This document shows, piece by piece, positions 1-40,740 of a DNA stretch of 40,740 nt; the stretch's first letter is position 1, and each line of letters opens with the position of its first letter. The DNA is from a virus. The position numbers and the translations under genes are program-made. The stretch covers positions 1-40,740 of IMG/VR virus record IMGVR_UViG_3300034355_000374. One strand, 5' to 3'. The notes below the pieces were generated by a model. That model worked only from the letters and a program-made list of their open reading frames with translations, had not been told where the DNA came from and ran no database searches.

Positions 1-127
1 TACGTCAGCGGGTCGCTGTGATCAGTGAGCACGCAAGCCTGCCTCAAGTCTTCGGAAGCGATGTGAATGCCGTGCGACATGACCTTATCCAAGATAACAA
101 GTTTGGTCATGTAGTTAGGCTCTTTCA
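1..127. repeat. Terminal direct repeat, left copy (contig closure overlap)
   Basis: These bases are identical to 40614-40740. The overlap lies inside a single open reading frame, which continues correctly when the ends are joined. That argues for a circular assembly graph rather than a natural repeat. The length equals a k-mer size often used as the maximum in short-read assembly. Confidence 0.95.
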
Positions 128-281
128 GATAGCACTCGACGAAGGTTTTGGTCTCTGGGTTATAGAAGGCCAAGGGGTGAACCTTTGGCACACTAAGTTG
201 AGTCGCCAAGACTTTCGCCTTCTCCTCCATCTCTGCACGCTGCTCGTCGCTTAAACCGGTTATTTCTTTTGTCTCTGCCAT
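1..281 (-). CDS. Tail assembly chaperone, 5' part (continues across the contig junction)
   Basis: This is the N-terminal part of a 126-residue protein that runs off the left edge and continues at 40613 on the circular genome, ending at 40514. The ATG at 279-281 lies 13 bases after the tail tube stop and opens a protein starting MAETKEITGLSDEQRAEMEE. The shorter start at position 110 would drop 57 residues that are in frame and charged-helical like the rest. The gene lies between tail tube and tape measure, the standard place of lambda gpG/gpGT-type chaperones that coat the tape measure during tail assembly. The protein is small and acidic and has no motif recognisable on its own. The assignment comes from position and from the -1 frameshift signal at its 3' end. 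Confidence 0.8.
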   Translation of the reverse strand, partial: MAETKEITGLSDEQRAEMEEKAKVLATQLSVPKVHPLAFYNPETKTFVECYLKEPNYMTKLVILDKVMSHGIHIASEDLRQACVLTDHSDPLT

Positions 282-294
282 AGGTGCGAGTGTT

Positions 295-714
295 TTATTT
301 GTTCTCGATGAGTCCGACGGTTAAGGCCACTTTCACTTTGATGGATGTGTCACCTTGTGCAACGGTCACAGGATCCGCAGCGATGCTGCAAGCCTTTAAG
401 ACCAGCACAGAAGGGACGATACCGCCGCCGTTGAAAGTAATGGGCACATCGAACAAGGGTATCAAATACGGGTCCCTGTTTGGAGCTGCATTCACGATAC
501 CTAACCAGGTCTCGTAATACATCTCAATGCTTGCGGATTGTTCTACTTTACCGAACCCGCGCGATACGGCATAAGGACCAGCCCCGTAATTATTAACGAC
601 CTCTTGCTTGCGGTCCCACTCAACGGAAGTAATTCCGATTACAGGATTGCCAAACAAGATCAAGTTAATGTTGTTCCAGGAGTGCGCTATGCCGTTTATT
701 AATGGTGTTGCCAT
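295..714 (-). CDS. Tail tube protein
   Basis: This 139-residue protein lies directly after the sheath gene (5-base gap) and before the chaperone and tape measure, the position of the tail tube (major tail subunit) in myoviruses. The sequence starts MATPLINGIAHSW and is rich in beta-prone stretches, with a GITSVEW segment at about residues 27-33 followed by a charged connector. This pattern is common in the tube families of Mu-like and Bacteroidota phages. Length is normal for a tube subunit (about 110-170). It would polymerise into the rigid tube inside the sheath. No cysteine-rich or enzymatic motif is visible. Assignment is by gene order and general character, not by a signature motif. Confidence 0.8.
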   Translation of the reverse strand: MATPLINGIAHSWNNINLILFGNPVIGITSVEWDRKQEVVNNYGAGPYAVSRGFGKVEQSASIEMYYETWLGIVNAAPNRDPYLIPLFDVPITFNGGGIVPSVLVLKACSIAADPVTVAQGDTSIKVKVALTVGLIENK

Positions 715-719
715 GTTGA

Positions 720-2264
720 TTAAGCGATTGAAGGTTTGAAGCCGATAGGAATTTCAATGAAGCGCGCCACGCCATTAACAACGAGATCCACACCGATAAC
801 AAGCTTGCTGGTTGCCAGCACATCTTGTGTAGGGCTTATCTGCACTCGTCGTGCGGATAGTTCAAAATCTCGAAGCATCTGATCAAGCGCTGCATCTCCG
901 ATGTTTTCCAACATCGTGATGGTGTTGTCGCTCATCGTGCCGTCGGCGTTTAATGTGATTGGCGAGTTCAGTTTAGGCAGATAGGCAGCCCGTAGATTAC
1001 GGATGGCCTTATCAATGGTCCGGTTGTTTTCGACATAAGCATAGTCGCTTGTTGGTACTACGGCTGTGTGCGAATCGTTCCAATATGAGCCGGATAAACC
1101 GACATGTTTTTTCAAGAAAATGAAGCGCTTGTCGTTCAAAGCTTCAAGCAGTCCGTCCGTTACTGCGGAGTTTGAAAACAGGGTTCCGTTTGAGAACGCC
1201 AGTACTTCAAGTTCTGTGCCGTTGGACATGTTGAACTTCTCGACCCATGCGATCGATTCGCTGACTTTAGCAAAAGCGATTGTGCCAAGGCAAGCGCCCA
1301 GGGCGGAGATTGATTTCCCGCATGTGATGTACAAGAAGTTTCCGTGTGCCCCGCCATCCTGCGCAAGAACCATTGAACACTTTTCGTCGGTTAAATTGTT
1401 CAGCGTGAAGATCGCAGACAAATCGGAAACGCCTGTCGTGTGCCCTCCGATAATGGCAGAAATGTTCTTACCTGCATCGTCCAGCGTTTTACACACCGTG
1501 TCGATAGCGGTTACGTCAGCGGCTGCAATGGCAGTAGCGTCTTTGTAAACTGCGATTTGACGAACGGCGCCTTCGGCATAGTTCTGGATTGAACTGATCT
1601 CGGTATAAGTGTACGGAGAAGGCACAACGTAGAATCCTACATAAAGCACGCCTTTCGGTTGGATGCGGAAAAATTCAGAAATATGATAGTGCCAAACCGC
1701 TTGCAGAGATGCAACTCCCGGTACTACGTTTTGCGTCCATGTTCCGGCCATGGTACCCGTGATAGTAGCAGTGTATGGCGTGCCCGTGTTCAAGTAAACG
1801 CCGAATTTCTTCGGCGCTGTAATCGTAAGCGTCGCTGTGTTAAACGACGCGGTGTATCCGTGGTTCACGGTACCGGCGTTAATTGCAGCGGTGATACTTG
1901 CACCCAGCAAAGCGATAGTTGAGTCGCCCGCTACTTTGGTGTAAGTACACAAGGTCGTAGACTGCGCGGCGCCTGTTGCGTCCAGATCAGCTACTTTGAT
2001 GGTGATGGTATCTCCGGTAGAACCCGCAGTACCGATCAAGAAAGTAGCAGTGGCCGCCGTAGCGTCTGCGCAGGTGTCCAAGATACCTGCGTTAACCGCA
2101 TCTTGCACACTATACAGAGCCTTCACGCGATTCGATGTAGTCCAACCTGACGGCAGGTTTCCATCCGCGGTATAGAACAGCATCCCGCTGATATGGTCGT
2201 TAGAAGGCAGTGGTCGACCTAAGCCGCCCTGCCCCTTGATAAACGTAAGATTAGGTAAAGACAT
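720..2264 (-). CDS. Contractile tail sheath protein (DUF2586-like)
   Basis: This 514-residue protein carries the hallmarks of the DUF2586 sheath group of Bacteroidota and Mu-like phages. The N-terminus (MSLPNLTFIKGQGGLGRPLP) matches the glycine-rich start of that group. The middle holds a sheath core (PKGVLYVGFYVVP; AIIGGHTTG), and the C-terminal region has the conserved NNRTIDKAIRNLRAAYLPKL stretch and ends in a beta-strand handshake segment (GVARFIEIPIGFKPSIA). Residues of about 65-185 are Thr/Ala/Gly-rich and repetitive, and look like an inserted Ig-like surface domain. The sheath contracts to drive the tube through the outer membrane. The tube gene follows immediately, supporting the call. 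Confidence 0.9.
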   Translation of the reverse strand: MSLPNLTFIKGQGGLGRPLPSNDHISGMLFYTADGNLPSGWTTSNRVKALYSVQDAVNAGILDTCADATAATATFLIGTAGSTGDTITIKVADLDATGAAQSTTLCTYTKVAGDSTIALLGASITAAINAGTVNHGYTASFNTATLTITAPKKFGVYLNTGTPYTATITGTMAGTWTQNVVPGVASLQAVWHYHISEFFRIQPKGVLYVGFYVVPSPYTYTEISSIQNYAEGAVRQIAVYKDATAIAAADVTAIDTVCKTLDDAGKNISAIIGGHTTGVSDLSAIFTLNNLTDEKCSMVLAQDGGAHGNFLYITCGKSISALGACLGTIAFAKVSESIAWVEKFNMSNGTELEVLAFSNGTLFSNSAVTDGLLEALNDKRFIFLKKHVGLSGSYWNDSHTAVVPTSDYAYVENNRTIDKAIRNLRAAYLPKLNSPITLNADGTMSDNTITMLENIGDAALDQMLRDFELSARRVQISPTQDVLATSKLVIGVDLVVNGVARFIEIPIGFKPSIA

Positions 2265-2294
2265 TTCGCTTTCCTTTGGTTTTTAGGTTATTAA

Positions 2295-2735
2295 TTACTG
2301 AACGACACGACTCTTTTCAACCCACAATGTGCCGCTGAACACGAATGTCAATACAGCGCTTGCGTTAGTGGATAGAGTGGCTGTACCTGCCGTCCGCCAA
2401 GTTGTACCCGTCGTAGTGGTGAACGTCAACTTGTTACCGCTGGCGCCTGTTGCGATGATTATGATTTCATCTCCCGCGTTGCACTTGGTAATGGTCGGAA
2501 AACCCAAACGGAAAGAATCCGTTAAAGCGATGCGGTAGTAAGTCTTATAACGGCTTGGCGCGATACGCACAGAATCGAATCCGGCAGCATCGGTGTAGGA
2601 CGTGTATCCTAACGTGAGCTTTCGATACGTGTTGTCCGTTGAAGCGGTCGTGCCGAACTTCGGCGATGTGCTTTGAGCGGTAGCGTTAACCGCAGAGAAG
2701 GCTACCAGCATTAATGCGAAAAGGAATTTTTTCAT
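2295..2735 (-). CDS. Secreted-type beta-rich protein of the structural operon
   Basis: This 146-residue protein begins with a textbook signal peptide: MKK, a hydrophobic core (FLFALMLVAFSAV), then NATA before a QS, giving a likely signal peptidase I site near residue 20. The rest is Thr/Ser/Gly-rich and beta-prone, with a C-terminal half (about 85-146) that resembles small jelly-roll or decoration-type domains. It is translationally coupled to the 87-residue gene upstream (shared base at 2735) and lies between the capsid and sheath genes, where neck or decoration proteins are expected. A cleavable export signal on a virion protein would be surprising. It could be a decoration protein with a hydrophobic anchor, or a host-surface modifier carried in the late operon. 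Function not assigned. Confidence 0.85.
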   Translation of the reverse strand: MKKFLFALMLVAFSAVNATAQSTSPKFGTTASTDNTYRKLTLGYTSYTDAAGFDSVRIAPSRYKTYYRIALTDSFRLGFPTITKCNAGDEIIIIATGASGNKLTFTTTTGTTWRTAGTATLSTNASAVLTFVFSGTLWVEKSRVVQ

Positions 2736-2998
2736 TATTTCTTGTTTGATTTTTTAGAGTTTTGTTTTACTTCGTCTTCTTCCTGGATATCTGCAGGAGC
2801 TTCTTCCTGGATATCTGCAGGAGCTTTCACAGCGGTTCCAGACAAACCTTTGAGGGCTTCTTCTCTGCTTACCGCAGTGCGGTATTCAGGGTGCGGCACA
2901 AACAACCACCCGCCGTTGTCGTTCAGGTAGATGTGCGAAAAGCGCTCGTTTGCTTGGAGGTGCTGTAAAGCTTCCGGATTGATTTTTAATTCACTCAT
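2735..2998 (-). CDS. Small neck-region protein with duplicated acidic motif
   Basis: The gene encodes 87 residues. The N-terminal 55 residues form a compact region (ERFSHIYLNDNGGWLFVPHP) of the kind found right after the major capsid gene in Bacteroidota phages. The C-terminal third is a disordered tail with APADIQEE repeated twice in tandem, followed by a lysine-rich end (KQNSKKSNKK). The gene starts 11 bases after the capsid stop and its stop overlaps the next start by one base. Position suggests a head completion or decoration role. No domain is recognised with confidence. Confidence 0.8.
   Translation of the reverse strand: MSELKINPEALQHLQANERFSHIYLNDNGGWLFVPHPEYRTAVSREEALKGLSGTAVKAPADIQEEAPADIQEEDEVKQNSKKSNKK
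2776..2826. repeat. Perfect 24-bp in-frame tandem duplication
   Basis: Units 2776-2799 and 2800-2823 are identical and the match continues three more bases. The unit is eight codons, so the duplication adds one extra APADIQEE to the C-terminal tail of the protein encoded at 2735-2998 without shifting the frame. Confidence 0.95.
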
Positions 2999-3009
2999 GG
3001 TGCTGCGGT

Positions 3010-4119
3010 TTATGATCCGTAAACGATTGTTTCAGAATACCAACCAACCTGCACATCGACTTTCATGTTCAACTTCAAGAACCACAATTCAGAGTTGGCT
3101 GCCAGCGGAGATATTTTAAGCGTAGTTTCATCGTCTGTTGAGTTCAAACCTAACCACAAGTTAGAGTCACGACTGGCAGTACCTTTTGCGATCATAAAGA
3201 AGTTATCAGGCAAATCGGTGATTTCAACAATGCGGTAACCGTCAAACGTTGCGATGCCGCGTTGAGTGATATCCACACCCTTATTGGCTTGGTTCTTCTG
3301 GGTTGTGTAGTAGATTTCCGCAGTGTTTTGGTTCATGAAGATTTTCATGTTCGGGTCCCTGCGCAACGCAACAGGGATCATCGCCGTACCTCTCGCCAAT
3401 TCAGCGAAGATGTTTGAAGTACTTAAAGTTGTCGGCGATGATACGATGTTCGTTTGATCCGTGCCGGAAGTCGCAGCGAGCGCTTTCTTCTTCAAGCCGT
3501 TGATGTACTTGTAAATCGTAGTAAGGGTCGTATCACCGTTCCAGATTAATTTGTTCAAGAAGCGGTCGTGACGCTTCAACACCTCCTGTGCTACCACTGA
3601 CTCAATGGACACAGGTAAACGTGCGTCAATCAACTTAGGTTCCATCATCGTAGCAAACCAGTGTGCTTCATAATCACGCGGATTGAATTCCGTGTAAATC
3701 ATGTAGTCTTGAGGCTCCAATACAGCACCGTCTACAACCATATCGCCTTTACTTACGGGCGTGGCCGCTCTGTCCTGAATGAAGTCTTCATAGTCTGCAC
3801 TAAAGCGAGGGATCGTGTACTTCTTCTTAATGCCATCCTGAATATAGATGTGCCCGCCTTGGACGGTATCATTTCCGGTAACAGCTTTCAAGATGAAACC
3901 TGCTGCGGCTTCTCCTGCGTAGGTTGTGTCGTTGATGACAAACCCGTCAAGCGCTACGTTATTGGGTGAGAAGTTTGTGTTCGTTAAGCCCTTTACAAAA
4001 CCCATAGTCAGCAAGGCCGCCAGGGTGATGGCAGGATTCAATCCGGTGGTGGCGTAAAGTGCTGTCGCCACGAGAGCCATCAAAACGATGGACGATAAAA
4101 AGCGTGTTGTCTTTTTCAT
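3010..4119 (-). CDS. Major capsid protein (HK97-fold type)
   Basis: This 369-residue protein follows the prohead protease/scaffold gene by 2 bases, the fixed place of the major capsid protein. The region of about 85-130 (IYIQDGIKKKYTIPRF, then DYEDFIQDR) resembles the E-loop and N-arm of Bacteroidota phage capsids. Later segments (QEVLKRHDRFLNKLIWNGD; LRRDPNMKIFMNQNTAEIYY; FDGYRIVEITDLPDNFFMIA) match the P-domain helix and the A-domain pattern of HK97-like subunits. The odd feature is the first 45 residues: MKKTTRF followed by two hydrophobic stretches (SIVLMALVATALYATTGL and ITLAALLTMGFV), resembling a signal peptide plus a membrane segment. This probably is the delta/N-arm region removed by the phage protease, but it could tie prohead assembly to the membrane. 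Confidence 0.85.
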   Translation of the reverse strand: MKKTTRFLSSIVLMALVATALYATTGLNPAITLAALLTMGFVKGLTNTNFSPNNVALDGFVINDTTYAGEAAAGFILKAVTGNDTVQGGHIYIQDGIKKKYTIPRFSADYEDFIQDRAATPVSKGDMVVDGAVLEPQDYMIYTEFNPRDYEAHWFATMMEPKLIDARLPVSIESVVAQEVLKRHDRFLNKLIWNGDTTLTTIYKYINGLKKKALAATSGTDQTNIVSSPTTLSTSNIFAELARGTAMIPVALRRDPNMKIFMNQNTAEIYYTTQKNQANKGVDITQRGIATFDGYRIVEITDLPDNFFMIAKGTASRDSNLWLGLNSTDDETTLKISPLAANSELWFLKLNMKVDVQVGWYSETIVYGS

Positions 4120-4121
4120 TT

Positions 4122-5216
4122 TTATTTCAGTTGAGTTTTGTTGGAAATTTCAGCCATGATGCCAGCGGCAGTTAAAGGAACTGCGCCTGATCCGGGCGTA
4201 TTAGTTTTATGAACATTGGCGGCTTTCGCATTCAGCGGAATAGCTTCCAACTTTTTGCGAGTTCCTTCCAAATCCTTTGAGGCATCTTCAATCCACATGT
4301 TGCGGACTTCTTCATTACCGCCCAGGCGAGAAGAGAATTCACCAATCAGGTTTTGTGCAGCGGCCAAGGCTTGCGCTTGTTCTGCTTCTGCTTGTGCAGC
4401 AGTTGCGGCATCGCGTTCTGCCTGCAAATCGTTTTGCGCTTGCGTGAGCTGCTCCTGCAATTCTGCCACACGAGCTTCCGCTGTGGTGGCTGCTTCTGTG
4501 GCAGTATTCAACGCCTGCGTTAAACGCGTGCTTTCGGTTTTCAGCACGTTGATTGCCTCAACGATGCTTGCCTCATTGGCTTGTTCGTTCAAGCCGAGGA
4601 CGTTTGTTACGTTTTTCATATTAGTAGTAAACAAGTTTTTTAGTTGATTGTCCGCTTCGGACCACAAGGCTGCGGCATCCATCGCCATGTACTTGCGGTT
4701 CTCATCTTGTGTGCTTTCGATTTCAGTACACAAGCCGTCCGCCAAACATTGAGAAGCATCGAGCCACTCCGTTACGTTCATGCGTTGACGCATTACGTCT
4801 TTTGTGACTTTCGTTTTAGCAGCCAAAGCAGTAGCGAGGCTGTCCATCATGTTCTCGTATTGGTCCGTCGGAACATTCTCGCCTTGTACAGGGTGCATCA
4901 TTACACGAGCGTAATCCGCCATGTAGCGCTTTCGGCCAGCCGCGAAAATCGGACCAGCCATGCTTGCAGCAACTCCGACGTTGTAAGTATCAACCGGAGT
5001 TTTGCTTTTTAAAATAGCGTTGAGAATATTATACCCGTCGATGACATTTCCGCCCGGGCAGTTGATGTAAACTTTAATCCGCTTCTTGCCCATATCATCC
5101 AGCATCAAGAGTTCTTCTTGAAACCGTGCGCCGTCGATCATGTTTTCACCTGATCCGATTTCTCGGTTCAGTAACATGATGGGTTCGTCCGTGTGTGGGT
5201 TTAAGCAGTAAAGCAC
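4122..5216 (-). CDS. ClpP-like prohead protease fused to scaffold
   Basis: The N-terminal ~190 residues form a ClpP-type serine protease. VYINCPGGNVIDGYNI gives the oxyanion-hole glycines, GVAASMAGP carries the nucleophile serine (about 83), MMHPVQG the histidine (about 108), and CLADGLCTEI the acidic residue. Residues of about 210-300 are a long Ala/Glu/Gln-rich coiled coil, typical of scaffolding proteins, followed by a low-complexity C-terminus. Such fusions mature the prohead by cutting scaffold and the capsid N-terminus. An internal ATG at 4617-4619 (Met200) would give a separate 165-residue scaffold, as in lambda C/Nu3. The start used here is GTG. An ATG 13 codons downstream (5177) is an alternative and would fit a weak -7 box at 5221-5228. 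Confidence 0.9.
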   Translation of the reverse strand: MLYCLNPHTDEPIMLLNREIGSGENMIDGARFQEELLMLDDMGKKRIKVYINCPGGNVIDGYNILNAILKSKTPVDTYNVGVAASMAGPIFAAGRKRYMADYARVMMHPVQGENVPTDQYENMMDSLATALAAKTKVTKDVMRQRMNVTEWLDASQCLADGLCTEIESTQDENRKYMAMDAAALWSEADNQLKNLFTTNMKNVTNVLGLNEQANEASIVEAINVLKTESTRLTQALNTATEAATTAEARVAELQEQLTQAQNDLQAERDAATAAQAEAEQAQALAAAQNLIGEFSSRLGGNEEVRNMWIEDASKDLEGTRKKLEAIPLNAKAANVHKTNTPGSGAVPLTAAGIMAEISNKTQLK

Positions 5217-5220
5217 GATT

Positions 5221-5228
5221 CAAAAGTA
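5221..5228 (-). promoter_or_regulatory. Possible -7 box (TACTTTTG) before the head protease
   Basis: On the minus strand the bases read TACTTTTG, a full match to the Bacteroidota -7 consensus TAnnTTTG, in the 55-base gap before the head protease. There is no TTTG or TTG at the proper distance upstream, so only half of the promoter is present. It would start RNA near 5214, which fits the internal ATG at 5177 better than the GTG at 5216. Confidence 0.3.
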
Positions 5229-5271
5229 GAACCGACGTATAGCGCACTACCCCGTTTGTTAACACATTTAT

Positions 5272-5481
5272 TTAGTAGCTGTGTTTGTTGGACGGCAGGT
5301 ACTTTGCTTTCTCCTGCGGAGGCATCGAATTGAAGAACTTGTCGAGCGCTTCGCGCACCACAGCAGACCGACTCTCGTCGTTCAGCTTTGCGTAATTGTC
5401 GACCATGGTAACGAGCTTCGGTTTAAGTGAAGACGCCACCACTTCGTTTTCGATTCGTGCATGAATTCTATTTTCACTCAT
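5272..5481 (-). CDS. Ribbon-helix-helix-like small protein
   Basis: The gene encodes 69 residues. A short N-terminal strand (HARIENEV) is followed by a helix (PKLVTMVDNYAKL), a turn, and a second helix (ESRSAVVREALDKFFNSM), the arrangement and residue pattern of CopG/Arc-type ribbon-helix-helix DNA-binding proteins. RSAVVREALDKFF is close to the usual second helix. It overlaps the lipoprotein gene upstream by 8 bases and is followed by a short gap holding a possible promoter half-site, so it may regulate the head genes or its own cassette. DNA binding is inferred from the pattern only. Confidence 0.65.
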   Translation of the reverse strand: MSENRIHARIENEVVASSLKPKLVTMVDNYAKLNDESRSAVVREALDKFFNSMPPQEKAKYLPSNKHSY

Positions 5482-5788
5482 TTTGAAAGATTAAGATTTT
5501 ACCTTTTTCATCGAACAACCCGAAACCTTGTCGGGTGAACATCTCTTCGCCACAACATTGTGTGTAAACCAAGCGCACAGAGAAACGATTACACTCCTGC
5601 TTCTCGTATCCGACGCTTACAATGTCGATAGGCTCATTGCATGCGTTGAAGGACTGGCAGTATCCGCGCATTACCGTCTCGGTGTTCGGATTGTTGCGCA
5701 TGAAGTCTTCTACGCTTTGGCAAATAATTGATTGTTGACAAGATGCGAGCGCCAACAAGAGGCCCGCTGCGATGATTATTTTTCTCAT
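5474..5788 (-). CDS. Small lipoprotein
   Basis: This 104-residue protein has a clear lipoprotein signal: MRK, hydrophobic IIIAAGLLLALAS, and Cys17 in the lipobox LASC. The mature part has several cysteines (CQQSIICQS; YCQSFNACN; QECNRF; TQCCGEE) and would sit in the host envelope. It follows the tail fibre gene by 3 bases and overlaps the ribbon-helix-helix gene downstream. A lipoprotein in a late operon could be an outer-membrane spanin-like protein, but it lies far from the lysis genes. Receptor blocking to protect released virions or sister cells is another possibility. No family recognised. Confidence 0.8.
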   Translation of the reverse strand: MRKIIIAAGLLLALASCQQSIICQSVEDFMRNNPNTETVMRGYCQSFNACNEPIDIVSVGYEKQECNRFSVRLVYTQCCGEEMFTRQGFGLFDEKGKILIFQNE

Positions 5789-5791
5789 GGT

Positions 5792-6607
5792 TTAAGTGTT
5801 GTAAAAGTGAACGTGCATCAACAGTTGACGGCTTGCAAAAGTGGCCCCGTAGACAACGGTAACTTGAACAAGTCCGGCGGTAGTGATAGCCATGCGCGCA
5901 GGGTAGAACGTGCCACCTGTGTCGTAAATCTCACAAGGCAGCGTGATGTTGTATGCGGGTCTGTATCCTGCCGGCAGTGTGAATATCGTTTGCCCGGTTG
6001 TGGCACCTGCGCCGCACGTCACCACCATGTCAATCGTGACCAAACCGACGCGGCTTTTTCTGAACTTCGCATACCCTGAACCCGCGGAGTAGTTAGCCCC
6101 GTAAGCAGGTTGTCCGACGGCTCCTACTTCTCTCCACGCCTCCGGAGACTTCAACGAAACAAAAGAAGAATAGTCGCCGATGTAGCCCGCTGTTGAGCTT
6201 GTGCCGGCTTTAACTTCGACGGTCCGAATAGCCAAGACGTTATAGTTATTTCCGTCCGTGTGCTGTACCGGATCGCTGTCTGTGCCTGTTCGATATGACG
6301 TGGCGATGCAGACCACAGCAGTGTTGCCGCCTGATACGGTGAAGCTCGCTGTGTTCGGTGCCAGGAAGATTTCGCCACCTGTGTAGATGGCCCCGCGGCT
6401 AATCGTGTAAGTCGAACCGGATCCGGTGTTCTCCAATCCGTAAAGGATATCGGCCGCAGGAGAACCGCCCGTATCATCATTGGTGCCTATGCTTCGGCAT
6501 ATCGCTTTAAGGCAGTCCTGATATGCTTCCTGCAAGTGGTCGATTGTTCCTTTCTTAATTGGCATCGCAACGGTGCCGGCGATGTTTGTAGTGAGTATCT
6601 TTTTCAT
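5792..6607 (-). CDS. Tail fibre or receptor-binding protein
   Basis: This 271-residue protein lies at the end of the early-placed baseplate block. The N-terminal ~45 residues (MPIKKGTIDHLQEAYQDCLK) form an attachment helix common in Bacteroidota tail proteins. The middle is Gly/Thr/Ser-rich beta sequence. The C-terminus contains FTLPAGYRPAYNI, a pattern common at the C-terminal head domain of tail fibres, with YDTGGTFYPARM and a final beta strand. The ATG at 6605-6607 overlaps the stop of the upstream membrane protein (ATGA). A longer reading upstream starts within that gene and is not credible. It probably contacts the host surface. The exact receptor cannot be inferred. Confidence 0.75.
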   Translation of the reverse strand: MKKILTTNIAGTVAMPIKKGTIDHLQEAYQDCLKAICRSIGTNDDTGGSPAADILYGLENTGSGSTYTISRGAIYTGGEIFLAPNTASFTVSGGNTAVVCIATSYRTGTDSDPVQHTDGNNYNVLAIRTVEVKAGTSSTAGYIGDYSSFVSLKSPEAWREVGAVGQPAYGANYSAGSGYAKFRKSRVGLVTIDMVVTCGAGATTGQTIFTLPAGYRPAYNITLPCEIYDTGGTFYPARMAITTAGLVQVTVVYGATFASRQLLMHVHFYNT

Positions 6608-6840
6608 GCTCTGTTTTGTTTTAATGTGAGGTATATCTCGTGGAGGGTCTCTATTGCAACCTCCCAAGCCCAGAATGTAGCTTTGTAAACTCCCGCTACT
6701 AGCGCAGCTACGATTACGAAATACATTGCCGCTGCTAACAGCCCGCTTTTGCTGTAGATGTAAATAAGTTTATCCACCACGCCCGAAAAAGCGAAGGATA
6801 ATACAAACCATGCAATAAAAGTCGTGATGTACTGTTTCAT
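6604..6840 (-). CDS. Small membrane protein with two transmembrane segments
   Basis: The gene encodes 78 residues with two hydrophobic segments (about 7-25, TFIAWFVLSFAFSGVVD, and 33-58, GLLAAAMYFVIVAALVAGVY) and an amphipathic C-terminal helix (EVAIETLHEIYLTLKQNRA). It sits between the unknown tail protein and the tail fibre, with a 2-base gap before it and an ATGA overlap after it. It has holin-like topology, but a more convincing lysis set is at 34381-35227. It may instead act at the membrane during infection. Function not assigned. Confidence 0.7.
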   Translation of the reverse strand: MKQYITTFIAWFVLSFAFSGVVDKLIYIYSKSGLLAAAMYFVIVAALVAGVYKATFWAWEVAIETLHEIYLTLKQNRA

Positions 6841-6842
6841 GC

Positions 6843-7502
6843 TTAATATGTTTGAACGTCATAGGTTATAGAGCAGGCGTTGTATCGGTCGACAAAATTC
6901 CGGACTATGCTTTCCGCGTCTGGACCGAGTGCCAGGTAATCGACGGCGGGAAAAAAGACCGTGAAGTTTTTAACCACTCCGCCGATGGTGATTGAAGCCG
7001 GAACGAATTCACTTGAAATCGTTTCACCGACTCGAGAAGAAAGCGCCTCTGTTTCTCCGACTCGGAAGAAAGTGTTTACGAGTGTATTGGTTTGAATGTA
7101 GATGTCCGGAGTGCCGGGAGGCTGATTAAATGTGAGATTGAAGCGTTTGTTCAATGCCCACTCAAGCGATAATTTACCGGAGTTGTACAACTGCGTCTCG
7201 TCAGATCCGCGAGACGTTTCGAGTAAAAGCTTCCAATCCTGCGGAGCCGTGTCCGGTGTGGATGATGTAGAAGTTACAATGCATTCGTAGATAGCATCGT
7301 TAAAATAGATCTGCTCGTATTGCAAAGCAGTTCCGGACCATGCCGGTGCAGCGCTTCCTTGCTTGTATTCCGCAAATGTTTTGGACAAGCGACCGAAAGC
7401 GGATGCAAGTCCTTCGCGCAAAGCCAAGTCTTCGGAAGTGCGTTTTTTCGGAGGTGTTAACTGCGAAACAAGTTTTGGTATGTCGATATCCCAGATACTC
7501 AT
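6843..7502 (-). CDS. Baseplate/tail protein with a carbohydrate-binding-like insert
   Basis: This 219-residue protein follows the baseplate J-like gene and a 91-residue partner, and overlaps the latter by 4 bases (ATGA). Residues of about 53-92 (PAWSGTALQYEQIYFNDAI, then YECIVTS and PQDWKLLL) follow the spacing of small CBM5/12-type modules: a tryptophan, a Tyr-Cys strand and a terminal Trp. The C-terminal half is beta-rich (IGGVVKNFTVFFP) and may be a trimeric baseplate or fibre-attachment domain. It is likely a tail-tip component, analogous by position to the tail protein I or fibre-connector of P2. No exact family recognised. Confidence 0.7.
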   Translation of the reverse strand: MSIWDIDIPKLVSQLTPPKKRTSEDLALREGLASAFGRLSKTFAEYKQGSAAPAWSGTALQYEQIYFNDAIYECIVTSTSSTPDTAPQDWKLLLETSRGSDETQLYNSGKLSLEWALNKRFNLTFNQPPGTPDIYIQTNTLVNTFFRVGETEALSSRVGETISSEFVPASITIGGVVKNFTVFFPAVDYLALGPDAESIVRNFVDRYNACSITYDVQTY

Positions 7503-7774
7503 ACTTGAGGCTTATAATAATCGTAAAAGAAAAACTGATCTATCTGCAGAAACGGAAAGCGCCGGATCAAGCGGTTTCGCAAATCACGCCACCAGAGATC
7601 ATGCGCTTTAAACAGCGTGCTGTAATCAAGTTTACAAGCATCGTTGAACAAGTCATTCTCAAACGAGTTGATGATTCGACTCATTTGTTTAGTCGCGACC
7701 CGAAAACCCAAAGACACTGTGTAACTTTCTGTCTTGGTCGCTTTTGCAATATCAAAATCGATAATACTTTCCAT
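7499..7774 (-). CDS. Small baseplate-associated protein
   Basis: The gene encodes 91 residues from the ATG at 7774, just after the stop of the baseplate J-like gene (TAA at 7776-7778). A TTG four codons upstream is less likely. The protein is mixed alpha/beta with an aromatic-rich C-terminus (DLWWRDLRNRLIRRFPFL; FFFYDYYKPQV). It is translationally coupled to the next gene through an ATGA overlap. Its place between gpJ-like and the larger tail protein suggests a wedge component, but there is no recognisable signature. Confidence 0.65.
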   Translation of the reverse strand: MESIIDFDIAKATKTESYTVSLGFRVATKQMSRIINSFENDLFNDACKLDYSTLFKAHDLWWRDLRNRLIRRFPFLQIDQFFFYDYYKPQV

Positions 7775-7775
7775 G

Positions 7776-8639
7776 TTATTCAGCAATAAAGTTTAAAGAA
7801 TCGGTAAATGTTTGTCCGGACGTGGTCTCTTCCACCAAGTACCCCGCGCCTGCTTGGTATCTGCGGTTCAACGTATCTGCACCAAGTACAAGGTCGATGC
7901 CTGCACCGAAGCCTTGTGAGTCAAGTCGTCCGCTCATCTGCTGGATGACTACATCGTTTACACCGGGCACGTTCTTGATCAGCTTCTCTACCTCGCGCAC
8001 GTAGATGTAGCCGTCGAAGTTCGTCGTGCTTAAAGTCTCAAGGTAGTCTTGCAGCGCTTTGATTACTGCGGCAGATATCACCGCATTGTATGCGGAGTCG
8101 TAGTAGATGTCTGCTTCCAGATACAACTTATCTGCAGCAAGGCTTATAACGTTGTAGATGATTCCCGCAGTACCGAGTTGGTCGACATAGGTTTCTGCTG
8201 CTGTTATCTCCAGAGAGGACAGCGCTCCAAGCGGTGAGCCTTTCGCCACTTTAAGTACAACGGTTTGCGCGACGGTTGAACTCACACTGCAAGCCTTGAT
8301 AATTCGAAGAGTCGCGTCCTCAACAGCATAGCCCACTACTCCGTTTGCCACTTGCAATACCTGCGGATTGGATGTGGAGTATTGAAACTTGAACATCTTG
8401 TCTTGCAGCCAATAACTTGAAGCTGCAGCAGATACTTTTTGAACGTCTTGCATCTTCTGCAAACTCAAATCGTTCAACTGCTCGAGCAGCGCTTGAGATA
8501 TAGCTATCGTGTAACAGATGTTGCGCAGCACGTTACGCTTGGACCACGTCGAAGGGTTTATCGTTACACCAACGGCTGCGAATTCCGTCACCAGGTTGGT
8601 AGTTATGTAGTCGTAGCACTCTTGTACGGTTCTTGCCAT
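7776..8639 (-). CDS. Baseplate wedge protein, gpJ/Mu gp47-like
   Basis: This 287-residue protein has the features of baseplate J-like wedge proteins, although shorter than P2 gpJ or Mu gp47 (about 300-380). The region of about 95-150 contains the beta-sandwich segment of that family (GYAVEDATLRIIKACSV; VVLKVAKG). The C-terminal half has the typical VYYDSAYNAVISAAVIKALQ-like helix (here DIYYDSAYNAVISAAVIKAL), then the arm segment DGYIYVREVEKLIKNVPGV and NDVVIQQMSG. These wedge proteins bridge hub and fibres and trigger sheath contraction. The gene lies 1 base after the gp37-like gene. The separation from other baseplate genes (36069-38293) by the head block is unusual. Confidence 0.85.
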   Translation of the reverse strand: MARTVQECYDYITTNLVTEFAAVGVTINPSTWSKRNVLRNICYTIAISQALLEQLNDLSLQKMQDVQKVSAAASSYWLQDKMFKFQYSTSNPQVLQVANGVVGYAVEDATLRIIKACSVSSTVAQTVVLKVAKGSPLGALSSLEITAAETYVDQLGTAGIIYNVISLAADKLYLEADIYYDSAYNAVISAAVIKALQDYLETLSTTNFDGYIYVREVEKLIKNVPGVNDVVIQQMSGRLDSQGFGAGIDLVLGADTLNRRYQAGAGYLVEETTSGQTFTDSLNFIAE

Positions 8640-8640
8640 G

Positions 8641-9252
8641 TTATGCGTGTGGGTTTATTTGGTTTTCGTCCTCGTCTATGATAATTAAATCAAGCGGTGC
8701 GTGTGGGTTTATTTGGTTTTCGTCCTCGTCTTCGATAATTAAATCAAGCGGTGCAGGTGATTGGATAAATACCCCTGTGCTTGTGTCGTCATCTGATCCG
8801 GAAGAGTCGATTAATTCTGTTTCAAAGTCCATGGAGTAGTGATAAAGCGCATCGTGGTCGAAGTCGGGCGTCTCCATTGACAGCGCAAGGAAACCGCAGG
8901 CATCGGGCTTGAAGCGGTTCAGTTTACTTGCTACGGCATCCCGTAGGGCGTAAATCGTGAGGTCCTGTTCGAAGCTGCCTTCCGTGTTCAGATGCATGTT
9001 CAGGATGTGGACGCGGAAAACTATCGGGATCGAATAATAGCCGCCGCCAATAGGTCGAGCCTGTCCTGTGTCGGTTATGGTCTCAACAAGTGCGCAAGGC
9101 ATCTGATAAACTTGAGACGTACCGGCACGCAGCCGTTCGACTTGATTATTCCACACACGAGTGTGCAGCGTCGTCTGGACTCGGTCCGCTGTCTCGACTT
9201 GAATTGTCGCAACCTGTGTGAGCACATCTTCTAAAGCCTGCCTTAACGCCAT
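8641..9252 (-). CDS. Neck or tail terminator protein (Mu gp37-like)
   Basis: This 203-residue protein overlaps the virion morphogenesis gene by 10 bases and resembles small neck/tail-terminator proteins (Mu gp37-like): an N-terminal helix, a strand containing MPCALVETITDTGQARPIGG, an IVFRVHIL strand, and a catalytically empty alpha/beta core with DLTIYALRDAVASKLNRF. Such proteins cap the tail tube and connect it to the head. The C-terminal 40 residues are an acidic tail in which an 18-residue block (around PLDLIIEDEDENQINPHA) occurs twice, caused by a 54-bp tandem duplication. The tail is probably disordered and looks recently expanded. Confidence 0.7.
   Translation of the reverse strand: MALRQALEDVLTQVATIQVETADRVQTTLHTRVWNNQVERLRAGTSQVYQMPCALVETITDTGQARPIGGGYYSIPIVFRVHILNMHLNTEGSFEQDLTIYALRDAVASKLNRFKPDACGFLALSMETPDFDHDALYHYSMDFETELIDSSGSDDDTSTGVFIQSPAPLDLIIEDEDENQINPHAPLDLIIIDEDENQINPHA
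8645..8752. repeat. 54-bp in-frame tandem duplication (2 units, 2 mismatches)
   Basis: Units 8645-8698 and 8699-8752 differ at two neighbouring-codon positions (around ctatga versus cttcga). Each unit encodes 18 residues ending in ENQINPHA, so the duplication extends the acidic C-terminus of the gp37-like protein by one block without changing frame. Confidence 0.95.
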
Positions 9253-9683
9253 ATTTCTTCAATCGTTTTATTGATCAATGTTTTTTGTTTTCGTCGCAAG
9301 CTCGGACCGTCGCCCATGTACTTACGCTTTGGCATATTGCCTTCGCCATCGTTATGGATTGACGCATAGGGCAAGTCAACACGAAGGCGGATTAACTGCC
9401 AACGGGCATCGCGAATCGAGTTAGCCGTCGCGCGTCGTAGTTTACCTGTAAGCGTTAACGTCGGTTTGGTCCGACGGCTCAAACCCCTGTTTAGCGGGTA
9501 CTTGTAAGCCCGTGTGCCCGGTATTCTACGCTGTGGTACCTTCCAGGTCTTACCCTCCCAGCTTGACTTGTCGAATGAGTCAACGAAATGCTCCTCCGCT
9601 TGCTTTGCAAGTAGAATCGGCAGACGTCTTTTCGTCTGTTCGATGTTTCGTCTAATCCGGCCAAGTCCAAACCTGTCAGGCAT
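9243..9683 (-). CDS. Phage virion morphogenesis protein (Mu gpG / P2 gpS-like)
   Basis: This 146-residue basic protein matches the phage virion morphogenesis family. The typical features are an N-terminal helix, KQAEEHFVDSFDKSSWEGKT (the conserved F....W..G region), KPTLTLTGKLRRAT (the LxxTGxL motif), and DLPYASIHNDGEGNMPKRK (the YAxxHNxG motif near the C-terminus). Family members complete the tail or neck and allow head-tail joining. The start overlaps the upstream gene by 8 bases, and the stop overlaps the gp37-like gene. The conserved motifs make this one of the safer assignments of the joining block. Confidence 0.88.
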   Translation of the reverse strand: MPDRFGLGRIRRNIEQTKRRLPILLAKQAEEHFVDSFDKSSWEGKTWKVPQRRIPGTRAYKYPLNRGLSRRTKPTLTLTGKLRRATANSIRDARWQLIRLRVDLPYASIHNDGEGNMPKRKYMGDGPSLRRKQKTLINKTIEEIWR

Positions 9684-9951
9684 CTGCTTTAATTGGTTTT
9701 AGTTTAAAATCGTATTGTTCAGTCATCAAGACAGAGCCTTTGCGAATCTTCAAATCGTTGAATTCTACTTCGTCTCCGTCGATATCTTTTTCCGGTGCAA
9801 GCCGTTTCAATCCATCGACGAACAAGCGCCAACGTGAAGGAGCCAGCGTCACAAGTGACACCTTTCGCCCTCCTTTTTTATAATGTTTTACGGCGGCAAG
9901 GATTGTATCGATCACAGCGTTTCCGCTTACGTTAGACGTTCTCATCTTCAT
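9676..9951 (-). CDS. Small conserved phage protein of the head-tail joining block
   Basis: From the ATG at 9951 the gene encodes 91 residues (MKMRTSNVSG). Another ATG lies two codons later. A longer frame starts at 10017 but runs antiparallel in frame through the neighbouring gene and has an unlikely composition. The start overlaps the end of the 63-residue gene by 20 bases. The sequence has an alpha/beta character with a central VSLVTLAPSRWRLFVDGLKR and an acidic DIDGDEVEFNDLKI segment. Small proteins of this type between MuF and the virion morphogenesis gene are common in Mu-like phages. Function is unknown. Confidence 0.65.
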   Translation of the reverse strand: MKMRTSNVSGNAVIDTILAAVKHYKKGGRKVSLVTLAPSRWRLFVDGLKRLAPEKDIDGDEVEFNDLKIRKGSVLMTEQYDFKLKPIKADA

Positions 9952-10123
9952 TCGTTTTAGGTTCAAAAACAAAATTTCCTTTCTGCCCTTCCAGCACTTT
10001 ATCGTGTACAACTTCACCGGTCCTGATATCTTCTGGAATGCCGTCCGGGTATGCCCCGCATGTCATTTTTTCATAGTCGTAGTGCTTGCAGCTAAAGCAC
10101 GGTGGTCTGTTTTCTAAAAGCAT
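9932..10123 (-). CDS. Small CxxC protein
   Basis: The gene encodes 63 residues and starts 3 bases after the MuF stop. It contains CFSCKHYDYEKMTC, three cysteines in a C-x2-C-x9-C spacing with a nearby histidine, so it may bind a zinc ion. The remainder is acidic and probably mostly unstructured. Short cysteine-motif proteins next to head morphogenesis genes are seen in many phages of this type. No function is known. Confidence 0.7.
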   Translation of the reverse strand: MLLENRPPCFSCKHYDYEKMTCGAYPDGIPEDIRTGEVVHDKVLEGQKGNFVFEPKTNEDENV

Positions 10124-10126
10124 AGT

Positions 10127-11737
10127 TTACAAGTTTGATAGGGTTTTCTTTACTTCTTTTTTAAAGTCTTCGAGGTCTGTATCGCCTCCGTATTTCGCGT
10201 GGTACTTTTTCAACATGAGATCACCGATGCTTTTTGCCGTATCTCTTGGTGAATCCGATCCGATATATTCGGCCCAGGCTTCTGCGATCATTTCGTGTTT
10301 TAAGTGCGGCCTGTAACCTCCCGCCGTAGCTGCATACTCGCTCAAACGCTCTTTCAAAAAAGCTTTCCCGAGCTTATGTTCTTTCTCGAATATGCTTATG
10401 AATTCCTGGTCGTCTCTCAAGGAAAGCAGATTATCTAATTCGTGGCCGTACTCGTGATGGAACACGTGACTCGCTTTACCGCTGCCTTTAGAGAAAAATT
10501 CGGAACGAACATTTCGCTCGACGATATCATCAAGTTTCGCAACGGTTCTGGATCCTGCTTCGTTAAAGTAAATACCTGTCAGTTTGCGAGTTGAAAACTT
10601 TAAATCGCCTCTGTCGTAATCTACGCCGGAGCTTCTGTGCGCTATGGTTCCGCTTTGGGTCTTTGGCACCATCGCACTCACCGTACTGGCTGCTCTTTTA
10701 TCAGCTCTTTCTTTACCGAAAAGTTTTACCAGGGTCTCATACGCCTTCGTTTTTTTATACGCCTCTGTGATTATGCGCTTCTTCTCCCTGTTGCTTGCCT
10801 GGATGCTGCCGACGCCCTCCATTTCTATTTCAGGGAAAAGCGACTTGTACTTATACAGCGCTTGATTGGACATATTGGCAATAGAGATATCCAACTTGCC
10901 GAAGTCCGCAAACTTAGCGCCGAAGTCTTTCGCGATTTGTTCAGCTTCCTTTATCGTTTTGGCTACTTTAATCGGCGGGGCTATCTTCTCTGTCGGAAGC
11001 GGTAAATCGAAATTTCTTTTTGCACGCGCCCTGTCTTTCTTTGGCACGTCGAAATAAGGGTGCGACTTGTTGAACACTTCTCCGGTCTCGCCGGGATTCT
11101 GTTTAAACAAATCCTGCATCTGGTCCTCAACAAGTTTGGCTTTGCGCTTGTAGTCCGACGTAGGTTTATCGTTGGTCTGCAACAACAAGCAGCGGCAGTT
11201 GAAGTGATTAAGGGGTGTTATCTTCTTCCAGATAGGATCATCCACAGGTGCCACAAGGTTGTTCAACGGGCGGCAGATATCCGAAGTGTTTACGTCAATG
11301 ATGGCTCTGTATTTGAGGCTGTGCATGACGTCCTTCTCCGCTTGTATAGTCCTCCACTTGCTTGCCATTTGGGCTTGCCCTACTGCGGTGTTGTATTCCG
11401 TTTCGCCCCACACATCATTCCATAGAGTGAACTTCTCACGAGCCAATTTGCGGAACTCCGAAGAGCTTCTCAAATTACCTTTCTCGTCCACAAGCAGACT
11501 GCCAATCTCTTTTGTTTGTTGATATGTTTTCGCTGCGGAAAAAATATACACGTTGTTCACCAGCTCGTTTGCAAGACTCGCTGTATCGTAAGTGATTGGA
11601 CCGAAGCCCTTTAGCACTCCGTCTTTCAAGTACTCCGCGATGGCATAATACAGGCTTTCCGGTAACGTGTAAGCTGTTACCTTGCCGGACTCAATGTCCG
11701 CGATGAATTGCCATATCGCATCAGGAGTAAAATTCAC
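10127..11737 (-). CDS. MuF-like head morphogenesis protein fused to a zincin domain
   Basis: The gene encodes 536 residues. Residues of about 90-210 form the MuF (Mu gp30/SPP1 gp7) minor head domain, shown by DVNTSDICRPL, a proline-rich spacer, ITPLNHFNCRCLLLQ (the P..H.nCRC motif). A basic linker follows, then a C-terminal domain from about 280 onward with the metalloprotease motif HHEYGHELD at about 425-433 (HExxH) and a downstream EMIAEAWAEYIG whose glutamate could be the third zinc ligand. MuF proteins are carried in the virion near the portal. The C-terminal part is a candidate effector delivered with the DNA, or a maturation protease. The start is GTG and overlaps the portal gene by 17 bases. 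Zinc binding is inferred from the motif. Confidence 0.88.
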   Translation of the reverse strand: MNFTPDAIWQFIADIESGKVTAYTLPESLYYAIAEYLKDGVLKGFGPITYDTASLANELVNNVYIFSAAKTYQQTKEIGSLLVDEKGNLRSSSEFRKLAREKFTLWNDVWGETEYNTAVGQAQMASKWRTIQAEKDVMHSLKYRAIIDVNTSDICRPLNNLVAPVDDPIWKKITPLNHFNCRCLLLQTNDKPTSDYKRKAKLVEDQMQDLFKQNPGETGEVFNKSHPYFDVPKKDRARAKRNFDLPLPTEKIAPPIKVAKTIKEAEQIAKDFGAKFADFGKLDISIANMSNQALYKYKSLFPEIEMEGVGSIQASNREKKRIITEAYKKTKAYETLVKLFGKERADKRAASTVSAMVPKTQSGTIAHRSSGVDYDRGDLKFSTRKLTGIYFNEAGSRTVAKLDDIVERNVRSEFFSKGSGKASHVFHHEYGHELDNLLSLRDDQEFISIFEKEHKLGKAFLKERLSEYAATAGGYRPHLKHEMIAEAWAEYIGSDSPRDTAKSIGDLMLKKYHAKYGGDTDLEDFKKEVKKTLSNL

Positions 11738-13022
11738 GGAGTTTATTTTCTATGCTTTTAAATCCTTTGGCTGGCGGCATTGTTGGTTCAGTCTGTTTTA
11801 TTTCGACAGCAGGAATGCCTGTTCGTTCTTGGAAGTATTCAGCGTCCATCTGCAAGCCCGCATCCTTCATCGTTTTGGCGATGGTAGCGGTTACTTGATT
11901 GGACTCGTCTTCTCTCTTCCTGGCGATATGCTTCTCTTCATCGTTAGCGAATTGAAACCTCGCATCTTCCGGGATTGCAAAGCCCAATTTTCGAAGCTTC
12001 GGAAACACCTGTTCGTTGATGACAGATTCCATATCTGCGCCGTCCGTTGATTGTTTGGCCTTGAGCGCTTTAGCCGCAGGGCTGTCTTCATTCTGCATGC
12101 CAAGTTTACCTGGGACCGAATCCAGCGCGTCAGCATGCCCGAGAATCACTTTACTGATTTTTGCCTCACAGCGCTTTTCTAAGTTCTCGAAAATTAAAAA
12201 CCCGCTGCCGGTTCCGCCATTTGCTTGAATGAATTCCAGCTTATCTTCTTTATCGAAGATACCCCAGCCCGCACTGCCCATCTCGGACAACATGCGCGCC
12301 AAGTCGTCGCGGTACTCCTGTTCTCTGCTATCTGTAAACGCAGCTCGAAACGGCATGCCGAACATCTCCGAAGCCGTCGTGTTAAAACCTAAATTGATTC
12401 GGGTAATCACCTCATACAGCCCGACCTTGTAAAGTAGCCCATACCCGCAACGGCTGTAACCGTTCTCCGATGGCGTAGTCGCCCAGATATGCCAATCATC
12501 GTATGGCGGTTCCAGAAAGGATGCGCCGTGTATGTTGTATTGGAAAGTAACTACGTTCAAACGGTCCGGGCTGACAAGCCAGCGCGGTACGGTCGATATG
12601 CCGGGAAATCTCCCGCCTTCCAGATCACCTAAAGCGACAAGGCTATATCCGTAGAACTTCGCGTCCAGGATATGACTCATCAACTCACGAAACCACTTCG
12701 CTTCTTTGAATTGCAGCGTCAAGTCTTCGAGGTCTTTATCCTTAACGCTGATCCGGTAATCCCGCAACAAGGTTAAATCCTTACGCGCTTCCATGCATGC
12801 GAATACGTGGCCGTTTTGGATAGTATCGTTAAAGAGATTCTGCACTTTCACCCTGTGCGGGTAGTAGTCGCGCTCCATCTCGTTGATGGCTTCTCTCCAA
12901 GTAGCCACGTTCTGACGGAGCCTCTGCAGTTGCAGAATGCGCGCGTCCTTGTTGATGGCCTGCGCTTTCTTCACAGAGGGCTTTCCGCCTAATCGATTAA
13001 ATATGTTATTGATCAAACCCAT
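11721..13022 (-). CDS. Portal protein (Mu gp29 / DUF935-like)
   Basis: This 433-residue protein lies between the connector gene and MuF, and shows the portal pattern of the DUF935 family. An N-terminal region with RQNVATWREAINEMERDYYP leads to the conserved NGHVFACMEARKDLTLLRDY segment (the tested-for-DNA-passage wing region), then LMSHILDAKFYGYSLVALGD, RFPGISTVPRWLVSPDRLNV and the LFP-like stem/crown helix in the C-terminal third. Length is normal for this family (about 400-500). It forms the dodecameric DNA gate at one vertex of the head. The start shares one base with the stop of the connector gene, and the stop overlaps MuF. Confidence 0.88.
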   Translation of the reverse strand: MGLINNIFNRLGGKPSVKKAQAINKDARILQLQRLRQNVATWREAINEMERDYYPHRVKVQNLFNDTIQNGHVFACMEARKDLTLLRDYRISVKDKDLEDLTLQFKEAKWFRELMSHILDAKFYGYSLVALGDLEGGRFPGISTVPRWLVSPDRLNVVTFQYNIHGASFLEPPYDDWHIWATTPSENGYSRCGYGLLYKVGLYEVITRINLGFNTTASEMFGMPFRAAFTDSREQEYRDDLARMLSEMGSAGWGIFDKEDKLEFIQANGGTGSGFLIFENLEKRCEAKISKVILGHADALDSVPGKLGMQNEDSPAAKALKAKQSTDGADMESVINEQVFPKLRKLGFAIPEDARFQFANDEEKHIARKREDESNQVTATIAKTMKDAGLQMDAEYFQERTGIPAVEIKQTEPTMPPAKGFKSIENKLREFYS

Positions 13023-13903
13023 TAGTAGTTATTTTCATTTCGGACAGCCCCGCCAAATGGAAAGCGCTTACCTGTTCGCGGTTGATTTTTGGCGATGTCA
13101 GCGGTCACGTCATCTCCCTTCGCAGCACGTCGAAGCCATGCGATTGCATCGTCGTAGCGCTTAACACGGAGCTCCGGAATAGATGTTGGTGCGATACGGC
13201 TGTGCAAGTGGTAGATTGCTACATCCATGCATGCCGTTACGATTTGCTGATTGCGGTTGTCTGCTGCTATCCAGTAGCCTGTATCACTCGGCCACAGGTT
13301 GACTACGTTGTGCGCACCGTTGTCGGTCCAGTAAGTGCTGCCGTTCTGCGCATCTGGGAAGACGTTTGCAAATGGTAGATTCTCGATGCGTCCGTATTCC
13401 AGCGCCTGCGTTGCTGATATCATGGTGGACGCTACTTTACAAGTATACTTGCGGTTCTTGTAAATCACTTTGTCGTCGACGTTGTAGGCTTTGAGATAGT
13501 CGAAGGGTGTGTGGTTAACAGGTGCTTTCACGTAGAACATCTCGTACTGTGCACCAATCAACGCCCACTTCGTTGCGTCAAACGCTCCGGTGGTGGACGC
13601 TATGCATCTGTAAACCTGCCCGCCGTTAACGCACATCATGTTTGCCGTGTAACTGGTCAAGCCTGTATATCCGTTGGCGTCAAGATAAATCCGATCGTTA
13701 TATCCGTAGGTGGTGGCGTATGCGAATTTAGCAGTGTCGCTGAACTCGGTGTCAAGGTCGTACTTGTGTCGCAGATAGGACTTAACCTCTTCGATTGCAA
13801 CGCTAAGTGCGGAATTCAGGACCGCAGAATCCAAACCGATTATCTGGTTAAGGTGGTCCGTTTGTATCAGTCTTTTGAGATCCGAAGTTATCAAGTACGC
13901 CAT
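13022..13903 (-). CDS. Head-tail connector (Mu gp36 / DUF1320-like) with inserted modules
   Basis: This 293-residue protein begins like gp36-type connectors (AYLITSDLKRLIQTDHLNQI, then ALSVAIEEVKSYLRHKYDLD) and ends with the matching C-terminal helices (VTACMDVAIYHLHSRIAP; LRVKRYDDAIAWLRRAAKGD). Between them, about residues 85-215 is an insert. It holds two Cys/Trp segments (GGQVYRCIASTTGAFDATKW and YNVDDKVIYKNRKYTCKVAS) with the spacing of CBM5/12-like modules. The usual DUF1320 protein has only about 140 residues. The insert probably faces outward on the neck. The gene lies between TerL and portal, not after the capsid gene as in Mu. Confidence 0.78.
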   Translation of the reverse strand: MAYLITSDLKRLIQTDHLNQIIGLDSAVLNSALSVAIEEVKSYLRHKYDLDTEFSDTAKFAYATTYGYNDRIYLDANGYTGLTSYTANMMCVNGGQVYRCIASTTGAFDATKWALIGAQYEMFYVKAPVNHTPFDYLKAYNVDDKVIYKNRKYTCKVASTMISATQALEYGRIENLPFANVFPDAQNGSTYWTDNGAHNVVNLWPSDTGYWIAADNRNQQIVTACMDVAIYHLHSRIAPTSIPELRVKRYDDAIAWLRRAAKGDDVTADIAKNQPRTGKRFPFGGAVRNENNY

Positions 13904-13981
13904 GATAACAACGAAAGTAAAATTGATGTCTCGCTATCCTTTGCCGTATTTCAGCGATAAATTGCCGTAAGTGCGCCTAAA

Positions 13982-15496
13982 TCAATAGCCGTGATTTGAT
14001 TCTCTGCGTCCAAGCTGCACAGGTCTTCGGTCCTCTGATTTCTCGAACTTGCGGTACTGATCACGAAGGACCGTGCAGAAGAAGTATCTGGTTAAATCGC
14101 AGAAGTGACCGAAGGGCTGGTATGATTGTTTTGTACGCGGATCTGTTACGGTCTTCTTGTCCACTTTACCGTTCTTGTCCTCTTTGGTATTCTCGTAGTC
14201 GCTTATCGCTGTCTTGCAAGACAAGTCGACTCTGAACCGGATCTTCTGAATCTCGTTTTCCAAGATGGAATTCAAGAAAAACGCAGACGTGACCACAGAA
14301 GGATTGGACCGAGCTACTTGGATCGTCGGTCTGAACTGCTTAAGCTCGATAGCCATGAGCTTGAACAAGTCGTGCCCCTTCTCTTGCTTAACGTCATCCT
14401 TCACGCTGGTAGCGTCACCACCGATGAACACCCTGCCGTTATGGCCCCACTCAAGCAGTTTGCGGGTTATGGCTCTGCCCATTGCATGTGTGGTATTGTC
14501 CGGATTCTTCAATGCGAATTCCGCTATTTTGTAAACATCAAAACCTCCGTCCTTCTCTTCCACCTGGAAGACGCCGCAAGGGAAGTACGGAACCGTGTTT
14601 TCGTCAAACATCAAATAGACTGCCAAGTCGGGATTGTATGGATAGGTGCCTGCGTGTATTTCGGATTTCCATTGTTTCAAGAATTCGCCACCGTAAGTGG
14701 TTTTACCGTATTCGCCCAATACGTTAATGCGGTATTGGTTGAAGTTGCGTGTGCGCATGGATTCGTATTCGGCGATAAGGCTTTCATTCACAGCACCATA
14801 CTTGCCACAGGGCGAACCAACGATCCAGAAGTTATCTCGATAATCTGTTTTAATCAGCAAGGTGCGCCCGTCTCCGCTTATGCGGATGAAGCTATCGGGC
14901 GAAGGGAGTGTGCCGTACTCGTCTGTGTCGGTCCATGTGATAGTGTCGGTTAGGTCCGTCTTCACCCATGACCTTTCATCAACGGGATTCCATGCCGCGA
15001 AAATCTTTTGGTTCTGCATTCCGCGTAGAGACATTTGGAGCTGTTCGTACTCACTTATGTCGTAGTGGTTCAACTCATCCAGAAAAACATACTTAAAGCT
15101 CTCTACCCCTTTCACTTTCTCGTCGGAGTCCAAACCCTGCATGAGTATTTGTGCACCATTATCGAAGCGCATCTCTCGGTCCATCTTCTCACACAGCGGG
15201 TAGAGGTAGGTTGTATCAACCGCGACGTGCAGACTTCGTTTAATCGTCGTTTCGATACGTGTAGATTCCTTTCGGAAAGTCAGCGAGCTGAACTTGTTAA
15301 CCGCTGCTTCTTTGGCAAGAACCTGACAAATGGAAACGGTTTTGGCGGACGACTTACCGCCGTAAATTAGTATCGTCCTAATCCGTTTGTCCGCGACTGC
15401 TTTTTCGATAATGAAGTAAAGCGGATTGAACCACGTTTTCCGGAACTTGATGTCCCGGCGGCGTATCATATCGAGTCTTCTATTTGGTGCTGTCAT
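13982..15496 (-). CDS. terL: Terminase large subunit
   Basis: This 504-residue packaging ATPase-nuclease has a Walker A at about 46-53 (GGKSSAKT), a Walker B at about 137-141 (VFLDE) and an adjacent C-motif region (FAAWNP). The nuclease domain carries the first acidic residue in LMFDENT (Asp297), a second in FIGGDATS (Asp360) and a late aspartate in HFCDLTRYF. The pattern is that of Terminase_3-type large subunits. It pumps DNA into the prohead through the portal and cuts the concatemer. It overlaps the 79-residue gene upstream by 17 bases and is preceded by the TerS gene. Cut-site type (cos or headful) cannot be told from the sequence. Confidence 0.95.
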   Translation of the reverse strand: MTAPNRRLDMIRRRDIKFRKTWFNPLYFIIEKAVADKRIRTILIYGGKSSAKTVSICQVLAKEAAVNKFSSLTFRKESTRIETTIKRSLHVAVDTTYLYPLCEKMDREMRFDNGAQILMQGLDSDEKVKGVESFKYVFLDELNHYDISEYEQLQMSLRGMQNQKIFAAWNPVDERSWVKTDLTDTITWTDTDEYGTLPSPDSFIRISGDGRTLLIKTDYRDNFWIVGSPCGKYGAVNESLIAEYESMRTRNFNQYRINVLGEYGKTTYGGEFLKQWKSEIHAGTYPYNPDLAVYLMFDENTVPYFPCGVFQVEEKDGGFDVYKIAEFALKNPDNTTHAMGRAITRKLLEWGHNGRVFIGGDATSVKDDVKQEKGHDLFKLMAIELKQFRPTIQVARSNPSVVTSAFFLNSILENEIQKIRFRVDLSCKTAISDYENTKEDKNGKVDKKTVTDPRTKQSYQPFGHFCDLTRYFFCTVLRDQYRKFEKSEDRRPVQLGRRESNHGY

Positions 15497-15719
15497 TTGG
15501 TTTTAAAACTTCTGTTGCTTCTGCCCAATTAACATGTGCCGATTTCAACCAATCTATGTTCTGTTGACTGAATTTATCTATTTCAAATGCGCCATGCCCA
15601 TCTTCGTGTGAGATTGACAAATCGTATTTTTTACAAACGGCTTCGATTTCTTCCAAGAACTTAACTTGCTTCTCTGGTATCTCGGTGGATTTATTCGTTA
15701 TGCAATTCCAAGTTTCCAT
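15480..15719 (-). CDS. Small conserved phage protein between TerS and TerL
   Basis: The gene encodes 79 residues from the ATG at 15719, 1 base after the TerS stop. A longer frame from 15767 would read inside TerS. The sequence FLEEIEAVCKKYDLSISHED followed by GHGAFEIDKF resembles a small phage protein family found near terminase and nuclease genes, in which an acidic His-Glu-Asp-Gly-His segment is conserved. That could bind a metal, but no activity is known. It overlaps TerL by 17 bases, so the three genes form one translational unit. Confidence 0.7.
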   Translation of the reverse strand: METWNCITNKSTEIPEKQVKFLEEIEAVCKKYDLSISHEDGHGAFEIDKFSQQNIDWLKSAHVNWAEATEVLKPNDSTK

Positions 15720-15720
15720 G

Positions 15721-16371
15721 TTATGATTCGTTATTTGTTTGACTAATAATTTCCACGTCTTCAACATCGTCGATGTAGACCGCTCTGCGTATCTCTTCGT
15801 CGACGCCTGCAGGTTTGATATTCAAATCTACTTTCTCTGAACCATTTACGCCAATCATTTTTGTTAATGCGTTCAAAGCCTGTAACTTATCCATCATTTC
15901 GATTTTAACGGTCTCGCCTTTCTTGAACTCAATGGACTTGATGGCCCATGCGGTCCGGTCATCCACTTTGCTTAGATTCTTGAGTCTGCCGTTAGTGTCG
16001 ATCAGGTCCTTTACCGTTGCAGATAGGACCGTGAGATACTTGTCTGCGAGGTTGACCGCGTTCAGGAAAAGGACCTTTGCCACATCGTCCTTGAGTTTCT
16101 TCATGAACACTTTGCCCGCTTCGGATTTCAGCACGGCATTCGCTTTCAGCTTAGCGCTGGCTGCGGAATACCCTGCAAGCCTCGCGGCCTCCGCACCGTT
16201 ACCCGTCCGCAGGTAGTGCAGGCAAAGTATTTTTTCCATCTCTGGAAGTCCGCCGTCTTCCCAGTCTATTTCAAAGTTTGCCGTGTCCATGACAAACGGT
16301 GCGGGCTTCTGCTTTGTCCGCTTAGTAGGTTTGGGCGACCTCGCCACCCTCATTTGACTTGCTTTTTTCAT
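15721..16371 (-). CDS. terS: Terminase small subunit
   Basis: This 216-residue protein has the helix-turn-helix pattern of Terminase_2-type small subunits: LPEMEKILCLHYLRTGNGAE, then AARLAGYSAASAKLKANAVL (the conserved AxxAGYS segment), followed by a coiled-coil oligomerisation region of about 90-160 and a charged C-terminal tail. The basic N-terminus (KPTKRTKQK) could contact DNA. TerS recognises the packaging site and stimulates TerL. The gene is 4 bases downstream of the 136-residue unknown gene and immediately before the small gene that overlaps TerL. Confidence 0.88.
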   Translation of the reverse strand: MKKASQMRVARSPKPTKRTKQKPAPFVMDTANFEIDWEDGGLPEMEKILCLHYLRTGNGAEAARLAGYSAASAKLKANAVLKSEAGKVFMKKLKDDVAKVLFLNAVNLADKYLTVLSATVKDLIDTNGRLKNLSKVDDRTAWAIKSIEFKKGETVKIEMMDKLQALNALTKMIGVNGSEKVDLNIKPAGVDEEIRRAVYIDDVEDVEIISQTNNES

Positions 16372-16375
16372 TTCG

Positions 16376-16786
16376 TTAGCGGCTTTCGGTTTCAGTTATC
16401 TCTCCACGTTTTCGTTTGGTGGTTGTGTAGCTTAGTCGGTAGAATTTAATCCCTTGATACACGGTGAAGTCTGCTTCATCAACCCCCAAAGCAAAAGATA
16501 CCTCCTCTGGGCCGATGCCAAACAGCTTGTAAAGCTTTTCCACCTCATCTCTGACGTATGCCCAGTAGCGTCTGTCGTCGGACCGGAAGTTGCCTTGGTA
16601 CCGGTCCGGTGCATCGCAAAAGGCGATGTAAGCGTCTTTACGGAGGTAGCCAAATTGGATGCCGTGCAGTCGGGCGTCTTCCACTCCGAGCAGTGATACC
16701 AAGGCTTTCGAGAATACAACGTAGCCGGGCGGGTTAATCCGTAAGAAGCACTTGCCTTTCTTCTTTCTTGATATTAATAACTCCAT
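16376..16786 (-). CDS. Conserved phage protein of unknown function
   Basis: This 136-residue protein starts MELLISRKKKGKCFLRINPP and is mixed alpha/beta, with an aromatic-rich middle (YLRKDAYIAFCDAPDRYQGN) and a helical segment (YVRDEVEKLYKLFGIGPEEV). It lies just before TerS, 5 bases from the end of the 68-residue gene upstream. Its placement at the border of replication and packaging modules could mean a replication or regulatory role. No domain is recognised. Confidence 0.65.
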   Translation of the reverse strand: MELLISRKKKGKCFLRINPPGYVVFSKALVSLLGVEDARLHGIQFGYLRKDAYIAFCDAPDRYQGNFRSDDRRYWAYVRDEVEKLYKLFGIGPEEVSFALGVDEADFTVYQGIKFYRLSYTTTKRKRGEITETESR

Positions 16787-16791
16787 GATTT

Positions 16792-16998
16792 TTAAATAGT
16801 TATGGGTTTTTGTTCAGTTTTTACTTCGTTCATTCGTGATTTGCAGGTAAGTATCACCTGACTACTTGGGTAGATATCTGCTATCCGTCGGGCGTAGCCG
16901 AATGCCTGTTTCTTGAAGTCCTCTCCATCGCCGGAGAACTCTTCAATCACTTTCTTGCCTTTCCCGAAAGGGATTACGACTTGTATTTTGTATTTCAT
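16792..16998 (-). CDS. Small protein coupled to the SNF2 helicase
   Basis: From the ATG at 16996-16998 the gene encodes 68 residues (MKYKIQVVIPFGKGKKVIEE). The upstream continuation of this frame to 17217 is proline/glycine/arginine-rich antisense-like sequence within the helicase gene and is rejected. The ATG overlaps the helicase stop (ATGA), so it is translationally coupled. The protein has alternating strands and a helix and a single central cysteine. No family is recognised. Confidence 0.65.
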   Translation of the reverse strand: MKYKIQVVIPFGKGKKVIEEFSGDGEDFKKQAFGYARRIADIYPSSQVILTCKSRMNEVKTEQKPITI

Positions 16999-18380
16999 GC
17001 TGCTTTGAATTTTAAGTATTTTGAACGGCGGACCTTTACGGCTTCCATCACCGCATCGTTGAGGTCTTTTTTGTTGACCAGCGCCCGAAGGATGTCCTCT
17101 TCGATGCTGTCCTGTGTAATGAGTCGGGTGTTTATCACGGTTTTGGTTTGTCCTTGTCGGTCCAATCGGGCCACCGCTTGCAGGTATAATTCCAGAGGCC
17201 AATCCACACCAAACCACGTAATCAGGTGCCCCCCATATTGCAAATTCAATCCATGCCCTGCACTTGCTGCGTGTGCAAGCAGGATATCCACTTCACGAGA
17301 ATTCCACGCGTCGATGTCTGCGGAGCTCGTCAAGGTCCTGACTCGATACGCCTTGAGTCTTTCTTTTATTCGGGGTATATCGGCCTGAAATTGGTAAAAA
17401 ACAAGCATCGGCTCTCCCTGCGCCTCTTCGACCTGTTCGGCAAGGGCTTCAAGTTTGGCATCGTGGATGATATGCGTCTTCTTATCCGCGTCGTAGACAA
17501 AGCCGTTTGAGAACTGCCGGAGTTTACCCGTAAGTGCCAGTGCGCTGACTGCCGTTATCTCTTCGTCGCCAATCCCCAGGAACAAATCCTTCTCAAAGCT
17601 TTTGTACAACTTCTGCTCTTTTTCATCTAATGCGATGCGGATAGTGCGGTCAATGCGCTTAGGCAAGTCCAGATAGTCAGATGACTTCATCGAGATGCAG
17701 ATATCTGATATCTGTTCCATGATCTGATCCTTGGCGGCCTCTTCCCGAAGTTTGTACTCGTAGATGATGTGTCCGTTGCGCTTACCCGGGATGAAATAGG
17801 TCTCTCGGTACTTTGTCAAGGTCTTACCAAGTCGCTCGCCTTGGTCCATAAGGTAAAGCTGCGACCACAGATCGATCAATCCGTTAGGTGCCGGAGTGCC
17901 GGTTAAACCAATCAGGCGCTTGAGCTGTGGCCGGATCATGCGAAGCGCTTTGAACCGCAGCGACTTTGGGCTTTTAAAACTCGACAGCTCGTCGATGATC
18001 ACGCAGTCGAAAGGAAGCTTCCCGGCGTAATACGTGACAAGCCAAGCGACGTTCTCCCGATTTATCACCCAGATGTCCGCATCCTGGCGAAGTGCTGCAA
18101 TACGTTTTGTAAGTGGTCCCAGGATCTTGGCGACTCTCAAATGCTTGAGGTGCTCCCACTCGTCTACCTCTCTGGACCAGGTATCTTCGGCAACCCGTTT
18201 CGGGGCGATAATCAAAGGGCGTTGAATGCAGAAGTCTTCATTCAACATCCAGTCGATGGCCGTGAGGCTCGTGCAGGTTTTACCCATGCCCATGTCCAGA
18301 AATAATCCACAGAACGGATTCTCTTTGACGTGATCAACTCCGTGGAGTTGGTAGGGTCTCATCTGATCTTTACTTCTCAT
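16995..18380 (-). CDS. SNF2-family helicase
   Basis: The gene encodes 461 residues from the ATG at 18380. The superfamily 2 motifs are complete: a Q-like RPYQLHGVDHV, Walker A GLFLDMGMGKTCTSL (about 29-43), Walker B/DEAD-like CVIIDELSSFKSP, motif III GLTGTPAPNGLIDLW, and in the C-terminal lobe MLVFYQFQ, DILLAHAASAGHGLNLQ, and VARLDRQGQTKTV (motif VI). This helicase belongs with VRR-NUC and DUF2800 proteins in the conserved replication module of many phages, where it likely remodels forks or recombination intermediates. It overlaps the VRR-NUC gene by 11 bases. Confidence 0.93.
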   Translation of the reverse strand: MRSKDQMRPYQLHGVDHVKENPFCGLFLDMGMGKTCTSLTAIDWMLNEDFCIQRPLIIAPKRVAEDTWSREVDEWEHLKHLRVAKILGPLTKRIAALRQDADIWVINRENVAWLVTYYAGKLPFDCVIIDELSSFKSPKSLRFKALRMIRPQLKRLIGLTGTPAPNGLIDLWSQLYLMDQGERLGKTLTKYRETYFIPGKRNGHIIYEYKLREEAAKDQIMEQISDICISMKSSDYLDLPKRIDRTIRIALDEKEQKLYKSFEKDLFLGIGDEEITAVSALALTGKLRQFSNGFVYDADKKTHIIHDAKLEALAEQVEEAQGEPMLVFYQFQADIPRIKERLKAYRVRTLTSSADIDAWNSREVDILLAHAASAGHGLNLQYGGHLITWFGVDWPLELYLQAVARLDRQGQTKTVINTRLITQDSIEEDILRALVNKKDLNDAVMEAVKVRRSKYLKFKAA

Positions 18381-18654
18381 TATCAATTTCGTTTAAAAAT
18401 CCACTTACGCTTTCCATGCTGTCAACGACTCTTGTTTTGAATCCGATTTTGGTTAGCCACCGCATGACAACTTTCTGCAGGGGCCCCGGTTGCTCTCCGG
18501 GTTTCTTCACTTCGACAAACCAAATCTTGCCCATCGGAACCAGGACCATGCGATCCGGAAATCCTGCGAAAAAAGCCGGGAAAAACTTCACCGCTTTACC
18601 GCCTCTTTTGGCAACCTCTTTTTTCAATTTTTCTTCTATTCGTTTTTCAGTCAT
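18370..18654 (-). CDS. VRR-NUC nuclease
   Basis: The gene encodes 94 residues from MTEKRIEEKLKKEV (an ATG four codons upstream, at 18666, is an alternative). The VRR-NUC pattern is complete: an N-terminal helix with the first glutamate, KFFPAFFAGFPDRMVLVP (the GxPD motif), and IWFVEVKKPGEQPGPLQ (the ExK motif followed by the LxxxQ helix). This makes it a small PD-(D/E)xK-type nuclease, a family that includes Holliday-junction and flap nucleases. It sits immediately before the helicase and is close to the candidate origin, which fits a role in replication or recombination. Confidence 0.9.
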   Translation of the reverse strand: MTEKRIEEKLKKEVAKRGGKAVKFFPAFFAGFPDRMVLVPMGKIWFVEVKKPGEQPGPLQKVVMRWLTKIGFKTRVVDSMESVSGFLNEIDNEK

Positions 18655-18666
18655 TTTTTGATGCAT

Positions 18667-18696
18667 TATATGTACGCGTGCGCGTGCGTGCGCGCA
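18667..18696. repeat. Alternating pyrimidine-purine tract (Z-DNA-like)
   Basis: Thirty bases alternate strictly between pyrimidine and purine; the last 22 (18675-18696) are almost entirely CG, TG and CA steps. Such a tract is prone to left-handed DNA under negative supercoiling. It lies directly upstream of the VRR-NUC gene and about 95 bases from the first copy of the GTGTCAC repeats. Confidence 0.8.
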
Positions 18697-18791
18697 GGGA
18701 AGACCTAAAACCCATTTAAAGGATTTATAGACCTATTTTTACTCTTTAATCTTCTTAAATTTCCTTTATTGCTGTCAAGTTTAAAAACCTT

Positions 18792-18941
18792 GTGACACTT
18801 GAGACGTTTAGGTATTTTCATTTCTAAATAATTGATTTTTAATGTTTTAAGGTGTCACATTAGGTGTCACAAAGTCCGCACAAGTGTCACACGCAGGTGT
18901 CACAGACGTCACACCCTCTGTGACACCGTTTGTGACGTCTG
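18792..18941. repeat. GTGTCAC iteron cluster, candidate replication origin
   Basis: In 150 bases the heptamer GTGTCAC or its complement GTGACAC occurs six times (18792, 18852, 18864, 18884, 18897, 18920), with two near copies (18906, 18932). An 11-base perfect inverted repeat (18903-18913 and 18931-18941) encloses one copy. An AT-rich stretch (about 18715-18790) and the alternating tract lie beside it. No gene lies in 18667-18974. It is flanked by primase-helicase and nuclease genes, as expected for an iteron-type origin or a repressor-binding array. Confidence 0.65.
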
Positions 18942-18974
18942 TTTTTATATAAGTTTTACGCATTTATATAGATT

Positions 18975-21407
18975 TTAGTTATTTAAAAATTCGAATTTTC
19001 CGGGTATTTCTTCTCTGAAAAAACCTCTCCTTTGCCGTCCGTAGGCAACCCCAAATCTTTTCTGTTCTTGGCTCTCTTTCCACCCGATCATGCGAAGCGC
19101 ATTCCGTATAATTCCAGCCGACTTCTCGTCGATAGCATCTCTGCGCCCCAGGCATTCGTACCATATCTCGTACACGCATACGCGCATGCGGTAAGCCCCT
19201 TCAACCTCTCCTGATGGGTTGTTTTGCAACCAAATGAAGCGGTCGTATTGCTGCCATTCGTAGAAGCTGACCGGTACTTTAATATCCAGGTAGTTACGTA
19301 TAAGCTCCGTCCATGGGTGTTCTTCGGTATGCCTGCGCTGTACTTCTACGGCCTCCAATAACATCGCTTCGGACAACCACAACGCTTCACCGGTTTGGTA
19401 GTAATGCACCGCCTCCGCCCATATCTGATCAATCTCTTCGGCACTCAAGTCTTTAAGTACGTCCTTCTCTGGCAGAGTCTCGTGTACGACCACCGGCCAA
19501 TATCGCCTGTTACCTGTCGGGTCCTTCAAGAAGTCCCAACGGTTGGTGGTGCCTACGATAATGCACTGCCTTGGGAAGTTCTCTACCTTATGCCCGTAGG
19601 CCACACGATACTTGTCCTCCCGCTTACTAATGAAGTGCTTTACGGCTTCGATTTCACTTTTAGCCATACCTGACAACTCCGGGCACTCGATGATCCATGA
19701 ACCCTGTATCTGTTCATAGGCTTTGGTCTCGTTGCGGTGCAGCAAGTTAAAAGAGAAGCTATCGGAGAACCAGCGCCCGCCCATGCGCATGAACAGCGAC
19801 GACTTCTTGAGCCCCTGATCGCCGACCAACACAAGCATATTATCGAACTTGACGCCGGGCTCCATCACGCGGGCGACGGCTGCTACAAGTGTCTTGCGAG
19901 TTACCGTCCTGACGTAGTCGGTCTGCGAAGCTCCGAGATATTCGGTAAGCAGTTGCTCAAGGCGGTGTTCGCCATCCCACGACAAGCCGTTGAGGTAATC
20001 GCGCACCGGATGAAAGCTATTACGTTGTGCCCATACCAGCATCGCGTCTCTGGTCTTCGCCAGGTGACTGATACCATAAGCCTTCTCAAGATAATGTCGG
20101 ATGTTGGCGTCGTCCATATCAACCAGTCTGCGGTTGTGCCATCCGACCTTGCGCCAGGGTAAATCTTTCACGGCCACTTCACACTTCTCGAAGTCATCGT
20201 AAGCAATGCGACCGCGGAAGTAAGGGTCGTTCTCAAGCACCAAACTGATATTATCAATGGTGCCGTACACATTACCATGGCGGTCAACGTCCAGTCTTTC
20301 CTTCCAGTCATCGCTTCCGGTCTCGTCTTCTTCGAGCTCGCCCATCTTGAAGTCCTCGCGCGCCATGGCATTACGCTCATCTACCAGCAAGCGCTTCACC
20401 TTCGCATCTCTCGAGATGAAGTCCTGCATTGCCAGGTAACTGGGCAACTTAGACACCGGAGTGCCGTCCTTGGCCTCTTCATCCTTGGCACCGAACAAGT
20501 GAGTGCGCACCAGGTCGAAGGCGTTGCAAAGCTTACCGCTGATCGGATCCGTACCGTGGTGGCTGTATGCGAACTTATCATCGTAGATAACCAAACCGCC
20601 TGCGGTGGATCCTTCCAGATAGGTGTACCGCCCATTGTCGCAGGGCGTGTATATTTTGCCCAGGAAGACTTCAAGCGCTTCGTGGATGTCATACGTCCTG
20701 CAGAACGCGCCAATCGTTCCGGGCTTCTCTAAAGGGTCTCCTTGATGGGCGGCGCTCTTTTTCAGCAACTCACTGACTTTTGATGACACAGGCCACTGCG
20801 AGCAGTCGGTCCAGTCGCGGTAAGTCGAAAGCACGTCATCCGCACTCAACCAGTCCCCGTCTTGGAAGTGGTACTCATATTCTCCGTCCTTGGATGTAGA
20901 CGGCCAATACATTAAGCGCTCTGGTTGGAAGGTGGTCGGGTCGAAGAGCTCGATGTCGAGATTACCAGCTACACGTCGGGCGATAGCCTCGTATTCAGTC
21001 GGGTTGACCTCTCGGTCAAGCGGCATAATAAGCCGCAGGCGGGGCTTCTCGGGCGTGTGCTTGTGCGTGCTATACACCACAGCAGCATCTCCGTACAACA
21101 TCGTGAAGTCCTCCCAAAAGCCCGGATGTGCGAAGTCAAGGTCTAACGTGATAATCTGTCTTGACATCACACTTCGGGCTTTACGTCTGCCGCCATGGAT
21201 AACACCGCCAACGAAGCCGCCGATGTCTTTAATCTCGTCCTGTCTGGACTTCTTGGCGCTGTTGTACTCTGAAACGGTCTCCGCTGTTACATGCGTCTTG
21301 GATAGCTTGACGACTATCTCGGACCAGTTAAGCTCCTTAACCTTCCAGCTCGTATCTTTTCTGTGCTTGCCAATGGAGAGGGCCAGCAACCCGTCGTGTT
21401 TGATCAT
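18975..21407 (-). CDS. Primase plus VapE-type replicative helicase
   Basis: The gene encodes 810 residues. The N-terminal part (about 1-200) looks like an archaeo-eukaryotic-type primase-polymerase: QIITLDLDFAH (D89 and D91), VVYSTHKHTPEKPRLRL (the SxH motif, about 113-115) and later acidic residues. The C-terminal part is a virulence-associated E-like superfamily 3 helicase: GDQGLKKSS as Walker A (about 527-535), SWIIECPELSGM as Walker B, and IVGTTNRWDFLKDPTGNRRY containing sensor and arginine finger. A linker around 250-320 has a possible zinc or regulatory segment. It probably primes and unwinds at the origin, replacing separate DnaG and DnaB. It overlaps the next upstream gene by 4 bases. 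Confidence 0.92.
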   Translation of the reverse strand: MIKHDGLLALSIGKHRKDTSWKVKELNWSEIVVKLSKTHVTAETVSEYNSAKKSRQDEIKDIGGFVGGVIHGGRRKARSVMSRQIITLDLDFAHPGFWEDFTMLYGDAAVVYSTHKHTPEKPRLRLIMPLDREVNPTEYEAIARRVAGNLDIELFDPTTFQPERLMYWPSTSKDGEYEYHFQDGDWLSADDVLSTYRDWTDCSQWPVSSKVSELLKKSAAHQGDPLEKPGTIGAFCRTYDIHEALEVFLGKIYTPCDNGRYTYLEGSTAGGLVIYDDKFAYSHHGTDPISGKLCNAFDLVRTHLFGAKDEEAKDGTPVSKLPSYLAMQDFISRDAKVKRLLVDERNAMAREDFKMGELEEDETGSDDWKERLDVDRHGNVYGTIDNISLVLENDPYFRGRIAYDDFEKCEVAVKDLPWRKVGWHNRRLVDMDDANIRHYLEKAYGISHLAKTRDAMLVWAQRNSFHPVRDYLNGLSWDGEHRLEQLLTEYLGASQTDYVRTVTRKTLVAAVARVMEPGVKFDNMLVLVGDQGLKKSSLFMRMGGRWFSDSFSFNLLHRNETKAYEQIQGSWIIECPELSGMAKSEIEAVKHFISKREDKYRVAYGHKVENFPRQCIIVGTTNRWDFLKDPTGNRRYWPVVVHETLPEKDVLKDLSAEEIDQIWAEAVHYYQTGEALWLSEAMLLEAVEVQRRHTEEHPWTELIRNYLDIKVPVSFYEWQQYDRFIWLQNNPSGEVEGAYRMRVCVYEIWYECLGRRDAIDEKSAGIIRNALRMIGWKESQEQKRFGVAYGRQRRGFFREEIPGKFEFLNN

Positions 21408-21754
21408 ACCAATTCGTAATTGAATCTCTCGTTATAATTAGGGTAAAGGGTTGTCTCTACGAACTCTCGCAAGGCGGTGGACTTATCCAGCGTATCGACT
21501 TTTATGAGCGCGAAGTTTTCTTTTCTGGCGCACTCAAGCAGAGGCTCGATGCCGTGTTCTGCCACGTAGGCGTCCAGCAGTTCGCCTTCGTCGCACTCCT
21601 CCACGGCTCTGCGTTGGATGTCTTCAAGTTCCATATCATTCACATCCAAGAATTTTATTTCTCTTTCAAGGTCGTTTGCGAGCTCTTCGCCATCGATACC
21701 GTCCCAAGCTTCAATGGTGTTACGCAGGTTTGCGATTAGTTCTTTGGTTGTCAT
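21404..21754 (-). CDS. Acidic small protein of the replication module
   Basis: The gene encodes 116 residues, very acidic (many Glu and Asp) and predicted helical, starting MTTKELIANLRNTIEAWDGI. It overlaps the primase-helicase start by 4 bases and the 160-residue gene upstream by 35 bases. The composition could mimic DNA or serve a protein-protein contact, but nothing specific can be claimed. No family recognised. Confidence 0.65.
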   Translation of the reverse strand: MTTKELIANLRNTIEAWDGIDGEELANDLEREIKFLDVNDMELEDIQRRAVEECDEGELLDAYVAEHGIEPLLECARKENFALIKVDTLDKSTALREFVETTLYPNYNERFNYELV

Positions 21755-22202
21755 TTTGATGTTTTAAGAGTTCTAAATATGATTTGATGAATGCTTCCAG
21801 ATTATCTGGATTATTGGCGAAGGTTTCTTTAACCAACACGTCCACGTTTACAAGGTCTTCTCCTAAGTAATCGAAGTCGACACTTAATCCGTCCTTTTCA
21901 TATCGGTTTGTAGTGAATTCGCCATGCGGGAACGTGCGCTTTTCAAAGCCGTAGTCTTCAACGAGCTTTTGTTGTAGTGGTCTCTCTGCTATCCTCGCCC
22001 AAGTGTTTGTCTTCGAGTCGTAGATTACGCCTCTGCTGCCCTTGTCGACGATTCTAAAGAACTGCGGGTGCTCCTCTATGAAGAACATATCTGGGTTACT
22101 GGCTTTCACATAGCGGCCTCTTTCGGTCTCACTTTTAAAAGCCGTACCTTTTTGGTATCTCTTTTTCGCTACTTGCAGCGCATGGTGTTGTTCTTGTGAC
22201 AT
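21720..22202 (-). CDS. Conserved phage protein of unknown function
   Basis: From the ATG at 22200-22202 the gene encodes 160 residues (MSQEQHHALQVAKKRYQKGT). An upstream in-frame start exists but would run through the small zinc-type gene. The middle is basic and beta-prone (FFRIVDKGSRGVIYDSKTNT), the C-terminal part acidic and helical (ENPDNLEAFI-like). It lies directly after the 35-residue cysteine protein in the replication operon. Function is unknown. Confidence 0.65.
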   Translation of the reverse strand: MSQEQHHALQVAKKRYQKGTAFKSETERGRYVKASNPDMFFIEEHPQFFRIVDKGSRGVIYDSKTNTWARIAERPLQQKLVEDYGFEKRTFPHGEFTTNRYEKDGLSVDFDYLGEDLVNVDVLVKETFANNPDNLEAFIKSYLELLKHQNDNQRTNRKPA

Positions 22203-22207
22203 GGTGA

Positions 22208-22315
22208 TTATTGATTTAAATATTGGGCGCAACATGCTTTGCAGCAGCCTTGGGCTGTTTCGTCAGCCTCAACAACCGTTTCGCACATTACGCAGGTGGT
22301 GAATTCTTGGTCCAT
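22208..22315 (-). CDS. 35-residue cysteine-rich microprotein
   Basis: A short frame from ATG at 22313-22315 to TAA at 22208-22210. It encodes MDQEFTTCVMCETV and later GCCKACCAQYLNQ, i.e. a CxxC knuckle followed by a CC-x2-CC cluster, the arrangement of a small zinc ribbon. It fits exactly between the 80-residue gene (stop at 22317) and the next start (22202) with no overlap, the spacing expected for a real gene in this compact operon. Being short, it is easily missed. Confidence 0.65.
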   Translation of the reverse strand: MDQEFTTCVMCETVVEADETAQGCCKACCAQYLNQ

Positions 22316-22316
22316 A

Positions 22317-22559
22317 TTAATTCGATTTTCCGCCGATAAGATTTTTGATAATTCCGGTTTCTGTGCTTCCGTCTCTGCTAAGCAGCTTCATTGCATCAAC
22401 CGTGATCTTTGCGCTGTTCACGATCTGCGTGGCGATCTGGGCCATCGCTTTTGATCGGTTGATTTCTGTGTTTAATTGATCTCCTTCGAGATCAGTGTCG
22501 CCCAGTCTTTCTATTTGGGCGAAAAGGTGATCATTCAGATCAGATAGTTTGTTTTTCAT
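22317..22559 (-). CDS. Small helical conserved phage protein
   Basis: The gene encodes 80 residues with two helical segments: KLSDLNDHLFAQIERLGD and LNTEINRSKAMAQIATQIVN, then KITVDAMKLL. This pattern is common as a small protein of phage replication or early operons in Bacteroidota and Firmicutes, where it has no confirmed function. Position between the HNH gene and the cysteine microprotein indicates the replication operon. It overlaps the HNH gene by 20 bases. Confidence 0.7.
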   Translation of the reverse strand: MKNKLSDLNDHLFAQIERLGDTDLEGDQLNTEINRSKAMAQIATQIVNSAKITVDAMKLLSRDGSTETGIIKNLIGGKSN

Positions 22560-23349
22560 GGATTACGTTTTGAAGTTTATTGATAAGTTTTTTAGTTTTT
22601 TGGAGCGGCTCCGGGAGCGATCTGAATGACCTACCATTTCTACGAGCCCCTTCGCCTCTGTGGATCAGTTCCAAGTTGCTTAGCTTGGTGTTCATGGTGT
22701 CGCCATCCTTGAACCAGACAATGTGCGATTTCGGAATTGGGCCTCTGTGCTTCTTCCACTTGTAGCGGTGGTAGAGATCCCACTTACCGGGGCTCAAACG
22801 GATCCACTTATAAGGCTTCCCATTGAATCTGTTGTAGTGGTCGTGTCGGATGGTTATAACCCCGTCTCTTGGCTTTGTAGTCGCTGGGATATGCCCCTTT
22901 TTAAACATGGTCCGCTTCATCTTCTTGTAGGTCTCTTTGGACACTTTCTTGCCTTTATTAAAAGGGGTTACTCCGGGCTTATAGTAATTGTCTGCTCGAC
23001 GCTGCGCCGCTAATTCGGAGGGTATTACCAATCCTAATTGTCGGAGGCGCGTTCTTACGAATGTGTCAGATTTACATATTTCAGGAGCGATTGTTTTGAT
23101 TGGGATTTTTAGATAGTTCTTTTTTAAAAACATATCTATCTCCGGTGTAGATGTTGTTTTACCGGCTTGAGCCAATGACTTGAAGCTTAGCTGAACAGCA
23201 CGAGGCACCACCAGTCCTTCATTTCGCATGAAAGTGGCAATGGGTGTTGCGGACATACCGAACTTTCGCGCCATTGACTTCACACTCTCTGTGAGATAGT
23301 TCTTCCGGATGTAGTTTTGTTGTCGGGTAGATAGAACGCTTTGATGCAT
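22540..23349 (-). CDS. HNH endonuclease (homing type)
   Basis: This 269-residue protein has two N-terminal helix-turn-helix-like segments (QNYIRKNYLTESVKSMARKF and KTIAPEICKSDTFVRTRLRQ), a basic linker, and a C-terminal HNH domain: WDLYHRYKWKKHRGPIPKSH, then IVWFKDGDTMNTKLSNLELI. The histidine of the first H, the asparagine and the final region fit the NUMOD4/HNH_3-type homing endonucleases. It lies inside the replication operon between two small genes, close to the polymerase, as expected of a free-standing homing endonuclease. It may be a selfish insertion. Confidence 0.88.
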   Translation of the reverse strand: MHQSVLSTRQQNYIRKNYLTESVKSMARKFGMSATPIATFMRNEGLVVPRAVQLSFKSLAQAGKTTSTPEIDMFLKKNYLKIPIKTIAPEICKSDTFVRTRLRQLGLVIPSELAAQRRADNYYKPGVTPFNKGKKVSKETYKKMKRTMFKKGHIPATTKPRDGVITIRHDHYNRFNGKPYKWIRLSPGKWDLYHRYKWKKHRGPIPKSHIVWFKDGDTMNTKLSNLELIHRGEGARRNGRSFRSLPEPLQKTKKLINKLQNVIHEKQTI

Positions 23350-23353
23350 GTTG

Positions 23354-23620
23354 CTATTTAATTTTAGCTTTTAGATATGTGTCAGTTCGAACGGGCTCCA
23401 ATTCGCGCATGATGGTTTCGCAGTGTTTCTTTTGGTCTCTGAATTTAGCAGTCGCGCACACGGTTTGATGGAATAATAACAAGGCGTTGTACCAAATGTT
23501 TACCTCGCTCCGAAGTCGCAACCTCTCGCCTCCATCGGGCTCCGTTTCTATTCTCTGCTCGATCCTTTTAACTGCGGACCTTACCTCGTCAGGGAATTGA
23601 TATATTTTTTCAAAAGCCAT
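23354..23620 (-). CDS. Small helical protein of the replication module
   Basis: The gene encodes 88 residues, mostly helical and charged (SAVKRIEQRIETEPDGGERL; NIWYNALLLFHQTVCATAKF). It lies 6 bases after the polymerase stop and 4 bases before the HNH gene. Its small size and position suggest an early accessory protein. No family recognised. Confidence 0.65.
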   Translation of the reverse strand: MAFEKIYQFPDEVRSAVKRIEQRIETEPDGGERLRLRSEVNIWYNALLLFHQTVCATAKFRDQKKHCETIMRELEPVRTDTYLKAKIK

Positions 23621-23626
23621 AGTACT

Positions 23627-25558
23627 TTAATCTTGTTTATGATAAAAAAATGATACGTCTGTGTCTGCGGGTAAGTCCAGTCCGGGCGCCCATGGTATCG
23701 GCGCACCCATTAAAGCGCTTACCTTTTCTGGGTCTGTTATGCCGTCGGCGTCGATTACAACTTCATCATGTACGGACATCGCGATGTAGGTCCTCTCCAA
23801 TCGAAGCATAGCTTCTGCAAGGCAGTCTCTCGCGATGGCCTGAACGATGTTCTCCACCAACTTACCGCCGTAGGTCTCAACGTGCTGCCAGCGTTTAGTT
23901 GTTTGGTCCATGCCCTCATATCGCAGTTGATAACTGCCGAACTTGCCCGGCACCGCTTTGGCTTTGTAGTAAGCCAGCTCTCTGCCACTTGGCAACTTCA
24001 CGAACAGGATCCCGCGAGAAGTTTTGAACCGCACCCGCCCACAGCGCGTTGAGGTCTCTATACCATTCTGTACGGCTTCGATGGCTGCGGTCTCTACATC
24101 TTTCCACAGTGCTACGATACGAGGACTTGAGCGACGCCATGCGCTTACAAGACCGGGTAACTCTTCTTCAGTCAAACCCTTGTCCAAAGCGCCCATCTGG
24201 ATAAGTGCACCGACTCCACCTTGATACCCAAGTGCGAGCTCTGCCACTTTACCCCGCTGCCTCATGGACTTATCAATCGTTTCCAGCGGTATGCGGAACA
24301 TTTGAGAAGCGGAAGCTTTGTAGATGTCACCACCGGAAGCGAAGACATCCATGCGCCAAGTCTCTTTTGCCAGCCAAGCGATTACACGGGCTTCAATGGC
24401 TTTGAAGTCGGAACAGATTAGCTTACGCCCAGGTGAAGCGGTTAAAGCTGTACGGATAAGTTGACTTAAAACGTCGGTCACTTGGCCCCACAACAATTCC
24501 ACCATCTCCAAGTCTCCACGTCTCACTATCTCGCGCGCCTCCTCCAACATCTTCATGCTGTTCTTGGCGAGGTTCTGCACTTGCACACCGCGACCGGCCC
24601 AGCGGCCTGTGCGGTTGGCTCCGTAGAATTGAAGCAGCCCGCGAATGCGTGAGTCCTCACAAACCATCTCAAGCATAGTGGCGTACTTCTTAATGCTGGT
24701 CTTGCCGAGCTCTTGCCGGATATCAAGCACACGACGGATAACGTCAGAGTCCGCGGCTTTAAGAAGTTCTGGGAGCGTCTCTTTGTTCAAGGTCGTAACC
24801 TCTTGGTCCATAGCAGCGCTTAACCACTCCTTCAACTGCGCCCCGCTGTTCGGATTATCGAGTCCGGTCAACTCCTCTGCTTCGCGCATTAATTTCGCGG
24901 AGTAGTCCAGATAGATTTGCAGGGCGTTCTTAACGAACATCTTATCAAGTCGAATGCCATAGTCGTTGATGTCCTGGTCAAGCACCCATAAACGCTTTTC
25001 GTTCTCGGGTATGTTGAACCACTTAATGCTGTCACGAATAGCGGTTTCCACACGCACGTCCTGCTTGCAGTAATCAACGAACTGCTGCCACTTCTCCGCG
25101 TCGTGTTCAGGCAAGTTGCGTGTGCGCATGCCGTTAGCATTACTCGGCTTGCAGGGCACCGAGAAGTAGCGGATAAGTGCTTTACCCGACTTGTCTTTTT
25201 GCTCCTTGATATCAAGCACTCTGGCAACGGTGTCGAGGTCCATAGGTAGTCCAAGCATGGAGGCTTTTACCATTGTGCATTCCCACTGATCTGCAGGCAG
25301 GTCGATACCGAAGTGCTTGCTTAAACACACCCTTTCAAAGTTGGCGTTATATGCTGTTTTCAGATAGGAAGGTTCGGTAAGCATCCATTTGAACGCATCG
25401 GAGGTAAGGTCTTCACCGCTCACTTGCACAGGCCTGTCGTCTATGCGATACGCGATAACAAGCACTTCGAAGTTTGGAGATTCGACGTACTTATACACCC
25501 CGCACTTCTTCAAGTCGTAGTCGCTATAAGTCTCTATGTCGATGGATAGTGTAGGCAT
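23627..25558 (-). CDS. polA: Family A DNA polymerase with 3'-5' exonuclease
   Basis: The gene encodes 643 residues. The N-terminus starts with the exonuclease motif MPTLSIDIETYSDYDL (D7, E9), followed by a C-terminal exo segment (FVDYCKQDVRVETAI). The polymerase domain shows motif A near 384 (LICSDFKAIEARVIAWL), motif B near 430 (RQRGKVAELALGYQGG) and motif C near 596 (MSVHDEVVI). The length is typical of short phage family A polymerases lacking a 5' nuclease. The adjacent sliding-clamp-like gene overlaps by one base at 25558. It would be the replicative polymerase of the phage. Confidence 0.95.
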   Translation of the reverse strand: MPTLSIDIETYSDYDLKKCGVYKYVESPNFEVLVIAYRIDDRPVQVSGEDLTSDAFKWMLTEPSYLKTAYNANFERVCLSKHFGIDLPADQWECTMVKASMLGLPMDLDTVARVLDIKEQKDKSGKALIRYFSVPCKPSNANGMRTRNLPEHDAEKWQQFVDYCKQDVRVETAIRDSIKWFNIPENEKRLWVLDQDINDYGIRLDKMFVKNALQIYLDYSAKLMREAEELTGLDNPNSGAQLKEWLSAAMDQEVTTLNKETLPELLKAADSDVIRRVLDIRQELGKTSIKKYATMLEMVCEDSRIRGLLQFYGANRTGRWAGRGVQVQNLAKNSMKMLEEAREIVRRGDLEMVELLWGQVTDVLSQLIRTALTASPGRKLICSDFKAIEARVIAWLAKETWRMDVFASGGDIYKASASQMFRIPLETIDKSMRQRGKVAELALGYQGGVGALIQMGALDKGLTEEELPGLVSAWRRSSPRIVALWKDVETAAIEAVQNGIETSTRCGRVRFKTSRGILFVKLPSGRELAYYKAKAVPGKFGSYQLRYEGMDQTTKRWQHVETYGGKLVENIVQAIARDCLAEAMLRLERTYIAMSVHDEVVIDADGITDPEKVSALMGAPIPWAPGLDLPADTDVSFFYHKQD

Positions 25559-26163
25559 TACAGTAAATCGTCTATATTATCTTCAACGAACGTAGGTTGT
25601 AGCGGTGCGACGTATTCATCAAACGCCAGAGGCATCAGGATGACACGAGTGCCAGCGATCATATCGGGATGCGTGATACGGATAGCACGGTTTGAGGCTT
25701 CAAACCCTAAACAGATCCGCTCCGAGAATTTCTTAGTGTCAAACTTCAAAGCCTTGTACACGTCAGCTAATAACATCGGATTGAGCCCGATATACTCCAC
25801 AGCTCCAAGCGGCTTATCTTCCGCAGGAAGTACGGTTTCAACGTCAGGGTAACGCCCTTGCGCAGCTTCGATAAACTCTTCGGGCGTAAGCATCTGAACG
25901 GATAATTTCGATTTAACCCCGCGAAGCGTGTTGTACGTCCGCATGATTACGGTCTCGCTGTGCAACTTGGAAGCAGCCCATTGTTCTGCGTCGATGTAAA
26001 GCTCTTCGCTGTCTGCGATAACGCCATCGCCAAATACTTCACAAGTAGGTATCTTAATGGCGGCCCATGCGTTTGTCACGTAGACAAAGCCGTTTCTGAT
26101 TTGTAAGTACCCGATATTGGGGCGTATTGGGTCTTTTCCTGCAATAAGGTGTAATGGTTTCAT
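25558..26163 (-). CDS. DNA sliding clamp-like protein
   Basis: From the ATG at 26161-26163 the gene encodes 201 residues (MKPLHLIAGKDPIRPNIGYL). The longer frame from 26247 covers the tRNA-like element and is rejected. The sequence has the pattern of DnaN-like clamp subunits: QIRNGFVYVTNAWAAIKIP, an acidic middle, IGLNPMLLADVYKALKF, and RICLGFEASNRAIRIT followed by VILMPLAFDEY, where bacterial clamps end MPMRL. It is about half the size of bacterial beta (around 370), so it may form a trimer or be reduced. It is placed right before the polymerase gene, which it probably keeps on DNA. Confidence 0.7.
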   Translation of the reverse strand: MKPLHLIAGKDPIRPNIGYLQIRNGFVYVTNAWAAIKIPTCEVFGDGVIADSEELYIDAEQWAASKLHSETVIMRTYNTLRGVKSKLSVQMLTPEEFIEAAQGRYPDVETVLPAEDKPLGAVEYIGLNPMLLADVYKALKFDTKKFSERICLGFEASNRAIRITHPDMIAGTRVILMPLAFDEYVAPLQPTFVEDNIDDLL

Positions 26164-26179
26164 GATATTTAAAAGTTTG

Positions 26180-26240
26180 TGGCAGTTGCGGGAATCGAAC
26201 CCGCGACCAGTTAACATGAAAAACTGATGACCGTCCTGCC
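26180..26240 (-). tRNA. tRNA-like element lacking a D-arm (CAT anticodon-like loop)
   Basis: The minus strand holds a perfect T-arm (GCGGG, loop TTCGATT, CCCGC at 26188-26204), a 3' acceptor strand AACTGCC with discriminator A, and a 5' partner GGCAG at 26236-26240. An anticodon-like hairpin (CAGTT/AACTG at 26208-26226) has CAT at 26216-26218 preceded by T. Only eight bases separate the acceptor and anticodon-like arms, so there is no D-arm. The outer two acceptor pairs near the T-arm mismatch and CCA is not encoded. It could be a degenerate tRNA, a remnant of a past integration site or a functional mimic. The start point is a guess. Confidence 0.5.
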
Positions 26241-26244
26241 GTTT

Positions 26245-26266
26245 CACCGAGTCGCTTAACTCGGTG
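26245..26266. other. 8-bp perfect hairpin beside the tRNA-like element
   Basis: CACCGAGT and ACTCGGTG form eight perfect pairs with a six-base loop. It lies four bases from the tRNA-like acceptor strand. The gap 26164-26327 between the ssDNA-binding gene and the clamp gene therefore contains two or three structured RNA elements and no gene. The hairpin may be a processing site, or part of the same RNA. It has no T tract after it on the minus strand. Confidence 0.6.
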
Positions 26267-26327
26267 AGATTCTGAATTCAACTTAAAAGAACTAATCCAA
26301 GATTAAGGCTTGGCCCCTTAGCAATTT

Positions 26328-26906
26328 TTACATGAAGTCGTCTTCATCTTCAACCCCGCCGATCAATTCAGCGAAGTCGGACTCTGCTGTGCCGCGACCG
26401 CCTAAAGGCTCTCCATCGGCTACCTTCATGATGTGATTAAGTCCGCAGGCCACGCCTTTGTTGCCGCTGGCATCGTAAGGGTAGAATGTTACCGAAGCGA
26501 AGGCATAGCATCCGCTGTACACTTGGTCCTGGTCCATGATTGGATTAGCAGAGCGGTCAACAACACCAGGCTTGGTTTTGGCGGACGCGCTTACGAAATA
26601 ACAATTCTCGTAAGCCGGGTCTTCCGGACGGTCGATGTCACCATCGCGCAGCGGTGTCTTCAAGTTCGCAGGAACTTTACCGCCCCACTTGCTTGTTTTG
26701 CCTTGCACCTTCGCGGCTTCAATGGCGGCCTTGATTTTATCCAAGGTCTTTTTGTCCTCTTTCGGGATAATCAGCGAAGCGCTGTACTTCGGTTCGCCGC
26801 CTTCATTGGCTGCGGATGGCTGCCAGACGTGCAGGTAAGAGAGTCGCACCTTTCCGGTGACCACTTTCGTCTGTTGAAGTGGATTTTTGTTTTCTGTTTG
26901 TGTCAT
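26328..26906 (-). CDS. DUF2815-like ssDNA-binding protein
   Basis: This 192-residue protein fits the DUF2815 family: VVTGKVRLSYLHVWQPSAAN, then YSASLIIPKEDKKTLDKIKA, LRDGDIDRPEDPAYENCYFV (the conserved RDGD.....P.Y.n.yf), KPGVVDRSANPI and the acidic C-terminus (EDEDDFM). Family members sit next to DUF2800 and family A polymerase in phages. Their fold and acidic tail resemble single-stranded DNA-binding proteins such as T7 gp2.5. It likely coats ssDNA at the fork. The gene is 22 bases downstream of the DUF2800 gene. Confidence 0.88.
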   Translation of the reverse strand: MTQTENKNPLQQTKVVTGKVRLSYLHVWQPSAANEGGEPKYSASLIIPKEDKKTLDKIKAAIEAAKVQGKTSKWGGKVPANLKTPLRDGDIDRPEDPAYENCYFVSASAKTKPGVVDRSANPIMDQDQVYSGCYAFASVTFYPYDASGNKGVACGLNHIMKVADGEPLGGRGTAESDFAELIGGVEDEDDFM

Positions 26907-26928
26907 TTTTGACGTTTTAACGGGTGAA

Positions 26929-28104
26929 CTAATTATCGATTTCTATGTATTCGGCGAAGTCGGAGGCGGCTCCTTTCGCGCTGTGGTATTCAGGGCGTTT
27001 GTCGGTTTCAGGCACAAGTGTTGGTTTACCTGCGGGCTTGATTAAGAGCGGGCCTACAAGCTCGTCGAATGTCTTTTTACCGAGCTTCTTTTCCATGTCG
27101 GTAATACCTTTCAACTTGCGGTTGTAGTAGTCCTCTTCGCTTAATCCTTGACCGCTGTAAACACTTGCGACTTTTGATTCATCGGAGTATTGGCGGTTGC
27201 TTCTGCCTTCAACCAATTTGAATCCGGGCCAGTGCTTATCGTTGTTCACGGCTTCGAGCAAGGCGAAGTCTTCAACGGCACTAATCCATTTGGTGAAGAA
27301 GTCCGCACGCTTTAAGATGTCGCTCACTTCTTCATCGGTTAAGAGATTACCTGCTTTGAATTCGTACTTGGCAAGTTCAAGATTGTAGTCAGCAAGTGCG
27401 CGGCATTGTGCTTTAGCTTTACAGAAGCGGCAGTGATCACCGACAACAAACTCACCTGTTCCTTCGAAGGCTGCTTTAGCAGTCGGGATGACGAACTCTT
27501 CACCCCACGTGTGCAGTTCTGCGGCATCGATTGACCAGGAAGAGGTGTTATCTATACGAGGTTGGAAGATTGTCAGTCGAACTTCTTTGATGTCGTAGAG
27601 GAAGTCGTAGGACTCAAGCACACCCAAACCGTATAGCATGAGCTGCTTGTTTTTCTCTGAACTTACCGGAACGCCTTTGCCGTACTTCAAGTCTATGATT
27701 TCAAGTAAATCATCTGAAACGATTACGACGTCTCCGGTGCCGAAGCCTTCGGGCAAGTACTTGGTTAAATCAATTTTCTTTTCAAGCACGATTTGCGCGT
27801 CGCTGTTACGACTCAAGGCTTCATTGTAGCGCTCCACGACAAAAGCAGCGTAGTCTTCACAATGTTGTTGCATTGTCTCGTTGTAGAACTTATCGGCTTT
27901 GATTTCCTTGGGTTTGGAGGCATAGGCCTTCTTGGTCATCAAACCAAGCGTGTTTAAGATAATCAATTCACCGAGGGAGTGTGCGAGTGTCCCTTCTTCC
28001 GCTGCTTCACTTGTGCGGTCAGGGAACGCCTCTTCCAATCGAACGGAAGGGGTGCACGTGAGCCATCGCGAAGCAGCGGAGGGAGATAGGAGGGCGTGTG
28101 CCAT
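26929..28104 (-). CDS. DUF2800 / Cas4-like PD-(D/E)XK nuclease
   Basis: This 391-residue protein starts like DUF2800 proteins (MAHALLSPSAASRWLTCTPS), then EGTLAHSLGELI. The nuclease core has GTGDVVIVSDDLLEIIDLKY (the GxxD and DxK motifs, about residues 120-140) and KQLMLYGLGV. A cysteine cluster, DHCRFCKAKAQCRA (about 224-236), could bind an iron-sulphur cluster as in RecB/Cas4-type nucleases. The C-terminus carries the helicase-associated tail. It overlaps the 118-residue gene upstream by one base. It probably processes DNA ends in recombination-dependent replication. Its adjacency to DUF2815 and polymerase is a conserved arrangement. Confidence 0.92.
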   Translation of the reverse strand: MAHALLSPSAASRWLTCTPSVRLEEAFPDRTSEAAEEGTLAHSLGELIILNTLGLMTKKAYASKPKEIKADKFYNETMQQHCEDYAAFVVERYNEALSRNSDAQIVLEKKIDLTKYLPEGFGTGDVVIVSDDLLEIIDLKYGKGVPVSSEKNKQLMLYGLGVLESYDFLYDIKEVRLTIFQPRIDNTSSWSIDAAELHTWGEEFVIPTAKAAFEGTGEFVVGDHCRFCKAKAQCRALADYNLELAKYEFKAGNLLTDEEVSDILKRADFFTKWISAVEDFALLEAVNNDKHWPGFKLVEGRSNRQYSDESKVASVYSGQGLSEEDYYNRKLKGITDMEKKLGKKTFDELVGPLLIKPAGKPTLVPETDKRPEYHSAKGAASDFAEYIEIDN

Positions 28105-28460
28105 TATGCTGCAAGTTTTTTCAGTTCAGTAATAGCATCAGCGTAGTGTTCAGCAGACAGAGCAGTAACACTTGCAGCACCGAAGGAAGAGAGCACAGAA
28201 CGGATTTGGTCCGGTGTAGCGCCGTTTTCGCGCACTTCTTTAGCCACTGCGCGGACTTGGTCTGCGTCGATTTCTGCGGGCTTGGGTGCTTCGGGTTTTG
28301 GTGCTTCGGTCTGCTTAACAGACTCGGCCTTTTTAGGAGCCTGGCGTGGTGCTTCTTGCACTTCTGCGGGTGTGGTGTCTTCGCCATGCAATACGGCGAT
28401 GAATGCTTTTAAAGCGTCGAGGTTGCGTTGCGTCGGGTTGACGTCGAGAGAGATTGTCAT
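28104..28460 (-). CDS. Pro/Ala-rich protein with C-terminal helical domain
   Basis: The gene encodes 118 residues in three parts: an N-terminal helix (NLDALKAFIAVLHGEDTTP), a disordered linker with repeated EAPKPEAPKP-type units, and a C-terminal helical domain (DQIRSVLSSFGAASVTALSA, HYADAITELKKL) of a type common at the end of phage ssDNA-annealing or accessory proteins. The C-terminal domain could bind DNA or another replication protein. The gene is coupled to the DUF2800 gene by a one-base overlap. Confidence 0.72.
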   Translation of the reverse strand: MTISLDVNPTQRNLDALKAFIAVLHGEDTTPAEVQEAPRQAPKKAESVKQTEAPKPEAPKPAEIDADQVRAVAKEVRENGATPDQIRSVLSSFGAASVTALSAEHYADAITELKKLAA

Positions 28461-28482
28461 ATATGTTTGTTTTAAAGGTTTC

Positions 28483-28680
28483 TTAATCCATTGTGTGCAC
28501 TTTGCAGTAGGTCATGTCCAGCCGTTTGCGTCTCAAGTCAATGAGTTGCATAACTTCATCGAGAGCCTTGCCGGTGTAGATGTGTTCTGCCCATTGTGCG
28601 CAGGTCTCAAGTTGCAGGTGCGTCTTGCATGAGTCGATAATACTGGCGACTCGCGGGTGTATTGTTTCAGGCGTTTCCAT
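28483..28680 (-). CDS. Small early protein of unknown function
   Basis: The gene encodes 65 residues, helical, with a central LQLETCAQWAEHIYTGKALD. It overlaps the gene upstream by 14 bases and lies 22 bases before the Pro/Ala-rich gene. No domain recognised. The position in the early operon, between the regulatory genes and the replication module, is the only clue. Confidence 0.6.
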   Translation of the reverse strand: METPETIHPRVASIIDSCKTHLQLETCAQWAEHIYTGKALDEVMQLIDLRRKRLDMTYCKVHTMD

Positions 28681-28915
28681 AAGCGATTAATTCACAGCGT
28701 TTGATAAGTGATTGATTAAACAGGTCGTTGCAGTGCGATGTAGCAAGCCAAGCAGAACCGGTTTGCGCTAATATCTTTTTATGCAGATGAGTCTGGATAA
28801 GTCCTTCGGTGACAGATAACTGCCAGCCAAGCTTTGCGGATTGAATTTGTTCACTCAACCACTTCACGTTAAGCAGGTAGGGCCTGCTGTTTTCGAAATT
28901 ATAGTTCTGTAACAT
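28667..28915 (-). CDS. Small early protein of unknown function
   Basis: From the ATG at 28913-28915 the gene encodes 82 residues (MLQNYNFENSRPYLLNVKWL). The TTG five codons upstream is less likely. Sequence includes QSAKLGWQLSVTEGLIQTHL and a C-terminal LIKRCELIAYGNA. It overlaps the small membrane protein gene by 17 bases and the 65-residue gene by 14 bases, so the three are closely coupled. Function unknown. Confidence 0.6.
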   Translation of the reverse strand: MLQNYNFENSRPYLLNVKWLSEQIQSAKLGWQLSVTEGLIQTHLHKKILAQTGSAWLATSHCNDLFNQSLIKRCELIAYGNA

Positions 28916-29039
28916 TGTTGTCTTTTTCAAGCATGAACATTAGAAAAGCCACTCCAAGCACTATCGCGGACGGGATACCAACCCAGCACAGCAAGCCGAT
29001 TATGAATTCAAAAGCTTCGTCGCCAAGTATTGTTCTCAT
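28899..29039 (-). CDS. 46-residue single-span membrane protein
   Basis: A short frame from ATG at 29037-29039 to TAA at 28899-28901. It encodes MRTILGDEAFEFIIGLLCW followed by a hydrophobic stretch through FLMFM and a charged end (LEKDNNVTEL), i.e. one or two membrane spans. The start overlaps the stop of the HTH gene (ATGA), which strongly suggests translational coupling. It is short and easily missed. Early membrane proteins of this size may block superinfection or depolarise the host, but no evidence separates these. Confidence 0.6.
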   Translation of the reverse strand: MRTILGDEAFEFIIGLLCWVGIPSAIVLGVAFLMFMLEKDNNVTEL

Positions 29040-29248
29040 GCCAGTGTGTATTTTCCGTTAGGTAATATTTTGATCTCTCCGCGCTTAACCATCTCGCGAA
29101 TAGTTGTGCGAGACCTGCCAAGTCTTCGCGCAGCTTGCGACTTGTTTTCCCAAATCTCTTGCAGTTGGTCCTGCGCCCGATAAAGAGCAACGGCCTTCTG
29201 TGCGGCAGCATCAAGCATCTGTTGAAGTTCTGTGCGGGAGAGTTCCAT
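29036..29248 (-). CDS. Small helix-turn-helix protein (excisionase-like)
   Basis: The gene encodes 70 residues. Helix-turn-helix region SQAARRLGRSRTTIREMVKR followed by GEIKILPNGKYTL, the strand that forms the wing in MerR/excisionase-like proteins. It is the second gene of the early operon and is 3 bases after the first HTH gene. It might act as an excisionase that directs the integrase, or as an early regulator. Its location away from int makes either possible. Confidence 0.72.
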   Translation of the reverse strand: MELSRTELQQMLDAAAQKAVALYRAQDQLQEIWENKSQAARRLGRSRTTIREMVKRGEIKILPNGKYTLA

Positions 29249-29251
29249 CGA

Positions 29252-29461
29252 TTACGCGGTTTCCAGTTCAATGATTTGGTTTTCTCGAAGTCCGGTGTGT
29301 TCTTCGATTAATCGGACTACACCGATTTGAGTGAGGCGCGGGTGGTTTTTTGCCCAGTATCGGCGAGCGGTGGACTCCGACACTCCGAGACGCACTGCTA
29401 AGAGATTCAGGAAGTTATCCGCGCTTTCAAATTTTATACGTGATTTTTTTGAGAGTTTCAT
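29252..29461 (-). CDS. Cro-like HTH regulator, first gene of the early operon
   Basis: The gene encodes 69 residues with a helix-turn-helix in NLLAVRLGVSESTARRYWAK, followed by VVRLIEEHTGLRENQIIELE. It is transcribed away from the repressor from a consensus promoter at 29509-29539, the position of Cro in lambdoid phages. It probably binds the operators at 29476-29535 and represses the repressor promoter. The start overlaps none of the operators and lies about 40 bases after the predicted RNA start. Confidence 0.75.
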   Translation of the reverse strand: MKLSKKSRIKFESADNFLNLLAVRLGVSESTARRYWAKNHPRLTQIGVVRLIEEHTGLRENQIIELETA

Positions 29462-29480
29462 CTAAAAAACTTTACTTTTG
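29448..29480 (+). promoter_or_regulatory. Candidate promoter of the repressor (TTTG, 21 bp, TACTTTTG)
   Basis: Plus-strand TTTG at 29448-29451 and TACTTTTG at 29473-29480, spaced 21 bases, fit the Bacteroidota -33 and -7 boxes. RNA would start near 29487 and run to the repressor at 29567. The promoter overlaps the start of the first early gene and points toward the early promoter, so the two are face to face. Confidence 0.55.
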
Positions 29481-29498
29481 GTTTCAGTTTTGGTTTCA
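29476..29498. promoter_or_regulatory. Direct-repeat operators (TTTTGGTTTCA twice)
   Basis: TTTTGGTTTCA occurs at 29476-29486 and 29488-29498, a 12-base period. The first copy starts inside the -7 box of the repressor promoter and the pair spans both predicted RNA starts. They are likely binding sites for the repressor or the Cro-like protein. Confidence 0.6.
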
Positions 29499-29508
29499 AT
29501 TCTGCAAA

Positions 29509-29539
29509 CAAATGTAAAACCAAGTTTTAAAACTTCAAA
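29509..29539 (-). promoter_or_regulatory. Early promoter (TTTG, 19 bp, TACATTTG)
   Basis: On the minus strand TTTG at 29536-29539 and TACATTTG at 29509-29516 are separated by exactly 19 bases, a perfect Bacteroidota promoter. It would start RNA near 29502 for the early operon (29461 downward). A 14-base palindrome lies entirely within the spacer. Confidence 0.8.
29522..29535. promoter_or_regulatory. Perfect 14-bp palindromic operator in the early promoter spacer
   Basis: AAGTTTTAAAACTT is its own reverse complement. It occupies 14 of the 19 spacer bases between the -33 and -7 boxes of the early promoter, so a bound protein would block polymerase. The likely ligand is the repressor at 29567 or the Cro-like protein. 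Confidence 0.75.
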
Positions 29540-29566
29540 ACTTTGTTCTATTTTATTTATTAACAA

Positions 29567-30025
29567 ATGGCTGTGGATAACATAGAAATATCGAATTTTA
29601 AAGAGGCTGTAAAGCACTTGAGAGTAACGGGCAAGATCCGCTACGATTCAGATATAGCAAAGGCTTTAGGTATCAGCAAAGGAAACCTATCAAGCTACCT
29701 GAACGGCAATTTAGAACCGAGTAAAAAGTTTTTAAATAAGTTCTATTCTCACTATAAATTAGAACCGATTTCGGGAATGGTGGATGAAGCGCGGGGAGAA
29801 TATAAAACAAAACCCGCGTTGAAATCGGTCAGTTCGGACCAAGCCAACGCGGTTTTGATGAACATTAACTCCTACGCTTTCGTTTCTGTGGAGCTGCTTT
29901 GCGAACTTTTGGCGAAGGTTTCCGAGCGCCCGTTGGATGAGATTCGGAAAAGAGCGCAGCAGTTAATATCTGACAGACGACAGCGAGTGGAAGAGGTCTT
30001 GAGACTGCTTGAAGATTTTTCATAA
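29567..30025 (+). CDS. CI-type repressor without peptidase domain
   Basis: This 152-residue protein has an N-terminal XRE-type helix-turn-helix (SDIAKALGISKGNLSSYLNG, about 28-47), then FLNKFYSHYKL. It lacks the S24 self-cleavage domain of lambda-like repressors. The C-terminal region is helical (VSVELLCELLAKV, then DEIRKRAQQLISDRRQRVEE) and may dimerise. It is divergent from the early operon, the position of a lysogeny repressor. Loss of the peptidase domain means that induction would need another route, for example an antirepressor. The ATG at 29567 is the first one after the operators. Confidence 0.82.
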   Translation: MAVDNIEISNFKEAVKHLRVTGKIRYDSDIAKALGISKGNLSSYLNGNLEPSKKFLNKFYSHYKLEPISGMVDEARGEYKTKPALKSVSSDQANAVLMNINSYAFVSVELLCELLAKVSERPLDEIRKRAQQLISDRRQRVEEVLRLLEDFS

Positions 30026-30070
30026 ATAAAAGGGTTAAGGTTAAGTAACGATGCATAAATGGTTAATATT

Positions 30071-30394
30071 ATGAGACTTATAATTTTTTTCACCCTGTTT
30101 TTGATGGCCTGCGGAGCGCGCCCGGAGCGAAATAATGCGGATACTTGGGCGATAACTTGGACCAAAGAGCATGTAAAAAAGAAAATGCAATTCCCGGAAG
30201 AAGCAGACTTTGGAAACAGGAAAGCAGAGGACTTGGGCGGCGGCGTTTACCGCGTGACTGGTGAATGCACAGGAAAGACCGCTTTAGGTTTGAAGAAGAT
30301 ACTAAAGTTCGATTACATCATGGAACACGACACGCTCAAGGACCCAAGCGAGCCGGGCGCGTGGAAAATTCTCACACAAGACGTCAGGGAGTAG
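30071..30394 (+). CDS. Lysogeny-module lipoprotein
   Basis: From the ATG at 30071 the gene encodes 107 residues with a lipoprotein signal (MRLIIFFTLFLMAC, Cys14) and a small mature domain including FPEEADFGNRKAEDLGGGVY and TGKTALGLKKILKFDYIMEH. A start four codons upstream is possible. It follows the repressor on the same strand with no promoter seen between them, so it is probably expressed in the lysogen. Envelope lipoproteins expressed from prophages often block superinfection. This is inference. It ends one base before the integrase stop. Confidence 0.72.
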   Translation: MRLIIFFTLFLMACGARPERNNADTWAITWTKEHVKKKMQFPEEADFGNRKAEDLGGGVYRVTGECTGKTALGLKKILKFDYIMEHDTLKDPSEPGAWKILTQDVRE

Positions 30395-31504
30395 TTACAA
30401 CTTCCCAAACTCCTTATCCATCTGGTCGTCGGTAAACTTTCCGTACACAGCGAAAGTGCTGGCTTTCTTAATACCCATGGCCTTCATCACGAACTCCGTC
30501 CGCACGCTGCTGTTAATGCTGCTCACGGCAAAGGTGTGACGTGCGACATGGGTAGTCAACTTGAACAGCAAGCCCATATCTTGCCCAATTTCCCGCAGTG
30601 CTTTGTTGTACTTGTCATAGGAACCGATCGGGCGCTCTAAGGCTTGCAGGGCCTCTACGAGGGCAGGATAAAGCGGTATGTAATGCTGGTTCTTTGTCTT
30701 CACGTCGGATAGGTAGTATCTTCCGTCCTTGATTTCATGCTTGCGAAAATTTAGCAAGTCGCTGGCTCTGCAACCCAACTTGGTTTGGAGCACAAACCAC
30801 CGGCTCGCATTACGCCAAACCGGATTCAGCGAATCGTAATAGGTTTTTAACTGACTGATCTGATCAGTGCTTAAAAAGAAGCGGTCCGGGTTTTTATACG
30901 GCGGCATTTTATACTGCCCTTTCTGCGATCCAATCGGAAAAGCGAAGTCGATGTCTTCACGAGCCAAGCCAAGCGCAGATTTTAAAAACTTGAAAACCGT
31001 CCAGATGGTTGTTGATGCGTACCCCTGCGCGATCAACTCCTGATGGAAATGCGCGCACCATTTAGGCGTCACCTCCACCACAGCGAGCTTACTGTACTTC
31101 GGGCTGAAATTAACGCGGATTATGGCCCTGTATCGACGTTCTGTGTTCGGTGCAAGTTTGGTCACTTCAATGTACCTATCCATGTAATCAATAAGGGCCT
31201 GCGCTTTGGCGTACTTATTTTCCAGCGCAAGCTTCAACAGATCCGCAGAAAGTGAACCATACTTGCGCAGGACCTCTAATATCGAAGCCTCCGCGTCTTG
31301 ATAGGCTTTGCGGATTTGTTGGTTTTTATATTCGTGTAACTTATCCTGGCGTTTGACGTATCGGAAATCCTGCGCGGATTTATCAAAGTTTTCTTCACTA
31401 CATTTCACGCCGGTGGATTTCAGATATCTTTTTCTCTGAAATATTACCTGGATGTAAACGGTTTTCCGGCACATCACAGTCAGTGAGTAGTTAAGGTGCA
31501 ACAT
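30395..31504 (-). CDS. int: Tyrosine recombinase integrase
   Basis: The gene encodes 369 residues from the ATG at 31502-31504. Frame continues to an earlier ATG at 31552, but that codon lies inside a -7 box and the region carries repeats. The N-terminus is an arm-binding strand domain (VMCRKTVYIQVIFQRKRYLK), followed by a SAM-like core-binding domain (about 90-190). The catalytic domain has LGCRASDLLNF (Arg), a Lys strand (LSDVKTKNQHYIPL), HVARHTF (His-x-x-Arg) and FAVYGKF (Tyr). The second catalytic histidine (normally GH) reads GI in VMKAMGIKKAST. It catalyses integration at the neighbouring attachment site. Confidence 0.9.
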   Translation of the reverse strand: MLHLNYSLTVMCRKTVYIQVIFQRKRYLKSTGVKCSEENFDKSAQDFRYVKRQDKLHEYKNQQIRKAYQDAEASILEVLRKYGSLSADLLKLALENKYAKAQALIDYMDRYIEVTKLAPNTERRYRAIIRVNFSPKYSKLAVVEVTPKWCAHFHQELIAQGYASTTIWTVFKFLKSALGLAREDIDFAFPIGSQKGQYKMPPYKNPDRFFLSTDQISQLKTYYDSLNPVWRNASRWFVLQTKLGCRASDLLNFRKHEIKDGRYYLSDVKTKNQHYIPLYPALVEALQALERPIGSYDKYNKALREIGQDMGLLFKLTTHVARHTFAVSSINSSVRTEFVMKAMGIKKASTFAVYGKFTDDQMDKEFGKL

Positions 31505-31545
31505 CGGGTACAGCAATAGGTGCAACAAATTTAACCACATCTGCG

Positions 31546-31577
31546 CAAACATTGGTCAGAAAGTGGACAGATTCAAA
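31546..31577 (-). promoter_or_regulatory. Candidate integrase promoter (TTTG, 20 bp, AATGTTTG)
   Basis: Minus-strand TTTG at 31574-31577 and AATGTTTG at 31546-31553 (one mismatch to TAnnTTTG), 20 bases apart. The predicted RNA start near 31539 lies downstream of the ATG at 31552, so the start at 31504 is preferred. Arm-like repeats lie on both sides, which would allow autoregulation. Confidence 0.55.
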
Positions 31578-31594
31578 AGAGGTGCAACAACAGA

Positions 31595-31626
31595 AAACCC
31601 CTGAAACATTGTGTTTACAGGGGTTT
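31595..31626. terminator. Bidirectional-type terminator hairpin in the attachment region
   Basis: AAACCCCTG pairs with CAGGGGTTT (9 bp), extended by AAACA/TGTTT after a one-base bulge, with a TTG loop. T tracts follow on both strands. A hairpin right after a tRNA 3' end is the common arrangement in the host chromosome, so this may have been acquired with the attachment core. Confidence 0.7.
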
Positions 31627-31639
31627 CGAGTGTTTTTCA

Positions 31640-31659
31640 GAGTGCCCAGAACAGGACTC
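31640..31659. other. Candidate attP core resembling a tRNA 3' end
   Basis: Minus-strand GAGTCCTGTTCTGGGCACTC looks like the second half of a T-loop and stem (GAGT, CCTGT) followed by an acceptor strand and discriminator (TCTGGGC, A). The host match would be a tRNA whose 5' acceptor begins GCCCAGA, possibly tRNA-Leu. Integrases often use this part of a tRNA gene. The neighbouring hairpin and repeats support it. Confidence 0.55.
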
Positions 31660-31707
31660 CTAAAGCATCTGTTTATAATTGCTTTAAGTCAAAGGCGCAA
31701 CAAATAT

Positions 31708-31929
31708 TTAATTGAATACTTTTCGGTAGTCAAGTTCCAGAGCTGAACAGACCAAAACGAATTGTTTCATAACAAGCCAAAATTTACCGGCCTCCATCCG
31801 GTTAATAGTTTCTCTTGCGACGCCGATCTTGTCCGCCAACTGCTGTTGGCTTAAACCCATCTCGGATCGACGTTGTTTCAAAAGGCCCGCTATCTCTACG
31901 CGGGCCCTGTCTAATTCTTTTTCGCTCAT
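31708..31929 (-). CDS. XRE-family HTH regulator
   Basis: The gene encodes 73 residues, almost wholly an XRE helix-turn-helix domain: ARVEIAGLLKQRRSEMGLSQ, then QQLADKIGVARETINRMEAG and VCSALELDYRKVF. It is complete, with the residues typical of recognition helices of P22 C2-like regulators. It is the second gene of a two-gene operon driven by the promoter at 32269-32300, so it may autoregulate through the inverted repeat there. It lies between the operon and the attachment region, and could control integration or act as a second switch. Confidence 0.85.
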   Translation of the reverse strand: MSEKELDRARVEIAGLLKQRRSEMGLSQQQLADKIGVARETINRMEAGKFWLVMKQFVLVCSALELDYRKVFN

Positions 31930-31936
31930 AATTGGT

Positions 31937-32212
31937 TTAATCTTCTATTGATGCGTAAGCAGCATCGAGGTAAACACTCCCGTAGTCGTTTATTCTTTCA
32001 ATCGCGTCGGCAAGGCGTTTTTCATCGTCGTCAGAATTGCCATCAAAGTACATTTCTGCTCTTTCAACCAGATACGCTTTAGCTTCGTCGACTGATTCAA
32101 ACACTTGCTTGGCAGTGTGTGAACCGTCGGGGTTTGAGGTGATTTCCATTCCGAAGAGTCTTAATGAAGCTAATTGGTAAGAAGTTGGGGCTGTTGCTAT
32201 TATTGTTGCCAT
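31937..32212 (-). CDS. Small protein of unknown function, HTH operon
   Basis: This 91-residue protein is acidic and helical in its C-terminal half (VDEAKAYLVERAEMYFDGNS, DDDEKRLADAIERINDYGSV). The N-terminal half is strand-prone (GMEITSNPDGSHTAKQVFE). It is the first gene after a consensus promoter and precedes the XRE gene by 7 bases, so the two may act together, as an antitoxin-like or regulator pair. No family recognised. Confidence 0.68.
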   Translation of the reverse strand: MATIIATAPTSYQLASLRLFGMEITSNPDGSHTAKQVFESVDEAKAYLVERAEMYFDGNSDDDEKRLADAIERINDYGSVYLDAAYASIED

Positions 32213-32268
32213 GATACTTGTTGCCGTGATTAATGAGTTGCCGCCTCATTTGTTGTTTAATTATGGAG

Positions 32269-32300
32269 CAAATATAGTGATATGTTTATCACATGGCAAA
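32269..32300 (-). promoter_or_regulatory. Promoter of the HTH operon with operator in the spacer
   Basis: Minus-strand TTTG at 32297-32300 and TATATTTG at 32269-32276, 20 bases apart, match the Bacteroidota consensus perfectly. The spacer holds GTGATA-TGTT-TATCAC (32277-32292), a six-base inverted repeat. This is the same arrangement as in the early promoter. Confidence 0.8.
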
Positions 32301-32338
32301 ATATTTTTTCAACTTTTTTTAGAAAATATTTTGAACAT

Positions 32339-32367
32339 AAAAAAAGCCCGGCGTAGAAACGCCAGGC
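32339..32367 (-). terminator. Rho-independent terminator of the late operon
   Basis: On the minus strand GCC-T-GGCG and CGCC-G-GGC form seven GC pairs with one mismatch around a TTTCTA loop, followed by seven T. It is about 30 bases after the endolysin stop and would end late transcription before the HTH operon. Confidence 0.85.
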
Positions 32368-32398
32368 CGATCATCTTAAAACACCTATGCTAAAAGTT

Positions 32399-32926
32399 TT
32401 ATGCTTCGTTTTCGCTTAATTCACCGCTTGATGTGTAGTGGTAAGGCTTCACCGATTCGGGCTGTATCTTGTACGGTGGCCGTTTGCTGGCAAATAACCG
32501 GGATTTAGCGATACGGGTAATGTTTACCTTATCGCTCTGATTACCGCCTAATACATAGAACGAATCAACGGTTTCACCAACATATAAACCAACGTGTCCG
32601 CCTCCTTTGCGCTTAAACACAAGCACATCACCCAATGATGGCTGTGGTGACTTATTGCCGAAGTCAACCCATGACAAAGCCCTTAATGCTTCATTCGGAG
32701 GCTGCCAATTAGCCCGCTGTGCAATTACAGCCATAAACAAACCGCACCAGGGTATTGAATCAGCGCTATACCAATTATCGCCTTTGATATTGGTTTCTTT
32801 TGCCCAGTTCACGATAACGGCATTGTTCTTTGATCCTGTCGCTTCCGTCACACCATACAGTGCCAATGCTTCACGCACCAAGCGAGGCGGTGTAATCGTC
32901 TTGAGTTGGTCGAGTATCTGCTTCAT
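32399..32926 (-). CDS. Endolysin, CHAP/NlpC-type amidase
   Basis: This 175-residue protein has the TIGR02594-like pattern: SADSIPWCGLFMAVIAQRA with the catalytic cysteine at 61, SLGDVLVFKRKGGGHVGLYV with His111, and VLGGNQSDKVN with Asn129. Family members are Cys-His(-Asn) peptidases that cut peptidoglycan. The C-terminal extension (about 155-175) is short and polar. There is no signal peptide, so release depends on a holin. It is the last gene of the late operon, followed by a terminator. Confidence 0.9.
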   Translation of the reverse strand: MKQILDQLKTITPPRLVREALALYGVTEATGSKNNAVIVNWAKETNIKGDNWYSADSIPWCGLFMAVIAQRANWQPPNEALRALSWVDFGNKSPQPSLGDVLVFKRKGGGHVGLYVGETVDSFYVLGGNQSDKVNITRIAKSRLFASKRPPYKIQPESVKPYHYTSSGELSENEA

Positions 32927-32932
32927 AGTTGA

Positions 32933-33613
32933 TTAAAATATTGATAATTCCATCCATTTGATGGTAAATCCCGCTACCCATACACCCGTTGCCGGAACGG
33001 TTGAACGAATAATCAAGCCTTCGTTTTGAACCAATGTGATAGGATGCTCACCGCTTGCAAGGTCGCACTTGTATAGCTGTGGTGTTGGTAGGTAAATGCT
33101 CCCGATAATGGGCGTAGCCGAAGCGACCCCCCCGCTTGAATGAGATGTAATCATCCCGATTGGTTGGGAGTCAATGTTTTTTGTTCCTGCCGTCAATGCT
33201 GCTGTTGTTGATACCCTTGCACTACCCATAAGTGAAGCGCCCATAGATGCCCTGAGTTGGTTTGTATCCCCCGTCAAAGTGATTGGAGTACCGCCTGACC
33301 CATCACCTGACCAACCTCTGCAAATCGTTGCATTTAAGGTAATTGAACCCGCTGCGAAAGCGGTAGAGGCAATAAGCCCATTGCACACGATTTCGGTGAT
33401 AACGCAAACCCTTGTCGCATCCGTCCAACGTAATTGCACAAGTTCGCTATTTGCAGCCGACCCAGCCCCGATTGAGCCCGTTTGAACCGATACTGCATAG
33501 TGGCCCAATGTGCCGTAATCCTGTGGTTTTGCGATGCTATGTAACCCCTTTGCGACTGCTTCGCCAATGTTTACGATTACGCTATCTGAAGCCCCTGATT
33601 GAATGATTGCCAT
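32933..33613 (-). CDS. Structural-type protein of unknown function
   Basis: This 226-residue protein is Gly/Ser/Thr/Ala-rich and beta-prone, with the segment ELVQLRWTDATRVCVITEIV followed by ASTAFAAGSITL, and later NQLRASMGASL. The middle resembles a group of small capsid or tail decoration proteins frequent in metagenomic phages, in which a TDATRL-like motif is conserved. It lies 3 bases after the 255-residue gene and 6 bases before the endolysin. Virion surface protein is likely but not certain. Confidence 0.65.
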   Translation of the reverse strand: MAIIQSGASDSVIVNIGEAVAKGLHSIAKPQDYGTLGHYAVSVQTGSIGAGSAANSELVQLRWTDATRVCVITEIVCNGLIASTAFAAGSITLNATICRGWSGDGSGGTPITLTGDTNQLRASMGASLMGSARVSTTAALTAGTKNIDSQPIGMITSHSSGGVASATPIIGSIYLPTPQLYKCDLASGEHPITLVQNEGLIIRSTVPATGVWVAGFTIKWMELSIF

Positions 33614-33616
33614 GTG

Positions 33617-34384
33617 TTATATTTTTATGTAATTAAATTTAAATCTGCCTACTACCTTCCCGAGTTTAACCGTCCTGAAAAGTCGGTTTATGTCCGCTGT
33701 TGGATACGCACCTGTGTTTGGTCTTGATGTCAAAATACCTCCATTTACGAATCCGCCTGTTATGACAGGAGCCAATACAAACCCCTCGTTTGCCTCCCAA
33801 TTAACTTTGAAGTTACCTGAACCCGCTGTGGCCTTGAGTAGTAACGTATCCATTTCGTTTTCATCAGCTAATGACCCCTTACCGGTTAATGATGTCATGG
33901 CCTGCCATATCATTATTTTTGTTGTTGATGTAACCCCTGCATCTGTTACGGTAAATGTTCCTCTGCTTAACGGAGTGCGCCCTAAATCGACTTCGATGGT
34001 AGTGACGGTCAAACCACCAGCGTTTTCATCAACGTATTGCACAGAAGCCGGGCTGGCTTGTTCCGCTGCGGACTTAACCGCACTTACCGAGCTTGTTGTC
34101 GTGACAGCTCGGTTATTGTCGAAGGTTAGCACACCCTCTGCGGATATGCTTTTCAAACGCGATGCGTTGATAAGGATGGCGCCAAAGCTCGCATGCCCTG
34201 CTTCGAAGAAAGTTGAACCTAAAGCATCCTGCAGCGCGTCATAGCTCTGCGATACTTGAAGCGGGGCTTCGTTAACAGGAAGACCTGTTAAGTACTCCAA
34301 CACGACATAACAATTCCCGCCGGACTCGTATAGGTAGAGTATAGCGTTCGCTTGTATGTTTGTCGTGTTGAGAGTTACGATCAT
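33617..34384 (-). CDS. Structural-type protein of unknown function
   Basis: This 255-residue protein is beta-prone. The N-terminal part (about 1-125) has NAILYLYESGGNCYVVLEYL, then DALQDALGSTFFEAGHASFG and AILINASRLKSISAEGVLTF. The C-terminal part is a separate Gly/Thr-rich domain (WQAMTSLTGKGSLADENEMD; GFVLAPVITGG). It follows the small membrane gene through an ATGA overlap. The two genes after the lysis set may be accessory tail or head fibres. No family recognised. Confidence 0.65.
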   Translation of the reverse strand: MIVTLNTTNIQANAILYLYESGGNCYVVLEYLTGLPVNEAPLQVSQSYDALQDALGSTFFEAGHASFGAILINASRLKSISAEGVLTFDNNRAVTTTSSVSAVKSAAEQASPASVQYVDENAGGLTVTTIEVDLGRTPLSRGTFTVTDAGVTSTTKIMIWQAMTSLTGKGSLADENEMDTLLLKATAGSGNFKVNWEANEGFVLAPVITGGFVNGGILTSRPNTGAYPTADINRLFRTVKLGKVVGRFKFNYIKI

Positions 34385-34554
34385 TTTTCCGTTCGTCGGT
34401 CTGGAAGCAATGCGTTAAAAACACGTCCCGCAATAGTCATAACCGACCAGCTCTTCGAGGTCGGGATGAGCCGGATAGTGACTTCATACATGGCAGCCAA
34501 ACCGGTTAAGATTGACTGCCAATTCTCCTGGATGTATTGGATAGTTGTTTCCAT
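34381..34554 (-). CDS. 57-residue amphipathic protein of the lysis cassette
   Basis: A short frame from ATG at 34552-34554 to TGA at 34381-34383, overlapping the stop of the 121-residue gene (TAATG) and the start of the next gene (ATGA). It encodes METTIQYIQENWQSILTGLA followed by SWSVMTIAGRVFNALLP and a basic end. The overlaps on both sides leave no room for doubt about the frame. It has one weak hydrophobic segment and may help lysis. It is short and easily missed. Confidence 0.65.
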   Translation of the reverse strand: METTIQYIQENWQSILTGLAAMYEVTIRLIPTSKSWSVMTIAGRVFNALLPDRRTEK

Positions 34555-34919
34555 TATCTTTTCTTGGTTTTTAAGTATTCGGTGTAAAGTTCAGAGCCTT
34601 TGAATTCCATCATTTCTTCTGTGAAGCAGCCGAGTATTCTGTTTGTCTGTTTAAGCATACTTGTATTTTCTACGTGCGCATCTGTGGCGCGCTCGATGTG
34701 TTCCAGCATAACCTTGTGATCTTCTTGGATGTATTGTTCCAATTTCTTCTCAAGCGCGTCGAGCTTTTGGTCCTGCTTATCGCGGTAGCGCTGGTCGCGT
34801 TTCCACATCACCCAGACGCCCATTCCCAATATGCCCAGCGTGAGCATATTGTCGGTTAGCTTGGTGAGTAGGTCTACCGATGGGACCTGTAAGAGTGTGA
34901 GCAGCGATAATGATGCCAT
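34554..34919 (-). CDS. Membrane-anchored coiled-coil protein (lysis cassette)
   Basis: The gene encodes 121 residues. An N-terminal hydrophobic span (about 18-42, ...TLGILGMGVWVMW) is followed by a long charged coiled coil (KQDQKLDALEKKLEQYIQED, HKVMLEHIERATDAHVENTS) and a polar C-terminus. This is the topology of inner-membrane spanins (i-spanins) and of some haemolysin XhlA-like proteins. It overlaps the holin-like gene by 46 bases. No matching outer-membrane lipoprotein lies nearby; the one at 5474-5788 could be a partner. Confidence 0.72.
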   Translation of the reverse strand: MASLSLLTLLQVPSVDLLTKLTDNMLTLGILGMGVWVMWKRDQRYRDKQDQKLDALEKKLEQYIQEDHKVMLEHIERATDAHVENTSMLKQTNRILGCFTEEMMEFKGSELYTEYLKTKKR

Positions 34920-35227
34920 ACGTTTAAATCAATCATTATAACAAGGATCGTGAAGAACAAAACTTCATCTGATTTGAATTCCGTCGCGGTCCCTGTGAGT
35001 TCATCTTTTAAATTCCATAATTCCGAGAAAAAGCCAATCGTAAAGACACTGCTTACAACGGCGTTTGCACCTGCTTTTCTTGCATACAGCCAAAGCAAAC
35101 CCGCATAGATGCATCTTAGAAAAGCGTCGGCTGTGTCATATAACATAATCGAGCTGCTTAGGTTCATGGCGCAAGCCAAACCCAAGAACCCGACTATGTA
35201 TAATATGGCAGGCCAAATGCTTTTCAT
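34874..35227 (-). CDS. Holin-like membrane protein
   Basis: From the ATG at 35225-35227 the gene encodes 117 residues with three or four membrane segments (about 4-22, 33-50, 54-68, 85-100) and a basic C-terminus rich in His and Arg (HHYRCSHSYRSHR). This topology and its place before the coiled-coil protein and endolysin fit a holin. A GTG one codon upstream is an alternative start. Its assignment rests on topology and neighbours, not sequence similarity. Confidence 0.72.
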   Translation of the reverse strand: MKSIWPAILYIVGFLGLACAMNLSSSIMLYDTADAFLRCIYAGLLWLYARKAGANAVVSSVFTIGFFSELWNLKDELTGTATEFKSDEVLFFTILVIMIDLNVWHHYRCSHSYRSHR

Positions 35228-35538
35228 CACTTAGGTCTGCGCGGGGGACGTGTTCCAATCACCTCATGAGCCACGACTGACATCGCAGGGCTTGTGATTG
35301 TTCCGTCGAAATCATTGTTCACGTTGATCTCGCAAGAAGTGTCAACGAGGCAGTTGTTGATTGCCACGATTTCTACTACCGGATCGTCGGACTCCAATTC
35401 GCCTAATGTTTCAGCGGTGACCGTCTCATAGTCGTTACCCGTTGAAATATAGGTTTTAAGATTGCCAGACTGGTGCCGTGCATCAATCAAGATAATCGGT
35501 TGCCCTTCTTCGAGCTGGAGAAAACTAATGTTTGCCAT
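35227..35538 (-). CDS. Small structural-type protein
   Basis: This 103-residue protein contains beta-prone segments (FLQLEEGQPIILIDARHQSG; PVVEIVAINNCLVDTSCEIN) and ends in a basic proline-rich tail (GTRPPRRPK). It lies after the two paralogous small genes and overlaps the holin-like gene at the TGATG junction. Its pattern recalls tail-tip or fibre-attachment proteins, with no clear family. Confidence 0.6.
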   Translation of the reverse strand: MANISFLQLEEGQPIILIDARHQSGNLKTYISTGNDYETVTAETLGELESDDPVVEIVAINNCLVDTSCEINVNNDFDGTITSPAMSVVAHEVIGTRPPRRPK

Positions 35539-35557
35539 GTTTATATTGGGTTTTTAA

Positions 35558-35803
35558 TTATACAAGAATTTCGAGTCCGGCTGCCACAATGGCCAATACC
35601 GCTGCGGAAGTTGGCGTGCCAGGCGCTTCTGCGTTTACTATTGATACATCGGCACAAGGGATAGATATTTCCCGCCCTGCAATATTGGCGATTACCGTGT
35701 TTACGTTAGCGGCTCTGAATCCACCTTGTCCGACCATTATAACGTCGTTATTTTCCGCAACGGCCACTCCGTACATGGTTGAAAAAAGTTTATAAGTAGG
35801 CAT
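35558..35803 (-). CDS. Small protein, paralogue B
   Basis: The gene encodes 81 residues. It shares with its neighbour YKLFS.....VAVAEN..VIM.GQGGFRAANVN, IAGREI, and a C-terminal hydrophobic tail (SAAVLAIVAAGLEILV). It is separated from the other copy by 24 bases, so the pair arose by tandem duplication and divergence (roughly 40% identity by eye). The hydrophobic end may insert in a membrane or pack in an oligomer. Function unknown. It follows the LysM-like gene. Confidence 0.68.
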   Translation of the reverse strand: MPTYKLFSTMYGVAVAENNDVIMVGQGGFRAANVNTVIANIAGREISIPCADVSIVNAEAPGTPTSAAVLAIVAAGLEILV

Positions 35804-35827
35804 TTCGATTATTTAATTAGGTTTTAA

Positions 35828-36076
35828 TTATGCAAAGCTGAATCCTAAGCCTATCGCGATGGCGGCTAACACGGAGGCAGAATCCGATGCGACGGCCTCA
35901 TCATTCACTTGCTCTATCTCGTCGCACTGCAATGTCATCTCTTGACCGCTAATGCTAACCACAATACTATCGACGTTTGCCGTTCGACAACCGCCTCTCC
36001 CGGCCATTATTACTTTGCCGTTTTTTGCGACGACGATCCCTGCGGTGCTGGAATAGAGTTTATATGTATCAGGCAT
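35828..36076 (-). CDS. Small protein, paralogue A
   Basis: The gene encodes 82 residues. Shared features with the 81-residue neighbour: YKLYSSTAGIVVAKNGKVIM, GRGGCRTANVDSI, SISGQEMTLQCDEIEQVNDEA, then a hydrophobic C-terminus (ASVLAAIAIGLGFSFA). The start overlaps the end of the LysM-like gene by 8 bases. Two diverged copies in tandem suggest that they form a hetero-oligomer or have separate targets. The function is not recognised. Confidence 0.68.
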   Translation of the reverse strand: MPDTYKLYSSTAGIVVAKNGKVIMAGRGGCRTANVDSIVVSISGQEMTLQCDEIEQVNDEAVASDSASVLAAIAIGLGFSFA

Positions 36077-36320
36077 TTTGCGTTGCGTATTTAATTGGAC
36101 TTAAAGTTCCGCTGACACCCGCAGGACTCCCCACGTTGTTAACACTTATATTGTTAACAAGTGTTTCGTCGTAGGTGAACTGCTGCCCGTTGACTGGGTA
36201 CGTATCGACTCCTTCGTGCCCGTTGTCGTCCATTAGTTTAACAAGGTGGTCGAGTGTGCCGTAGGTATTCAAGCACACATCGAAAATAGTTGAGTTGCTT
36301 ATCGCTGTGAATGTTGTCAT
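36069..36320 (-). CDS. Tail protein X-like (LysM-like) hub protein
   Basis: This 83-residue protein begins MTTFTAISNSTIFDVCLNTY, then GTLDHLVKLMDDNGHEGVDT. The SxFDVCLNTYG pattern is typical of gpX-like LysM-containing tail proteins in Bacteroidota phages, with a tail that covers loop and strand (YPVNGQQFTYDETLVNNI). Such small proteins are part of the hub at the base of the tube. It overlaps the gp25-like gene by 4 bases. Confidence 0.75.
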   Translation of the reverse strand: MTTFTAISNSTIFDVCLNTYGTLDHLVKLMDDNGHEGVDTYPVNGQQFTYDETLVNNISVNNVGSPAGVSGTLSPIKYATQNA

Positions 36321-36619
36321 CTTGTTGCGTTTGGATTAATAGTTAGACTGCCGTTTGGAGAGTACCGCACTTCCGGATTCTCGACTCGGTAGCCATCGCT
36401 TTGAAGTTGCACAAATATCTTCCGCGCTATGGTAGACTCCTGCCCGCTTGAGTTCAGATAGGCCATAGCATTAACGCCATCTGCCGGATGCTCTTTGTAC
36501 GAGCCGGGAGTAGCCTCAATGGTATCCTGAATGTGGTCTTCGTCGGAGTCGTAGAACTCTATGTCATTATTGGCATTGACAAACGCCGAAGCTATACGTA
36601 TATCAAATCTCTTATCCAT
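36317..36619 (-). CDS. Baseplate wedge protein, gp25/gpW-like
   Basis: This 100-residue protein matches the small wedge family in character: NNDIEFYDSDEDHIQDTIEA, TPGSYKEHPADGVNAMAYLN, then ARKIFVQLQSDGYRV and a terminal strand NPEVRYSPNGSLTIN. The family pattern is a D...H..IL...G..k..P..G. motif, followed by a helix and a final strand. gp25-like proteins link the sheath to the wedge. Overlap of 8 bases with the spike gene and of 4 with the gpX-like gene supports a baseplate unit. Confidence 0.78.
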   Translation of the reverse strand: MDKRFDIRIASAFVNANNDIEFYDSDEDHIQDTIEATPGSYKEHPADGVNAMAYLNSSGQESTIARKIFVQLQSDGYRVENPEVRYSPNGSLTINPNATR

Positions 36620-37106
36620 GGGTTATATTTTCGTTTTCCAAATCAATCTGCTGTGTAGGTGTGAGCGTTCCGACAACAGGTGCAACGGTCGGCGCTGCGG
36701 TTCCGGTACCAGTGGACAACGTCAACACGTGCGTGTGTGCGTTGAACTTACTTACCAGATCATTCACTTTATTTTCAAGGTTGTTTAACTTGGTCACGAG
36801 GTCTGCAACCTTCACAAGTCCGTCGAATTGACCGCCCCGTAAAATGATTTTTTCCACACCGGAAAACATCGCGATATACGGTTCATCTGTCAAGGCCACG
36901 ATAACGGTGCTATCCGCTTCGGGAAGGACCAGAACGCCATCGTCAACGGCGGCCATCAAGCGCACCGGTATTTCTACGGGATGCTCTCCGAGCAGTTCAA
37001 CCACAGCACTTCGATTTGCTTCATCCACGGACACGACAACAGCATCCGCGTATAACTTCGCGGTCTTGGTTAGCTGTTGTAGAAGTCTGCGGATCTCGGC
37101 ACTCAT
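36612..37106 (-). CDS. Baseplate spike protein, gpV-like
   Basis: The gene encodes 164 residues. The N-terminal half is an OB-fold-like domain (KLYADAVVVSVDEANRSAVV, ELLGEHPVEIPVRLMAAV, DDGVLVLPEADSTVIVAL). The C-terminal half contains a coiled coil (LVTKLNNLENKVNDLVSKFN) and a short AHTHVLTL motif (HTH, a metal-binding apex pattern seen in spikes). It is shorter than P2 gpV but has the same order. The spike pierces the outer membrane. It overlaps the hub gene by 4 bases. Confidence 0.82.
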   Translation of the reverse strand: MSAEIRRLLQQLTKTAKLYADAVVVSVDEANRSAVVELLGEHPVEIPVRLMAAVDDGVLVLPEADSTVIVALTDEPYIAMFSGVEKIILRGGQFDGLVKVADLVTKLNNLENKVNDLVSKFNAHTHVLTLSTGTGTAAPTVAPVVGTLTPTQQIDLENENITHG

Positions 37107-38293
37107 GTATTTATTTTGTAATCAAGTTCAATAATCTGTCGCAACCCGTTCTGGCTTTCGTCGTCGACTTGCTTCACTTTGTAAACGCCGTTATATTCCG
37201 GAAGCCTTGGGTGTATCAGCTTCACGTTGTCGCCATGCTTTACACGGGGTATGCCGAAGGTTCTAAAGGTGCCTTTCAGTCCGTTGTAATAGTATTTTTT
37301 TAGTTGATTATAAGCAAGTTCTCCGAGCTCGTCTATACTTTTCGCACCGGGAAAAAAGAAAGTGCGTCTTTCACCTTCGACGTTCTCCGGGGCGTGCCCG
37401 TCGGATACATCCGTTACGGTGTATTCACTTTCTCCGGCCGCAGGGTTTGGGAGCATCTCAACAAGGGCTTGAATGCGCTTTTTTTTCTTTTTCGTCTGCC
37501 CGTCTTGAGTGGTGCCGGAGCCATCAACGGTTATGGTATTGTGCGCGATGGCAGACATCTTGATATCATCCTTTCTTCTGTATTCCAGATCGCTTTCGAT
37601 AATGTTTTTCTCGAAGTGGAACACGTGCGTCTGCGCCTCGTCTTCAATATAGATCAGTGCGCCACAGCGCAGCTCGTCCCCACGAAAATAACTTTCGAGC
37701 CCCTGATCTCTTTGCAACCTCTGTAACACTTGCGCTGGTGTTTCGTGGCCTATGGTGAACGGTCCTATCTTGGTTGTTTGAAGCAGATTAACTGTGAAGC
37801 CTGTTCCTTCTGTGATGTATTGCAGTATGCTTTCCAACGTATCAGAAGCACCGAAGTGTTTAGGCTTTAAAGGCTTCTGCATGAGTTTAAACATGTTGTC
37901 CTTCAACTCGAATTCAACCGATAAACCGGGTTTCACTTTAAAGATAAAGCCTTGAAAAACGTCGTACATTTCGGTAATCGTTGCGCCTCTTTCATCCTGA
38001 TAGCTGTAACCCCACTTTATTGTCACCGAATCGCCACGCATGAAAAGCGGAACGGATCCAAACCCGCCAGCGTTTATATTTTTACCCGACAAGGGTTGAG
38101 GCTTTCCAAACGCATCGCGGTAATACAGGTTTTTCGGAAGTACAAGCGATCCGGAGTCGCTTAGATTCTGCCAGGTTGAAGATGCGGAATACGACGTCAG
38201 GAAAGTAAGCGTTAGTACTTTGTTGCGGTCCGGGTAATCGTTACTCGGAGTCTGCGTAATGGTTACGATATGTCGGACTCGGAGAAACCTCAT
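37103..38293 (-). CDS. Tail hub protein, gpD/gp27-like
   Basis: The gene encodes 396 residues. N-terminal beta domain (LTLTFLTSYSASSTWQNLSD, SGSLVLPKNLYYRDAFGKPQ, RGDSVTIKWGYSYQDERGAT) followed by ELKDNMFKLMQKPLKPKHFG, a helix with SILQYITEGTGFTVN, and a C-terminal beta part (RRTFFFPGAKSIDELGELAY, VKHGDNVKLIHPRLPEYNGVYKV in segments). This order matches the tail hub proteins of Mu-like and P2-like phages (late control gpD type). A lysine/arginine stretch (KKKKKR) is present near residue 270. It forms the platform of the spike. It is one base past the start of the DUF6046-like gene. Confidence 0.82.
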   Translation of the reverse strand: MRFLRVRHIVTITQTPSNDYPDRNKVLTLTFLTSYSASSTWQNLSDSGSLVLPKNLYYRDAFGKPQPLSGKNINAGGFGSVPLFMRGDSVTIKWGYSYQDERGATITEMYDVFQGFIFKVKPGLSVEFELKDNMFKLMQKPLKPKHFGASDTLESILQYITEGTGFTVNLLQTTKIGPFTIGHETPAQVLQRLQRDQGLESYFRGDELRCGALIYIEDEAQTHVFHFEKNIIESDLEYRRKDDIKMSAIAHNTITVDGSGTTQDGQTKKKKKRIQALVEMLPNPAAGESEYTVTDVSDGHAPENVEGERRTFFFPGAKSIDELGELAYNQLKKYYYNGLKGTFRTFGIPRVKHGDNVKLIHPRLPEYNGVYKVKQVDDESQNGLRQIIELDYKINT

Positions 38294-38802
38294 TCGTTTA
38301 TCTTCAATTCTACGGGTGTATCTGAAACCATTTCAATCGTGAATGCCTGGTATGCATATCCGCCTTCGTTTTGGGCGAAGAAGTAAGACCGCACCACCAC
38401 ATCGGTAACGCCTAAATTCTGCAAGTATGGACTGCTTACGGCGATAGGTACGCGAGCGGTAAGCATGCGTTTAAGCGCTGCCACCTCTTCACGTGGATGG
38501 CGCAAGTGCGAACCTGTGAGAATACCGTTTAAAGATATCTCGTAGTCGCCGTCGCCGATGTATTCTTTCACCGTTCCGGGCCTTCCTTGTATTTCCGTCT
38601 CGACAATTTTCTTGGTCTGCCCGACGGACATTAAAACAGCATCCAGACGGATCTGTTCAAAGGTCTGTATCTGGCCTTGGTCATCTTCATAACTTCCGGC
38701 CTCGAATGTGATATCGGAATATACCGGAGTGCCCAACGCAGAGCGGCGGAGTGCTTGGTCCGGTGTAGGTCCTGCAGGTATTGTTCTGTTGAATATCTCC
38801 AT
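38290..38802 (-). CDS. DUF6046-like tail hub adaptor
   Basis: The gene encodes 170 residues. A strand-rich N-terminus (SDITFEAGSYEDDQGQIQTF) is followed by EQIRLDAVLMSVGQTKKIVE, RPGTVKEYIGDGDYEISLNG, ILTGSHLRHPREEVAALKRM, and a C-terminal FFAQNEGGYAYQAFTIEMVS with DTPVEL. The T.I.GR.GTVKEYI.DGD..I...G pattern is typical of DUF6046-like proteins, known from Bacteroidota phages and placed just before the hub. It probably connects tube and hub. It ends 4 bases inside the hub start. Confidence 0.82.
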   Translation of the reverse strand: MEIFNRTIPAGPTPDQALRRSALGTPVYSDITFEAGSYEDDQGQIQTFEQIRLDAVLMSVGQTKKIVETEIQGRPGTVKEYIGDGDYEISLNGILTGSHLRHPREEVAALKRMLTARVPIAVSSPYLQNLGVTDVVVRSYFFAQNEGGYAYQAFTIEMVSDTPVELKINE

Positions 38803-38804
38803 AA

Positions 38805-40346
38805 TTAATCAGCGGTTACTTGGAAGTCATTTAATGCGCCGGTAAGCGCTTGCACAACAACGTCGTGAATGCGAGACGCCCCTTCTTTTACATTGCTTAC
38901 ATAGACCTTGCTTTCTTTTATGAGGTTGTCCACCTGCACATTGATAGTTACGTTCTTGCTGCCTATGGCTTTTGATTCACCGCGTAATTTCTTGCCTTTT
39001 GCAGATGCGGAGTCCGCGCCTTTAGGTACGGCATTCCGGTCATACAAGCTCGTACTTGTCAACTGATCCAGCGCAGTCTTTTTGAAAAGTAAATCTTGCA
39101 GTCCGGGTGCGTTGTTGGTAACCTTACCTCTTACAAGCATATTCTCGCGAAGACGTTTTTCCGTCGTAGAGTTGATTTCCTTCATCTGCTCGTCAATCTT
39201 AACCTTCTCCCGCTTTTGGAATTCCGCCATCGTAAGCCCCGACGATTGGAAGTCTGTCGCATAGGTCTGCTTAAACGCATCGATGCGGCTATCGTTCTGC
39301 GCCCGCAGCATCTCGTTTTGCGTCCGCAGAGCGTCGTCCATGGATGAAGAGTAAATGCCAACTGCTGCGGCAAGCGCCCCTATCGCAGATATGACTAATC
39401 CAATCGGTCCGAGTGACATACTCATCGCGAGTGAGAAGGACCGCACAACGGTGATAACTTCTCGCAGACCCATAAGTGACTTATAAGCCAACCACAAACC
39501 GCCCACCACTTTAGCCGTTGTGACGACGGCATCGCGATTTCTCTTCAACCACTCCCAGCCTTGGCGCAAATAGTCTATCGCATTCGATAATCCGGTTATC
39601 ACGCTATCAATAGCAGGCTTTAAATCATTGAACATTGTCACGGCCAAATTGTAAGCCTTGTCGCCGAGGTTTGAGACTTGCACAGAGGTAGTTCCCGCCA
39701 TGGCTTCCAGACCTCCTGCATAAAGCCCGCCTTCTTCGTGAGCCTTGCGTAAAGCGTCGGTTATTGCCGAATAACTGATAACCTGGTCTTGGTTGTTCTT
39801 ATCGACTTTAGTGCCCGCTTTCTCAAGGAGCGCGTATAGATTAACTCCGGCGTAAGCGAATTGCTTAATGTCCATGGCCGTAGCTTCTCCGGTATTGGCA
39901 ATTTGTTGAAGGTTGACGGTCATCCGTTGCAGCTCGTCATTGCCTCCACCTGTCGCGGCGATGGCGTTCGCCAGGTTAAGCATATCCTCCCGAGCTCGGT
40001 CCGCCCCTATGCTTGCAGAGATAAGCAGCTTCTGCCCTTGCAAGAGTGTAGAGAAGTCGAACGGCGTTTTAGTGGCGTCCTCCATCGTGTTACTAATCAC
40101 ACGACCTGCTTCATCTGCAGACTTTAAAAGTGTCGTAAGCCCTACCCGGGCATTTTCGACTTGCATACCCGCTTGGCCGATCTTGTAACCTAAAGCGGTA
40201 ACGCTTGCAGCGGCGAATGCGCGTTGAATAGAATTGCCCAGATTGCCCATCGTGCTGTCCAGCATACGGGCTTTGGCATCTGCGCTGGCAAGCCCTGCGG
40301 ATAACCGGTCTTTGAGGGAGAGGATGTATTCAACGACTTTACTCAT
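38805..40346 (-). CDS. Tape measure protein
   Basis: The gene encodes 513 residues. The N-terminal third has the tape-measure domain pattern (LQGQKLLISASIGADRAREDM, in pieces, then NLANAIAATGGGNDELQRMT and NLQQIANTGEATAMDIKQFA). Residues of about 275-345 hold hydrophobic spans (GLWLAYKSLMG; LGPIGLVISAIGALAAAVGI). The rest is helical. At about 0.15 nm per residue the tail would be roughly 75 nm, short for a myovirus. The start codon follows the end of the frameshifted chaperone extension (stop TAG, then ATG). It sets tail length and is ejected during infection. Confidence 0.88.
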   Translation of the reverse strand: MSKVVEYILSLKDRLSAGLASADAKARMLDSTMGNLGNSIQRAFAAASVTALGYKIGQAGMQVENARVGLTTLLKSADEAGRVISNTMEDATKTPFDFSTLLQGQKLLISASIGADRAREDMLNLANAIAATGGGNDELQRMTVNLQQIANTGEATAMDIKQFAYAGVNLYALLEKAGTKVDKNNQDQVISYSAITDALRKAHEEGGLYAGGLEAMAGTTSVQVSNLGDKAYNLAVTMFNDLKPAIDSVITGLSNAIDYLRQGWEWLKRNRDAVVTTAKVVGGLWLAYKSLMGLREVITVVRSFSLAMSMSLGPIGLVISAIGALAAAVGIYSSSMDDALRTQNEMLRAQNDSRIDAFKQTYATDFQSSGLTMAEFQKREKVKIDEQMKEINSTTEKRLRENMLVRGKVTNNAPGLQDLLFKKTALDQLTSTSLYDRNAVPKGADSASAKGKKLRGESKAIGSKNVTINVQVDNLIKESKVYVSNVKEGASRIHDVVVQALTGALNDFQVTAD

Positions 40347-40517
40347 CTATTCATATTTTACGCTGTGTACAATTCGGAGGTAGTATTTCGTTTGCGCCCA
40401 GGCTTTGTGCCATTCGTCTTCTTCGAGTTCTTCCGGGTTTAAATGCAAACAGCCCCGGATTAGAGCGTTACGCTGCTCCGCCCCGAGGCTCTCTGTTCCT
40501 ATGCTGCTGCGTTCTAT
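40347..40517 (-). CDS. Tail assembly chaperone -1 frameshift extension
   Basis: In the -1 frame a 56-codon reading frame without a usable ATG runs from the slippery site to TAG at 40347-40349, directly abutting the tape measure ATG. It encodes SSIGTESLGAEQRNALIRGC and later EELEEDEWHKAWAQTKYYLR. Ribosomes that slip at A-AAA-AAA (40517-40525) would fuse it to the upstream 126 residues, giving about 182 residues, like lambda gpGT. This extension has no other explanation, lies where the T domain belongs, and is easily left unannotated because it lacks a start. Confidence 0.85.
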   Translation of the reverse strand: MERSSIGTESLGAEQRNALIRGCLHLNPEELEEDEWHKAWAQTKYYLRIVHSVKYE

Positions 40518-40740
40518 TTTTTTTTAAACTGATCTACGTATGTGTCAATCATTGATTTAGCGATGTAATCCAGCACTCCAAGTTTAAACGGATCAGATTG
40601 AGGGGCGTCCGAGTACGTCAGCGGGTCGCTGTGATCAGTGAGCACGCAAGCCTGCCTCAAGTCTTCGGAAGCGATGTGAATGCCGTGCGACATGACCTTA
40701 TCCAAGATAACAAGTTTGGTCATGTAGTTAGGCTCTTTCA
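40514..40740 (-). CDS. Tail assembly chaperone, 3' part with slippery site
   Basis: Right-hand part of the gene that starts at 281 on the circular genome; 40614-40740 duplicates 1-127. The last codons read GAT CAG TTT AAA AAA AAA TAG, with nine A residues on the mRNA (40517-40525) after TTT, so an A AAA AAA slippery heptamer lies directly in front of the stop codon. The product is acidic (ends VDQFKKK) and 126 residues long. It is the short form of the chaperone pair that loads the tape measure. Confidence 0.82.
   Translation of the reverse strand, partial: KEPNYMTKLVILDKVMSHGIHIASEDLRQACVLTDHSDPLTYSDAPQSDPFKLGVLDYIAKSMIDTYVDQFKKK
40614..40740. repeat. Terminal direct repeat, right copy
   Basis: Identical to 1-127. 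Joining the two copies gives a circle of 40,613 bases and restores one open reading frame through the junction. Confidence 0.95.

Follow-up and report, generated by a model that had tools for sequence, protein, structure and literature searches.

Tail genes around the junction of a circular phage genome

The window analysed here, i.e., the whole stretch of 40,740 nt, is the IMG/VR virus record IMGVR_UViG_3300034355_000374. Its first 127 bases are identical to its last 127, showing that the record is circular (40,613 bp). The features discussed below are:

1..281, minus strand: 5' part of the putative tail assembly chaperone ORF, with its ATG at 281-279; the ORF crosses the circular junction
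295..714, minus strand: probable tail tube protein, whose gene precedes that of the chaperone
720..2264, minus strand: tail sheath protein
38805..40346, minus strand: tape measure protein, 513 aa
40347..40517, minus strand: -1 extension, 56 codons and TAG, free of ATG, predicted to form a helical hairpin
40446..40495, minus strand: RNA hairpin, separated from the slip site by about 21 nt on the 3' side, inside a fold of -29.9 kcal/mol; relatives show covariation in this register
40514..40516, minus strand: TAG that stops the zero frame, immediately after the A9 run
40514..40740, minus strand: 3' part of the chaperone ORF, ending TTT AAA AAA AAA TAG
40517..40525, minus strand: A9 run, whose best -1 heptamer, A AAA AAA (40523-40517), lies directly before the stop
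40614..40740: duplicate of 1-127 (end repeat)

The minus-strand order is therefore sheath, probable tube, chaperone and tape measure, and the placement from tube to tape measure is the same in annotated isolates. The sheath protein was matched by phrog_907 (5.6e-36) and DUF2586 (4.2e-44), the probable tube protein by phrog_4579 (tail protein, 8.8e-13) and phrog_9206 (major head protein, 5.4e-10), and the tape measure protein by PHROG tape measure families (to 9.7e-14); the match of the latter with Pfam TMP_3 (9.4e-8) is under Pfam's own cut-off.

A previous reading of the sequence alone (the sequence-only reading) had claimed that the chaperone gene is split by the contig ends, that it finishes with an A AAA AAA heptamer against its stop, and that an ATG-less -1 frame of 56 codons continues to the start of the tape measure gene. 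All three claims hold. Joined across the 127-bp end repeat, the ORF has 126 codons, the last being CAG TTT AAA AAA AAA TAG, and its 126-aa product is confirmed by L001 (3231-3608). A second, separately named IMG/VR contig, which may come from the same sample, matches the circularised window with no mismatches over 13,317 bp and covers both the junction and the A9 run. Hence, the junction is genuine and no by-product of the contig ends. The heptamer has the X XXY YYZ form in the correct register, and the A9 run is the sole run of at least nine A or T in the window. The second longest is an eight-A run (T8 on the plus strand, 37479-37486) within a baseplate hub ORF (37103-38293). The -1 frame opens with ATA (40517-40515) and closes with TAG (40349-40347), immediately followed by the tape measure ATG (40346-40344). 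The first possible start codon within it is a TTG at the 24th codon. Reading through the slip site would give a fusion of 182 residues (126 + 56) with the junction KKK-IER.

The extension in related phages

We collected loci from viral contigs by alignments of the tube, tape measure and extension, added isolates and dropped duplicates. This left 73 distinct loci carrying the same -1 extension, which runs up to the tape measure gene in the relatives as well. Searches of viral contigs and phage records with single chaperone sequences either had no hit or hit only a contig with the sequence of the window itself.

A 56-codon open frame is weak evidence by itself, and what is decisive at the sequence level is its conservation across relatives. 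The sequence-only reading had proposed to look for such conservation, and the extension is indeed kept as a protein without scattered stops: it is under purifying selection (pooled pN/pS of 0.24, 131 pairs from the 73 loci), and this also holds for codons 1-16 (about 0.37), which precede most of the internal start codons. Only one of the 73 loci has an open zero frame past the stop, and none has an open +1 frame. Sixteen of the extensions, among which that of the window, have no ATG. Given this constraint, the closed alternative frames and the ATG-free members, the extension is most simply read as being translated from the chaperone frame.

The nearest cultured phages by sheath similarity are Winoviridae of Flavobacterium and Winogradskyella; Bacteroides phages are farther. 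The Winoviridae have a related sheath, the same gene order and the same layout, as found in the Flavobacterium phages FPSV-S1, lotta8-1 and fF4 and in the Winogradskyella phage Peternella_1. Unlike the window, they carry A AAA AAG with one further codon before the stop (G GGA AAG in fF4), and FPSV-S1 and lotta8-1 lack the strong downstream hairpin. In all four, the chaperone is annotated as a hypothetical protein and the fusion is absent from the annotation, in line with the earlier expectation that ordinary annotation would miss it. We found no description of this frameshift in Winoviridae in the literature searched, which includes few subscription journals. In the Bacteroides phage BS-TP1 (L043), a -1 extension seemingly lies between the chaperone and the tape measure, and its candidate slip site, CCT GGG AAG TAA, is no standard heptamer.

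Protein family and fold

Scanned against PHROG and Pfam, none of the members matched a meaningful family or one that would name this protein, and we detected no sequence relation between the chaperone of the window and known chaperone families. AlphaFold models built from the alignments were confident, with a pLDDT of 88.7 for the chaperone and of 87.6 for the extension, the latter predicted as two helices. With the chaperone fold, the best Foldseek match had an E of 0.026. The best PDB matches of a second comparison, all under Z 8, included 3fgx (Z 6.9) and 5ir0 (Z 5.3), with YqbN (3klu, Z 4.8) third and 2ob9, the tail assembly chaperone of HK97, fifth (Z 3.8). YqbN is itself a relative of tail chaperones. 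The predicted fold is partly similar to YqbN and the HK97 protein, at very low sequence identity and at Z scores below proof of kinship, so the matches agree with such kinship without proving it. A fragment of the lotta8-1 extension was among the closest predicted folds. The chaperone role is thus putative, and is suggested by position and layout together with these weak matches to known tail chaperones.

The slip site across relatives

The slippery run is kept in 71 of the 73 loci, as an exact A9 or as A AAA AAG, as the sequence-only reading would have it. The sites read NNN AAA AAA AAA stop in 52 loci, NTA AAA AAA AA(T/C) stop in 11, and A AAA AAG in eight, whereas two loci, the distant L044 and L086, have no recognisable slip site. 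After clustering at 70% identity these classes comprise 26, 8, 8 and 2 clusters, respectively. Pure homopolymer sites always have nine A's in either register, never eight or ten. Seven of the eight A AAA AAG loci hold just six A's. The first codon is AAA in all 52 phase-0 A9 sites and in one of the eight A AAA AAG sites. Such runs are avoided elsewhere in these loci: by a first-order Markov estimate, we expected about 55 A/T runs of nine bases and about 39 of at least ten, and observed 14 and 2. Codon bias is not the cause of the A9, since AAA makes up 69% of the lysine codons of long ORFs on average across loci, and 49% in the window. The stop is mostly TAG, a preference to be expected if it doubles as coding sequence for Ile-Glu/Asp/Ala in the -1 frame.

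One subgroup with the second A9 register (L087, L088, L076, L083, L085, L096 and L098) has GAG TTA AAA AAA AAT stop, or GAA CTA AAA AAA AAT stop in L096. Its extensions are longer (about 63-73 residues) and its downstream structure is weaker. Separately, TTC GCA AAA AAG TAG is common to L003 (8767-8779) and L082, which belong to different extension clusters; the slip site may have been exchanged or have converged.

RNA structure downstream of the slip site

The 70 nt starting at the stop codon are strongly structured, unlike their surroundings. The mean z was -2.76 ± 0.34 across 49 representatives, with 59% under -2, whereas other 70-nt windows within 270 nt had mean z from -0.8 to +0.4, those upstream being near neutral. 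A hairpin of -12 kcal/mol or lower was found in 41 of 55 sequences, typically from +19 to +72, and about a quarter had no strong one. In the window and in most members with a strong hairpin, the stem starts about 18-21 nt past the slip site. Some subgroups have an additional hairpin 3-7 nt from the stop.

Covariation was analysed in the main register, with 14 sequences picked for that register: both partners change in 10 of the 14 pairs, and 81.6% of the cells are paired. The covarying hairpin belongs to a large subgroup of which the window is a member. None of 500 shuffles was as good on the main scores, and sliding the partner also abolished the signal. RNAalifold gave no consensus fold for 30 sequences of mixed registers, as the hairpin register differs between subgroups; the signal is seen only inside one register. 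No conserved pseudoknot partner stood out for the spacer or the loop. Downstream structural stimulators, which are frequent at frameshift sites but dispensable, are usually 5-9 nt from the slip site, with an upper range of 11-14 nt (PMC5009743), and the spacing of about 20 nt found here exceeds this range.

Ribosomal frameshifting and its alternatives

Frameshifting in tail chaperone genes is textbook knowledge, well known in other phages. We consider it probable that the gene is a frameshifted tail assembly chaperone of the lambda gpG/gpGT type, most likely expressed by -1 ribosomal frameshifting. Compared with lambda (Levin 1993; Xu, Hendrix and Duda 2004, via PMC5009743 and PMC2628397), both systems place the gene between the major tail protein and the tape measure, shift to -1 close to where the first ORF ends, and have an ATG-less extension that reaches the tape measure gene, with a minor longer product expected. 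They differ in the slip site (an exact A9 directly before the stop here, G GGA AAG in lambda), in the downstream hairpin and in the contractile tail of the phage studied here. The sequence-only reading had claimed a programmed -1 frameshift of this type. The layout, gene order, sheath and tape measure stand; the ribosomal level is likely and unproven, because A9 is also a classic RNA polymerase slippage site.

Under ribosomal frameshifting, the majority of ribosomes would terminate at the TAG, which yields the 126-residue chaperone. The minority would slip back one base on A AAA AAA, perhaps aided by the waiting stop codon and, in many members, by the downstream RNA structure, and would continue to the start of the tape measure gene, producing the 182-residue fusion with the small two-helix domain last. 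By analogy with lambda, the short form might coat the tape measure protein and the extension might recruit tube subunits, the two products presumably being made in a fixed ratio.

RNA polymerase slippage would yield the same protein: some transcripts would carry A10 and have chaperone and extension in one frame. As the main source of the fusion we regard it as rather unlikely, but it is a serious competitor or partner of the ribosomal route, and several observations speak for it. A 9A run conserved among homologs has been described as a mark of purposeful slippage (Baranov et al. 2005, PMC1088944), and 63 of the 73 loci keep exactly nine A's, 52 in one register and 11 in the other, but eight relatives have A AAA AAG. 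The A9 length matches the RNA-DNA hybrid of 9-10 bp (PMC5009743). The preference for AAA as first codon in phase-0 A9 sites points the same way, as does the avoidance of long runs elsewhere, the latter being only as good as the Markov expectation. Known A9 slippage genes, e.g., Thermus thermophilus dnaX and those of IS elements (PMC1088944), likewise keep exactly nine A's in homologs and avoid them elsewhere. In contrast with these genes, the downstream hairpin and the A AAA AAG relatives point here to the ribosome. The relatives with six A's retain the extension, and one isolate, fF4, has G GGA AAG. The structure lies 3' of the run, in RNA that is not yet made when the polymerase slips, whereas the documented hairpin of RNA polymerase slippage sits 5' of it (PMC5009743), where we found near-neutral folding. 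These observations favour the ribosome, and we judge ribosomal -1 frameshifting the likelier main route. It leaves the nine A's unexplained: A AAA AAA needs seven, yet nine are kept in two registers. The two routes could act together, since both yield KKK-IER. It is possible, if doubtful, that the chaperone ratio is set by polymerase slippage on a threshold-length A9, alone or together with ribosomal frameshifting aided by the far hairpin, with some relatives making the same protein from a purely ribosomal A AAA AAG site.

That the extension is a separate small protein, made by reinitiation or from an internal start codon, is very improbable. Three loci (L005, L010 and L012) do have an ATGA overlapping the stop, the 16th codon is an ATG in 25 of 73, and the lotta8-1 annotation has a short CDS from an internal start. 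However, this would account neither for the ATG-free extensions, nor for the constraint on codons 1-16, nor for the strictly kept slip site. Errors are common in homopolymer runs and at the ends of contigs, but an assembly or sequencing error, or the decay of one intact gene, is refuted by the relatives and scarcely conceivable: the same A9 occurs in dozens of diverged contigs, cultured isolates frameshift at non-homopolymer sites, and a second contig record confirms the junction.

The new elements are an undescribed chaperone family and how widely it occurs, the exact-A9 rule, and the covarying hairpin about 20 nt downstream. They extend the tail chaperone frameshift to a large phage group, most of it uncultured, through a family missed in the annotation of isolates. 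The presence of exact-A9 loci beside A AAA AAG relatives provides a natural test of ribosomal versus polymerase slippage leading to the same product.

Host and gene content

The nearest cultured relatives suggest a Bacteroidota host for the phage of the window. Bacteroidota, the hosts of the cultured relatives, have ribosomes that ignore Shine-Dalgarno sequences (PMC9976891), so that the Shine-Dalgarno-like stimulator of other systems is probably unavailable here. A search of genome contigs for relatives found none, and thus no host prophage. Neither the Rfam nor the tRNA scan had a hit in the window. Strong PHROG matches were obtained for an integrase (30395-31552), a helicase/primase (18975-21407) and a DNA polymerase (23627-25558). 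Hence, the phage looks temperate, with replication genes of its own.
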